64,000 bases of DNA from Mucidula mucida (lineage: Eukaryota > Basidiomycota > Agaricomycetes > Agaricales > Physalacriaceae). The notes beneath the pieces were generated by a model. The model saw nothing but the letters and a program-made list of their open reading frames with translations. It did not search any database and was not told the DNA's origin. Where the stretch lies: contig JADNYV010000124.1 in the NCBI GenBank assembly GCA_015501055.1, positions 45,892 through 109,891 of the forward strand, written 5' to 3'. This document shows, piece after piece, positions 1 through 64,000 of this stretch (the stretch's first letter is position 1; every line of letters starts with the position of its first letter). Position numbers and translations under genes: made by a program.

Positions 1-1400
1 CGGATCGGCAACATTGGGGATGGATATGGCCGCTTGCGGAGATGAGAAAGGATAAGACAGAGGAGCACATGCGCGTTGTGAGGAGCTTTATTGATCCCAT
101 AATCAACTCGGCGTTGGAGAAGAAGCATATCATGGGGACGGTGGTAGAGAAGAAGGACGAAATTGGAGACGAAGATACTTTGCTTGACCATCTTATCGGT
201 ATGACTTTGAGTGAGTTTTTCTTTCGCTATACTCTGCCTTCCCTTACAACTTTTCGTATTAGATGCTCAAGTGATCAAAGATGAAACGTAAGCATCGTCA
301 ATATCTTGAGCCGTTCTCGCTGATGTTGAACTACAGTGTGAACATCTTACTTGGTGAGTTTTCTGATAGCTCAAACGAAGTGGGTAGCCAAGATTTTCTA
401 CAGCTGGGCGTGATACGACTGCTGCAACGTTGACATTTGTCATCTACTTCTTGTCCATGTACCCAACGATCATGACCCGTTTACGGGAAGAGATCTTGGG
501 CATCGTGGGCCCCGAACGAGCGCCGACCTTCGAGGACGTGAAGAACATGAAGGTCCTTCGTGCTGTCATCAATGGTGAGTTTATTGATTTCCTCAGCCTT
601 TCGGAACTCCTATTGTTCGTCGTAGAAACACTTCGATTATGTCCAGTTGTGTGAGTGGCGTGTTTTCTTCAAGTCGACCTTCATCTAAGCGCACTTTTTA
701 GACCATTCAATGTCCGGTACGCAACTACTCATGTCGTACAAAGACATCCGCTCCTCATTGCTTACTCTACCTAGTGAATCGATCCACGCGACAACGCTTC
801 CTGCAGAAAACCCGATGGACAAGCCATACTACATCCCTCCTCGTACAGGGTATGTTAGCACCATGTATCGACTGTCCAGTCCCTCATCTCTTGCACAACA
901 GTGTTGCATACTCCGTCTTCATGATGCACCGCCGGAAGGACCTCTGGGGACCAGATGGTGCGATCTTCTATCTCGCGTATCCCGGCGCTAACGTTCTTTG
1001 TAGCCGAAGAATTCGACCCCGACCGCTTCCTCGATGCCCGGCTCAAGAAGTACATCCTCCCAAACCCGTTCATCTTCCTTCCCTTCAACGCTGGTCCTCG
1101 GATTTGCCTAGGGCAGCAGTTCGCGTACAACGAGATCTCATTTATGCTTGTTCGCCTTTTACAGAACTTTTCCTCGTTTAGCTTAGATGAAAGCGCATTC
1201 CATCCGTCGTGCCGACCACCGCAAGAGTGGGCCGGGTGTCCTGGAAGGAAGGGGATGGATAGATTTTGCCCGAGAACGACGTTGACGATGTATAGTGCTG
1301 TAAGTCGAACGGCTATTCCTCGCGGACGAGAGAGAAGCTAACGATACTTTAGGGAGGTATGTGGGTGAAAGCGACAGAAGTTTTGGAAGCTGCGGCGTGA
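1..1400 (+). CDS. Cytochrome P450 (CYP63-like), 5' end outside window
   Basis: Haem-thiolate monooxygenase, normally ER-anchored. Seen: the I-helix motif [12 protein letters not shown] starts near 403, the K-helix E-T-L-R follows the intron at about 575-625, and the haem-binding loop [10 protein letters not shown] lies near 1085-1115 with the cysteine ligand. Exons are separated by short introns (about 273-335, 350-402, 575-625, 651-702, 982-1003, 1301-1352). The last exon is small and ends [15 protein letters not shown] before the TGA at 1398-1400. The order and the [12 protein letters not shown] sequence fit the basidiomycete CYP63/CYP52-like clan. The N-terminal membrane anchor and first half are left of the window. 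The neighbouring permease is convergent, and their 3' ends touch or overlap. Family call is firm; the subfamily is inference. Confidence 0.88.
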
Positions 1401-3957
1401 TGCCGTGCAGTTATACAAGAAGACAGATAGACGTCGTGTATGATACAGTGTCGTAAACCTAAATATCTCTATCGTTCTATAACGGAAAGTTCGTAGGCGC
1501 CATGTCAAAGTGCATATCTGCTTGAACACATGAGATCGTACAAGAGAGCTAGGAGATAAATCTAACCTAAATAATGGTGAGTCTACACCAAGGTGCGAGA
1601 ACTCTTCTTTCCGTTCCTTGTCTATCTTCTCAAGCAAGCACAGCTCGTGCTTCGCTCTGTTCAATCGACTGTACAAAATGGTCGTACATGCTGCCACAAC
1701 GAATGCCATACACAAGAAAGACAGGACAATGGCTGATCGATAACGTCAGAAGTTTCTTCACGATAACTGTTACGAGCACTTTACCATGACCCAAATGGAA
1801 CCGCGGTGTGTCCTGCGTTCGATAGATGAATGAAGAACATATACTGCGCCGGCATTGAGTATATAGCGCGGAACATACCGCGTCAACGTACCCTCCCAAA
1901 TTGCCGATACAGCTTTGCAAACCGATAATAACGGCCCTCTTCAACGAGCTCCCCGCATTTCCTGCTCCCCAAGCCAGCATCAACGGAACCGTGGGGAAAA
2001 CTCCGCATGCAGCAAGGATCGCCCCAGCATATCCTACTCCTGGAAGCTTCGTCGGGCTCGTCGCATATAACATCGAGTACCCTACAATCGCAAGGAGAGC
2101 GCACGCCATGATGAATGGCCCACGAAGTCTCATGCGGTCAGATCCCCAGCCTGCGAGGATAGTGCAGACGCAACCAGCGGCATAGGGCGGGATTGTCATT
2201 CTATGGTCGGTTAGTGAGTGTGGCGCATAAGTGGATTCGGGTGCTTACAATTGCGCCTCAGAGGCGGAGTATCCTAGCGCGTTGATGATCGTCGGAAGGA
2301 ATAATGAAAACGAGTACAAGGGCATCACCAGTCTAATATAGATGATTCAATAAGCGATGGTTTGCACAATAACTGACGCGTACCCGATGTAGATCAGAGT
2401 CTGGAGCCACGATTTATAGTCACACAAAGTCTCCCACACGAACTTCTTCTCGAAGTGCGATGGCTGGCCGGCGTTGTCGCGGCGTAGAGCTTCGACTAAG
2501 TGTTCCCTTTCGCCTGGGGTCAGGAATTTTGCGGTTTCCGGATACTACAAGGAAGCGATCAAGGATCAGTAACACCTTTCGATTAAATTGAAGATGAAAT
2601 TACATCGGGGAGTCGCCAAAATGCGATTAGAGAACATACGACAGTGACTGTCAGACTGTGTTAATTGAATTCGAAGATGTGAGTGGACTTAATGCTCACG
2701 CAAACCCTCTAGTAAGAACTGTATGCGCACAACAACGGTTAGCGCACGAGCTAGTCAAACGGACGTCGGCGACTTACGATCCAAGCCCACCCTCGCAAGT
2801 TACCGAGTCTAGCAAGTCTTATTCAACTATGAATGGAAATCAAAGGCTTACGAGACGTACCCATCCATTTTCTCGATCGCGAAGGCCAGGAGCCCGCCAA
2901 AGGCACCTTTACATGAACTGTCAATACACTACGAACGAATAGAAGAAAGAGAAGAGTCAAACCGGAAAGAGTTGCAGAGGAAAAATACAGCGAGATCGGT
3001 CGGGCCTGGTCGACTCGGCGATACCAGAGCGTAATGAGGAATGCTACCATGATTATGAAGAACGAAGAGAAAAGTTCGTTACAGAAAACCTACCGACACC
3101 TGGAGGTAGGCCTGCTTCGGCGATGCCGAGAAACACCCGTGCTCTAGAAGAGACCACTTGTTAGATGCGTTTTGAAGTCATAGACGAAACACATACGCGA
3201 CAAGACCGTGATAGCTCTTCACCCATGCCATCGAAAACACTTGATCGAGTACTTAAAACGCCGTAGCCTTAGAATATTGATGTCAACTTACTGACGATGC
3301 CCCAAGTGAGCATGATACCGGGAACTATTTTCGCAACCAATTAACCTCATGTGACTCGCTCAAGAATCAAGTACTCACTCCATATTGAAGGTCGTATAAG
3401 TTTCATGACCACATTGCTGTCGAGATCATCAACAACAACTCAAAAAACGTAGGAGATTTGGTACCAAGGGATCTCCAGCAAACTGTATGGTATCTAAGGA
3501 CCTTGGGATCAGCGACGACCTGACGCACAAGTAGGATATACCGACGAAGAAGACAGCGGCAGCAAGCTGATACCGACTCCCGGTCAGGTGCAGGTCAGTA
3601 GCCATACCAGCTACCTGTATCGAGCATCAGATCACATCCAGGTCAAAGTTTGATGTACGTACACGCGCATTCCCTGCACACATAGGCCGTAAGCTTCCAG
3701 CCGAACAACGAGAGAAAAAGACTTGCCGATATTGCCTCGATCCCTGTATGCATAATCAGTAGTGTATGTGAGCGTCAGATAATCTACCGGACTCACAAGA
3801 AACTACAAAGATACAGGACTGCGATTAAGGGGATCAAGTTGAGATCGACCTTGCGTCGCACACGACGGTCGATTGAGTTCCTCTGCGTTTCGGCATCAAG
3901 CACGGGATTTCCCAAACTTTTCTCGCTCCCGTCCCAGTCTCCCATCTCAGTCGCCAT
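1338..3957 (-). CDS. MFS anion:cation symporter, allantoate permease (Dal5/TNA1) type
   Basis: Plasma-membrane major facilitator, probably importing a small organic anion such as nicotinate, allantoate or biotin precursors. Start at 3957 gives [19 protein letters not shown], then the conserved [17 protein letters not shown] of the first membrane segment. Many exons follow, split by about ten short introns. Near 1890-2200 the segment [20 protein letters not shown], then the conserved [11 protein letters not shown], then [13 protein letters not shown] are family signatures of the second half. The C-terminus carries [17 protein letters not shown], which in this family normally stands two or three residues before the stop. 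Here no in-frame stop appears until about 1338, so the tail is either extended or the stop is lost. Exon boundaries are approximate. Substrate unknown. Confidence 0.82.
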
Positions 3958-4287
3958 GATGGACAAAGGAAAGAAGTGAGGAGTGTCTATGAGACTCGTA
4001 CTCGGGAGCTTCTTAAGGCGTGCATCAAAGAACCGGCGCTTATGCGGACACGCCGCTAGCAGTTACATACGCTATCCCAAGGCACCGCTATAGAAACGTA
4101 AAGTCGAGCGTTTCAAGCTAGGAGGCGCTGCTGCGCTTCTCTTCTCTCCTCGAAGGTCACGAGAATTGAGGTACACGGTTGACGTGCCTTGTGGGAAGGA
4201 TTTGGACGCCACAGCACATGGTCACATGTTACGAACAAACCAACGCCTTAATGCATTTACGCTTCCTCCATCAGCAGTACATAAGTA

Positions 4288-5120
4288 TCAGATATCAGGA
4301 ATCTCGTTCTTCCACTGCACGCCAGACGCACGAGAAACCTCAATCGCGATCTGGCGCACAGCTTTGATCTCCTCCAGAGATGCACCGTTGCGCATGGCAC
4401 CGCGCAAGTGCCAGTCAACTTGACGGGGTGTGTCATTGGCGATAAGCGCGGCCACCATGGAGAACGAGGTCTCGGCGGGAGAGGTTACTTTGAAAAAGCC
4501 ATACGTCCATCCATATGCAAACGTCGTAGAAAAGAATTCTTTTGTGCAGCATGTTAGCAAACGAGGAAGGGGATACACCGCCACGTACCTAGATCGGGGT
4601 TAATCTCCTTGAGAAAGGGCTGCACCGTGCTGGCAGTCTCGCCATATGTTTGGTTGAAATAGTCTTGACCGCGTTTGTTGATATCGGAGGTAGTGGTGGT
4701 TATTTCGCTGAAAAATCGCGTTAGAGATTCGAAGATCGCCATAGCAAGGAAACACACTAACCGGAGGGGTTCAGCATCTCTGAAACGCTCTGGAACGACG
4801 GTGTGAAGTTGAGCGAGCGCGTTGATGGCCTACGCGACGGTGTTAACTTATTGTCATCTCTCGCGGATGAAATAACCGACCTTGGGAAAACCACAAATCA
4901 TGCCTGACTTGAACAGGCCATCGCGGAGCTTCCTCGCTAGCGCCATCTGTTCCTCGTCTGTTTTAAGATTCTGAGCGACGAATTTGTACACTTCGGGCAC
5001 CGCCTCTGGGGCATTGCTCGCACTAAAGGCGATAGCCGCGACCATAGCCCAAGATCCGTCGGCTGACGGGTAGAGGGACTCAAGACGAGAGAGTAGTTCA
5101 CGGGTCGCGATAGTGGCCAT
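4288..5120 (-). CDS. Carboxymuconolactone decarboxylase / AhpD-like family protein
   Basis: Small helical protein of the CMD/AhpD fold. Fungal members are cytosolic and mostly uncharacterised. Start at 5120 gives MATIATRELLSRLESLYPSA. Four exons are joined by short introns (about 4831-4880, 4707-4763, 4540-4588). Readable segments are MVAAIAFSASNAPEAVPEVY, a middle segment with YFNQTYGETASTVQPFLKEI, and a C-terminal exon with FAYGWTYGF and the helix RQVDWHLRGAMRNGASLEEI that defines the CMD repeat, ending at NEIPDI. The bacterial peroxidase CxxC motif is not visible, so a redox AhpD role is unlikely. It lies alone between a divergent rhodopsin-domain gene and a co-directional permease. Product name is firm at family level only. 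Confidence 0.8.
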
Positions 5121-5869
5121 CGATGCAGGTGAGTAAGAGCGCTCTTGCTTACCGTCAAACGGTTTACGAAGAGCTTAGGAATCTTCGGCATCGCGATTCG
5201 GGGGTCATGGCCCTTGGGCGCTGTTAGAATTCACGAATGCTTCCTTTGCCTCGAGGTCGGATCATTGCTCCCAGTGTACAAGTTTGATTGGCATCTGACA
5301 CAGACAGTGGTCTTCCTCGGCTTCGACCAGGCCAGTCGTGTCAGATTTCGAGAATCTGCACCCACAGAGATCATCAAGAAGGAATTGAATCTGCGCCCAC
5401 CAGCTACTGTTGTAGGACGTCAAAGGTTGACAGTGACGCCGCTCATCCAGAAGAACCGGCAACAGTTTGCAAATGGCATAAGGAGGACAAGTTGCACAAT
5501 TCGGAGTTTGGAAGCGGACTTTGAAACTGTTCCCTCTCTCATTCCTTCTTGCATTTCAAACATTCTCAACTGGAACAACCTGAACTCTGCTTTCTGTCAG
5601 CAACTCTCTTTCTCTCAAATATAACATGAGCATGTTGGATGCTCCATTCCAATATGAATGAAGCTCTTGTCTAATGCCGCGGACATCAAACCTTACGTCT
5701 TCATTGTGTGTATGGATTCGAGAGAAGCGCCGGCCTCTCTGAGTGCCAGATCTGGATAGCGTCAAAGCCACGCGCTTCGTCGCACGCATCCTACATGTCT
5801 ATGTGCTCCTTCCCTCGTCTCATAATCGCCGACTACGCTTTGTCGGTCAGCCAGCACTCCTAGGCCACC
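5121..5869. other. Intergenic, no convincing gene
   Basis: Open frames exist on both strands (for example 5145-5624) but none shows a known domain, a splice-consistent extension or a plausible signal peptide. Read as the divergent promoter region between the CMD-like gene and the rhodopsin-domain gene. Confidence 0.5.
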
Positions 5870-7243
5870 ATGTCTCTCGATATCAAGGACCCTCTGGTAC
5901 AGATGAAAAGTAGGCCTAGTATCGCGTGGCGCGCTAATAGTGTCTTACGGGCGGGTATCACTTACAGTAACGTCTGCGGTGTGCTCCTTTGTGGCCATCT
6001 CGACTACTATCTACCGCCTTTTCGTGCGGCGCGGTCGGTTATGGGCGGATGATGTCAGTACTTGACAATCTCCTTGCTCATTTGTAGTAGCTGACGAGCA
6101 GTTTACTCAGGCATGGGCTCTTTTTTCAATGATGGTACTTTTCGTGCAGATCGCGTCCGTGTTTATGCATGTTCCCAATCCAAGTGAGTAAAAAAGTCAA
6201 GTGTCTTCTACGTTCTGAATCGCTCTCTAGCTGGTTTGTCGAAGCTGAATCGAGTGGCGGCGTACTACTTGATGGCAATATCGTTCTATACGATTATCTG
6301 GTTAGCAACATATCTCTTTCGGTTGGAGTTATCTCATGCGGTGATAGGTCTGCCCGACTATCTATCCTTTTCTCCATCATACGCCTCGATCCAAGCGAAC
6401 GGCGGCGGCGGCGACTGCTATGGATCGGTGTCCTCTTTTTTCTGGTCCTTGTTATCCTCATATGCCAGCTGTTCTGGGTTTGCGAGCCAGAGCCCAAATG
6501 GAAAGACATGCGTAGCCCACAGTGCACCCTCAACAAGCAAGTTGCCATCTGCCAACTAGTCTGTACGTCTATGATATATATTGGAGCGATTAACGTTCTA
6601 ATGTACTGGGCAGCCGACGTTATCGCCGATCTCATTCTCATCATTGCGCCGCTAAAACTCCTCTCTGGTCTTGAGGACGTAGGACTCAGACATCGGCTCA
6701 TGCTCATCTTCTCGACCTGTATCGTGACCACAATCGTCTCGCTCGTGCATGCGGCGTATATCCTTACAATTGGTGGCGTAAAGGTGGTGATAGCTGCTCT
6801 CGTTGAGGTAGATGAATCGCTCTTCAATATAGCTCCATCTCACTCCGTTTGAATAGGACTGCGTGTCGCTCATCGTGTGCAATATCCCGGTAGTCGTGAC
6901 CGCCGCTATACGGATCCGAGAAGAATCGCAGCAGGCCAAATCCCGACAGAGGGGAGCGATGTCGACAATGCTTCATTTCGCCACTCGGGTGTTTTCGCAG
7001 AAGGATACGACCTCGACATTTCCAAATCTTGGGGCGTATGTCACGACAGTGCATCTCGACGATCTGAGTACGGGAATAACCTCGACGACGCTTTCATCAA
7101 CCAACTTGAAAGACGAAGTGAGGGATGACGCCCAGTTACTTGGAAAGTCAGGACCTCACGAACCATTTAGCGTCCAGGTATACGACGTCGATGAGGAGTT
7201 GGGGGGTAATAACGCAAAGTATGGATCTAAGTCTATGATGTGA
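5870..7243 (+). CDS. Fungal rhodopsin-domain integral membrane protein
   Basis: Multi-pass membrane protein of the fungal seven-helix rhodopsin-like (PTH11-related) domain family; not a light-sensing opsin. Start ATG at 5870 gives MSLDIKDPLVQMKSRPSIAW. Exon 2, after the acceptor near 5967, reads VTSAVCSFVAISTTIYRLFVRRGRLWADD, matching the conserved first helix and the RxWADD turn (read here in short pieces). Later segments include LNRVAAYYLMAISFYTIIWLA, FLVLVILICQLFWVCEP, ADVIADLILIIAPLKLL and the helix FSTCIVTTIVSLVHAAYI. After an intron near 6805-6855 comes IVCNIPVVVTAAIRI, then a hydrophilic, Ser/Thr-rich tail ending at GSKSMM. About six introns. No retinal-binding lysine is recognised. 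Role unknown; relatives are linked to surface sensing. Confidence 0.78.
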
Positions 7244-7630
7244 CTACTTCTTTGCTATCTCTTGCTCTGTTAGTGCTCGAACTCTTTTTTGATTCGTCTT
7301 GCATACGCTTTTCTATCATAGTCATCAACCAAAACTGCAGACCGGTGTTGCATTTGTATTTCCTCGGAGCTTATGATTATAAATTGACATCAGAACAGTA
7401 TCGCGTCCTGTTGAATGGTAGCTCAACGACTCTCGGATGTCAATGCTTCGAACTTACCCAGAAAGATTCGTGGGAAAGTTGGTCGCGATTGACTTTGATC
7501 ATACGGAGATAACATTAATGCTGACTAAACATCTCTTGTCGTCTGACGGCGACATGCAGCGCCAAGTTTCCTTGTCGTAACGCTTCTTGGCTTCGTCCAC
7601 CGCCCTTCCTTCCTCCCATTCCTTACCAAA
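7244..7630. other. Intergenic, nothing recognised
   Basis: Terminator side of the rhodopsin-domain gene and upstream region of the protease remnant. No gene seen. Confidence 0.45.
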
Positions 7631-9569
7631 ATGCCTATACGAGGGTTGCAGTTGCTGGGTTTCAGCTCCCTTCTCGTACTCGCCGTGGCAGATATACTAT
7701 TCTGGAGGGCTTTCCAAACGACATGCGACAAGAACAGCGGGCGGGATCCATGTTCCCATTTCTAGACAGGAATCTCGCTCTCTCGAGAGGCGCGCAGACG
7801 CGGGAGAGTTGGCCTCGGAGTTATTTTGATGTGTACGTTCCTACGGCAGTGTGACATTTGTACTTAGGCGCCATTATAGCACGTACAGCGTCTTGCTTAA
7901 TATGGGCAGACCCAGATACCTCTCGTCCTTGGTGCGCTGCGTTCCCTCTTGTTATTCCTTGAACCCCTCCCAGATACGGTTCCTCCGATCTATGGGTCAT
8001 CTCCGATCAATGCAACACGGAGGATTGCCAAACGACAGTGCCGCTATATTCCCAGAGTACCTTAAATCAGCGAACTTGGACGCGGGACTCTACTACGGGG
8101 ACTCGATGACGCGCACGCATGCGCTCGGGGAAATAGGACAGGACACAGTCGACCTTGCGGGATTAGTGCTCCAGGATCAGTATATTGCAGCAATCAACGA
8201 CACCAATACGAGCGTGCTTGACACTGGTGGCGCTGGAATATTTGGCTTGGGATTTCCCGTGAACAGGTACGCGCCATCCCCTTCATTCTCATCTCTGTGC
8301 TTATGAGCCTGTCCAGCTTTATTTGGTCAGAGTCTTCTTCGATACTTACGCATCTCGCCGTCGTCGCCGCCAGGACGACTCACGAGCCGCACGCTCACGG
8401 GTCACCGATCCTCGAACCGGCTAGAGGCACATTCCCCACTTTTGACTTCACTCCCCATCGTCAAATCGTCCGCGTCAAGCATCAAGCTCATCTCAATGGA
8501 CAAGCGTTATCACATCCTCTTATGGCACCATGGGCCCGTTCATTCCTCGTCTCATCTCACTCTCATCTTGGCAGCACCCATGTTTGCAATACTCTTCAGC
8601 GGAATACCATTGATCGCGGCGGCAACCTTGGATCCTTAGCATAGGGGAGCTCCCGGCCCCAGTCAAGGCGACAGTCTACTTGGGTTCCTGTTCGTGGATA
8701 CACTGCGGAGGAAGGCGGCATAAGCGCCCCGCCGGATTCTCAGGCCGAGGTTAGTTTTCCCATGAATAGTGGCTTCTACTCATACCCCATAGACGTATGC
8801 GATTGCCTGGGAGGTGTTCATTGATGCCGTTATTTGACGGTCAGCGTCTACCAGACTCTCAACTCGCTGATCCCACCATCCAAACCTCGGCTCTCATCGA
8901 CACTGTAGGTGCATTTCGTGTTGTTCGAGGTTTCTTGCTCATGGCCTCCAGGGTAATTCTCTGATTCGTGGACCTGCTGATGTGATTGATGCCATCTATA
9001 CCCAAATTGGAGGAACGAGTTTGTTTGTTCTACGCCACACAACTAACGTTCGAAATCGGTGGCAAGATGTTCCCTGTCGATCCCCGCGATTTCATTAGTC
9101 AGCAGATGCGGATAGCACAGAGGCCTGCATCGCGACCATCGCTGTGACTGATACCCCAGAGCGAGGACAAGGATATCTGTATTCCTGGAGTTTGGGTGAT
9201 CCTTTCCTGAAAGGGTTTGTACTGGTTTTTGCACCATCAGCGGCACCACTGACCGACCACTGTAGAGTCCTCTCTGCGTATCATTTCGGAAATCTCTCCT
9301 ATCCATCACAAGATCCTCCGACAATCGGCTTCCTTTCGACAGTGCCCGACGACGCGGCCGCCCAGCTGCTGGAGGCTCTCAACGAAGCGAAGGGGAACTT
9401 GGATGGCATGCACAAGAAGCCCCGACTGGCGTTCCAACTGGTGGATCAACAAATTCTCTCGGTATCCAGCAAGCTGAGACAACGAGCGTCTCATCTACGA
9501 CACCGAACAGTGGTCGGGCGCTTTCACGGACATCATGGATGGCATGTTTCATTACGACCTTCGTCATAG
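7631..9569 (+). pseudogene. Pepsin-type (A1) aspartic protease, decayed
   Basis: A secreted A1 protease gene with multiple lesions. A signal-peptide-like start at 7631 reads MPIRGLQLLGFSSLLVLAVA. The central part is clear: GEIGQDTVDLAGLVLQDQY, then NDTNTSVLDTGGAGIFGLGF near 8200. Later come TLQRNTIDRGGNLGS, SIGELPAP, TYAIAWEVFIDAV, the second active-site region ALIDTGNSLIRGP (split by an intron near 8890-8935), FEIGGKMFPVDPRDFISQ, and YLYSWSLGDPFLKG. The frame breaks at about 8637 (one base missing before SIGELP), about 8833 (one base missing before FDGQRLP) and about 9030. The first active-site D-T-G that should follow LVL near 7925 is gone. A catalytically competent product is not possible from this copy. 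Introns are still present, so it decayed as DNA and is not a retrocopy. Confidence 0.75.
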
Positions 9570-9665
9570 TACTCGTCGTTTGATGCATTTTTTTCATCTT
9601 GTCTGGCATATTTAAATTTTATCTACATCTGATCGATATTACGACCTCTTTACTGGTACTGTACA

Positions 9666-10810
9666 TTACAATTTGGGTATTTGAGAACCAGTATTATATC
9701 TCATAGGGACGCTCTCCTTCTGTGCCAAGCAGTACGACCACTGTGTTTCGTCTATGCCAGCCTTCTGACGGCTGTCGGCAGATGACCAGATTTTGTGCAA
9801 TGCCGCCAGGGAAGCAGCCCCGCATGGTCCAGCACGAATACCAACTCCGTGCAGTTCTTCGACGGCAGTGTGGGCCTCGGTATCTGAAACTGAGATGGCC
9901 ATGTGTATACCATCTTTCAATACCTCCCAGGCAGACGAAGATGGTGTGGCGCAGTTAAGACCGGCCATGATCGTCTTCCCGGTGTCAATGGTTGTAAGCT
10001 GACCGAGACGAAGAGATTGTTCGAAACAGTTGGCAACAATTGGTTCGACCGAGATGATACGCGTAGCTGGGGACACGAGCCGGTAGTATCGAACGACGGA
10101 CTCGGCAAGCGATCCGACACCGACTGGGACGATGACGATGTCAGGCTGCGTTTGGTCAGCGATACCTACATCGTGCAGCTGTTCCTTTACTTCAACAAAC
10201 ATTGTGCTATATCCGTCGACGATGAACTAGATTGGGTTGAATCAATAAGGTGTTCTACTTTGAAGGCGAAAAAATAGCTAATTACTTTGGGAATATCCTC
10301 GCCGTACCCAGGGAACGCCATATCCTGAATGAGCATCCCGTTTTGCGCTTTCGAATCCGCAAAGGCCTGCGCTACGGCCGCATCGTAATCCCCAGCCACG
10401 TCTACAATCGCGGCGCCTTCTTCTCGCAGACGGTCATGCACCGCTTGATCGGCGCGATCGGAGAGGTATACGGTGGTGGGTATACCCAGCGTCTTTGCCA
10501 TATACGCTACAGCGCGCCCGTGGTTTCCTTCCGTTGCGCACATGATGGAGAAAGGTGTGAGGGTGCTCGTTTTGAGAGCGTGGATGACATCGGCTGGTGA
10601 GGAGGATATAGGGAGATCGAGACGTTGGGCGACGGCTGTGTGGGTTGCCCAAGATGCGCCGAGGATTTTGAACGCAGGAAGGCCGAAGCGATTTGTTTCG
10701 GCTTTGACGAAGACGTGGTTTAGGTTGGGGAAGGCAAGGGGGATCAACGCGGTGGGTGCGTATTGGGGTAGGGATTTGTGGAAAGCGATGATGGCCGGGT
10801 CGATGGACAT
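9666..10810 (-). CDS. PLP-dependent diaminopropionate ammonia-lyase-like enzyme, C-terminus frameshifted
   Basis: Fold-type II pyridoxal-phosphate enzyme (tryptophan synthase beta-like), related to diaminopropionate ammonia-lyase, which would split a diamino acid into pyruvate and ammonia. Start at 10808-10810 gives MSIDPAIIAFHKSLPQYAP; an upstream in-frame start would only add a low-complexity leader. The PLP lysine sits in GLPAFKILGASWA, the phosphate/substrate loop is ATEGNHGRAVAYMAK, and the second domain has PVGVGSLAESVVRYY and GPCGAASLAAL. One intron, 10227-10285. Near 9743-9746 two extra bases shift the frame after GIDET: the other frame continues VVVLLGTEGERPYEI and stops at 9694, as the family does. 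As written the protein instead ends in an unrelated tail at 9666. Function depends on whether this indel is real. Confidence 0.8.
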
Positions 10811-11160
10811 TTTGGAGTGGTGATGGAATCCGAGACGAGAAGACACAACGGGGGAACCGAAGTTCGGAGGTGGAGGAAGTAAGTAGCTGAGGAAATCGCT
10901 CGAGGACAATCAGGTTTCCTCGGTAGCTTCCTGTTGGACTAAGTACCTTATCCCTTTATCTTATCTGCTATTTGTGTTTGTTACGCTACGCCACCGGACT
11001 CGTACCTACATGCATTTGTCCGATCGTGTTACCCTCAGCGTTCATTCATCCTATGCTGTTGTTCCACGGGCTCGAATTCGACGGAAAATCAGTTCCTCCA
11101 CTTGTGAGATTGGGATAAATTAGGTGTAGAATTTAATCCAATTTGTAATGTTTGCTCTGA
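10811..11160. other. Intergenic, nothing recognised
   Basis: Upstream region of the PLP enzyme gene. Pyrimidine-rich stretches, no gene or repeat identified. Confidence 0.45.
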
Positions 11161-11164
11161 TGAC

Positions 11165-11645
11165 GAATACGGTCTCATTTCTGGGAAGGCCATCAAGTTT
11201 ATGCCACGTCGCGCATTTTAAATTCCATGGAGGCACTCGCTTCTCGTGGTATCCAGACCTTCGTGCTCTTTGGAGAGTTCAAAGACACGACGTCCAGCTT
11301 GACAGGCGGACGACTGGATATTCTGATTAACAACGCGTAAGTTCATACCTCTACCTAGCTTCGGTCTTGTGTTATAGGTTCCTGCAATGGCATAGCCGTA
11401 TATCCTGCCTCCTTCAGCGACATGTCCAGCTCGCGGCTCCGCAATCTATTCCACGTAAACGTTTTTGCTGCTGTAGAACTTACGCAGGCATTTCTCCCGC
11501 TCATTCTGGAGGCCCAGGAAACCATTCGTTGGGAGCCTCTCTGCCATTCTTCCTGTCCCTTTTAATGGTGCGGACAACACGGGCAAGACGGCGCTACTAT
11601 CATACGGTGATACTCTTCGAGTTGAGATGTCACCTTTCAAGTTAA
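11165..11645 (+). pseudogene. Short-chain dehydrogenase/reductase (AYR1-like), decayed
   Basis: Rossmann-fold SDR remnant. Readable in order: GHQVYATSR near 11185, EALASRGIQTF, GGRLDILINNA near 11305-11337, an intron to about 11378, then SSSRLRNLFHVNVFAAVELT, then after a frame change SAILPVPFNG, LLSYGDTLRVEMSPF to about 11640. The SDR N-N-A motif is kept. The N-terminal cofactor loop (TGxxxGxG) is missing and the catalytic Y-x-x-x-K is DNTGK, so the tyrosine is lost. A frameshift lies near 11520. Compared with AYR1-type 1-acyl-DHAP reductases, both ends are missing. Assigned as a pseudogene with good confidence; the exact parent is inferred. Confidence 0.65.
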
Positions 11646-11650
11646 CCAGT

Positions 11651-12171
11651 GTGCTGAATGATCACATCTTCGTCAGTTTCCGAAGCGGTCGGAGGCTCCA
11701 CTGAGACTTACTCCGCAACGAAGTTCATCGTTAGAAGGCAGACAATATTGTCTGCGAAATGAACGGTCATGTACAGGACTGAGCTTCCTATTGATTGATA
11801 TAGTTAGTACTTTCCGGGACTGACTAGTCTTGTATCTGGTTTCGATCCTCTCACGCGACAGCCTGCATCGACAGAAGCGACAACAGTAGTCTCATCCTAT
11901 GGGCTACCCGGTGCGTGACTGGTGCGTTCTGATTTGGATCCGCGTACCCGCCGCACTCTGGAACGTTCGTGGGGCAGTAGCATGTCACCGACGACTTCTT
12001 CATGTGGCATAGGACGCTTCTCGCGTCGTTTGAATCGAATGGTGACCTTCATGCTCCATGCGTGGCGTCACACACGTTGGATTGCACCGAGGGATATTCG
12101 CTGCTTCAAATCCTGTAAAGGCGACAATAATTCACTCGAAACCACTCACCAAACGCGTCTTTTCACCCGCA
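11651..12171. other. Intergenic, nothing recognised
   Basis: Between the SDR remnant and the small secreted-protein gene. No further SDR sequence and no repeat was recognised. Confidence 0.4.
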
Positions 12172-12860
12172 ATGCTCTACCGCTTCGTTTCGCTTATCCT
12201 TATCTCCGCACTGAGCGTCGGCGCAATCGCCGCGGACAGCTGCTCTGCCGTCGCCAAAGACTGCGATGACCTTGCCACAAGAGTCAACGTCGTCGAAGCG
12301 GCTATGCAAGAGTATGCGACGTCTCACAGCCAATTAGACGCCCTTGTAGGTGGACCTGTATTCGCTCTATCATCCTTTTGTTGACTATGTTCTTGATAGG
12401 TGTGCCACGTAGGGACTCAGAGTTTGATTCAAGGTTTGAACAACGTCGCAAAGGATGCGCAGGCACGTACTTTTGTATTCATGGTTGCACGCTTTATACC
12501 TGAAAACCGAATCAGACTTGCGTCCCCACTGCCTCGGGTGCCACTGCCCTTTGTGATAAACTCACGGGGATCGCGCCCCGAATCATTGCTCTCTTCAAGA
12601 CCATAGACCAAGTTGCGCCAGTATTCAAGGCGAAGGGCGGCGGTGGCGTTTTGTGCTCTGACATGAAGTCCATCGAGGACTCGTACAAGCAGGACGTGGC
12701 TGTGTTCTTCAAGAAGGTGTCTGCATTCACGGTAAGATCGCTTTTTCTCTCTATGCCATGAGTGTAACATCTTCCGTAGCAATGCAGCGCTGCTAGCAAG
12801 TTAGTTGTGGAGGTTGCTGCTGATCTCAATTCTACTAAGAATGTGTGCTGTGCCGCGTAG
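12172..12860 (+). CDS. Small secreted cysteine-containing protein, HsbA-like
   Basis: ATG at 12172 starts a classic signal peptide, MLYRFVSLILISALSVGAIA, probably cleaved near A-A-D. The mature part is alpha-helical: KDCDDLATRVNVVEAAMQEY, then CHVGTQSLIQGLNNVAKDAQ, then TASGATALCDKLTGIAPRII and DSYKQDVAVFFKKVSAFT, then a short last exon SKLVVEVAADLNSTKNVCCA ending with TAG at 12858-12860. Three short introns (about 12347-12399, about 12466-12516, about 12732-12779). Size, helix pattern and ATGA turn resemble the hydrophobic surface-binding protein A family, which coats hydrophobic surfaces and recruits hydrolases, but with extra cysteines. It could also be an orphan effector-like protein. Family call is tentative. 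Confidence 0.6.
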
Positions 12861-13339
12861 ACGACTCAGTTAGAAGAGGGATTTCGGTCCAGTTTATACG
12901 TATCCGTTCTTGTGCTTCTTTTAGTAAATCAAGCAAGTTGTCGCTTGTGCTTTGAACCCTCAAGCATACGCTGTTTTTTAAACACAGCAATCTCAGGCGC
13001 TCCTCGTGCTTCCCAAGCTGGTACACTGTTACTTTTCTTCAGTTGTCCACCCTAACGCGCCTCATTTTGTCGACGCCAGCTTTGCGATATAACATCACGC
13101 CACGCTTCGGCATTGATTCAACCGTTACCTTGCCACACATCACTGGTACGGCCGATGCCGTGCCTGGTATGACACTCCCTGACGTTAGTACTGACATACT
13201 CAGTAACCGGTGCACTGGTGGAACTGTGTGGCCAAAAATGTATTTTCCTTCTTCCGCACACATACATAAGAGACCTTTGCAATCACGGTTCTCTTTCTTC
13301 TGACACCCCACCATCTTTTACGCTCTGTGGCCTTAAATC
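12861..13339. other. Intergenic; promoter of RRM copy 1
   Basis: From about 13240 the sequence CATACATAAGAGACCT TTGCAATCACGG resembles the upstream regions of the other two RRM copies (about 24003 and 28515), so the duplicated unit includes the promoter. Nothing else recognised. Confidence 0.5.
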
Positions 13340-13726
13340 ATGTCGACCAAACTCCGCGTTGAGTCAGTCTCCTGCTGGTGCTCGCTTTTCTGCAGACTGA
13401 ATGTTATCATGTATAGTCAATTGAGCTCGGAGACTCGAGTCCTTGCGACAGGTAAGTCTCATCTTTCCCCCGTCTTGTATTCTCATACTCATTGCGTCTT
13501 CTCAGGAATTTTCTCAGTACGTCAATGTCGTTGATGTATGTTCTTATCTATACGCCGCTTTTCTCTGACGGTTCTGGTATTCACCGTCACATGTGATCGT
13601 GATACCGGACGCTCCCGCGGCTACGGTCTCGTCACTTTGGCAGGCGAGGACGAAGCCGATAATGCCATCAATGGACTCAACGACCAAGAATTAGATGGAA
13701 AGAAAATCAAGATTTCGCGTATCTGA
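13340..13726 (+). pseudogene. Small RRM protein gene, copy 1, decayed
   Basis: Related base by base to the RRM gene at 24085. Start MSTKLRVE is followed by the same intron opening GTCAGTCT. The RNP2 strand is changed (VHVGNL in the good copy, LRVDQL here), the EFSQYVNVVDV exon is out of frame with the preceding exon, and the acceptor before the third exon (TTAG in the good copy) is absent. The last exon is clear: DRDTGRSRGYGLVTL (RNP1, with the aromatic positions partly lost), then NAINGLNDQELDGKKIKI, ending at 13726. RNA binding by this copy is unlikely. A copia element sits in its 3' flank. Confidence 0.65.
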
Positions 13727-13894
13727 GTGAGAGACAAAGATTGAGATAGCTTTGTAACTAGGTTTCGTTTCAGCAAATCGATTGAATCGACCTGATTACC
13801 TATCCAGGTAGCCATTGTTCAAGCGGACATTCTGAGATCTCATTTTTTGTGGTCTCATCATGTCCTACTCCCGTGTTTTCGTGCTGCTAATTCT

Positions 13895-14079
13895 TGTTGG
13901 CGAGGATGACAGTGATGATGGTTAAGAGTAGTGAATATATTGTATTTTTTTATTACTAGCTACAGTGTTCGTGTTTATATACTACTGGGAAAACTATTCT
14001 AGAACATTCTACATGTTTGGGTAAGTCCTACTGCTTACTCATGCTGGGGCGTCGTATCTTCTACCACCTTCCAGCAACA
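13895..14079 (-). repeat. 3' LTR of the copia element
   Basis: 185 bp. It differs from the 5' LTR by one T in a T-run, one A near the end of the ACATTCTACA stretch, and one C/G change about 15 bp from the end. Confidence 0.95.
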
Positions 14080-14094
14080 CTCCCCCTCGACGCC
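14080..14094 (-). promoter_or_regulatory. Polypurine tract of the copia element
   Basis: Minus-strand GAGGGGGAG directly precedes the 3' LTR, the expected position for the plus-strand primer. Confidence 0.75.
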
Positions 14095-14408
14095 ACAGCA
14101 TCTCGGGTCTGGAACAACCTGTCGCGTAGAGATTCGAATCTCGGACGTGTCAGTGCCTTCGTGAGAATATCCGCTAAGTTATCCTCGCTGGCGCAGTGGA
14201 TAAGTTTGATCTCGTTGGAGACCAATCGCTCGCGCACAAAGTGATGCCGGATGTCTATGTGCTTCGAGCGGGCGTGGAATACAGGATTGTCAGCGAATTT
14301 GATAGCGGATTGATTGTCGACTCGAATGGTTGTGGGGTCGGTCGTGTCCAGTCCAAGTTCTGATCCGAGTTGGCGAAGCCAAATGACTTCACGGGTCGAA
14401 CTTGCGAG

Positions 14409-14424
14409 TATATATATATATATA
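14409..14424. repeat. TA microsatellite inside RNase H
   Basis: Alternating TA run of about 16 bases within the RNase H codons. On the minus strand it codes a YIYIY run and throws the frame, so the rest of the domain reads in another frame. Confidence 0.85.
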
Positions 14425-17400
14425 TGCCATGTACTCGGCTTCCATTTCGGATAATGCGACTGTAATTTGTTTACGGGAACTCCAGGAAACAGCAGCGCCG
14501 GCGTATAACGTGATGTAGCCGGATACTGATCGTCGGTTGTTGGCGTCTCCAGCCCAGTCCGCGTCTGAGTAGACTTTGAGGTCTTCAGATGCGTTGTAGT
14601 GTAAAGCCATGTCAATGGTACCTTGAAGATACCTAAAGACACGCTTCAGCGCCGTCAGATGCTCTTCTGATGGACACTGGGAGAACTGGGCAAGATATGC
14701 GACTGGATGAGCAAGGTCGGGTTGCGTAGCCACGGCAAGGTACATAAGCTTGCCAAGACCTGAGAGGTATGTTTTATTGAAAATGTCGTCGCCAATGCGT
14801 GGGTCACCGGTCTCAAGCTTTGACAGCTTGATATTCGGATCAATAGGAGTATGAACTGGCTTGCAGTCACGCATGCCAAACTGTTCAATGATGCTCAGCA
14901 AGTAGTTCCGCTGGGAGAGGCATATGGCTCCAGACTTGGGGTCATGAATGATCTCCATGCCCAGAATGTGAGATAACGCTCCAAGGTCGATAATGTTGAA
15001 GTGTGCGGCGAGCTCCCCCTTAATCTGCGAAATGGCAGACTCGTCGGGAGCGAGTAGTGTCATGTCATCAACATGCACAGCTACTATTGTGGGTGGTGCT
15101 TTGTGTGAGGCTTATCGAATGAAGACACATTGGTCAGCAATAAGCTGTGTGAATCCAAGCTTTTTGAATGCAGCCATCAGCTTCTGGTTCCAAACGCAAC
15201 CGGACTGCTTAAGTCCGTATAGGGAAAGCTTGAGCTTGCAGACTCGTCCCGTGCCATCGTCAAAGCCTGATGGCTGCTCCATATAAACTTCTTCCTCAAG
15301 CTCACCATTTAGATAAGCTGCAACGACGTCCATACCATGGACAAGAAGTTTGTAACACAATGCGAGGGCTAAGAGGAAACGAAAGGTTTCAAGACAGATG
15401 GTCGGGGCAAAGGTCTGGTTGTAATTGATGCCTTGGACTTGAAGAAATCCTTTGGCGACAAGATGTGCTTTCCACTTCACTATGTGACGTTGGGTGTCTT
15501 GCTTCCGTCAAAATACCCATTGGCATGGAATAGCCTTTCGGCTGGGAGGTAAATGGACTAAGTCCCAAGTGCCGAGGGCGTTAAGCTGGTCAATCTCAGA
15601 CTGCATAGCTTTGCGCCACTGCAGTTTGTCTGGTGCGTCTAAAGCTTCTTTGAGTGACATTGGGTCGCCTGCAATCTCGCTTTCAACAGCTTCCGTCAAG
15701 AAGGCATAGTTGGTTACTTGAGCAAGACTACAAGTGGTACAGGTTCGTTTGCCCTCAATGATATTGTCAGGCATGATCTGACTGCTGATGTTGTGTGGTG
15801 CTTTGGATTTCACGGCTGGCACCGGTGCTGAATTTGGTGATGGAGGTCGTGTGGATGGCAGAGTGGTAAGTGGTGATTCTGGATTGTTGTCTGAGTCTGA
15901 ATCAATGACAGCAGTGGGCTCGCAGTAATCCATGTCAGGAAGTTTTGACTGTGAAGATTCTTCCTGCTGCTTGCTATCTGATTTATTCTCCCCCTCAAGC
16001 AAAGGAGGGAGCGAAGCAGGTATGACATAGTCATTGTCTTGTTTAGGTTTCTTGAATGTAACATTAGGCGAGGACTGTACAAGACACGATCCCGGATTGT
16101 AGTAGCGGAACACACGCAAATGATCGGAAAATCCCATCAATAGGAACTTCCTCATGTTTGGCATGAGTTTATGTCGTTTCTTGTCCTGGTGAAGAACCCA
16201 TAAGGGTGTTCTGAACGGCTGAAGGGCAGAAATGTTGGGTTTACAATGGTAAAACACCTCGTACGGCGTGATGTTCTGCGCGTGAAGTGCGCGTACCGGT
16301 GATCGGTTCTTGATATAGCACGCATATGCTACGGCTTCTGGCCATAGGTAAATGGGTAGTTTAGTGCTAAATAACATTGCCCAAGCATTGCCGAGAAGCG
16401 TAAGATTGAGGCGTTCAGCCACACCGTTTTGAGAAGATGAATAGGGAGCAGTGAGCTCCCAGTCAATGCCCTGGGATTCCAGCCAGGAGAGTACTTTGTT
16501 GTTGATGTACTCCTTGCCGTTATCAAATTGCATGCATTTGGTTTATGACCGGTTTGATTGACAATATAGGCAACATAGCCTTGTATGGCAAGAAGCACTG
16601 TGTGGCCCTGTTTGTTCTTTAAGAACTTCAGGTGTGAATACGCGCTGGATCCATCTGTGAAGGAGATGAAGTAATATTCTCCTCTGATTCCATGTGTTCG
16701 GGCAGGTCCCCACAAATTGGTGTACACCATGTCACCAATATTTGTGTATCTCCGTTGAGACGTCTTGGGAAAGGACCTGACATGTGCCTTGCCCTGGATA
16801 CATGCCGTGCACTGGTGAGGTTTTGATGAGAAATCAACCTCCATGCCATCCACCATGCCGGATGTCTTGAGATGTTTGACGGCTTGATGGTTCATGTGAC
16901 TGAGTGCACAGTGCCAGTTGTCCCATGTTCGCGCTGGATGTGCGCGAGAGATTTGCCAAGGTGTACGGACACGCAGTCTGTACATGTGGGAGACTTTATC
17001 TCCTATGGCGATGGTGGTGCCGTCAAATTGAGCGCAATATCCGGTGTTGGTAATCCGGGCCAGCAAAATAAGGTTGAATGGCGCGCTAGGGCAGTGTATA
17101 ACGTCCTTGATTGTTCCTGCTCGGGTGCGGTCACCTAGGACATATGAGAGGCTGACTGTGCCTCGTCCAATACCAGCTGCATCTCCAAAGCCCTTGATAA
17201 TGTGATCCAATGTGCTGTAATGGGTGAAATCATCTTTATTTCGGGCTATTGACTGACTACACGCGCTGTTGAGGAGCCAGTCATTGGGTGAGAGCTTTGC
17301 CTTAATGGCGGGGTCTGATGTGGCGGCAAACACAAAATTGTCGGAGTCTGACCCGTTTCCATCAGCAACGTGAGCGTGGGAGGACTTCCAACGACCATAT

Positions 17401-17459
17401 GGGCGCTTCTTCCGCCAGTTTTGGCCACCTCTACCCTGGGAATTAGGTTTTGAGTCTCC

Positions 17460-18159
17460 ATCATGTTGTTGTTGGCTTTTGAAAACCAGGTTTGTTGTGA
17501 TTGTAAGAGAAGTGTCCTGTCTTGCCGCAGCAATGGCATTTGATGGATGCTCAATCGGTCACGGCGAGAGCAGTGGATTGAGAAGCGCGTTCGCGTAAGC
17601 GGGCTACTTCTGAAAGAATACGTGCAATCACTTTTGAGGAGTCCGCAAGAGAGTCCTCAGGGATGGAGGAAATGAAGGGGTTCCAGGAATCTGGAAGGGA
17701 TGTGAGGAGGGTGATGGAAAAGTCTGCCTCCATGATGGTTTGTTTCAACGAGGTCAGTTCAGACTGATAACCACGCATGACGCGTATATGCTCTTTGATG
17801 TCGCCGTCTTCGGGACACTGGGCGCGGAAAGACTTTCGTCGCGCTAAGACGATGCCCGTAGGGCCTTTCGCCTCGTACATGTTGCGAAGAGTGTCCCATG
17901 CACCCTTCGCTGATGTCGCGTTCGCGATATAGACAAGTACATTGTCTGATACGCGTAACCTAATGGTTGATAGTGCCTTGCGGTCGCTCTTCTTCCACGC
18001 GGCTACGAGTGATGCGTCAGAGGGTGCAGCAGCGGTCTCGGCGATGTAGTCGTTGAGTGACTGGTCCGTCATGATGTCCAGCATCTTGATCTTCCATACC
18101 GGGTAATTCTCGGGACCGCGGAGGAAGTCGATGCGATAGACAGATGTGGATTCTGACAT
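17460..18159 (-). pseudogene. Copia gag (UBN2-type) with zinc knuckle remnant
   Basis: Start at 18159 gives MSESTSVYRIDFLRGPENYP, then WKIKMLDIMTD and KGAWDTLRNMYEAKGPTG, typical of copia gag. The frame ends in TGA at about 17551-17553, directly before the nucleic-acid-binding knuckle, which continues in the same frame as CHCCGKTGHFSYNH. In that knuckle the fourth ligand is histidine instead of cysteine. A second stop follows about 30 codons later. The TGA may be a mutated sense codon. Capsid function could survive, but fusion to pol could not without suppression. Confidence 0.85.
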
Positions 18160-18380
18160 TGCTGGGTAACAAACAAATGTTATTAGATGGTGGTGCGACG
18201 GTAAGTGTCGGTGCAACGTCGGTGTCGGGGGATGGTAATCGATGTGGGATGCGGATCAAAACCCGGAGCGAGCTAACCGCGGCTAGGCTCAAGCTACTAA
18301 ACGGGGATACTACGCAATACGGAACTCGGCGCGGTATACTGGCGCCTACAAAGGGTACTCGATCAACTGTCTAATAGGCG

Positions 18381-18398
18381 GGCTCGGGGCCCATAACC
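18381..18398 (-). promoter_or_regulatory. Primer binding site of the copia element
   Basis: Directly inside the 5' LTR, read on the minus strand, is GGTTATGGGCCCCGAGCC. The first half matches the initiator-methionine half-tRNA site known from Drosophila copia. It would prime minus-strand cDNA. Confidence 0.7.
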
Positions 18399-18585
18399 TG
18401 TTGGCGAGGATGACAGTGATGATGGTTAAGAGTAGTGAATATATTGTATTTTTTTTATTACTAGCTACAGTGTTCGTGTTTATATACTACTGGGAAAACT
18501 ATTCTAGAACATTCTACAATGTTTGGGTAAGTCCTACTGCTTACTCATGCTGGGGCGTCGTATCTTCTACGACCTTCCAGCAACA
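18399..18585 (-). repeat. 5' LTR of the copia element
   Basis: 187 bp, TGTTGG...CAACA on the plus strand. It is the promoter-bearing LTR of the minus-strand element and is nearly identical to the other LTR. Confidence 0.95.
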
Positions 18586-19852
18586 ATTCTTCTTTGCACT
18601 ATTAACTTCACCACATGGGAAGATTTAATTATCTGTATTATTTAGCGCCAGATAAATTGTGTTCCAGGGTGCTCATAGTATGGTCGAGACTTGAGTTCCA
18701 GCGAGTAAATAAGTTATAGGCGGTAACATGTGGCGCCGCCACACGGATACGAGGCGTTACGCAGTACGCGTACCGACTGCACCCTACCTACCACATTGAA
18801 TTTGTATAACGCAGCCCGCGCCCTCCATTAACCTGATTCCACCCCATACATCCGCTGCGTCGTGATCTAAAAACAGCCGACAGTACTCCAACATCGCAAT
18901 GCCCATCTCCCACCACTTGAGTACACGTATCAAAAACATACATTCCAAGAGCTCTATCTGCGCCGTCGATGTCTGCAGCGCGATACGCCTAAGACGCGGA
19001 AGGTGCTGCTTTTTCGTGGCAGCACTCCTTGGCTCACCAGCAATATACTCCAAAATCGTGCGAGGAACATCCTGATGTGCATCCCCCGATCCGAGCAGAC
19101 TGACATCCACCAGCGTCTCGTCGCACTGCATAAGTACACTAAGAACGTGCGGCGTGACCTGCGGTAGGCATAGATGGAGCGTGGTCAGCCTGCACGCGGA
19201 GCGATGGAAAAATGCAGACGTTGACGCCGTAGGCCACTCCTGCGTACTAGTATGGAGATCGAGGGTCCGGAGGCAAGGCAGCGTCATGGCTTCCAGCGAA
19301 TCAAAAACCGGGAGCTCCTCGACATCGGATTCGGGAGGAGATATGAAGATACTTCTCAGACGGGGAAGTACAATGAACCCGCGCGAGAGCGTCAGAGTCG
19401 CGGTATATGACAGCTGGTATATTCCGTGAAGGATGAGCGTCTCCAGGCCCTCCCCGTGTAGCTCGAGCACCGACAGAGGGAGTGTGCTCCGCAGGGCTAG
19501 CGTCCGCAGGTTGCATAGCTGACCGGCGAGGATACTCGGATGCTGGACCGTGTCCGAATGGACTCTCAACCCCTCTAGTGAGTGAAAGTGCTGCAGTACG
19601 ACACTGCGTTCAAAGTAGAAATCCACCGACGACGACGCGTCGATCCGCAGCTCGCGGATTCTCAGTTCGCGCAAGTCGTCAGCGTGCAACGGGGTTGGTT
19701 TTCCGGCCAGCCAGAGGGATATTGGGCGGTCTGTGAAGGTGAAGATTGGGAATTCGTGGTTTGTGCGGTAGAGTATTGTGAGGGGATGAACTTGGCCACT
19801 GCGGGCGAGTACTGTTTGGAAGTGGCTTTGGTCGAAGTGGGTGATGGGTATG

Positions 19853-19892
19853 TGAGTACGGGCCTTGGTACCAAAATCGACGGCCTATTTGG
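19853..19892 (+). repeat. Left terminal inverted repeat
   Basis: About 40 bp. Differs from the right copy at two GT/CC positions, two GA/AG positions and one A/G position. Confidence 0.88.
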
Positions 19893-20000
19893 TCTTATTT
19901 GGCTACCGGTTTTCGTGGCAGGTGAGGTGTAGACTCTCCACAGCGCCAACATCACGTCCTAGAGGTAGCTTCATGTTGGGAAATTTACTTATAATCAGAA

Positions 20001-20106
20001 TCTGCATGCAGCCCTGGGAGCAGATTTTTGCATTAATGATATTCTTTGGTTTGGCCCAAGGCTGGCAAGAGAAAATAAAAAATCTGCTCCCAGGGCTGCA
20101 TGCAGA
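20001..20106. repeat. Perfect 29-bp inverted repeat with 48-bp loop
   Basis: Arms 20001-20029 and 20078-20106 are perfect reverse complements. It lies between the left TIR and the transposase promoter. Transcripts through it would fold into a long hairpin. It may be a transposase binding or pairing site, or a tiny nested foldback element; no clear target repeat was seen around it. Confidence 0.92.
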
Positions 20107-20114
20107 TATAAAAA
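20107..20114 (+). promoter_or_regulatory. TATA-like box upstream of the transposase gene
   Basis: TATAAAAA at about 20107-20114, roughly 160 bases before the chosen ATG, directly after the foldback. Confidence 0.45.
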
Positions 20115-20270
20115 ATACAGAGTCTTCAATTTATCCGGAGTGAGTAGACGTCGTCTATGGAGGTGCACAGAGTCTACAAGCATTTCGCGCGCCGCATGCG
20201 GTGAAGTGATTACCTCAGCCTATGTTTGTTTCCACGCTCACGACGCGTCGCGCGACTTACCAGTAGCCGC

Positions 20271-23200
20271 ATGCCAGGCGTTCCAAAACGCGCCTACTTC
20301 ACCCCGCATAAGGGAAGGAGGAACCAGTGCCTTAATCTCATCAGTTCACACCCTAACTCGGGGCATCAAAAGCCTTCTTCGAGCGTAAACAAGGAAAATG
20401 ATCCGGATCTCCTTCGCGCGCCATCAAGGGCACGTCCACGTTCGAAAACATCACCGTCTTCCCACCCAATCACCATTCAGGATCGCATTCTTGGAGATAA
20501 GATGCGAGACAAGCACTACGAAAGTCGCTTTCGGAACGAGCGAAAGAAGGTTACCCGCATGCAGACTCGTCGGACCGGATTAGAGGATGAAATAGAGCAG
20601 CTAAATGTGCAACTGAAGAGCGTGATGGCTGCCAAACAGAAGGAATCTGCATTTGCCATGTCTCTTGTCCGTCAACGAGATGAGGCACTGCAGGAGATAG
20701 ATGTTCTTACGACAAAGTTGGATCAATTTCGAGAGCGGAATTGTACTCTTGTGGCTGCAAATCAAGCCCTTCAGAAACGCGTTAAACGCTTTTCTGAGCG
20801 TCTCAAGAAGGCTACCAGTAATGCTGTTGAGGACGTTGTTAACCAATCCTCAAAGGAGAAGCGGATTATCACGCCTGCAATGCGGCTCTGTGTTCTGGAG
20901 CTTGCGAAGCATGGCGTTCCCATGGATCACATTGCTGGTGTCATCCTTGCTGTTTCTGACTGCTTTGGCATACATCTGGATAGTGCTCCAAGCTCACGGT
21001 CCTGTCGACGAATTGTCAAGGAAGGTGGGATCATTGACGAGCTTCATACCATGGACCTTATGAACCACACTGAATGTGAGCTAACTTTCACATAAACTTA
21101 GATGACTCACAGCGGTTATTAGACTTCACACTCAGTGGCGACGGTACATCATATAAGAACCTCAATTACGAGGTGAAGCATGTAACGTTGACCGATTACC
21201 TGGCAGATCCATCGTTACCAGAGGCCGAACGCAAACATGTTGTCCTCGTTGATCTCTCTAACACTGCCAGTCACACCAGTGAAGCACAGCTAGCCGGATG
21301 GAAGAACCTGTGCTACAAACTTCACGATACCTATAATACATCACCTCTTGGACTCGAGAATCCCATTGACAATCGCACATTCTATACAAAGGCATGCGGA
21401 TACCTTAGTGACCATGCTCCCGATCAGACAAAACTGGTCCGGCTCTTCGTGGCGGAACGCGACCAGGCAGATCTTGAGATGAGAGGCGAGCAGGTGCTTA
21501 AATCTCTCGGTGGCGAGGAACTGGTTCAGATGGTCGTTGAACAGAATGAGACGAACATTCTCCTTGCCGGTGGAGTGGCGCAGTGGGATGCGTTGTCTCA
21601 AGAAGAGAAGGAGACACGTAACACCAAGGTTGAGCATGCGATTATCAAGAGAGTTGGCCGGGAAGCTTTCGAGAAGCTCCCAAAGGAGCAACAAGCTGAT
21701 TCACGTCGATTTGTCTGGGGTGGATGTGCAATGCACAAAGCCATCAATTCTTCGAAAGGCGGGCCTCTTACGATGATTTTAGATGTTTAGAGAACTAATA
21801 CATCTTTATAGGTGCCTTTGCCAACTTAGCACCCATGTGGGCAAAGAATAAGCATCGTCATCCAGGCCCAATCACTCTGTTCAATAAGGATAATGCCGCT
21901 GCAGCTGGCAGCTCAGATGCCGCACTTAAAGCACGCGCCGAAAAGCTTTCTGGACGGGGTGGTGTCAAGCTGATTGAGCTCATGGGAATGGTGCTGAATA
22001 ACAGCAACAAGAAGCTCGGTCAGCAGGATATGCACGGTATTTACTTTGAATCTCGCGAGCACCTCGGACATGTTGTTCGCTTTCCCGATGTCAGTAACAA
22101 CCGTTACGGAACCCTCGGATATGGTGCTGCTGAAGTCATCGCACATCTTCCTCTCTACATCGAATTCTTCAAGTTTATTCGCGAGCACAAAGCATCCGGA
22201 CAATGGACGAACATCGAACAGAATATCTACACCGCATTACACGATGATGGAACCTTGTCAGACCTTGTATGCATGACTCTCTACTCACAATCTGTTGACA
22301 TTCCGTACATGGTGATCGTCCGGGGTCAAATTCAGAACCAGCTTGACCTTCCTCCGACCCATGACAAGGTGAAAGCCCTCTGTCGACGGGTTATCGCCGA
22401 TCCGTACATTGTTTGTGGCCTCGACATGAGCTACAAAATGGCATCACTTAATGGCAAGCAGTGGCAACGTCCCGATGCTGTGTATGCAGCGTTGGCGTTG
22501 ATTCCGAGGCTACCACTTATCCCGGAAGGAACCAAAGCCACATTCGAGGGAGCGCTTGAGACATGGGAGAGGTTTACGGAGGATGAGAGAAGCGCGCAGC
22601 GTGTGGGAATGACGGAGAAGCAGAAGATGGACCACTTTCTCAGAACCACCAACGATCACAGCGAAGGTGGGGCCGGTACCACTAAACGGGCGAAGCAGCG
22701 TGCTCCAAATGCTTCCATGGATTTCATCAGTGCCAAAGCGCGGTGGACACGCAACAATCCGAAGGTGTGGGTCGAACAGAAGGAGCAGGAGGTTGGTGGA
22801 CTTTTCAAGCACGCTCGGGTTATCGTGCGCAGAGACGACGCGGATGGAGTTGTCCAAAGGAAGCGAAAGGAGATAGCAGAGCAGTCGAAGGAAATCGCAA
22901 ACGCTAATACATGCAAGCGCATGAAAACCAAGGCTCGGAAGGACAAGAAACAGCAGGAGCTAGAATTATGTGTTCCAATCGAGGATATGCGCGCGTTAAC
23001 GGAGCCGGCACGCCTCAAGACCATTACCATCGCGGCTTTGGACCTCCAGATTGACTGGCATCGAGACCAGGAGCAGAAAGTCCTCCATAAACAAGAGACG
23101 AAGGCCCATAGCACGATCAAGGGTAAACCGGCGAAAGCAGCGGCAGTCATAGCTGCAATCAAGCAGAGGAAGGGTTGGGTCACTTCTGGGCTTATAAAGG

Positions 23201-23304
23201 AGTTTTATACACCCATCGAACCAGATAGCGATGACGAGGAAGTAGGTTCAGAGTGTAATATGGACGTTGAGGATGATGCAGACATCGTTGGGTATGGAGG
23301 TTGA
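20271..23304 (+). CDS. Putative transposase of the 19853-23516 element, apparently intact
   Basis: Start ATG at 20271 (MPGVPKRAYFTPHKGRRNQ); no earlier ATG in this frame. Exons 20271-21075, 21123-21758 and 21812-23304 total 2934 bases, 977 residues, with phases that agree. The first intron is GT-AG (47 bp). The second appears to be GC-AG (53 bp) with a branch-like ACTAAT near its end. The N-terminus is basic and Ser/Pro-rich. A coiled coil follows (about residues 90-210). Then comes a globular region with YFTLSGDGTSYKNLNYE, VVLVDLSNTASH, FVWGGCAMHKAIN, FNKDNAAAAGSS, QDMHGIYFESREHLGH and FLRTTNDHSEGG, and finally a Lys/Glu-rich tail and an acidic C-terminus. I recall similar uncharacterised Agaricomycete proteins. 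Acidic residues in these motifs could form an RNase-H-like site; that is inference. It does not match KDZ motifs I know. Confidence 0.8.
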
Positions 23305-23476
23305 ATACCAGATATATTGTTTATAATATGGCTAATTTTCAGTGTACATATCAAATATACCTTTAATGCTTTCGTTTTGAGGTGTCTCGGGCAGCCTGTG
23401 GTCGACGTGGTTGGAGGAGTCAAGGTCGCGACACATTTGCCATCGATCGAGCATGATAAGGGGGAAGTAAACAATG

Positions 23477-23516
23477 CCAAACAGGCCGCTGATTTTGGTG
23501 GCAAGGCCCGTACTCA
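23477..23516 (-). repeat. Right terminal inverted repeat
   Basis: Inverted partner of 19853-19892; outermost 15 bases identical. Confidence 0.88.
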
Positions 23517-24084
23517 GGGTATGGTTGTCCAGAGGCGGGAGTTGGATAAGGAGAGGGCACGCCATCGAGATGAGGTTGATAGCATGATGTTGTGGGCGTT
23601 CTGGATAGATTTTAGGCATCGAGAGAAGGAGGTTGCGGAGATGATGCAGCGGGGCGAAGCGACCTCGGCGAGTGCGAGGAAGATTTCTGAGAGGATCTCG
23701 TTTGGGATTGTGTCCATTTAAAGAGATTAAGGCAGATTTTGGGAGAGATGGAATGACTTCTCAAGTAAGTAATGTCAGTTCAGCATAAAGAGGTTGATGA
23801 AGAGATAAAATCATCTCCGAACGTTTTCAGTCGGAGATTGAATGCTCCGCCGGTAGATTGGTTTTCCCGCGCAGTCATTGTGCCCTAGTGAATGTCAAGA
23901 CACTCGCCGACGTTACTTAGTGGTATACCCACTAAGGTACTAACCCCCTGGAAGTTGTCGCCACAAATGGATTTTCCTCCTTTTAAGTACTATCCGCGCG
24001 TATATACTTATGAGACACCTCTGCAATCACGGTATTACTGTATCTCTTCCTTCTGACACCCACGTTCTGTTGCAAAGTCCACTC

Positions 24085-24588
24085 ATGTCGGGCAAAGTTC
24101 ACGTTGGGTCAGTCTGCGCTCCTGACGTGTCTCTTGAGGCCAAACTGAACGTTGTCATATCTAGAAATCTGGACTCGAATGCGAATGACGATGACTTGCG
24201 AGAGGTACATCTCGCCTCCATCCGCCTTGCGTTCTCATTTAAACTATCTCCTCGTTAGGCGTTTTCTGATTATGGCCATGTCCTTGATGTATTTCACGGT
24301 TTCTATTATATGTGCCGCTTCTCGCTGACGGTCGTTAGGTCACGATTATGCGTGATCACGAAACTGGACGCTCCCGCGGCTTCGGCTTCATCACGTACGG
24401 AACTGATTCGGAAGCCGTCACCGCAATACAGGAGCTCAACGAACAAGAGTTTCATGGAAAGCGCATCAGGGTAAATTTTGCCAATGCACAATCGGCGGGC
24501 GGCTTCAGGCATGACAACCATGGTTCGTCGTCTGAGCTATCTGATACGAACCTAACTCGTTTTTCACTTACCAGGTAGCTACGGGTGA
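24085..24588 (+). CDS. Small single-RRM RNA-binding protein, copy 2 (intact)
   Basis: Start ATG at 24085. Exons join as MSGKVHVG, then NLDSNANDDDLRE (after the acceptor ATCTAG near 24165), then AFSDYGHVLDV, then TIMRDHETGRSRGFGFITYG, VTAIQELNEQEFHGKRIRVN, and a short glycine-rich tail ending H-G-S-Y-G with TGA at 24586-24588. RNP2 is KVHVGNL and RNP1 is RGFGFITY, both good. About 105 residues: a single RRM with a short Gly tail, as in cold-inducible glycine-rich RNA-binding proteins, which bind mRNA in nucleus and cytoplasm. Four short introns. A TATA-like TATATACTTA lies near 24000. It is head-to-head with the broken F-box gene. Two decayed relatives lie at 13340 and 28599. Confidence 0.82.
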
Positions 24589-25144
24589 AAAGGACATAAT
24601 GGTTCACGACATAGGCGGCTTCACAACCAGATTTTGGATTCATTGCCTGTCGTCTCGTCATGCTCCTAGTACTTCCGGGTTCAGTTGTGTTGCCAGAATG
24701 CTGCTATTACTTTCACCATCTTATCATTCTCGTTGTAATGGATGTCTCCATTACCTGTATTAGTTAGCCCCAGATGAAAGAGGCTTCCTGTATTTCTCCA
24801 TTGATAGAAATTTTGAACACCTATCGCAGAAAGAAAGACTCCTCAACAACGGCGCCGACGCCGGTTTGGACAACTTGACGGGGACGATTAGCGTGCGAGA
24901 CATGACTGTCGATTTGCGGCTTCTCCATTATTTGACACAGTTGAGTCTGCCTTCCCTAGGATGACAGTCTACAAAGATTCCGTTGGTCGTGCTCATAACT
25001 TAACTGCATGTTCAAAAGATGTTTTGAGAGACACTCGTTTCGAGAGATAGAAAGCCGAGGGTAGTTGCCTGACATCCTCTAAACCAAACAACATCAGGCG
25101 CTGACCAAGAAACACGTCAGTTCCGAATCTCTCTCTCATCTACC
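24589..25144. other. 3' flank of RRM copy 2, duplicated sequence
   Basis: The stretch about 24700-24900 matches the flanks of the copia element (about 18586-18660) and the region about 29070-29230 after RRM copy 3. No gene. Confidence 0.5.
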
Positions 25145-26062
25145 ATGGCGGACTCTATCGTCGCCGAGCTGCGCAAAATACCGCCAGTAACGCGCTTCCT
25201 TACGCTCTCGTTAGTCGGCACTACCGTGCCCTACTTGCTGAATGTCATATCCCCGTACACGCTGTTGTACCATCCGAGTGCGGTCTTTGGAAAGCTGCAG
25301 GTACGTTCTTCTACCTATATGTTGCCATGTTCGCGCTGACGGCGTTTGGTAGATATGGCGCCTCTACACGAGTTTCTTCTTCGGGAGTGCGTTATCATGC
25401 ATTATCCATTGTCCACGACTAATCACAAATACTTATTAGGCGCCGGGATCAACTTTATATTCGAAGTTGCGATGCTGTAGTACGCCTTTTCTTTCCGTTC
25501 CCTTATAACATTTCATAACATTCGGTTCGTACACAGTCAAACAAGTAACACACTGGAAACATCATTTGGCAATAGCGCCGACCTCGCCTACCAGCTCTTC
25601 TTCGCCTGCATCCTCATTGTCACGCTTTCCACCCCGCTCGCGCCTTCCACATTCCTGCGGCCCCTCATGCATTGCCTCCAATATCTCTCATCCGCACGCG
25701 CACCCCCAGGCTCTTCGTCTTCGCTTTTCGGCGTTTTAACCGTGCCCGTCAAGTACCTCCCGTATACGATGCTGGGCTTGGAACTACTGATGGGTGGCCC
25801 GGCAGCAGTGGCGCGTGCAGCGGTAGGCACGATGGTGGGCCATTTGTGGTGGTGGCGAGTGTGGTCGGAAGGAGGAGCGGGAGGTGCAGCGTGGGCAAGA
25901 GCCCCGGCGGGTGTAAGGGCGTGGTTTTCGGCTAGTCCCGCGGTAGGTGGCGGGACGGCTGCGGGCGGGGTGCATGTATTCCCGCCGAGGAACAGGGAGC
26001 AGCCGAGGACAACGACCACTGGGTATAATTGGGGGTCGGGGCATCGGTTGGGTAATCAGTAG
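25145..26062 (+). CDS. Derlin (Der1-like) ERAD protein
   Basis: Rhomboid pseudoprotease of the ER membrane that helps retrotranslocate misfolded proteins to Cdc48/p97. ATG at 25145 gives MADSIVAELRKIPPVTRFLT. Exons are joined over three short introns (about 25301-25352, about 25388-25439, about 25482-25537). Segments: a first helix LVGTTVPYLLNVISPY, the conserved W-R in IWRLYTSFFF, GAGINFIFEVAMLY, SFGNSADLAYQLFFACILIV, then VPVKYLPYTMLGLELLMGG and VGTMVGHLWWW, and a Gly/Ala-rich cytosolic tail ending GHRLGNQ. Length and order are as in fungal Derlins. No rhomboid catalytic serine is expected or seen. The coding part is strongly GC-rich toward the 3' end. Confidence 0.88.
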
Positions 26063-27353
26063 CATGTGAGTGTAGTTTTAATGCTGTGTGAGGGTTGTGC
26101 TGATAACGTGGTAAGGTAGCTTCGTGGAAATGTAACATCAAAAGTCTTTTGCGCAAGCTGCGACCTCGTTTGTGTGGAACGTTTGGGTTAGCTTCGCACT
26201 CTCAAGGTACTGCAATGTTGTCGCCAACTTTTCTTTGCTATTCCTTGCCGTCCATCTCGACGACGTCCATTCTGGACGTTCATCTCTTTAGCGTTCCACT
26301 ACTTGAGCATTCCTTGTGCACATGGTAAATCAGAATGGCGATGGGAATTCTTGATAGCGGTGGTCTGGATCGCTTGCTAGCACCGACATCGCCAACAGAT
26401 TGGACGCCGTCGGTTCCCATAACGCTACCGTCGATAGCATCGTTGGTGCGATTTCACTGTCCATCTCGTCATCTCTGACCTACTCCGGCGGATGTATTTT
26501 AGTGAATTTGTAGTCGAACAATCCGACAGTTGCGCGAGCGTTATGCGTCATACGTGTCTGCGTATCATCCCGACTGTTAAATTAGAACAGTAGAAGGGTC
26601 AACTCTCAACAGCGGACGATTGTCTGGGCCTACAAGTGATTGTTCATACAAATGACTAGAACGCACTGGGCCGAGCGTATCGATTAGGATGTTCTTCAGA
26701 CTCGGTAGGTCGAGTGTAAGTCGTTCTTTCAGCACTTGTAAACAAACGCTTTCCAGCCCAGATCTCTTTGCATGCATGTTTGTTCTAGCCCATCTCGATT
26801 GCCATACTGTATTCGAGGAGGAAGATTATCATCCTCTTCTTCGTTGCGCAGCACGTTACTCCTCATGTCTAGCGATCCTCGCGTCAATGCCGACCGACAC
26901 ATACTTACCCCTTCATGGCCGCCCCACATCAGCGGCGGCGCGTTGTCGCCTTACGTCTATTTATAGGAGCTTCCCGCCCAATGACAGGCGGCAATGCCAC
27001 GCACCGGCGTTCTACAAGCGTTCTACCGTCACGATCCACACCACACCGTGGCATGTGTCCGCGTCCGCAGTCCTGCCCGTATACACGTTATCCCGTCGCT
27101 ACAATGACAAACACACGCCCGCTTCGCGCAATGTGGATCTCATTTTGACTGTTCTATGAAGATCGATGGAGCACGGGGGGGCATGTTGTTCCTGCCGGCG
27201 GCTGGGTAGTACGTTCCAAGGACGTACCCGGGCTCGATATATTATATATACCCCGCGCTACCCTGGCACGCGCGACTGTATTGAGGTTCTTTTCTATATC
27301 TTCCGCGTCGCTTTTGTCTATCTCCTACCACCATCTCCTTCTCGCTCTCTACG
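26063..27353. other. Intergenic with possible gene remnants
   Basis: On the minus strand near 26577-26930, segments such as LTLDLPSLKNILIDTLGPV look like a leucine-rich F-box tail, but no F-box start or splice model supports a gene. A TATA box (TATATTATATATA, about 27237-27250) serves the next gene. Confidence 0.4.
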
Positions 27354-27757
27354 ATGGCGACCGCGACGATGCCCATAACGCGCACAGGCAAGACATGCCA
27401 TTTCGCGCCTCCACCCCCCGCCGGCAAGTTTGCGTTTGCGCGTCTGAAGAGCGAGCACCGCGCGATGAGCGGTGTACATCTCGTGCGGCTTGCTGGTACG
27501 TCGTCTTCTTGCCTGTTCTTTATACGATTCTCATCACTCATCTCACAGACTCCGAGACGACGCATCCCGAGCTCATTACGCTGCACCTGTTCCGACATGA
27601 ATTCATCTCCATCTTTCGGCACGCGGGGAGCACGACGGTGCACCCCTCGGACCTGCGCATCTTGCAGGTTGTGGACGACGCTTCGACGCGGTATGAGGAG
27701 GAGCAGGGGGTCGTGTTTTTGGAGCGGCGTGTCGCGCTCGAGGGGATGCGGCGGTGA
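27354..27757 (+). CDS. Small conserved-looking hypothetical protein
   Basis: ATG at 27354 (MATATMPITRTGKTCHFAPP) and one intron (about 27494-27549, GTACGT...CTCACAG). Exon 1 ends SGVHLVRLA and exon 2 reads DSETTHPELITLHLFRHEF, FRHAGSTTVHPSDLRILQVV and ends LERRVALEGMRR. About 115 residues. A strong TATA box lies about 110 bases upstream and a pyrimidine-rich leader precedes the ATG, so it looks expressed. No domain recognised, no signal peptide or membrane helix. Confidence 0.5.
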
Positions 27758-28510
27758 ACCTCCAGGCTTGGCCTAACCCCACGTTACTGTATCTATTAGT
27801 ACCATCATCCATCTTTCTCGCTCCCACCTCTCCACCGTTTTGCCTCGCTCCGCCGATAGTCTTCGGCCGACGGCCCTCTTCAAGAATAAACCGTCACGAG
27901 AGGCGTTCGTACGGGGAAGGAGAACCAGCTTGGGCTTCTTTGGTATGCCGGGAGACCGCCGCTTTCTTCGCTGCGCAACGACATTTGGGGCTCAAGTGGG
28001 TGTTGTACGTACGTACAAGATGGTCTGGAATGGATTAGGATGTGCAGATCAGATGGAGAAGGGAAAGTGGGGGGGAGGGGAGGGGAGGGAGAAGCAGTGG
28101 AAGACTTAGATCCGATGTCAATGATACTTACCTCGTGACGAAACGCATTCTACCAAGCCTATTGTGGGAAAAGGGACTTGACCGTATAACCTCCGCGACG
28201 ACGGGCGAGTTTCTGATGAACCATTTCATCCTCTGGGTCTTGAGCAGACCACGATGATGGATGGGATAGAGGATGCACTATATGACATGCACTTTCTGAT
28301 ATGCGTCGGACTAGTACCGATATTGCGCAGCGAGGTCAGTATGGATGGCATGATACATATGTAAAGCAGCGCGCTCGCAGTCATCGAGGTAAATGTCACA
28401 TTTGGATGGCAGCTGCCAGACCTGAATTTTATCATTGTGCTTTTCGAACTCGTGAGCCACAAGCCGAGACATTGTGTTTGTCCTGTTGAAGCGGAAGCCG
28501 CAGATCGAGA
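27758..28510. other. Intergenic, nothing recognised
   Basis: Includes a G-rich run (GTGGGGGGGAGGGGAGGGGAGG near 28067-28088) on the plus strand. No gene seen. Confidence 0.4.
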
Positions 28511-28598
28511 GACACGCATATATAAGATACCTCTGCAATGGTAGACCTGTTTCACCTCTTTCTTCTGACATCCACACTCTGTTCAAGCGGACTAAATC

Positions 28599-29240
28599 AT
28601 GTCGGGCGTCTATCAAGTTCGTTTACTCTGCTGTCGCTTCTTGAGGCGGAATTGAATGTTATCTTGTCCAGCTATGTAAACAAGAGCACGGATGCGGAAT
28701 AGCTGTCAAAAGTGGGCTTTGTCTCTTTCCTCGTCGTGTGTTCTTATGTCATCTCAAGTTCTTTGCGCAATATGGTGAAGTCCTCAAGGTACGAGCTATG
28801 GTATGTATGTGGCGGTTCAACTATCAACAGTTGTGGTCCTCCCAGAGAAGGGGAACAGTACGGCTCCGTCATCCACCGAACCGAAGAGGAAGCGTCACTC
28901 AGAAGAGTTTAAATTGGATGAAAACCACCTCTTGGTTGTCTACCATCCTAGATCGAGGGTTTGTTGGCTGACTCTTGTGATTGCAAGTGATTTGATTATT
29001 TTTTATTTTGTCAGGGCCCTGATTCAGTTTAACCGCACTCCGTGTGAAGGTCGTTCTTCTCCTCTTTACATTCACTATTGGATCATTCTTGTTGTAGTCG
29101 TTGAATGTCTATTACCTGTATTTTTCAGTAGCGCCACATTGATTTTGTATCAAAATTGCTTGCACGGACTCATCAGAATGATTGGGGTGACGATTAGTGT
29201 GCAAGAAGGGTCTCGATATGGGGTGGCTGCTTCGACGGGA
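28599..29240 (+). pseudogene. RRM gene unit, copy 3, heavily decayed
   Basis: ATG at 28599 begins MSGVYQ, matching MSGKVHVG of the good copy. The first intron's GT is lost, an exon remnant NYVNKSTDAE runs into a stop at about 28700, and FFAQYGEVLK (RRM alpha-1/turn) is followed by a donor-like GTACGAG. The RNP1 exon is not recognisable. The promoter (TATATAAGATACCTCTGCAA near 28518) and the 3' flank (about 29070-29230) still match copies 1 and 2. Confidence 0.6.
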
Positions 29241-29599
29241 CGAACAGACTTGTGTGTATGTGAACCGGTCAGTGCGGAAGTGGGAGGTTGAGAATGGCGC
29301 CGGAGAAAAATGATCAAAGATTGACATTTGAGCTGGAATTTCGAGACGCGTCGGCGTTCGGATGACGAACAGGACCGTAACGGGGATAAACCCACAACTA
29401 CTTATAGATCCACCACACGGATAGGGCATATAGTACGCGGCTGTCTAAGAAGACTTGCCCAAATTGGCAGTCGATGGGATCACCTCAAGACAATGACTGT
29501 GCGAGACAAGAAAGTCAAACGACCGGCATAACGGAAGGCTTCAAAACTCCGACTAAGGACGTCCGGCTCCCAATGCCTACATTCTATTCATCCTGCTAT

Positions 29600-30720
29600 C
29601 AAACTCTTTTCGATGGCGCGTCCTATCCTACCGCCTTTGGAAATTCATACCTTCGTGATGCTTTATATGGCCGCGATGCTCACCCACTTCGGCACTCATC
29701 TCCGACAAGGACTTGAGCGACATGCGGATCCGACACCTGTGGATCGACTCCTCCTTGAATTTTACTTTGAACGGAGCCTCCCGCTACAGCACTTGCGCTC
29801 GCTAAACTTGGGGGGTTCACAGTTCCTCTGAATACGGTTTACTATTTGAATATCATCGCTGGAGAGCTGTGGATGCTAGCCCTGCCCTCTCGAGCTATAC
29901 GGGGAGGGTCGGGAGACGCTCATCCTACATTAGCTGTCATATACCGCGACTCTGTCCATCTCTCGTGGGGTTCTTTTCCTTCCCCGTCTCATCCTCCGGT
30001 TTTTGATTCGCTCAAAGCCAAGACGGCGCCTTGTTCTTGATCTCCATACTTGGCGGTGCGCGGACGGAAAGCGGATGGACGATGCGCGCTGGCAATGGCA
30101 GCTATCGCTAGGCTGCGCTGAGGACGTTTTGCGAGATCTCATCTGAGAATGAGCAGTTGCAATATTGGATTGCTGAAGAGTGGCATGTGGCGGGGTCGGC
30201 ATCAGGCAGTAGCGGAAGAGGTGAGGTTGGTGTATGAAGTGGTGGTTACCGTTGGAGGACACATGTCACCCGACTGTCACTTGTTCGTCAAGTTCAAACG
30301 GATGCCTTTCATACGTTTGGGATCACCATTTCTAGCATTTCAAAACGTATGAATAACACAACTTTGTCCGACGCAGGAGCGGCCTACGGCATCGACGTCT
30401 GCGTTTTTGCATCGCTCTGCGTGCACGCTCCATCTGCGCCTACGCTGCACGTCCTCAGTGGCGCGACCAGACCCTGGCGAATGTCAGTCTGCTGGGATCG
30501 GGGGATGCACATCAGGATCTTCTTGGCAGGATTTTGGAGTACGTCGCTAGGAAGCCAAGGAGTGCTGGGGCCAAAAAACAGCACTTGGGCGTATCACTTT
30601 ACAGACATTGACGGCGCAAATGGAGCTCTCTGAGCGTGAGCTTCTGATGCGCGTACAGTACTCGGATGGCGGGAGATGGGTGTTGAGATGTCGGAGTGTT
30701 GTAGGCTGTTTTTAAATCGA
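29600..30720 (+). pseudogene. F-box/LRR gene, decayed paralog of the 18784-23717 gene
   Basis: Segments match the F-box/LRR gene in order but in shifting frames: MRIRHLWIDSS and LEFYFERSLPLQHLRSLNLG near 29710-29810 (compare VDFYFERSVVLQHFHSLEGL), PVFDSLKAKTAPC near 30000, and DNA near 30470-30580 matching the region of the intact copy that codes DVSLLGSGDAHQDVPRTILE. No start, several stops. The gene lies on the opposite strand relative to the RRM neighbour compared with the other unit. Confidence 0.6.
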
Positions 30721-30866
30721 GACGCCACATATGTATTATCAGGTCAAAGACGCGGGATAGATCCAAGCTGGTATGTATTGTGGCGTTTATAATCGATTCT
30801 TGCTTCTGTGCACTAATGTTCTCTTATGAAATAGCGCTTGATTACACAACATGTGCGAGTCGTATA

Positions 30867-31121
30867 CTGTACTAACGCGACCGGATCTTCACGGCATGTT
30901 ACGCGTTATGATTGTGAACTAAATTACCAGTAGTTCATGCAGGGTCCATAGACCATATTGGGAGCCGCGGGAGGCGGCGGCGCGAGCCGCCGCGGCGAAA
31001 ATTTCCGCATTTGGGCTGATCCCGACAAAATTTACCGTTGTTACGCGTTATGGAAGCCGAATTAGTTCACTTCACGGGGCCCTGTGACGCGTTATGTGAA
31101 TTAACGGTCGCGTTAGTACAG
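30867..31121. mobile_element. MITE copy 1, TA target site (Tc1/mariner-like)
   Basis: 255 bp with perfect terminal inverted repeats CTGTACTAACGCGACCG / CGGTCGCGTTAGTACAG, flanked by TA on both sides (30865-30866, 31122-31123). It contains three copies of ACGCGTTATG (about 30901, 31043, 31087) and a perfect GC hairpin at 30974-30993. No coding capacity. A near-identical copy lies at 58925-59164. Confidence 0.9.
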
Positions 31122-31123
31122 TA

Positions 31124-31541
31124 TCGTGGCGCGTGTAACTAAACCTACGCGGACACAAGTCATCAATCTCCCTCGTCTTCTTGTATGCCTGTCTCTCCAC
31201 AGCGCCAAATGCTCATCTGCAATGCATATGATAAGGATGCGGAAAGCACATACAGCAGCAAGCGTTGGTCTTGGAACCTATGCAGCGTCCACTGGTATCC
31301 GGCCCCGAGACGATACTCAAGCGCTGGATGGAGGAAGATATCGTAAATGAAGTTTCGACGCCGTCGGTGAATGCGGCTTCTGGTTCGCTACCCGTAGCAT
31401 AATACCGCGCTAGTCATCGCCCATGGCAAGGCGAAATGGTGGGGAATCAGGTACGGCCCTCGGGTACGCCCATAACCGGGCATTGCTTCTTATTGGGGAA
31501 CGTCATCACTAAAAATACACCCTGCTTCTCTCCTCGGAACC
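31124..31541. other. Intergenic; promoter side of the thioesterase-fold gene
   Basis: No gene recognised. Confidence 0.4.
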
Positions 31542-32782
31542 ATGGCCGACTCTCTGCTCGACACGCTGTTGGGCGTCCTCAGGACGTTGTCCTCGCCGAC
31601 CAAATACGTGTTGGGGTTTCTGCTGCTGATGAATATCCGGTCGCTTCCTCTCGTGTGGCATTGTGCGTTATATGGCTTTTCCGGCTTGGTGACTGATGGC
31701 AATGCAGTCCGCGTCCTGCCCGAGTTTATCGCGTTCAAGTTACGGAAACGGCTGTTTGGATTGGCGCGGAAATTCAAGAGCATTGAGGCGCAGAGGGCGG
31801 CGTCGGAGGCGTGGTGGGATCGCGCGTCGCCCATTGGAAAGAAGCCGTTTGAGGCCGTGTTGCACTATGATTGTTTTGCTAGTGCGTGTCTGTCGCTCTG
31901 ATTTTACGTTATTACTTACCCTTTGTCGCAGCCATAGACGACTCGGACTTCAACCTGCATCTGAGCAACTCGTCGTACGCAAAGGCGCGTCCAATCTGCT
32001 TCCGATAGTCCGTCGGCTGACACGTCGTATTGCAGGCGCTTGATCCAATTCGTTTCCGATGGGCCATTATGTTTGTGCCCCAGCTATTCCGTGAAGACAT
32101 TGGCGGCGTCCTTCCTCTCGGTGGTAAGCCTCCCGATACCCATCTACTCGGCGTTCCCGACATGACCCATTACAGCTACGCACTTCCTGTTTATCCGCGA
32201 AATACCCATGCTCGTCTCCTACCAAGTCCGGATATACATCGCGTCCTGGGGCGACAAATGGGTGTGTATTCATCTATACCATGTTCTACGCGGCTGACGC
32301 AGGCATAGATGTACGCCTACGCGAAATTCGTCTCCAAAAGCAAAAAGCGCCCACAGAAAGCCTCCCCGGGGACGATCAGCACTATCACCGCGCCCACGCC
32401 ATCCACGAACACCCCGACAGATCTGCACGCGCTCGCGGCCAAGCTCGCGCAGGAAGATGAGCCTGACGGCGCGCTCGTGCATTGCATCTCCGTGTCCCAG
32501 ATGTGTTTTAAAATCGGGCGCGTCACTGTTCCGCCTGCGCTCATCCTGGCGTTGAATGGGTTCACGGCCAAGGACGGCCATGATCACAAGAACCCACCCA
32601 AGGCGTATGTGCAGCTACGGGAGATGGGGAAGGACCTCAAGGGCTTCTTGACGGGTGGTTGGAGGGCGGAGGAGGCGAGATGGTGGGAGGAGGAACTTGG
32701 TGGATCTGGTGGCGAGGTGAAGGAGAGGTTGAAGAATATGGAGGACATCAGGCTGGGCATGGAGAGCTTGAACGCGTATTGA
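31542..32782 (+). CDS. Thioesterase (hotdog) superfamily protein, THEM6-like
   Basis: ATG at 31542 gives MADSLLDTLLGVLRTLSSPT with a hydrophobic helix YVLGFLLLMNIRSLPLVWH, a likely membrane anchor. After an intron near 31880-31931 comes DDSDFNLHLSNSSYAKALD, the hotdog-fold signature (D-x-N-x-H-x-S-N). Then FRWAIMFVPQLFRED, then after an intron THFLFIREIPMLVSYQVRIY and IASWGDKW, then MYAYAKFVSK and a Ser/Pro/Thr linker, HCISVSQMCFKIGRVTVPPA, and an acidic helical C-terminus ending MESLNAY. Four exons plus a possible GC-AG intron at about 31985-32036. Related fungal and animal proteins (THEM6) are poorly understood ER proteins. An acyl-CoA substrate is inference. Confidence 0.78.
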
Positions 32783-33596
32783 GATTTTTTCGATACATCT
32801 ATATATTAGAATATTTGTAGACGTGATGTGGGATGATTAATATTTACATGGCTAACTTCTGAATCGTGTTGTTGGTCAGCTTGGCAGAGGTGCCGATAAG
32901 GATGCAGAGCATGACAGTTGTTACGGGCAGGCAGATTTCTACTGGCGCACTCGTACAACATTATTAGTGCCAACGTTAAGGACTACTTATAGGATCTGGA
33001 TCTTATCGTGAAAGGTATTTCCCCTCTGATGAATGCTCTCCCTCAAGACATGTCCGGCAGATTACGTTCTGAGGTTTCTAGTGCACGTCGTTCCCGTGTT
33101 AATTCCATTCGTATCTGTAACACGATACTACACGAATTGACGAGCAGAGTTTGTTTGCAGTTTCTCACGGTTCGTTTTTTTTCTCTACCCTCCATCTGGA
33201 AATTGTCTAACCACTCGACACATCTTCTCTACACCTCTCTTGGGTCGGAACTCTCAGGAGCTAATGCACGTTGGTCTATGTATTCGTGGAATCGGTTTCT
33301 TCTAGAGGTCTAACTATCATGAGTCTAGTGCTCTCCTGCTCAGCGCCCAATGCTAGAAGAAAAGAACCAAAGTAACCTGTAGTATTTTCCGAGGAGACAT
33401 GGCCATCGTCTCAAAGCTGAGGCACGATAGCCGAATAGTGCGATAGCGCTCTACTGGAGACTAGATTGCTCATGGTACCCAAGTATGCCCACTCGCAAAT
33501 TCTAAAATAGCACTGCGATGGCCAGCTTCCGTCGATTATCGGACGCTCAAGAAGATTAAAAGAGACATCCAGTCTGCGTAGGATCAGTATCATGCG
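32783..33596. other. Intergenic, nothing recognised
   Basis: A plus-strand open frame at 33008-33313 starts with a plausible ATG but shows no domain or compositional support. Confidence 0.4.
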
Positions 33597-35093
33597 ATGC
33601 ATCCCCTTCACGTTGTCGTCTCACTCCTCGCTGTCTCTGGCATCGCACTGGGCCATCCCATAGACGCATCACCATCAACAAATTCGAATACGAACTGTTT
33701 CCCTGCCCTAGGATTCTCCATGCCCTCTGGCGTCCCGTCCTCGCTCGATAACTGGTGGTGCCCCCCAAGCGAAGAATACGGCTTCGTCGGGTTCAGCTAC
33801 GAAGTCACTGCCTGTACGTATGTATGCCACTTTCCATAGTACCGTATGCTCAATGAATGATGTTGGTTGGTAGGTCAAGACGTGAACACGCTGAGACGCG
33901 AGTTTATGGATATCCGGGAGACGTTCAAGGGCCGCTATGTGCGCATGTATGGGTTCTGCGATCGGGCTGGGTTCTAGTGCGTAGTTCAATCTAGTACCAA
34001 CCAGAAGTACTCATGTGGATGATAGCGACGATATCGTGACCGCCGCATGGGATGCACGTCTAGGCGTGCATGCGCTTATCTGGGTGCGTTCCACTCCGTT
34101 TGCTTGTGTTCTCTTTATGCTGAGACTGGCGCTAGTTCGGTTTTGACGGCGGGAACGAATGGCAGACGCGCAAGAACCACCTCGTCTCGTCTCTCTACTC
34201 CAATCCCCGGGCAAAGTTCATTACGCGTGTGGTGCAATTCGGGTCGGAGCCGCTCTATGATCGGGTTCTGACGCCACAGGCGCTCGCCCAGGAAGTGGTG
34301 TCGTTGAAAAGACAACTTGGGAGTTTAGGCATTCCGGTGACGATATCGGATATGGCGTGAGTTCTTTGAGTTTTTTGGTTTTTAGTTATTGATGTGTGTG
34401 CAGGTACTCATACCAGGTTTGTATATGTTTTTTTTTTTGAAGGTTAGAGTGCTGCGCTGATGACTCTAAAACGTTTGTAGGAGAATGGCGGCGCGAAAGT
34501 GGTTCTGGATGCTATTGATATGATCGATGGACATATGCTTCCGTTTTTCTCTTACCAAGCGTCGACTGGTGAGCTTGGATTGCGATCTGCGGAACATATC
34601 ATTCAATTCTTTTGGCAGCCAGTAAGTCGTGGCACATCGTTCAATCTGATTTGGATTGGTAAGGAAGAACTTTATGATGACCTTCAGCTGATAGTCACAG
34701 GTTCATCGCGAACGGACAAGGAAAGAAGATTTATCTGAGCGAGGTATCGTACATATCACCCACCACTCTTCCTACTACTGACTTTGCACGCTCCCCATAG
34801 AATGGATGGCCATCAGTCACATCGCAGGGGGTACAACCGAACAGCCCCAACGCAGTGTCGAACGTCGACAACGAACGGGTGGGTGTTTCTCTCAATATCA
34901 CTTTCACTTGCACTCTTATTGATGAAGTTAATAGGACTACTACACGCTCTTAGACTCGCACTGCTGGTATTTCAAGAACGTCGGTGTTGGATGGTTCGCA
35001 CATATATATTCGGACAATCAGGAGCCTGGGTATGGGATTTATGATGTGAATGGACGAGCAAAGTTTTGGTTCCGTCCGCAGACGTCTTGTTAG
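33597..35093 (+). CDS. Glycoside hydrolase family 17-type beta-1,3-glucanase, secreted
   Basis: Signal peptide MHPLHVVVSLLAVSGIALG from ATG 33597. Exons are interrupted by about seven introns. Readable: WWCPPSEEYGFVGFSYEVTA, then VNTLRREFMDIRETFKGRYV, RMYGFCDRAGF, AAWDARLGVHALIW, GFDGGNEWQTRKNHLVSSLY, then VVQFGSEPLYDRVLTP, where the E is in the general-acid position. After DMIDGHMLPFFSYQASTG comes NGQGKKIYLSE joined to NGWPS, the GH17 nucleophile motif (glutamate in S-E-x-G-W-P). The last exons give DSHCWYFKNVGVGWFAHIYS and end FWFRPQTSC at TAG 35091-35093. It acts on cell-wall beta-1,3-glucan in remodelling or nutrition. Exact introns around 34570-34690 are uncertain. Confidence 0.82.
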
Positions 35094-37217
35094 TGATGCA
35101 ATCTTGGTATGAATGTGAAAGGGAATTTTATACGCCACGAAGGATCAATGAGTCCCTCATTTCATAACCACCCGCTTACGCATCATCACACAGCGCCAAC
35201 AACGTCAAGGACGCGTAATGTGACATTGGCAAAGGAAGAAATGATGAAGGTGCGCCACTGATCACGGGAATGAACGACAAGTGAATGCTGAAACCGTGCA
35301 TCTGTTTGACCGACGACATGGTCGGGATAGACGTCACGTGATCATGTTCCTCTTTATTGATTTATTTTGCTTCCTACCACCATCCTGATCTGACGCGCTT
35401 TTCGCTCGACGGCTGCTCGAACCTTGTATACGCAGCTGGGGACTTACAAAAGATACGTGTCTCTATAGGGAAAGAAAAGCTTGCAGTCAATGCAGACACC
35501 CTTTGAGACGGGTGGAGTGCTATGTGAGGAGATAGCGGTGCGACGATGAGGACTCGCTAATATTCTATTGCCTTAGCTGACGGTCCGAGCCTGCTTGAGA
35601 ACTCTGGCCGTCATAAGGGTATATGTCTCGCGCGGGCTCACGGACTTTGTGTCTTCTTCTGGTTTCGACCATACGGTAATGCAGGCGCACGAGAAGGTTG
35701 TCACAAGGGAGCGAAGAGCGATTCGTAAGTTTGACTTTGGAGTGGGTATCATGTTACTACGCGTATTGCATTTGATTCGTTCATGAAGAAGTTCGTAACT
35801 GAGTGCGTGGACATCGATGTATGGGAAGAGAATTTACTCTAGATGATGGCGGACATGTCCACTATTCGTGAGACTAATGCACATGTGCGTCATTTTGCTG
35901 GAGGTTCGATGACCGACTTGTTCTGCTATGCGGTACGTATCAATGATTGTCAATGACATTGTTTACCCACAAAGCCCTCTTCGTAGCGACAGGAATGCGT
36001 TCACGTCCAGCTTGGCGGATGCGCCGGGGCTCCAGGGATGGATACGTTTCCAGATCATGGCGACTGCTATTCATGCATCATACAAGTCCCGATGTATTGC
36101 AGCTTCAAAGTCGACACTAGACATGCTTAAAGCACACTAATAAGCGTGTCCATTTGCAACCTTTACAATATAAAGACGCTTACTCACGAGCTCGCTCGAA
36201 GTTTTGAAGTATCTCTTTCCTCTCACAGTCACCTCTTCCAGCCTGCTGGACCATACGTTCAATGGCGCCAGAAGTGATGTCCCATGATCAACTTTAGGAA
36301 ATCCCCGCCCCCAAAATGTTCAGGTGGGAGCTGGTTGTTTCCTTTGTACAACCGCTTGTTCCACGTCTTTACTTGACGTTGCCAGGCAGCTCCATTCCAC
36401 CTGTCGTTTAGAACATCTCATGCGCCGCTGGGACCGAGTGGCGTGTTGTTGGTGTATCTGACGCAAAACGATAATAGCCTCCCCACTTCGAAGCAATACC
36501 CGTGGGATTACCGCGTTGGGCTGCTAACCCCGCTCCCTGGTAAGATCAACGCCTCCGGAATTCGTATGAGAATAAAACGTCATACTTGTCCAGGGCTTTC
36601 CAGAATACATACATCCCTTATATTGTATTGGTACGGCGATGAATCATGAGCCCATGCTCGGATATGCTTCATCTCTGTGCACTGAAAGAGGTCAGGGCTT
36701 CGCGGTTCGGTTACAATTGCTCATTTCCTTGCTTACTTGTCGTTCGCAGGGGGCTAATTGCTGCTCGACAAATCCCACGCTATTGTTGCACGGTATCGGA
36801 CCGTGGGCAGCCGACTGGTCTCGACATTATTGATTTACCGTATGTGCTCTTGACATCCATCGTCCTATTGGCCTCTAGCATCCCGTTCCTACCTCCGATA
36901 TTCTACCAGAGATAATCGCGGTGTATCCGACGATGATGGCTGCCCCAGCAAAGGATTTAACCTTGGGCTCACGAGTGCCCAACTGCTGATGGCGGACCCA
37001 TTTCACCCTTGGATCCACGTTGACGTACACGAGAAACCCAAAATAGAAGCAGTTCACCCGTGATCTACTCTTGTTCTCAGCACTCCGAGCATAAATTGCT
37101 GGCACGGCTGAACCTCGAGGAGGAGACGTCCGTCTCCCGTCGTGACCTGGGTTAACCTTTCTTAGTTTCCATTTCCGAATGTAGGCGCTTTCATCTTGAC
37201 TGCGACGTCTGGCTGAC
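35094..37217. other. 2.1-kb stretch without a recognised gene
   Basis: Short frames at 35595-35786, 35928-36140 and 36443-36915 show no domain. Phrases like LADAPGLQGWIRFQIMATAI suggest eroded coding sequence but I could not name a parent. Minus strand also has nothing convincing. Confidence 0.35.
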
Positions 37218-38474
37218 ATGCCTCGAGTGTGGACGCCAATCATGCCAGTCTTATCTTCGGCGAACTCTGCACTGCCCATCTTCCCGCAGGAACTGATAGA
37301 CGAGATTGTTGACTGGGTCGCGGCATCGTCGTGGCAGAACCATGACCTCAAGTCGTGCGCGCTCGTCACTCGCTCCTTTCGTCTGCCCACACTGCGCCAT
37401 CTGTTCTCCATCTTGGATGCTGCTCGATTGCTACCCACGCCGGAGCAGTGGAGACACTTTCGCAACATGCTCATCGCCGCCCCCCACGTCGCTCAGAGCT
37501 ACCGCGAGATTCGACTAGATGGAGAACGTCTCCCCAGCACGGAGATACTATTCGTCGAAGATGTCATATCGCTGCTCCCGAAAATAGAGCGACTGTTCCT
37601 GACTCGCGTCGAGTCGCGACAGCTGTCGCCGAGGATCAGGACGGCTGTTGGCTTGATGCCCATTATGACGTTCGGGACGGAGAACGGAGAGTTGGGCCGG
37701 GTCTCTCAGCTTGCTGCTTTGCGCAGGGAGTGTCTCGGCCGACTGGAGCATCTTCAATTGGATGCGAAGATGTTCATGGACGATCGCGATGTTAATCCGG
37801 CCTCCATTTCCGAGCTCAGCACGTCCATGTGCCGGAGGCCTTCATTGCTGAAGACCATCTCTCTCGTGTCGTATCAAATTTCACCCATCTTGACGGCCAT
37901 CTTCGACGGGTCTATGGGTGACTTGAACTCCTTGGAGGTTTTACAGTTCAGATGTGTCGATTTTGGAAGAGACACGACCCTTCTTCCCAGATTACTTAGT
38001 GGAACGCCCTCCCTCAGAAGATTAAGCCTGCTTTTTGGTCCGCAGTGGTTAGGTTCGTTGTCTAGCTGCTTGCTGTATGACTGTAGCACGCTCTTACACG
38101 TTTTAGGTCCACACCCGTGTCTGTTGTACTCGATCCAGAACATCGAGATGTGCACATCCAACATCGTCTGGCTAGTCGAGTCTCTCTCCCTTCACAACAG
38201 CCACAATCCATCTCAATTGACGAGTATCGTCATACGCATCTCGCCGTCAATATCAGAAAGCCATTTTCCTGCCGACGATTGGCGGAGGTTCGATGAAGTG
38301 GTGTCAGACGCTAGCGGGAGGCTGCCGTCGTTGAAGGAGGTGCTAATCAAACGCTATAACACAAAAGTACACGGTGATGCGTTAACAAGGATGTTCGAGG
38401 AAAGGTCCCCCGGTCTGTTTAGGCTAGGCGTCGTACAGTTTGTTGACTGCGGATTGGTAAATTATGAGAAGTAA
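37218..38474 (+). CDS. F-box-like protein
   Basis: Open from 37218 (MPRVWTPIMPVLSSANSALP; an internal ATG at 37242 is an alternative). The N-terminal LPIFPQELIDEIVDWVAASS, LKSCALVTRSF and LRHLFSIL are the Agaricomycete F-box-like signature. The rest consists of irregular leucine-rich segments such as LSLLFGPQWLGSLSSCLL and LTSIVIRISPSISESHF, ending VDCGLVNYEK. 418 residues, in the usual range. A 54-base in-frame segment at about 38054-38107 (GTTCGT...TTTTAG) could be an optional intron. Likely an SCF ubiquitin-ligase adaptor; its substrate cannot be read from sequence. Confidence 0.75.
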   Translation: MPRVWTPIMPVLSSANSALPIFPQELIDEIVDWVAASSWQNHDLKSCALVTRSFRLPTLRHLFSILDAARLLPTPEQWRHFRNMLIAAPHVAQSYREIRLDGERLPSTEILFVEDVISLLPKIERLFLTRVESRQLSPRIRTAVGLMPIMTFGTENGELGRVSQLAALRRECLGRLEHLQLDAKMFMDDRDVNPASISELSTSMCRRPSLLKTISLVSYQISPILTAIFDGSMGDLNSLEVLQFRCVDFGRDTTLLPRLLSGTPSLRRLSLLFGPQWLGSLSSCLLYDCSTLLHVLGPHPCLLYSIQNIEMCTSNIVWLVESLSLHNSHNPSQLTSIVIRISPSISESHFPADDWRRFDEVVSDASGRLPSLKEVLIKRYNTKVHGDALTRMFEERSPGLFRLGVVQFVDCGLVNYEK

Positions 38475-38624
38475 ATGGCCACTTCGCTCTTGATCTTGAT
38501 CTCCTGCCTGAATAGTAAGACTGACAAGGAGCATCGAAGATTATAGATCCCACGTTCATCCTGCGCAATGTCTGATTCCTATATCTTTTATTGTTTGTAG
38601 CTATAGGCGATTCCTTGTACTGAG

Positions 38625-39781
38625 ACATCAGCAATTCGCCTACGGTTTACATACCCGCTACACTGCTTCTGGCGTCCTGCTTTCAGTTTTCTCATTGGTA
38701 TCAAACTCGCGATTCACGATACGCCTACGTCATGTACGCAACCAACCAAGAATATCTATGTAATGCTGTGGGTGCCCAAACTTCGCTTTTTTGTATAACA
38801 CTTAGAGCTGTTCCGCCTGCAGTTAATAAACTTCCGTCGCTTGAAAGCTTTAGATGCGCGCGCCGACTTTGTTCTCGTCTATCCGCAGGAATGGACGTCA
38901 TGGAGCGCTTGGCTAGAAGGAAGGCCCAATGAGAACATCAAGACGATGTTGCGCCTTGTGAAATATCGTTTTGGAGTGCAGCTACACCCTGTAGATATTA
39001 TACAAGTTCGGATAGGCGTTCGTCAGTCATTTTTCTTTCCTGTAAGGATATCTCGAAATGAACCCAATGTCGCAGGAACCTGGAAGCAAAGCCTCACCAA
39101 AGAGTACCGTCGGATTGTTTATTTCGATAATGACGGGCTAGTTTTGAAAACATGGAGTATGTTTTCAGCTTGGCCTATTATCTATCGTTATGTGATTGAT
39201 TGATTGCTGCTCGCGTTCAGTCATCTATTCCTAGAACCTTCCACTCCTCTACTTTTACCTCGGGCGTATTGGAATGCCGAATAAGCCATTCGCTACCCAT
39301 ATCATGGTAATAGAACCGTCTAAAGACCTATGGCAAGATGTAACCAGGTACTTGGCCGCATCTACGGAGTGTGTTTATGACATGGAGGTCGGTTCGTCCT
39401 TTTCATCGTCCTTCAGAAAATACAACAGGAATACCGTAGATCGTGAACCACCTTTTCGCTGACATCACGAAGCCCCTGCCTCACAGAGGCTACGCTCTCC
39501 TCACAGGCGAGTTCCGCAGCGAAGATCCACGACATGAGGCGTATCTTGGAAACATGTCAAGTGCAGGATGGAATCCCTCACGAGAGCTAGATCTCTCCCA
39601 CTACGTTCAGTTTTCGGATTGGCCCCTGCCAAAGCCGTGGAAGCTTGTAAGAAAACAGGATCTGACGCTGGAGCTGCCAAAGGATGATGCAGATAGGGAG
39701 GTTTGGACGGAGTTGTACGATTTGTATCGTGAAGAAAAGTCTACTTTGTGTTTGCCACGCCGTTTCAATTCCATCCCATAG
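38625..39781 (+). pseudogene. Glycosyltransferase family 8-like protein, one frameshift
   Basis: Nucleotide-sugar transferase, probably a Golgi type II membrane protein: the open frame from about 38625 codes PATLLLASCFQFSHWYQTRD (hydrophobic), then SRYAYVMYATNQEYLCNA. Introns follow (about 38769-38821 and about 39011-39075). Next are RRLKALDARADFVLVYPQEW, GRPNENIKTMLRLVKYRF, and YRRIVYFDNDGLVLKTW with the D-x-D metal site. Near 39275 LLPRAYWNA is out of frame with NKPFATHIMVIEPSKD by one base. After the intron 39387-39443 it continues IVNHLFADITKPLPHRGYAL and LTGEFRSEDPRHEAYLGN, ending at 39781. The first exon with the initiator ATG was not found. If the 39275 indel is an assembly error the gene is intact; otherwise it is a pseudogene. 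Confidence 0.62.
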
Positions 39782-39924
39782 ATGAAACAGGAGAAAGGGT
39801 CGTGATGCTCAGGGTCGTCGCCAACTTCCACGGAACTAATCTCGTGGCCATATCGGGATCCGGTCTCCTTTCACTCTGACCAATAAGATGTATACCTCTG
39901 GCAGACCACCACCACCACGACGCC

Positions 39925-41240
39925 ATGGCCGAAGGAGGTAAGCCCTCTTTCACAACCTGCGAAAGCGTGTCGCTCATCCAACAGGCGTCGAACTTAACCC
40001 GGCCATCGACTTCCTAGCGGGTACCATAAGCGTACGTTTCTTCTTGACGGATAAACTGATGCTGAGCACGGTGGATAGGGTATAGCTGGCTTGGTTGTGG
40101 GATATCCTTTCGATACTGGTGCGATTACTACTGGTGTTCAGCGCTATCGTGGACGCTCATGAGGACACGTCCAGTGAAGGTCCGCTTCCAAGATCCTACC
40201 ATGCACGGGAAGTATTCGTCTACGATGAACGCGCTTGGCACAATAATCAAAGAAGAGCGCTTTATCGGGTTGTACAAAGGCATAACATCGCCCTTGGTAC
40301 GTTTATCCTGTCCTTTCTCTCCTCCACGGAGCCCAACTTTGTCATAGGCTACAACAGCTCTAATGAACGGCCTCGTATTCGCGTCTTATCGGTTCCTCAT
40401 GAAGATCCAATTAGACAATGGCAACGCCATACCCACCCTTACCCAGATTGCTCTCGCAGGCGCGGGGAGTGGGATTATATCTTCGTACGTTCCAGATTGT
40501 ACCTGCTTAGTATCCTGACACAGACATACGCGACGTAGAATCATTACCACGCCTACGGAGCTCATCAAGATCCGACAACAGCAAATGTTAACGCCCAGCT
40601 CTACACGCGACGTCGCCATGTCCATCATCCGCACGCATGGAATCAGAGGCATGTACCGCGGCCTGCCAGTCACTGCCCTGCGCGACTGCGGCTATGGCGC
40701 GTATTTCTGGGCTGTTCGTACTGCTCCCTGGTTCCCATATCCCTTCCTGCTTCTAACGAGAAAGAATACAGTACGAAGCTACGTGCAGGTACTTTACCAC
40801 CCCGACATTGGAAGCGCCCGCGGATGAGATTCAACTCCTGCTGAGGGAAGTTGATGGGGAGATGCGCAGTGTACCGGGGTGGGCGGTGATGATGCTCGCG
40901 GGTGGCCTCGCTGGGATTGCGGGGTGGATGACGACGTTCCCGTTGGATGTGGTGAAGACGCGGATGCAGGGACATTCTCCGGACATGATTCCAAGGTCGA
41001 GCACGCCGTTGTTACAGAACTCTGCGGAGAGTCCGTATAAGACTATGTGTGGGACCATTGTAAATTCATTTAAGACGGAGGGTGTGGGCGTGTTTTTTCG
41101 AGGGCTGGCGCCTACATTGATAAGGTCGGTTCATTTTTTGTATATGCGCCTTGTAAAGGTCTAATGATCTGTGCAGGGCGATTCCTGTGAACATCGCGAC
41201 TTTCGCGACGTTTGAGGCAGTGGTACATGCCGTATCGTGA
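39925..41240 (+). CDS. Mitochondrial carrier family (SLC25) protein
   Basis: Inner-membrane solute exchanger with three repeats. ATG at 39925; short first exon MAEG, then VELNPAIDFLAGTIS, then GIAGLVVGYPFDT joined to VKVRFQDPTMHGKYSS, which together give the carrier signature P-F-D-T-V-K-V-R. Second repeat: TPTELIKIRQQQ with the P-T-E-L-I-K variant, then RTHGIRGMYRGLPVTALRDC. Third repeat: GGLAGIAGWMTTFPLDVVKT (P-L-D-V-V-K-T-R), then FRGLAPTLIR and, after an intron, AIPVNIATFATFEAVVHAVS with stop at 41238-41240. The arrangement is closest to carnitine/acylcarnitine and basic amino-acid carriers. Substrate is inference. At least seven introns, all short. Confidence 0.87.
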
Positions 41241-41471
41241 ATCACTAGCGATTCTGGCTTCTGTATGTAGCATAAGAAATGGAGTGAACGAGATTGATAG
41301 ACATCCTAGTGAGTTGAATATGAGCATTGCTATGATCATAGTCATTCTTTTGCAGACTCTTTTTATGGCCTACTAGCCAGAGAACTTCAAGTTGTGCTAC
41401 AGTTTTAAGACGATGTATAAACTACGCTACAATAATGTACGACAGGTAAGTAGAGTGCTCGTATCTACGTA

Positions 41472-42520
41472 TTATAAGAAGATGTAGGTCACAGTGAAAA
41501 CAGATATGGTGATAGCTAATGCATACGGTATTGCTACACGTACCGCGTACCAACGTTTTGGTTTGGATGGTTTCTCCCTGTTGGCTGCGAGTCCCGCTAT
41601 TGCTAATAGTCCTTGGAGGCGTTTAATTTCCGCCTCCGCTTGATTAATTTTATGGAATAGGTTTTTTAGATCGTCCGCTGGGTATGTAGTCTGGGAAGGA
41701 GTAACTGTATGTGTTTCGAGATCCAGAGAATTCGGACGTGAATGGAACTCTTCACGCGCCAGGAAAAAGGTTTCCAAAGGGCTTTCATCTTCCAATGCGC
41801 TCATCGTGGTAGCGGGAGTTGGCATGCTGTCCTATAAAGTGAATCAGATCCATGCCGCGTATCTGCTTCAAATGTACCGAAGGCGTAGCTTGAATATGAG
41901 ACTCGCCTTCATCCTCATGCAGCGTTGGATACCTGACAGCCGGTAGGTACCGAACTCTCATCTTGTACCGATGTATTTCCTTCCCCTCCGCATTAGCCGC
42001 ATTCCACTGTCAAGGCGTTGTAAATCAGCCTAGTACAAGAAATGTGGCGCACTATTTCCTGAAGCGACTTGGCATCGTCGTCGCGTCCTATGAGCGTGGC
42101 CAAAATGAGAAACTTGTGAGGGCATTGGGATGTCGAGGGGGGCTCCGTTGACATCGGCTCATGTATGACTGCGCACGGGGAGAGAGTCAGCACGGTCTTG
42201 CGCCACGATGTAACCGCACGTACCAGAGACATGCGTAGTCTCTCCGGGCTCAAGTCTACCGGGATTCGGACGTACACAGAAAATCTACCCTTGCGCGATG
42301 AGCTATGTGCACATTGTTGATCGGTGGTCGGTGGCTCACGTCTGCAGCTGTTGTCTTGACCTTGTATGTCACCGGAAGATCATTGTGGTTCGTGATGGTC
42401 AGTGTTTGCGTCACAATGTGGGTAAGGGGTCCTAGAGGTGTGGTCAACATATGGTACGTACGACCTGATGTACTTACTGGGAAAGCCAAGGGTGTGGCGA
42501 GGGGAGAGCGTGATGGACAT
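41472..42520 (-). CDS. VAP/Scs2-type tail-anchored ER protein (MSP domain)
   Basis: Receptor on the ER that binds FFAT-motif proteins at membrane contact sites. Start at 42518-42520 (MSITLSPRHTLGFP). Exons then give THIVTQTLTITNHNDLPVTY and KVKTTAAD, FCVRPNPGRLEPGETTHVS, IHEPMSTEPPSTSQCPHKFL, DDDAKSLQEIVRHI, and WNAANAEGKEIHRYKMRVRY, the conserved end of the MSP domain. After a last intron the C-terminal exon reads DSMPTPATTMSALEDES, a coiled-coil segment DLKNLFHKINQAEAEIKRLQ and a tail anchor AIPYALAITISVFTVTYIFL at the stop. Domain plus coiled coil plus anchor is the full VAP layout. The intron after RHI (about 42005-42040) lacks an obvious long consensus. Sequence is diverged, so a second VAP gene may exist elsewhere. 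Confidence 0.78.
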
Positions 42521-42787
42521 CGTGGTTGGCGGAGCGTCAGTGCAGTTAGCACTAGTCAACTTTATACCCATCTACGACGCGGTATTCGTTTCAGTACTGT
42601 CTTTCTTGGAGTGGCCTCGCCTTGGCCTCAAGGTGGTCCGCGTGCACTTTGCCTTTGTGAATGTGGGGTACTACTACGTAGATATGAAGAAAGGCAGGGC
42701 TATGGAAGGTGATGGACTGAACACGCGATGTCCATGAAGCTGATGGATAACGAAGAAGCAAGACTCGTGAGTTCCGATATAGAAGGG

Positions 42788-43507
42788 CTATTCAAAAGTA
42801 CAGTTGCTTTCAGGTGTAATCAAGAAGCAGTCGGTGGATTCTCTCCACACTTCGTCAACGGGAAGCTCTTCTTCCTCTTCGCCGGTCTCATCAATGCTAG
42901 AAAGTACTCAGTAGACTATCATTCAAAATGCGAAGTATCCAACGCACGTAGCATCTTGATATTGCTGGTACTCCGCAACTAGGTCCTGCATGTTCGATTC
43001 GGCCTCCGTGAACTACCAGATTTCAGATTAGTAGATCGATCTAGATAAGAACACACGCACCTCCATCTCATCCATACCCTCCTCCGTATACCAATGCAGG
43101 AAAGCCTTGCGCTTGAACATCAAACTGAACTGATCACCGACGCATTTAAACAGTTCCTGGATAGCCGTAGAGTTTCCCAAGAACGTGACGGACATCTTGA
43201 GCCCGCGCGGCGACATGTCGCACTGGGACGTCTGTGCATTGTTCGGAATGCACTCGACAAAGTAGGCTGAATTCTTGTTCTGGACGTTATGCATGTGGTC
43301 CTCGACCTCTTTCATCGACACATTTCCGCGGAAGATGGCAAGGGGGAGGCTGACGGTCAGGTAACGGCCGTGTCTTGCGTCAGAGGCCGCCATCATGTTC
43401 TTCGCATCGAACATCTGCTGGGTGAGTTCGGCTACGCTGACGGCGCGGTACTGCTGGCTGCCGCGCGCTGTCAGCGGTCATGAAGAAATGAAGCCGTGGG
43501 AACGGAA
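42788..43507 (-). pseudogene. Beta-tubulin, 5'-truncated and frameshifted
   Basis: Only the C-terminal part (roughly from residue 260) is present. After an acceptor CAG it reads FPRLHFFMT, then 11 bases are missing (the G-F-A-P codons), shifting the frame into [13 protein letters not shown]. Then [79 protein letters not shown], an intron (about 43013-43063), FTEAESNMQDLVAEYQQYQD, and after another intron an acidic tail IDETGEEEEELPVDEV. Several normally fixed residues differ (for example FVECIPNN for FVEWIPNN). Upstream of 43507 there is no tubulin sequence. Introns are kept, so it arose by DNA duplication. Confidence 0.82.
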
Positions 43508-44140
43508 CTGAGAAGAAATAAGAAGAGAAAATATCTTATGGCGGGATGGATCCTCCTGTCATCATAGAGTCTCCCACCAGCTCCATTTTTCTGTCTCCCG
43601 GTCACTCTCTGATTCTGCCTTTTTGCGCTCCTTGTCGGTGTCCTCGTCCACTTATCGGCTCTCAAAAAGTTGAGTCCGAGTCCGCAAACTATTCTCCTCC
43701 ACTCCAGGAATGGAGTCATCTTCAGCGTTGAAGGTCAATCCCATGCTGGATCAAGATTTCTTTTCTGCGACTCGCGAGGAGTCGAGTCTGAGAGTCCGAA
43801 TCCGTATACGCCTTGGTTACTCGTTCTGGTTAGCAGCTGGATTCAATGTTCCCGGTACGGCACAGTATTTGAGTCTCCCTACTTCGGCTCGAGCCTAAAT
43901 ACTACCTCTATTCCTGAGTCGCTATTCTCAGGGCACGATCTAGCGCATTTGGCATTTGAAGCAATAACCTTCCGCCATTGCGAGTCGACTGCGTCAAAGT
44001 CATCTCCTCGCAAGACAGATCACAATGTAAGACACTGAGTGCACGACACCGAACGTCCAAGTAAAAAGACTGCCTAGGAATACACAACACACCTATCCAA
44101 AAACCCTACTCAAACCCCAAACAAACCACATACCCTCCAC
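43508..44140. other. Intergenic, nothing recognised
   Basis: Plus-strand text near 43640-43920 has recurring GAGTC/GACTC pentamers, but no gene or clear repeat unit. Confidence 0.4.
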
Positions 44141-44901
44141 TCAAACCGTAACCATCCTCAAAACCCCCCTTCCCCAATCCACCACCAGCCCCCTAAACAA
44201 CACCCTCCCCTGCAAATAATCAACCCTCCTAACACCCCTCACCCTCTCCTCCTCCTCCCTCCTTGCACACCTCCGCCTCCACCACCTCCCCACCTCCCGC
44301 CTCTCCCCATCCCCAAGCATCACCCAATCCTCTTGCCTTATACTCAACTGCATGTACCTATACACCCACAATAGCACATCGCCCAATGCCAGCGGGGTGG
44401 CGGATGTCCCGGAGCCAACGGTCATGGGCCACGGACAAGAGTCGTGTGTGATATGGAGTGCGTATGAGGGAGGGTGCGTGGCGGGCGCGGAGAGGTCGGG
44501 GAGGGTGAGGGGTGTGCGCGTTCCCGAGGAGTCGAGGATGCGCATGGGCGCGAATAGGGCGGCGGAGAGGTCGAACCAGAGGTCGGGCCGGCCGTCGAGC
44601 CAGGGATGGAGCTGGTGAGGGCGTGGGGGTGGGGGCGGGGTGTAGATGTTGTATAGGGAGTGAGGGTAGTAGTTTACGAATGGCTGTTGATATTGCGGGA
44701 AGGGAGACGGATAGGCATAAGGACTCGGATTATATCCTGCGTTGGGATCATAATATGAGAATCGTCGGGGAGCGGGATGTGGGCGGTGTAGGGCGAGGGC
44801 GTACCGGGGAAGAGAGACGGGCTGGGTATGAACGGGGAGTAGGCGGGGAAGGAGAATGAGAGTGGGGAGCTTGTTGGAGTGAATACGAATGCGCCGGACA
44901 T
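44141..44901 (-). CDS. DUF6699-domain protein
   Basis: Start at 44899-44901 gives MSGAFVFTPTSSPLSFSFPA. An intron of about 68 bases (about 44728-44796, GTACGCC...AACGCAG) joins SLFPG to YNPSPYAYPSPFPQYQQ and resolves the two frames seen. A Pro/Tyr-rich linker is followed by the DUF6699 domain: LHPWLDGRPDLWFDLSAALF, TLPDLSAPATHPPSYALHIT, CPWPMTVGSGTSATPLALGD, VLLWVYRYMQLSIRQEDW, then an Arg/Glu-rich helix and DYLQGRVLFRGLVVDW. This domain is common in basidiomycetes, with unknown function. Coding strand is very C-rich. Confidence 0.78.
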
Positions 44902-46626
44902 GGTGGTGGCGGGATGGATAGATGGAGGGGATAGGATAGGATGGGCGTTTAGTCTCGTGCAAGAGGTTAATGGATGGGCGTGTGACTCGTGAGGGTAACT
45001 AGATGTGGGATGTATAGGCTGAGAACGGCGTTCCACCGTATGCGTATGTGTGTGTCCTTGCTGGATACAGAACGCGCAGTATGCTCTGGGCAATGGTGTT
45101 AGTAAGAGAAGGGCGCGTAGGCGACCTATGAACGTACGTAGTAGGATGTTCCCGTCCAAGGAGCCGGGGTGTAGGTAGTGCGCTAGTAAGCGTACAGAAC
45201 GGCTTTCCGCCGTGTGTGTCCTTGCTGGACAGAGAATGCGCAGTCGATACCGTATGCTCTACTCGTAAGAGAAGGATGCCTCGAACGTACGAAATAGGCT
45301 GGTCCAGTCCGAATGGCTGATATATAGTAAGCGCCCAACCGGTACAGAGTCTATCGGTATCTGGTAGGGATCACGGTGTTTTGTCGCTAGATATAGACGA
45401 TAACGTCCAAATGGGTTGTGTAAAAGAAACGCGATCGCAATCAATCGGTGGTCGCAGGAAGCAAGCTGTATCAGGTATCCGATTCCCACGGCACAGGTCT
45501 TTCGGGTGCCTGGTGACAAGGTGGTGACGCCATATGGTATCGTCGGACCGCCATCCCGCCTTTTGGGACAAGTACACCATACTTAATCCAGGTCCTCTAT
45601 ATCGCGACCGACACCTCACCTCTGCTTATGGCTAGGAAAGCTGCAATACAACTCATTTTGTTGTCATTCTTTGTGATTACTATTGTCAAATGTAGACTGA
45701 AACGAAACGGTGGCGCAGTGTTATTGGTAAGTATCAAAAGTAAGCGACACCACACAGTCGTTCTTGCACCAACTAAGAAAATGCATATGATACCTCAAAG
45801 ATACTTGTCGAGTCTCTGATGTAGGACAAACAGCAAAGCCGGGGAAGACATGTGTCCTCTGCTCTATCCTCAGGCCTGTCGACGGTACCGTAATTTGCTG
45901 GTCCGTGGATATTTTATCACCCAATTTGTGATGAGGTTTGGCCTGTGTCTTGGTCCCCTGCCTTTACAAGACGCTGCTGTGGTTGCTATTATCCAACATA
46001 ACTGGTGAGCAGCGGGAACCAAAGTTATCTTGGCATACGCGTAATCTTGAGCTTGAAGGCTCATGACACGTAAACCACAGAGACTGTAGTCTTAGTGTAG
46101 ATTTGGCCGTTGGGAACGCGTACTGTTAGATGAGCCTCCCGATTTACGGTATGTCCGCAATATGCATCTTTGTCTAGGAACGGTCGAGGTATCGAACGAT
46201 GGCGAGAGTTATGACCCGCTGTTGTCAGTTGACTTGATGCCAGACAGGCCATGACATTCGAGATGAACGTATCATTGGCGAGGAGAACGGCGCACAGGTA
46301 AGCAGCATATGTAGCACTCAAGATGACTACTGTCTCATGAACAGCTAGTACTTGGCCGAAATGTGTCTTTGGTGACAGTGACACTGTCTTGACTCTCGAC
46401 ATACGACAATCCTTACCACGAATGGCAGGTCGCGCCGACCATGCCTGGTACCCGCACCACCGAGTTCGTCGGGACGCGTTTATTGGCGCTTGCTTCTCTA
46501 TCCGCCAGGAACCCGAAAGACCTGGTTAGTGCCGCCTCCTCGGTGTAACCGTGCGAGGGTAAGAAAGCAGCAAAGTCGCTGTGATATATACAATGCAAGG
46601 CTTATTATCAAAAATACAGTAATCAG
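44902..46626. other. 1.7-kb intergenic with dispersed repeat
   Basis: The stretch about 45030-45130 resembles about 45190-45300 (GTGTGTCCTTGCTGGA...), and 45240-45440 resembles 51175-51370. No convincing gene; the minus-strand frame 46061-46402 has no domain. Confidence 0.45.
45240..45440. repeat. Dispersed repeat, copy 1
   Basis: Shares AATAGGCTGGTCCAGTCC and several other blocks with 51175-51370. Nature unknown; no coding capacity or terminal repeats seen. Confidence 0.6.
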
Positions 46627-47687
46627 TCACTCCTCCACATCGAATATCTCATCGCCCTCCATGATCCCCTTCACCACAACCACACTCCCCGCCCTACTCC
46701 TCCCCGGGCCAGTCAAACTCCCCGCCCTGCTTCTCACCAAACTGCCCGACTCTGCCACGCGTCTCTCCACGCTCCCGCCTCTTCTGCTCGTCGTGCTATT
46801 CCTCCTCGATCCCGTAACGTACTCTGCTGAACTGCGCCGACTGTGATTGAGCTCGGAGTCATTTGTGAATGTGACTATGGGCGAGCCAAAGGAGCTGGAG
46901 AGGGAGGGCGGGGGGACGGAAGGGTATGTGAGTGTGTGTGTGTGCGGGCCGGGGAAGATGGCGTGATGGGACGCGGGGGAGGTCATATTTGTTTGGAGGG
47001 ATGTGGATGGGAGGAATGGGGAGGGCGAGGCGCTTGTTGATATCGACGAGGGCGACGTCAGCGACTGAGAGGGTGGCTGTGTTTGCGGACCATTCGGGTG
47101 TCCGATGAGGTTGTCGATGGGAATGCCGAGCTAGACGCGGATGAGGAGATGGAGGGATGGAAGAAGAGAGAAGAACATACCCGCATGCGTAGCTCGATGA
47201 GCTCTTCCCTGTACACGTCGTTGGTGCGTACCACCTGCAGATAATCGCGCTCTGTTTCTGCCAAGCGTACTCTTAGCGCCTCGTTCTCCCGCCTGAGCCC
47301 ATCGACCAATACATCTCCGCCATCCGGTGTACGCCGCATAGCCCACATGACACGCTCGCTCTCCGCCTCGAGCTCGTTCTCCATGTCTACTTTCTCTTGA
47401 CGCGCGAGCACCTGGCACTGCAGCATTAGCATATAAGCGCCGTAGGATATCCGGAGACGCACCAGCTTGCGGGCGAGCACATTCGTCAAACGCTCCTCCT
47501 CTGCCTCGTAGGAATTGATGAGGTCCTGCCTTTCCTGCTGCTCGCTCCTGAACGGACGAGGGACATCTTCGAGCATGGACGCAGAGTGTGGGCGCCTAAA
47601 TGTTACGCGTGACCCGCGTTCGTCGTCGTCGCTGCAAACAGAAAACAGTTGAAACCCTAACCCTACATACATACCCCTGTTATCCAC
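46627..47687 (-). CDS. Coiled-coil, Ser-rich hypothetical protein
   Basis: Open from 47687 (MDNRGMYVGLGF), though the true start may be MLEDVPRPFRSEQQERQDLI at about 47577. A long coiled coil follows: NSYEAEEERLTNVLARKLVR, ARQEKVDMENELEAESERVM, GLRRENEALRVRLAETERDY and TNDVYREELIELRMR. After an intron (about 47130-47180) comes LGIPIDNLIGHPNGPQTQPP, then a Ser/Thr/Pro-rich tail with SRRSSAEYVTGSRRNSTTSR and two RSRAGS repeats, and an acidic end GDEIFDVEE. The RSRAGS and RRxS sites look like basophilic kinase targets. Head-to-head with the Rab gene (starts 36 bases apart). Function unknown. Confidence 0.6.
47652..47665. promoter_or_regulatory. Telobox-like motif in a bidirectional promoter
   Basis: AAACCCTAACCCTA on the plus strand between two divergent genes. 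Such motifs bind Rap1/Tbf1/Myb-type factors and mark promoters of growth genes; here that is inference. Confidence 0.5.
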
Positions 47688-47722
47688 GCCTCTTCCTTAC
47701 CACCACGACACTATACCCCGCC

Positions 47723-48532
47723 ATGCCCCCAACGACAACCAACGCACACCCGCCCAAGCCCAAGCCCGCCCCCACAAAAGCGGCGCCCATAAACATAAAG
47801 CTCCTCCTCATTGGCAATCCTCCGTCGGCAAGTCATCTCTCCTCCTCCGCTTCTCCGACGAGGCCTGGCTCCCCGAAGACGAAGCCTCCGCCACCATCGG
47901 CGTCGATTTCCGTGTACATCGCATGTCCGTCGTCCGGACAATGCAGACACGGCTGTTGATGTGAAATTGAGTATATGGGATACCGCGGGGCAGGAGAGGT
48001 TTCGCACGATAACGGCGTCGTATTATCGCGGTGCGCAGGGCGTGGTGTTGGTTTATGATGTGACTAGTCGGGAGAGCTTTGAGAGTCTGCCGAGGTGGTG
48101 GGACGAGCTGGAGACGTATCTTGGAGGAGAGGGGAGGGATGCGGTGGTTAAGATTGTGGTGGGGAATAAAGTGGACAAGGTGTGTTTCCCTCTTGTGCAG
48201 CTTTACCGTCTAAAAGTCGTATTATAGGAGTTTTCCCGTCAGGTATCGACGCAGGAGGGTCAGGCGTTTGCTACGCGCATGGGATGTTTCTTTGTAGAGT
48301 CGTCTGCAAAGACCGATGTGGGCGTGACAGAGGCGTTTACGGAGGTGGTGAAGCGCATTTTGGTTAACACAAAGGGTGCGTTCTTTTGGATAACTTGTCG
48401 CCTTGCGCTCATCGCCATGCAGACACCCCAAATACAGGTGTATGGCGCACGGACCACGGGCGAGGAGGTGTGCCCGGCGGCGTGCAGGTCGTTGGCGGGC
48501 CAGAACATGTAGCAGGCGGGTGCGCGTGCTAG
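47723..48532 (+). CDS. Rab family small GTPase (Rab18-like), two apparent frameshifts
   Basis: Vesicle-traffic GTPase. ATG at 47723, a Pro-rich leader, then [10 protein letters not shown]. The P-loop [11 protein letters not shown] starts at 47821 one base out of frame. [14 protein letters not shown] (switch I) is followed by a second one-base shift near 47928 into [33 protein letters not shown]. After an intron (about 48180-48242) come [20 protein letters not shown] and [20 protein letters not shown] last intron (about 48376-48422) leads to a Gly-rich tail ending G-G-C-A-C, a C-x-C prenylation signal, at TAG 48530-48532. All G-boxes are present. The two shifts each need one added base; no intron can explain them. 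Assembly error and pseudogene are both possible. Confidence 0.75.
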
Positions 48533-49021
48533 AGGATTTCGATTTGACTTATACACGATACGCGCATACCATCATACACTTGACACGGACTAATTTAATG
48601 TACAATTGATGCAGGTTTGGTGGATGAACGGCACTTTCCTCACGATCACGCCTGCAGTTTAGCCCCGTTAGGTTTCGTTGCACGCTGCTGCTCTCTGGAC
48701 GAACGTGCCTTGGCCCTTGGGCCTTGTTTCTGATATCCACATCAGAAGCTTTCAGAGGTAAACTGCTGAGGAGACCTTTTCAAATCTGAATCCAACGTGC
48801 GTAGTAGCGCGACTGGTTGCGGTACGAGTACTCTTAGTATGGATCAACGTGCTGAGAGGCCATGACAGGAATAAGACGACATGACAGGAATAACCTAAAA
48901 TTCCGCGCGTCGTTACGCGTTCTCTGATGTCCCGTTGTAAATAACCTCATCAACGTGCCACATGTCCCACATCTGTCGTACTTAAGACGGGCTTCCAATT
49001 CTCTTCCTTCCTTTGTCTGCC
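48533..49021. other. Intergenic, nothing recognised
   Basis: Promoter region of the secreted EEP-fold gene. No gene seen. Confidence 0.4.
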
Positions 49022-50172
49022 ATGATCATGCGGTCCTTACTTGCCCTCTTCCTCAGCCCCCTCGCCACCTCGGCTCTGCGCCTCGCGACGTGGAACCTCC
49101 GCTTCGACTCCCAACCCAACTCCATCTCCGTCTCCGACACACTCGCCTCTCTCCCCTCGCCGCTCGACGAGCCGCAGTACTTGGCCATCGCCAACGGTGC
49201 AGAGCAGCCTTGGAGCACGCGCCGCATCAGAGTCGCGGAGTGGCTTAAGAGGATGAATGTAGATGCCTTCGGTTGGTGTGCTCTCCCTCCTTCCCTTCCT
49301 TGCTTCTTCCTTACTCATAATCACTACCAAAGGCATCCAAGAAGGCCTCGTACGCCAAGTCACCGACCTCCAAGAGCTCTTTGGCGACACATGGGCGCAT
49401 GTCGGTGTAGGCCGGGACGACGGGGTCACCTCTGGCGAGTTCAGTGCGATATTCTACAACACCCAAACTCTCGAGTTGCAAGCAAACGACACGTTTTGGC
49501 TCTCGGAGACGCCACTTGAGCCGAGTAGGTTTCCGGGCGCGGGGAGTGTGAGGTTGGCTACCTATACGAGGTTTCATTTAGCTAGCGGAGGAGGAAGAGG
49601 CAATGTGACTGTGCTCAATACTCACTTTGACGACCAGTCAAACGGGCAGAGAGAGTTGGGCGCGTCGATGTTGCTCTTGAGAGCGCGGTACGAGGCTGTG
49701 CAGTCTAAAGGGCCGGTGTTCGTTATGGGGGATTTTAATAGGTGCGTGTATGCTAGGTTCCGATTTATTGAAGACTACTTACGAAGGGGACGATATATAT
49801 AGTCCACCGAGAGGAAATTCATCAGAAGGTTACAGCATCATCACAGGCGCCTTACCCCCCGTCACATCGATAAACGCTACCTGGGCCGCGACGTACGCTG
49901 TCCCCGCCGATGAGCAGCCGGATTTTGTTATGCAGGATCTTAGAGGCCAGGCTCCCCGCGAGCGCGTCTCCGAGGCATACGCTACTTACACGGGGTTCAC
50001 GCCCCCGAATAGCGCTAGCGCGGGCCCGTGGCAGAGGATCGATTTCGTGTTTGGGGGGAGCAATGGGGGGTGGGAGACAAGGGCGTATGCGGTGGATGAG
50101 GTGAGAGGCGATGATGGTGTGTTGGCGAGTGATCATCGGCCGACGGTGGTCGATTTGGATTTGGGGGTGTGA
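49022..50172 (+). CDS. Secreted endonuclease/exonuclease/phosphatase (EEP) family protein
   Basis: ATG at 49022 gives the signal peptide MIMRSLLALFLSPLATSALR, directly followed by LATWNLRFDS (the N-x-R strand of the EEP fold). Then RRIRVAEWLKRMNVDAFG and, after an intron (about 49275-49333), IQEGLVRQVTDLQELFGDTW (metal-binding Q/E). Next GRDDGVTSGEFSAIFYNTQT, VTVLNTHFDDQSNGQREL (N-T-H-x-D), GPVFVMGDFNR (G-D-x-N). A second intron (about 49742-49800) leads to YSIITGALPPVTSINATWAA, RIDFVFGGSNGGW and LASDHRPTVVDLDLGV (S-D-H). All catalytic motifs are present. It could be a secreted DNase, phosphodiesterase or inositol-phosphate hydrolase; the substrate is open. Confidence 0.85.
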
Positions 50173-51579
50173 TGTAGGTGGAAATGTTTGTGAACTTGGC
50201 GTTAATTGCACGGAGCTTCGTCTTGATGAGGGTGACAGTCACCGATTTATTGGGCTCTCTTGTCATGGTCGAATGAATGCAGCTCATTGAGTACATCCGG
50301 CTTCTCCCATTGATTTCAGGATCATTGGATTCTGAAGAGCTTGTGGGACGAGGAGAACCTGGGACGAACAATGTGTAAATTTTTCTTGTCGCGTACCAAG
50401 AAACAAAAACGGGCTTAATAGTAAGTGAAAAAGGACAAAGAGAGTGGTGGGATACATACTTAGAGGGTCTAGGCGTGTAAGATTGGAGGTCAATGGGTGG
50501 GCGGTAGCGGGATATGGGATGTAGATTGCCTTTCAGAGCCGTATTAGGCATGTGTGGGAAGTTCTTCAGTATTTAGTCAACGAGGCGATAAAATTGGGTC
50601 TTCAAACTGTACAGTTGTCCTTCAAGCCCTTGCACCCGTTATGTCAATCGCTCAATCCACAGTCTTCTCAGGAAGCTTCCCTTCGCAACCAGGCTCCTTG
50701 GTCGGTCCTACTACTGTCTCTCTGTCTCTCTCTCGGAAGCGCCGCTCAATCCCAGCACAGGTTCAAAGGAGGCTCAAGGCGGCGCACGACAAATCAACCC
50801 CAAATCGCCAAAGTCATCAAAGTTCGAGAAACAGTCCAGAGGCAATTCGGCATGAATTATCGTCTTTCAAGTCGCTTGTGTAGGTTCTAATCGCATTCAT
50901 TGCACAGGACACTCGTCACCCAGGCGTTGGCTGAATTGAAGAAGGAACTCGTAGTTGGACAACGAATTGACCGCATACAGTGCTGGCGATCCGGTCAGAC
51001 TAGACGAGACGAGACGCGGCATCATGCCATTCGTTGGACCGGTATCATCTCTGCTCCCCCCGACTGTGCGAACGTTATGGTTTCAGAAACCTTCTGCGTT
51101 GCCTTAGCTCATCTTCAGCGTGTCCTTCTTGAGATAGAGATCGATGACTATAGCCCATTCGGTGCTATTCGATGCTCTTTGGTAAGAGAAGGACGATACG
51201 TGGCTACCCGAAATAGGCTGGTCCAGTCCAAATGGCTGGTAGTAAGCACCCAACTATCATGCGGTATATCGATATCTGGTATGCATCGCGCCTAGATATG
51301 AATGATAACGTCGAAAAAAGTAGGCTGTCGAAGTAGAAGCAAATGAAACGCGATCCGTAGTGGCAATGACTTAGTGAAGGAATGCGATCGAGCCTCTTTC
51401 ACGGTAACCGTCATTCAAGGGCTACTTCTCATCTCATCTCCCAACCCTTCGTCCACATGCTTAGAGTGAATAACGGCGCGGCGAGATTGATGAAAAAGGC
51501 CGCCGGCAAAACTTTTTTTTACCCTTCATTTATAAGCCTCCTTCCTGACTCACCTCTTTCCCCACACATTACCCCGCGG
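50173..51579. other. 1.4-kb intergenic; weak open frames
   Basis: A plus-strand frame at 50641-50883 (MSIAQSTVFSGSFPSQPGSL), possibly continued after an acceptor near 50910 as TLVTQALAELKKELVVGQRI, looks somewhat protein-like but has no domain. The dispersed repeat copy 2 lies near 51175-51370. Confidence 0.4.
51175..51370. repeat. Dispersed repeat, copy 2
   Basis: Matches 45240-45440 in blocks: GTAAGAGAAGGA, AAATAGGCTGGTCCAGTCC, AATGGCTG, GATATCTGGTA, AATGATAACGTC-like text, AAACGCGATC. Located upstream of an MFS gene. Confidence 0.6.
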
Positions 51580-53295
51580 ATGTCTGCTCCCATTGACGAA
51601 AAACGACAGGATGTCAAAACCAATGCTACGGATGAGCAAATTCAAACATCTGCCCACGACGATTTCCCGGACGGCGGGCTGAGGGCGTGGTTGGTCGTTA
51701 CTGGGGTGCGTATAAGTAGCTTCTTCGTCTTTACTGTCATATTCACGACCAATAGGCAATGTGCAACTCTTTCACGACGTAAGCACCCCCAGGTTGTGGT
51801 CATCTGCTCTTTCCATGTTCACAAGCTCATTTTTCTTTTTTTAGGTTCGGATACGTTAATTCGTGGGGTGTACGTCGATGTCGCGCGCTATATCTAACGT
51901 TGCTCGACTGACAAGCTGGGATGTATATAGGTCTTTCAGTCGTATTATCAGAGCGACATCCTGAAGAATACGCCGCCTTCTAATATGTGCGTTGGTCATT
52001 TCATTCTCTTATTGGACGAACGCTTAAAGAAGATGTATGTAGTGCGTGGATAGGATCTATACAATACTCCCTAGTTTTTCTCCCTGCTTTATTTGCCGGG
52101 CGTCTATTCGACTTGGGCTACTTCCGTCCATTGCTTCTAGGATGCAGTGCGCTCCTTGTTGTAGCGACGTTTCTCGTAGCGGAGTGTCACGAATACTGGC
52201 AATTCCTGCTGTGTCAAGGGTTCGCTGTTGGGGTGCGTCCTATCCTTTTTTCTCAGTGTGTAATATACTCACCCATGTTGTACAGCTGGCGTGTGGCGGA
52301 ATCATGAACCCCACGACCGCTGTAATCGCACACTGGTTCAAACGAAGGAGAGGGCTCGCGATGGGTCTGATGGCCATGGGATCATCGTTTGGCGGCACAC
52401 TCATCCCCATCGCTGCGCGGAATCTCATCCCCATACTCGGGTACGTAGGCTTCCTACTTATCGTCACCATAATCATTACTGATATACGATCCAGCTTCCC
52501 GTGGACAATGCGCATAATCGGCTTCATACTCCTCCTCGGGCTCGGTCTCGCCAATCTTCTCATCAAACGGCGCTTCCCGCCCATCCCCACCTCCGGCGGG
52601 CTGTTCAACTTGCGTGCCTTCCGCGCTCCTGCGTTTTCGTTTTACTGCGCCTCGACATTCGCGTCTTTCTTAGGGATATACACCGTTCTCACGTATATTG
52701 ATGTCTCGGCGACTGCGCATGGCATAGACGAGAACTTCTCGTTCTATTTGGTGTCCATCGCTAATGCCTCGTCTGGGTTGGGGCGGTATTGTGCGGGCAT
52801 GCTAGCCGATCGCGTGGGCCCAATGAACGTGATGATCCCGTTCACGACTGTAGCAGCCGTAGTGACGTTCGCGTGGCCGTTTGCCGTGGACAAGGGCGGG
52901 TTGATCGCTATCGCGCTGGTCTATGGGTACGTGAGCCTTTAGATATCCAACTCCTGTGGCTCACTCTTGGGAGATTCGCATCTGGATCGTTCGTGTCGCT
53001 GTTGTCGAATCCTGTTATGGAATTCGGCGACGCGTCGGATGTGGGGAGGAGGATAGGGATGATGATGAGCATCTTGGCGCTTGGTGCGCTTGCTGGGCCG
53101 CCGATATCGGGTGCGATTAATACGGGGACGGACGGGTTTGAGGCGGTGGGGTATTATGCTGGTATGTGATATCATTATCGTTTCATGATACTACCTTGCT
53201 GACTACTTGGTGCAGGCAGTGCGGTTCTTGTGGGTGTGGGTTTGATGCTTGTTAGTCGCTATTTTGTGTTGAAGGGTCTATACGGCAAGTTTTGA
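51580..53295 (+). CDS. MFS transporter, monocarboxylate porter (MCT)-like
   Basis: Plasma-membrane transporter. ATG at 51580 gives MSAPIDEKRQDVKTNATDEQ, a hydrophilic leader, then FPDGGLRAWLVVTG, the conserved D-G-G-x-x-A-W entry to helix 1. Short exons follow: AMCNSFTT, FGYVNSWGV, FQSYYQSDILKNTPPSN, then GSIQYSLVFLPALFAGRLFD, CHEYWQFLLCQGFAVG, GIMNPTTAVIAHWFKRRRGL, GSSFGGTLIPIAARNLIP, FPWTMRIIGFILLLGLGLAN, GLFNLRAFRAPAFSFYCAST, YLVSIANASSGLGRYCAGML, GALAGPPISGAINTGTDGFE, and the end GSAVLVGVGLMLVSRYFVLK-GLYGKF at TGA 53293-53295. About seven introns. A close paralog lies inverted at 58886-60919. Substrate unknown. Confidence 0.87.
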
Positions 53296-54125
53296 AGTAG
53301 ATGGCTCGCACAGGATGATAGATGCAATGACTGTTAGTCCCCTCGTAATGCATTGACGTTTCGAGAATGCTATGGTTGAATTCGATTGGTTGTCTTAATT
53401 CTTGCCTATATTCTATACTAGCAAAACTCGGTTCTATTTTGTTTGGAGAGTCTGACATCCTAGGGGACCCTCATGTGCTGGCCAGGTGATGACGACGCCG
53501 GATGGACAAAGAGGCATGACACAGCTCGCTTACTGAAATCGGTACTGATCTTAGTTACTTGACACTAATTCCGGTTTGTTTCTGTCTTGCCCTTACTGCT
53601 AACGGACATCGGGTTCCCGCCTTCGTAATCGGGCCTTGGTGGTGGTGGTGCCACGTGAGACCGCGTATGGTCTGATATTTCCGTCGTCCTGCGGCGTTAC
53701 AAGTTACAAGTCTGCATGACATGTACGGGGTTTAAGTACTTTGGATGTAGTGATTTCAATCAACAAAACTGTTGAGATAACGGGGATAAGAGAAGCGGAA
53801 AGCGGCTTCCGATCGCGCTAAGTAAGTATTCGGCTAGGAAGGCTCGCGTTAGGGTAAACCGTGCCCTACCACGCCAATCCCAGTCAGGGAGCTCTGGAGA
53901 GCTCTGATCATCGGTCTTACGCTTATTGACGCAGACAGCATTGCACGTCACAGCGTTGAAAAATGGTGGCTACAGTAGTCAAGAGACTGAGAATGGATCG
54001 ACGTGCGCTCTCGTAGATTTGGGGAACCAGGCGAGCGTACTGTACCTGGTCAGTGGCTTGAGTCCTCATGATTTGCCTCTTTCCAGCGACCATACTTATC
54101 TCGAGAGCATATCTGGTCAATTCAT
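53296..54125. other. Intergenic, nothing recognised
   Basis: No gene or repeat recognised between the MFS and kinase-like genes. Confidence 0.4.
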
Positions 54126-56429
54126 CTATTTGTCAAACAAGTAGGAGATGCGTGTTCGAGGGGAGAAAGGACCATGTTCCCTCATTTCACGCCGATTCTT
54201 CTTGTCCGTCACGGCTGCAAGTGTTCTGTTCAAGGCATTCTGGTCAATGCCTCCATTGAACGGCCAGGGATCGTCGATGCTCAACGCGCGACCCCATCCA
54301 ACAACAAAGAAACACTGAGGTTCGGACGGCCTGAAGAGAATATTCTCGCCTGACAAGTCACAATGTACGATCGAGTATTCGTCATGCAACCTATGCATCC
54401 AATTTTCCAGTATCGAACTGCTGAGCGGGTAAGTTTAAGTATTGAAATGAGCAGAGCCTCGTACCGGAAGTGTGGAGAGATATCGTCGGCTAACGCCAAC
54501 GGATAGGCTTCCTCGAAGTGTTCCATAAAGTACGCCGATATAATTAAATGGTGCTCTCGAGAAAGAGAGTCATTGGTTCCAACAGCGTAAACTCTTGGAA
54601 TCCTTTGCGAAAAATCAGGATCATTGACGTACGCAAAGTCAGACAGCTTGCGCATGATTCCGACTTCCTCTTGAATTTTAGAGTGTCGGGTATTGGTACC
54701 CCAGACGATCTTCATCACAAACGGCCTTCCATAAGGGCTTCCAGCGTTTTCTTCGGTGCTGTCACTGTCTGGGTCGTGAATGAGATGAGACAAGAAGACT
54801 CCGGATCCATGTAGGATCTTAGAGTGTAACCTGACGTGGAGAGGCCTTCCAGCAGTCCACGTGTCTTCTGGAGTCAAACATAACGGCGAAGTGGAATTTT
54901 CGAATGTGAATAGAAGTGGCATGTCACCAATAGCTTTCGCATCCCAGTGAACGTAAATCTTAGATGCAATAGCAAAGTGGCGCTGCTGCGATTCAAAGGT
55001 ATCCTTCAGATATTCCATCAGAAATCAAGCACAGATGTGGCGGGAACAAGACAAACCGTCAACATCGGCGACAAAAATTTGCCTATTGACGCATCGTAGA
55101 ACGGCTTCAAGTTCTGAAATGCCAAGTCTGAAGTTAAAGGGTCGATCTCATTCCCATAGTCAAAGGTCATGGTCGCAGGAAGGGCACCGAGCCGCCGTAG
55201 CTGATCGATTTTTTGTGCGCGGCTGATTGCATCACGCAGGGCAAACAAGTTCAAGCCAGTATGAACAGCGAGATGTCCAGGAGAGCGTGCAGGTATTCGC
55301 GTAACATCCAAAACATCTGATACATAAAGTATTTGGGTAAGACGGTGGCGAATGCAGATAATTTCCTTGTTTCCGCCACTAATCACGATGCAGGTGGAAT
55401 CGGACGCAACGGCTTTTGCCCATGCCTGCGTGCAGAATTATATTAGTCGGCAAGGGCGAATGAATCGGACTTCGTACCCCAAGAAGTAGTAAGGAGATTA
55501 ACCGCTTCGCATCCATAGCGATAGGCTTAAAAGCCCTGTCCGTCAAAAGCGCCTGCCGTATCAAATCGGTAGCAGGATCTCCATCAACGCCTGTTGGCCG
55601 ACCTGACACCGTCCTTTTATGATCCTGTTCGGGTCCCGGCGTCGGCTCGCAGTGTTCTGAACGGCATGACGAATGGGGACTTGAAGGTCCGCCACAGTTA
55701 AATGAATCAAGGTCGATATCCTGACGAGCGACTTGCTATGACATCGAGAGGAAATGAGTCATTGAGGGGAGCGCAGATGGGTTTAACATCTATCACCACG
55801 ATGTCGGAAAGCCGCAGGTCCTCAACGGTAGCCAAGTCATCCTGCATAGACTTGCGCAACGCTGCATCCATTCCACAGAGTTCCGGGTCAATGGATATGT
55901 ATCCGCCGGCAAGAGCAGACTCGGACCCAGGAAGGACGGTTTGCGCATTATGAGACCACCGAAGAAAGCCAGGATTCGAGACGGACTTTGACTGCCCTGC
56001 GAGGGCTGAAGCGAAAGCTGCCGAAGCTTTCTCCCTGTCATCATGACCGTCGCGGAGTAGTTCTACTGACTCAAAAGAGATAGTTTCGATGTGTCGTGCT
56101 CGCTCATATCGAGTTTGTCTAGTCAGTGGGTGAACACTAGGCATAGGGCTAGTGACGTTACGATGCTGCTTGATGTATTCGGCAAGGAGAGGAGGCAGAT
56201 TGGATATGGGTTGGACATGTTTTAGTTGCAGTTCGGCATGAAGGTGAGACACGTGAAGTCCGAGGACGCATTGAATATCGTTCATCTTGTGGATTCCGTT
56301 GCCAGTACTTCGACTGGCCAAGGTGGCTAGGGGACTTGTTACGGCGGAGAGAGATTCGCGCGCGCTACTAAAACTCGACATTTTTGTCACCAGCGCTTCC
56401 ACAATCGTCTCAGGCATGTCCCAAGACAT
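54126..56429 (-). CDS. Large protein with C-terminal protein-kinase-like (FunK1-type) domain
   Basis: Start near 56429 (MSWDMPETIVEALVTKMSSF). The N-terminal half has no named domain: IHKMNDIQCVLGLHVSHLHA, RYERARHIETISFESVELLR. A middle exon gives MDAKRLISLLLLG, then AKAVASDSTCIVISGGNKEI and IRHRLTQILYVSDVLDV. From 55018 a kinase-like fold: HGSGVFLSHLIHDPDSDS, PFVMKIVWGTNTRHSKIQEE (candidate Lys and Glu), EHHLIISAYFMEHFEEAYPL (hinge), then after an intron MHRLHDEYSIVHCDLSGENI, the catalytic loop H-x-D-L-S-x-x-N with Asp and Asn kept, and CFFVVGWGRALS where the D-F-G Asp is Gly. Exons near 55018 and 55700 join in uncertain ways. Such kinases are expanded in mushrooms; loss of D-F-G suggests weak or no catalysis. 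Confidence 0.6.
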
Positions 56430-56900
56430 CTTTATCAGCTAATAATGGGATGATGCGCGACTATTGTCCAAAACGGTCACGTACCAGCGTAGTAGGAGTG
56501 GGCGGGGAGTGGTATGGGTTCGTGAGGGCAGACCTGGATACTTATAGTGGCGTTGAACAAGAAGGCTGCAAACGGAATACAAGGAACAATAGCCGCCAGT
56601 GCTACTCGTATTGTTTATTTTCGGGGATATCAGGGGGATATAGACACACAACATCAAGGCGACATTAATAGCATCTGCGAAGGGACAACGGGCCCTTGAC
56701 TCCATCCGTACGGAAGAAACAGAAACGACGAGGATGCATAGTCAAGGAGTTCAATCGACTACAGCCGCGATACTGGAGATCACGCAAGTGTCTGATTGAT
56801 CCAATGGAGGAAGGACTTGACGTGTCATTGATGGGCCGGACCGTATCACCCGGTATGCTCAATGTTGACCTTTTGGTCCGGACTCCGCCTTCACTTGGCA
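56430..56900. other. Divergent promoter region between the two kinase-like genes
   Basis: A short plus-strand frame from 56804 (MEEGLDVSLMGRTVSPGMLN) may be an upstream exon or uORF of the plus-strand gene. Nothing else seen. Confidence 0.4.
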
Positions 56901-58437
56901 ATGTCGACCACGTCCTCATCTTCAAAACATCGCCAAAGACTCTTCTCCTACAATCCAACACCCATCCAGATAGACCCACGTGCTCCTGTGCCCTCATGCC
57001 CGCTTCAGCCGTTGGATCATCATATCTCCGCGAGCCTCATACTCAAGCGTGTTCAGAACGTCCCAGAACTGCACGTTGACTTGACCGCCGCTTTGGATAT
57101 CTTTTCGTCCACCCCCGACTCCTTCAATGACTCATACTTTTTGTTTCCGACGCGCGGGTTTTACGAGTATGAAAAGCACGCAGGAGCTTTGTCACTCATA
57201 AAAGCACGGCGAATAACCATCGATGTAGCAGCGTCCCAATTGGCATCGAATCTTCTCCTCCACCCGAATCAGCCCGAAGTACGTGCGCTACCCATATGGG
57301 CAAATGCTCTGTATGACCTGCAGTCTACCATGATCAACGAGGAATACGCATCCCAGAACCTAGCGCTACAACTGCTAAAGCCAGGCGATGTGCAAATCGC
57401 TGTCCTCAGCCGAAAGAACAGGAATTTCTACGAGCGTCTTCGTAACCACGTCCCTCAGTTGACATCATGTGTATGTTTCTGTCCGGACGCCTTGCCATTA
57501 CTGGAAGACATGTCACTTTTAGAAACCATAGATATGTTTCCGTGGAAGCTGCACTCGCGCTGTGAAGTCCCTCTTCCCGACGTCCCATCGACCTTTGTGG
57601 ATGCCCCGAAGAGCCTATGGACGTTGCCCAAAACTAAGGCTCCACGTCGTAGTAGCCGCCTTCGGCACACCTCCATCCCATTCGTGTGCCATAAAGGTGA
57701 CATTCATCTCGTCGACAAACCGAACAAAGATGGAGAGTATAGGCCGTTTTGTGTGGATTACGTTCAAAAGGTGCATTCTTCAGTTTTCTTGTTTTTGATT
57801 GCGAACTCATGCTCTTCAGGCATGGGCAACAGCAGTGAAGGTAGATGCTTCGTTTCTTGTCTTTGACTGTGGCAATTTCTTTCGCTTTGGAATTCGCCAT
57901 CGCCAGTCGCAAACACTGTTCTTGTCCAATCTTATCGACGTATGCACCAGCACGGATCCTTCTTACGGAACGATACTGACGGCATTGACTGTCGCTGCGG
58001 TCTATGATGCGACAATGCGCCTTCCGTTGTTAGAAAACACTATTCTAGGAAAGAGGAAGTCGGACAACGCACTTTCAAGGCGACGATCAAAGAAACTCAA
58101 AATTGATACCGATGCCACACGGGATAAAGTGAGTGATTTCTCCGTTCCTTGCAGGCGTCTTAAGCATACCTCCCAGGCCATGAGTGAATTACTCGAGTCA
58201 TCGTCCGCGCTCGCAGTCTCGTTTCGCTTCGACTATTTGGATTCCCCTGCACCTCTTCTTTTAGTTTTACCAGGAGCCGAGCGAAAACCTTGCTACAAGC
58301 CATCCGAATATTTGAACGTAACGCTCGACAAAAAATTAGGCGCGGGGGCAGTGGGCGATGTAGGGTTAGGTATTGTAGGCAGAATTTTAAGTATTCAGCA
58401 GATGATACGGTTGTGTACAGCGGTTCCGTGAGTTATA
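56901..58437 (+). pseudogene. Kinase-associated protein, cut off at the glycine-rich loop
   Basis: Start ATG at 56901 (MSTTSSSSKHRQRLFSYNPT). Exon 1 runs to about 57770 with YFLFPTRGFYEYEKHAGALS, LKPGDVQIAVLSRKNRNFYE and GEYRPFCVDYVQK. After an intron (57771-57820) it reads AWATAVKVDASFLVFDCGNF and FGIRHRQSQTLFLSNLIDVC, resembling the middle exon of the divergent neighbour. Then GKRKSDNALSRRRSKKLKID (a nuclear-localisation-like basic run), CYKPSEYLNVTLDKKLGAGA and VGDV, the start of a kinase domain with its Gly loop. Soon after, the frame is lost: a stop at about 58432, and a short in-other-frame echo YSADDTVVYSGSVSY. No Lys, catalytic loop or activation segment follows before the MITE at 58925. 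A 3' truncation is the simplest reading. Confidence 0.6.
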
Positions 58438-58885
58438 CAACAGCCACCGGAGAGCAAGAATGTCAGGTACCAAAAAGGACGTTTTCCTGGTATTGCTGGG
58501 CGCAAATAGGACTTATTGACAATAGCGACGGCGATTGCGTTGAAATCAGAAAGCCACTGGGTCGGGGTGATATGAAACTGGGCAATGGGGATCCTTTAAA
58601 AAATTGGTTCAGCCCGTGCTCGAAACGGGGACCTTCTGTGAACAATGCACAATCAGCATGTGAGACAGAAATCATGACCACTAGACCACTGAACCGATGC
58701 CTTGGGGTATGCTTTCTTAATTGCAGTGTAGCACAACATGGTATCGTATCCAGGAGCAAGACAAAATGGAAACTAACAGAAGCTAAAATTTAACGACAGT
58801 GGTGGGGGTGTATCTAAGGAGGTAGAGCAGAAACCGGATCAAATATTAGTACGCGAATGAATTGATCTTCCAAGCTTACTCTGCT
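58438..58885. other. Eroded 3' part of the kinase-like gene
   Basis: Echo of kinase-like sequence to about 58480, then nothing recognised up to the end of the inverted MFS gene. Confidence 0.35.
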
Positions 58886-58924
58886 TTAGAACTTGCCATA
58901 TACTATGCCTTTCAACCCGCAATA

Positions 58925-59164
58925 CTGTACTAACGCGACCGGATCTTCACGGCATGTTACGCGTTATGATTGTGAACTAAATTACCAGTAGTTCATCCAG
59001 GGTCCATAGACCATATTGGGAGCCGCGGGAGGCGGCGGCGAAAATTTCCGCATTTGGGCTGATCCCGACAAAATTTACCGTTGTTACGCGTTATGGAAGC
59101 CGAATTAGTTCACTTCACGGGGCCCTGTGACGCGTTATGTGAATTAACGGTCGCGGTAGTACAG
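58925..59164. mobile_element. MITE copy 2, inserted in the last codons of an MFS gene
   Basis: 240 bp, same terminal repeats as 30867-31121 (one T-to-G change in the right end), flanked by TA at 58923-58924 and 59165-59166. It lacks 15 bp of the central GC hairpin seen in copy 1; otherwise the two differ at only a couple of positions. The sequence on either side joins to give the expected end of the MFS gene. Confidence 0.92.
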
Positions 59165-60919
59165 TAGCGACTGACGAGCATCAAACCCACACCAACCAGG
59201 ACAGCGCTCCCTACGATAGAACGTGAGCACCGAATGCGTCGATGAGGTTCGTGAAAACCTCTTACCTGCATAATACCCCACCGCTTCGAATCCACCCGTC
59301 CTAGTATTGATCACACCGGATACTGGCGGGCCAGCGAGCCCACCAAGCGCTAAAATACTCATCAACATTCCAATCCTTTGCCCTACATCCGTCGCGTCGC
59401 CAACCTCCAAGACCGGGTTGGCCAGCAGCGACACAGACGAGCCTGAAGCGAACCTTTCAAAATCACAGAACACGATCAGCATCAGCATAAAATTGTGTTC
59501 GAGAACCTCCTACCCATATACGAGCGCAATGGCAATGATTCGTCCTTTGTTCACTGCAAACGGCCACGCGAACGTGACAATGGCCGCCCCAGTCGTAAAC
59601 GGAATCATAACATTCATCGGTCCGATCCTATCGGCCAGTATCCCCGCACAATACCTCCCCAACCCAGACGAGGCGTTGGCGATAGACACCAGATAGAACG
59701 AAAAGTTCTCGTCTACACCATGCGCAGTAACCGAGACGTCAATGTACATGTGGACTGTGTATATGCCGAGGAAAGAAGTAAACGTTGAAGCGCAGAAGAA
59801 GGAATAGGCGGGGGAGCGAAAGGCACGCAGGTTGAAGAGTCCGCCGCTAGTAGTGACGGGTGGAAAGCGGCGTCTGACGAGAAGGTTGGAAAGACCAAGG
59901 CCGACAAGGAGGATGAAGCCAATTATACGCATCATCCATGGGAAGCTGGGGCGCATGAATAATGATCATGTTCGTAGGTGAGACGCGTACCCGACTTTAT
60001 TATGCGCATTGTGCACGGAAAGCTATGGCGTGAGTGTGAGTGCTTATTAAGTGATAGACGGAACACGTACTCAACTTTCGGGATGAGCTTCCTCGCAGCG
60101 ATGGGAATGAGCGTGCCGCCAAAAGACGATCCCATCGCCGACACACCCATAGCAAGTCCTCTCCTGCGCTTAAACCAATGTGCGATTAAGGCGGTGGTCG
60201 GGCTCATAAGCCCTCCACACGCGAGCTATTCGATTCTCATGAGCAAGGACGAACAATACTTTGCGTACACCAACAGCGAATCCTTGACAGAGCAGAAACT
60301 GCCAGTATTCATGACACTCTGCGACGAGAAATGTCGCTGTTACGAGAAGCGCACTGGATACTAGTAACAGAGGATGAAAATAGCCCAGGGCGAACAGACG
60401 GCAGGAAACTAGCGCAGGGAGGAAGACGAGGGAGTATTGAATGGATCCTATGCACGCTCTACACTCAGTTCTCATTTTCTACACAACAGAAAAACGCACA
60501 TGTTGGATGGCGGTGTATCCTTCAAGATATCGGTCTGATAATACGCTTGAAAGACCTGTATCATGACGTCAACACGTACCACACCGACATGCCAAGAGAG
60601 AAACGTACACCCCAGGAATTGACGTATCTGAACCTAAAATGCGCGTCAGATGTGGAGTACACCTGGGTTGTTACAAGCAGAGTTCCGTCGTGAACGTGGT
60701 GCACATCGCCTACTTTACAAGATGAAAAGTCAGAAACCGAGAATATCAGACAGAAAAAGAGGAAGGCACCCCAACAACGACCGACCATGCACGTAGCCCG
60801 CCGTCTGGGAAATCTTCATGGGTAGGGACGTGTTTGTCCGTATTCGTACCGGAATTGAGAGCGCCATCCTTCTCGCTCTGCCGTATTGTATCAAGGGAAA
60901 CTTCTGGTTCGACAGACAT
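59110..60919 (-). CDS. MFS transporter (MCT-like), paralog of 51580-53295, C-terminus altered by a MITE
   Basis: Start at 60917-60919 gives MSVEPEVSLDTIRQSEKDGA and then FPDGGLRAWSVVVG. Readable exons: FRYVNSWGV, FQAYYQTDILKDTPPSN, GSIQYSLVFLPALVSCRLFA, CHEYWQFLLCQGFAVG, LMSPTTALIAHWFKRRRGLA, GSSFGGTLIPIAARKLIPKV, FPWMMRIIGFILLVGLGLSN, FLGIYTVHMYIDVSVTAHGV, SSGLGRYCAGILADRIGPMN, GGLAGPPVSGVINTRTGGFE, GSAVLVGVGLMLVSRY. Then the MITE begins: the protein now ends CTTATVNSHNASQGPVK at about 59110. Beyond the MITE the original end is still readable (GLKGIVYGKF, stop at 58886-58888). The first helix exon (AMCNSF in the paralog) is less clear here. All membrane segments are kept, so function may survive. 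Confidence 0.8.
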
Positions 60920-60975
60920 GCTGAAGGGGGACCTCTGTGAAGAGAAGAACCTTGACTACAAGGATACAGATGAAT

Positions 60976-61140
60976 CCTGCTTTTAAAGTGTATCCTGAAA
61001 TTTCGGGAGGACATCAAGAGGGCCTGTAGGCTGTGGCCGATGACCGAGGTGCCAGAATTTGGTGCGGCGCAAGGTCGCTGCCCGAAGACCGAAGTGTTGG
61101 ATCTCAAGAGGACTCGGACGACGAGGAGGAGAATGCACAC
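60976..61140. other. Intergenic, nothing recognised
   Basis: Upstream side of the inverted MFS gene; no gene. Confidence 0.35.
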
Positions 61141-61355
61141 CGTATATAGTCCAAATGTATGTAGTTTATATACTGTAAATATGAGGTGTATCTAAAGGGG
61201 AATCTGGGGAGCTAAGTAAGTAAACGAGTCAGTACAAGTTATCGGTGGTAACGGTAGCGGGTCGGAAGTAACGGGAGCGGGTCGGGGAATGTGAGTGCGG
61301 GTCCGTCAACGAAGGGATTAGAAAACCAACGAGTAGTCCGGCTTGGACTTCAACA
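61140..61355 (-). repeat. Probable 3' LTR of the copia fragment (outer end approximate)
   Basis: Begins TGTTG on the minus strand right after the polypurine tract. The outer boundary cannot be set without a second copy. Confidence 0.5.
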
Positions 61356-61362
61356 CTCCCCC

Positions 61363-62289
61363 TCAAGCCGGAACAAGTCCAAAGCTGCGAGCAAAGTGTT
61401 TTGCCTTCGCGCTGGGAAGGGCTTTGGTGAGCGTGTCCGCGAGCATGTCGTCTATGGGACAGTAGACGAGTCGGATGTCTCCGTTTGCGATCGCGTACCG
61501 GATAAAGTGGTAGCGAATGTCGATATGCTTGGTACGTGCATGGAATTGACCAAGTTCGGCGTGAGCGAGTGCGAGTGCCGACTGGTTGTCGTCGTGGATG
61601 ATGATGGGATGATGGAGGGGTGTAAATAGTTCCGAAATGAATTGACGCATCCATAAGGCTTCCTTGCCTGCGTATGTCAACGCGATATACTCCGCCTCGG
61701 TGGTCGAGAGTGCAACGATATCCTGCTGTTTAGACGACCACGAAACAGCTCCTCCGTCGATGAGAAACGCGTACCCAGAAATTGCCTTGCGATTCTCAAT
61801 AGACATCCCATCTGCATCAGCAAATCCTTCCAAACCCCTGCCTTGTCCATCTCCTCCAAAGGTGAGCCTCCAGCTGCGAGTACCCTTGAGATATTGTAGT
61901 GCACGTTTCGCTGCGTGCCAGTGTACAAGTCCGGGGTTGTCGTTGAAGCGCGAGAGGATGGTGGCCGCGTAAGCCAAGTCGGGACGCGTGCCGGTCGTGA
62001 TCCAAATCAGGGATCCGACCACGCCTCTGTATGGATGTCGCTGTATTTCAGCGATCTCGAGCGCGTCGGTGGGACATTGGTCGCGTGAAAGTTGCACGTT
62101 TGGGTCCATAGGTATGGCTGCCGGCTTACAGTCTTCCATGTTGAAGCGCTGGAGCACGGAATCAATGTACGACGTCTGATTGATGGAAATGGTTCTGGCC
62201 GCTCTGTCGCGTATGATCTCCATGCCCAGGAGCCAGCTGATAGGCCCCAACAGTGTAATTTTGAACAGCTGTGCAACGCGTTCCTGCAC
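61363..62289 (-). pseudogene. Ty1/copia fragment: end of RT plus RNase H
   Basis: Open minus-strand frame: LLGPISWLLGMEIIRDRAAR, DCKPAAIPMDPNVQLSRDQC, GVVGSLIWITTGTRPDLAYA, LQYLKGTRSWRLTF, FADADGMSIENRKAISGYAF, VSWSSKQQDIVALSTTEAEY, MRQFISELFTPLHHPIIIHD, FHARTKHIDIRYHFIRYAIA, and DMLADTLTKALPSAKAKHFA to the stop. All RNase H motifs (D, E, D) are present. A polypurine tract GAGGGGGAG and an LTR start TGTTGAAGTC follow at 61351-61366, so the 3' LTR extends left from 61355. The 5' two thirds are missing: the frame stops where the palindromic element at 62286 begins. Different lineage from the 13895-18585 element. Confidence 0.85.
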
Positions 62290-62459
62290 CCTATGCTGTA
62301 CCCTTATTATAATACAGTGCTCTAATTAGAGGGCACTGTATTACAATACAGGCTCTAATTAGAACCGACGCTATGGCGGGGCTGTATTATAATACGGGCG
62401 GGTCTGTATTATAATACGGGACCGCCTGCCTAATACAGCAAATAGCGGGTACAGGGTGC
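62286..62459. mobile_element. Small palindrome-rich element (MITE-like) at the copia breakpoint
   Basis: About 174 bp with ends GCACCCT...AGGGTGC; next to them GTACCC / GGGTAC also pair, with 5 bases inserted on the left. Inside are several copies of the palindrome TGTATTATAATAC and variants (about 62305, 62335, 62384, 62404, 62430). No coding capacity. It directly adjoins the broken RT frame. Confidence 0.6.
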
Positions 62460-62574
62460 GGCGCCGTGGCTGGGTCAGCTGTGCCGTGATGCCGGGCTCG
62501 GTGAGCATTGCCGTGACTCGGTCATTCCCGAGGAATCACGGGCACGTCCCAATCCGGATGCATGCGCGTCCGGG

Positions 62575-62945
62575 CGCCCGCGCACCCGTTCAGCGCCTGC
62601 GCCACACATCCTGCAGACATAAATTATCTTCTCAGTGAGTGTCTACTACTGTCGGACCATATCCCGATTGATCCCAGCAGCTGAACGTTCTTTTTTGCGC
62701 ACTACCCCCGGTGCCCCGCTGTAATCCGCACCCGCGCACCCGTTCAGCGGCGGCGCCACACATTACAGAGCCTCAATCATCGTCTCAATTACTTTGTACT
62801 GCAGTAGGACTATATTCCGACTCATTCCGGCAGCTCAGCATTCATTAATACGCACTGCCCCCAGATCCGAACATCACCCACGTGATTGAACCCAGCGGGT
62901 ACTCAGCACGCCCGCTACACATTACTGGTACCATGCAGCGATTAA
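62575..62945. repeat. Diverged tandem repeats, about 150 bp each
   Basis: Two units start with CGCACCCGTTCAGCG (about 62580 and 62735) and share GCGCCACACAT, AGGACTATATTCCGA-like and CAGCTGAACGTTC/CAGCTCAGCATTC blocks plus GCACT(A/G)CCCCC. A weaker third unit starts near 62880. Function unknown. Confidence 0.6.
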
Positions 62946-63340
62946 TATAGACGCCACAGAGTGCCATACTTGCCTACTTGTGCTTACCTTGGATATCATG
63001 GCCTTAAATTTCTCGCCGCCGCCACATCATCGTCAAATCCGGAAATATCCGGATCCAACCAAAACACGCCCGCTTTGCTACCTCGTCGGGACAGACGATT
63101 ACACGGAACATCACTGAGCATTGAGTGACAAATGTGTGTAGCTACGTACTCGAAGTATCAATAAATGCCAGTTAACACAGATAGTGCACTGTCTCCGTGA
63201 ACTTGACGGCTCATTCCCGTAACTGCCTAATTGGGAAGTCCGCTTCGTTCACAGCGCGCTGTCTCTTCTCACTGTTACAATCTCATATTCTTTTCCTAGC
63301 CATGCTATGACAATCAGATGTTATTGGTGTACACTACATT

Positions 63341-64000
63341 TCATTCTTCTGCTATGTCCACGTCGTCTTCATTATCGTTACCGCCATCTTCTTCCGCCTC
63401 CACTTCAACCTCTATCACGTGCGACACGGGTAGACCATCTAAGAGCTCCTGACCAAGTGTGCGAATGTCCTTCCAGTGATTCTCCAAATCCTGTGCCTCG
63501 CCATCAAGAGTGCTCGCTTGCTCCGCCGCGAATGCGCGAAGACCCTGCTGATATTCGGCATCCAATCCGGCATGTTGCTCCAGGCCACGCTCCCGCCACA
63601 GTGATGCATTCCACCGGCGATACACGATCACGCGACGCATCTCTTCCAGTAGAAGTGCCACCTCTTCCTCCCAGCGCATCTTCCGCGCGCCGAGCCTTGC
63701 ACCACTCAATTTTGAGAGCTATCCAAACTTGAGTGAGAATTCAACAATACCTCAAAATGGGACTCACCTTCATGGATCACCGGGTCGTCGTTGCGTGTAG
63801 CAACGCTAAATCCATCAACAGGCTCATTGTAGCTATACCAAATCCACGATAATTGACGGCGACCCTCACCACGAGCAACAACGGCGCCCTTCTTTGGTGG
63901 GATCAACTATCAACTCATCAATCAAACCGCGCTCTGCCAGAATATGCCTCTCGGCAATTTCCTCCGCTGTCAGCAAACGCTCGTTCATACCCCTGACGTA
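63341..64000 (-). pseudogene. C-terminal end of a KDZ-type transposase-associated protein
   Basis: Minus strand, running in from the right edge: RLLTAEEIAERHILAERGLI-like text at 63920-64000, then PPKKGAVVARGEGRRQLSWI and WYSYN (the conserved x-S-W-I-W-Y). After an intron (about 63711-63765) LKIEWCKAR, then a one-base frame change near 63690 into ARKMRWEEEVALLLEEMRRV, YRRWNASLWRERGLEQHAGL, and an acidic tail to 63341. This helical end is what I know from the C-termini of basidiomycete proteins with CxC cysteine clusters and the Kyakuja-Dileera-Zisupton transposase domain. The catalytic part is right of the window. The frameshift suggests decay. Confidence 0.68.

Follow-up and report, generated by a model that had tools for sequence, protein, structure and literature searches.

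A 64,000-nucleotide stretch of the Mucidula mucida genome (the window) contains a complete DNA transposon of 3,664 bp, located at positions 19853–23516 on the plus strand and delimited by genome search and comparison of its ends. We consider it very probable that this is an autonomous cut-and-paste element with a DDE transposase, and that it represents a lineage of superfamily rank in the Agaricomycetes, with a hAT-like fold, that we have not found described. The element has inverted ends, target duplications, empty alleles, deletion derivatives, and an intact gene with conserved residues; the fold of the transposase is predicted from models of two homologues. The superfamily rank with a hAT-like fold is a provisional description, given the balance of evidence for and against the hAT, P and Dada groups.

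Structure of the element and its copies in the Mucidula mucida genome

The 5′ terminal inverted repeat (TGAGTACGGGCCTTG..., 19853–19900, plus strand) and the 3′ terminal inverted repeat (23469–23516, minus strand) are clearly related, with 40 of the terminal 48 bases matching the reverse complement of the opposite end; the best of 200,000 random window pairs reached 27. The word GGGTATG is found directly outside both ends (19846–19852 and 23517–23523), and together with the agreement of the ends this bears out the proposal of the first-pass annotation that the transposon is complete. We note that GGGTATG is commoner than expected in the 64-kb window (17 matches, compared to 5.6 expected), so that the duplication at this site alone is not decisive; what makes the 7-bp duplication decisive is the evidence from further sites and from the empty alleles. 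A chance word at the window site is rejected, as other sites carry different 7-bp words, and an assembly artefact as the source of the element is contradicted by the second copy, the derivatives and the empty alleles. The 5′ leader of the element contains a 30-bp perfect inverted repeat (20000–20107; arms at 20000–20029 and 20078–20107, with a spacer of 48 bp), which is also present in the C442, C61, C45 and C138 copies and may be either a hairpin with a regulatory role or a nested remnant.

The assembly that was searched totals 59.9 Mb in 1,047 contigs, and the window is located in contig C77. C442 carries another full copy, which departs from the window copy by 3 bases and 2 residues, and internally deleted derivatives are found on C61 (1,061 bp) and on C45 and C138 (both 952 bp, sharing one deletion). 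On C115 there is a 610-bp element whose ends are related to these (78% over some 50 bases, with 17 of 17 matching at one tip) and which is flanked by a duplication of its own, GTAATAG. Genome-wide, the 15-base end is found without mismatch at 11 places, and the counts at two mismatches (51 and 63 places, compared to 58 and 60 for the reversed control) are no higher than the control, indicating a low-copy family. Protein searches with two homologues place family members on 17 further contigs, in addition to C77, C442 and C61. A second subfamily is represented by a 3.73-kb element common to C397, C117, C606, C582 and C208, with ends TGGTGGTGGGCAT...; as judged from the flanks, C117 and C606 are one site, as are C582 and C208. 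A third subfamily, with ends TGGTGGTCGGCAA, is located on C119. TG at positions 1–2 and GGC at positions 9–11 are common to the three kinds of end, with the exception of one C115 end, and the ends TGAGTACGGGC, TGGTGGTGGGC and TGGTGGTCGGC are not of the CAG type.

Target duplications were tabulated for the ten sites at which both ends could be read; C606 and C208, as allelic partners, were not recounted, and family places with one or both ends missing or not found were left out. Inverted ends are present at all ten sites, the target sites are unrelated, and eight of the ten have a duplication that is exact at 7 bp but at none of the other lengths from 4 to 10, which, with the empty alleles, upholds the 7-bp duplication claimed originally for the window element. 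The remaining two sites are C397, with a 6 of 7 match, and C138, with no exact duplication. At the latter, the 952-bp derivative (C138:367571–368522) is flanked by GTTTAAG and, three bases beyond the element, by CTTTAAG (GAA+CTTTAAG), an unexplained arrangement that is either an odd footprint or a rearranged site.

Many other family members in the genome are decayed, and ends were not found for them. The copies on C549, C394, C308, C329, C151 and C723 have no convincing ends in the stretches examined, and palindromic end pairs on C723 were rejected as self-complementary flanks or LTR stretches; a left end only is identified on C804, and a right end only on C964. Candidates for further intact elements on C518 and C427 were also rejected. 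The C518 copy has no end pair with a 7-bp match, and the end pair on C427 (23856–27509), with 11 of 14 end bases alike, a start of CATTACC and a 7-bp match TCCTTTT, is taken for chance because it is absent on C518 despite 96% agreement between these contigs across 3,740 columns, and because its left part resembles an LTR-like stretch by eye. Two similar family copies lie in inverted orientation about 6 kb apart on C549 (185113–194892), which could be due either to inverted duplication of a large segment or to the assembly. The C119 copy (L015 715–4840) sits inside another repeat, which has ends TAGGGATGTGCGCC and is flanked by an 8-bp duplication, ATGGATCC; many copies of this repeat are uninterrupted, and it is probably a hAT-type short element; when the C119 flanks are joined, 40 of 41 rows among the matches listed span the junction, with 87–97% identity.

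Empty alleles and the insertion site

Empty alleles were sought by comparing joined flanks with one copy of the duplication against the assembly. The empty allele of the window insertion is on C564 (658 of 658 bases), that of C442 is on C180 (645 of 646 aligned), and that of C45 is on C249 (657 of 658); in all three, the 7-bp word is present once. The presumed empty allele of C138, on C977, is a poorer match (568 of 603 aligned columns identical), and for the C61 site no empty allele was found in the assembly. Portions of two haplotypes are evidently represented in the assembly, and thus at least three insertions occur in only one of the two. These haplotype-specific insertions and their empty alleles substantiate the earlier suggestion of recent movement, and the presence of insertions in one haplotype only suggests that the family may still be active.

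The window insertion interrupts a host reading frame, the larger part of which occupies 18784–19852 on the minus strand; in C564 the frame, which starts MDTIPNEILSEIF, is continuous through the insertion point (L079 3–560). By eye the product looks like an F-box protein, and it has no Pfam match at E 0.001. Beside the insertion, at 15508–18255 on the minus strand, there are frames that by eye resemble a Copia-type retroelement.

The transposase and its protein family

The predicted transposase gene (20271–23304, plus strand) contains three exons (20271–21075, 21123–21758 and 21812–23304) and encodes 977 residues in a frame without an inner stop, with one GT-AG and one GC-AG intron. The GC-AG pair is that of the second intron (21759–21811), where the C964 copy has GT as seen by eye. 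The public record of this gene, P0001 of Mucidula mucida, is annotated as a hypothetical protein and is shorter than the full model (829 compared to 977 residues), with pieces of the catalytic region missing. Its splice junction and those of the relatives P0002 and P0003 back the 977-residue model, in agreement with the intact three-exon gene proposed initially.

Conservation was assessed in an alignment (A4) of 36 of the 126 distinct homologues, and all of the following codons are on the plus strand. The putative first catalytic Asp, D275 in the SGDGT motif of strand β1 (21140–21142), is conserved in 35 of 36 rows, and the putative second, D365 in SDHAPDQ after β4 (21410–21412), corresponding to the Asp of the TDHA motif, in all 36. 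A CxxH motif, C470–H473 (21725–21736, within CAMHKAIN), lies right after β5 and is present in 35 rows with one gap, and the putative catalytic Glu, E765 in TNDHSEG (22663–22665; TNDxNEG in the alignment), is conserved in 35 of 36. The motif order in the family is SGDGT, TDHA, CxxH..LN, NTRY and then E; in the window protein the spacing from the second Asp to CxxH is 105 residues, and from D365 to E765 it is 400 residues.

The homologues were recovered in searches yielding 53 and 82 rows (126 distinct proteins), none with a precomputed Pfam domain, and all of the organism-named rows are from species that we take to be Agaricomycetes. Scoring was limited to the candidates with the most shared words, and the true size of the family is therefore probably greater. 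A large unannotated Agaricomycete family, as envisaged in the first-pass annotation, is therefore supported, and so is its identification as transposase genes, since three subfamilies in the Mucidula genome have inverted ends and 7-bp duplications; relatives from other species were compared as proteins, and the ends and duplications are those of the Mucidula mucida genome alone. Pfam scans of the window protein, the 53 homologues and a consensus yielded weak or single-member matches only, mostly to coiled coils. For the homologues, 25 of 26 matched families are listed, the remaining one matching one member at most, and with this coverage none of the queries matched a transposase model of KDZ, Plavaka, MULE or the other superfamilies modelled in Pfam. 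When solved structures were searched by sequence, using the protein and two alignments as queries, no transposase was recovered; two of the searches had no matches, and the third had five weak ones to coiled coils and importins, the best with an E of 0.086. Among viral contigs, 16 stretches fitted a pattern, none of which was confirmed, and a viral fold library gave one unnamed match with an E of 4e-4 but a TM-score of 0.07, the rest being largely tape-measure or long-helix proteins. The family is not described in the open-access PMC titles and abstract starts listed; Repbase and most subscription papers are outside that scope and may catalogue it.

The fold was predicted for two homologues, including P0004, rather than for the window's own spliced protein. 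The models suggest an N-terminal coiled coil, a small helical domain that may bind DNA, and an RNase H-like catalytic domain that would be split after strand β5 by a long all-helical insertion; residues 1–45 of the P0004 model have pLDDT values under 50. D275, D365 and E765 would form a metal-binding triad, with C470 and H473 providing the CxxH after β5. We propose that the transposase binds the ends starting with TG and containing GGC at positions 9–11. By analogy with Hermes, as described in PMC6900584, and from the predicted fold, it would assemble on two ends and use the triad for two-metal cleavage; the element would be excised, perhaps with hairpins forming on the flanks as in hAT transposition, and both ends would be joined to the target with a 7-bp stagger, giving rise to the 7-bp duplication. 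Internally deleted copies that retain the ends have also been mobilised.

Several implications follow from this interpretation. The 'hypothetical proteins' of mushroom genomes would become recognisable as a transposase family, and gene counts and repeat annotation in the Agaricomycetes would be corrected. With its one-haplotype insertions, intact gene and short derivatives, the element is a candidate for use as a working transposon tool in mushrooms, and a place between hAT and P would bear on the diversification of DDE transposases with insertion domains.

Comparison with hAT, P and Dada elements

Hermes, a hAT transposase, is the top solved-structure match of both homologue models, with an aligned length of 342–343 residues compared to 126 for integrase cores, implying that the insertion domain matches too. 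The family is predicted to have an RNase H DDE domain with a helical insertion between β5 and the E-bearing helix, and resembles hAT (Hermes and fungal hAT) in this core, in the large helical insertion after β5, in its multi-base target duplication and short derivatives, and in the order D, D, CxxH, R(W), E, as recognised from motifs by eye and with Tyr in place of the Trp of the hAT RW; the order from SGDGT to E likewise resembles that of the fungal hAT P0140 by eye. A divergent hAT family that has lost its sequence similarity is thus a serious candidate, with close to an even chance of being correct. However, there is no detectable sequence similarity to hAT: the Dimer_Tnp_hAT model (PF05699) has no match at the sequence level in the protein, the 53 homologues (25 of 26 matched families) or the consensus, yet has 104 matches elsewhere in the Mucidula genome, and hhalign against fungal hAT rows gave no match with a thin profile in which only one of 15 rows (P0140) spans both D motifs. 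The second Asp and CxxH are separated by 105 residues, compared to 28 in P0140, and the N-terminus is a predicted coiled coil with no recognisable BED finger (no Pfam match in the window protein, and a poorly predicted N-terminus in the P0004 model). The termini of hAT elements have CAG-type bases, whereas those of the Mucidula family are TG...GGC, and the usual hAT duplication is 8 bp rather than 7 bp. The view in the first-pass annotation that a 7-bp duplication does not fit hAT is not sustained, as PMC12730594 describes hAT7 families with 7-bp duplications and, with hAT5 and hAT6 as well, a variable duplication length.

The P-type and Dada elements, considered closest in the first-pass annotation, are displaced in this respect by Hermes. 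Membership of the P-element superfamily, or a position neighbouring it, would account for the comparable order of parts in the two homologue models (coiled coil, helix-turn-helix-like or helical DNA-binding-like domain, split RNase H, helical insertion and helical C-terminus), and D732 and E735 of P0004 lie three residues apart, as do D528 and the catalytic E531 of P transposase (PMC7776569), with D732 being Asp in 34 of 36 alignment rows. We nevertheless regard it as unlikely, in that P transposase is absent among the best 50 fold matches listed per search for both models (which does not exclude it) and no P-family Pfam model is listed for the protein, the consensus or the homologues (25 of 26 matched families), nor a TNP-like one for the first two. 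Moreover, as described in PMC7776569, P elements make 8-bp duplications and have a GTP-binding insertion and a THAP finger, the last of which is not seen here. A search with the P-type GTP domain (PF21788) matched nothing in the Mucidula genome, nor in the controls, and so carries no weight either way. A Dada-type element is highly improbable despite sharing 6–7 bp duplications and a C/DxxH motif: in PMC3706591 Dada is described as without terminal inverted repeats, as inserting into snRNA or tRNA genes, and as having D635 and E811 only 176 residues apart, whereas inverted ends are present at all ten sites here, the sites are unrelated (that in the window splitting a protein reading frame), and D365 and E765 are separated by 400 residues.

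The earlier proposal of an undescribed superfamily may hold, in that no sequence kinship to a named family was found, but is qualified by the hAT-like predicted fold. In its strongest form, which we put forward tentatively and at somewhat less than an even chance, the family would be a new eukaryotic cut-and-paste superfamily across the Agaricomycetes, still mobile and a neighbour of hAT and P without belonging to either. Its defining features would be the 7-bp duplications, the TG...GGC ends, an N-terminal coiled coil and two helical insertions in the DDE domain, the first separating the second Asp from CxxH and the other following CxxH, and the family's many unannotated Agaricomycete proteins would be its transposases. 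Among other known systems, IS256 (ISCth4), a bacterial copy-out element, gives a much weaker fold match than Hermes. The hAT7 elements of rust fungi, as presented in PMC12730594, share with the Mucidula family both the 7-bp duplications and basidiomycete hosts, but they are classed as hAT by transposase sequence similarity and a tree, whereas the Mucidula family is missed by the Pfam hAT model.
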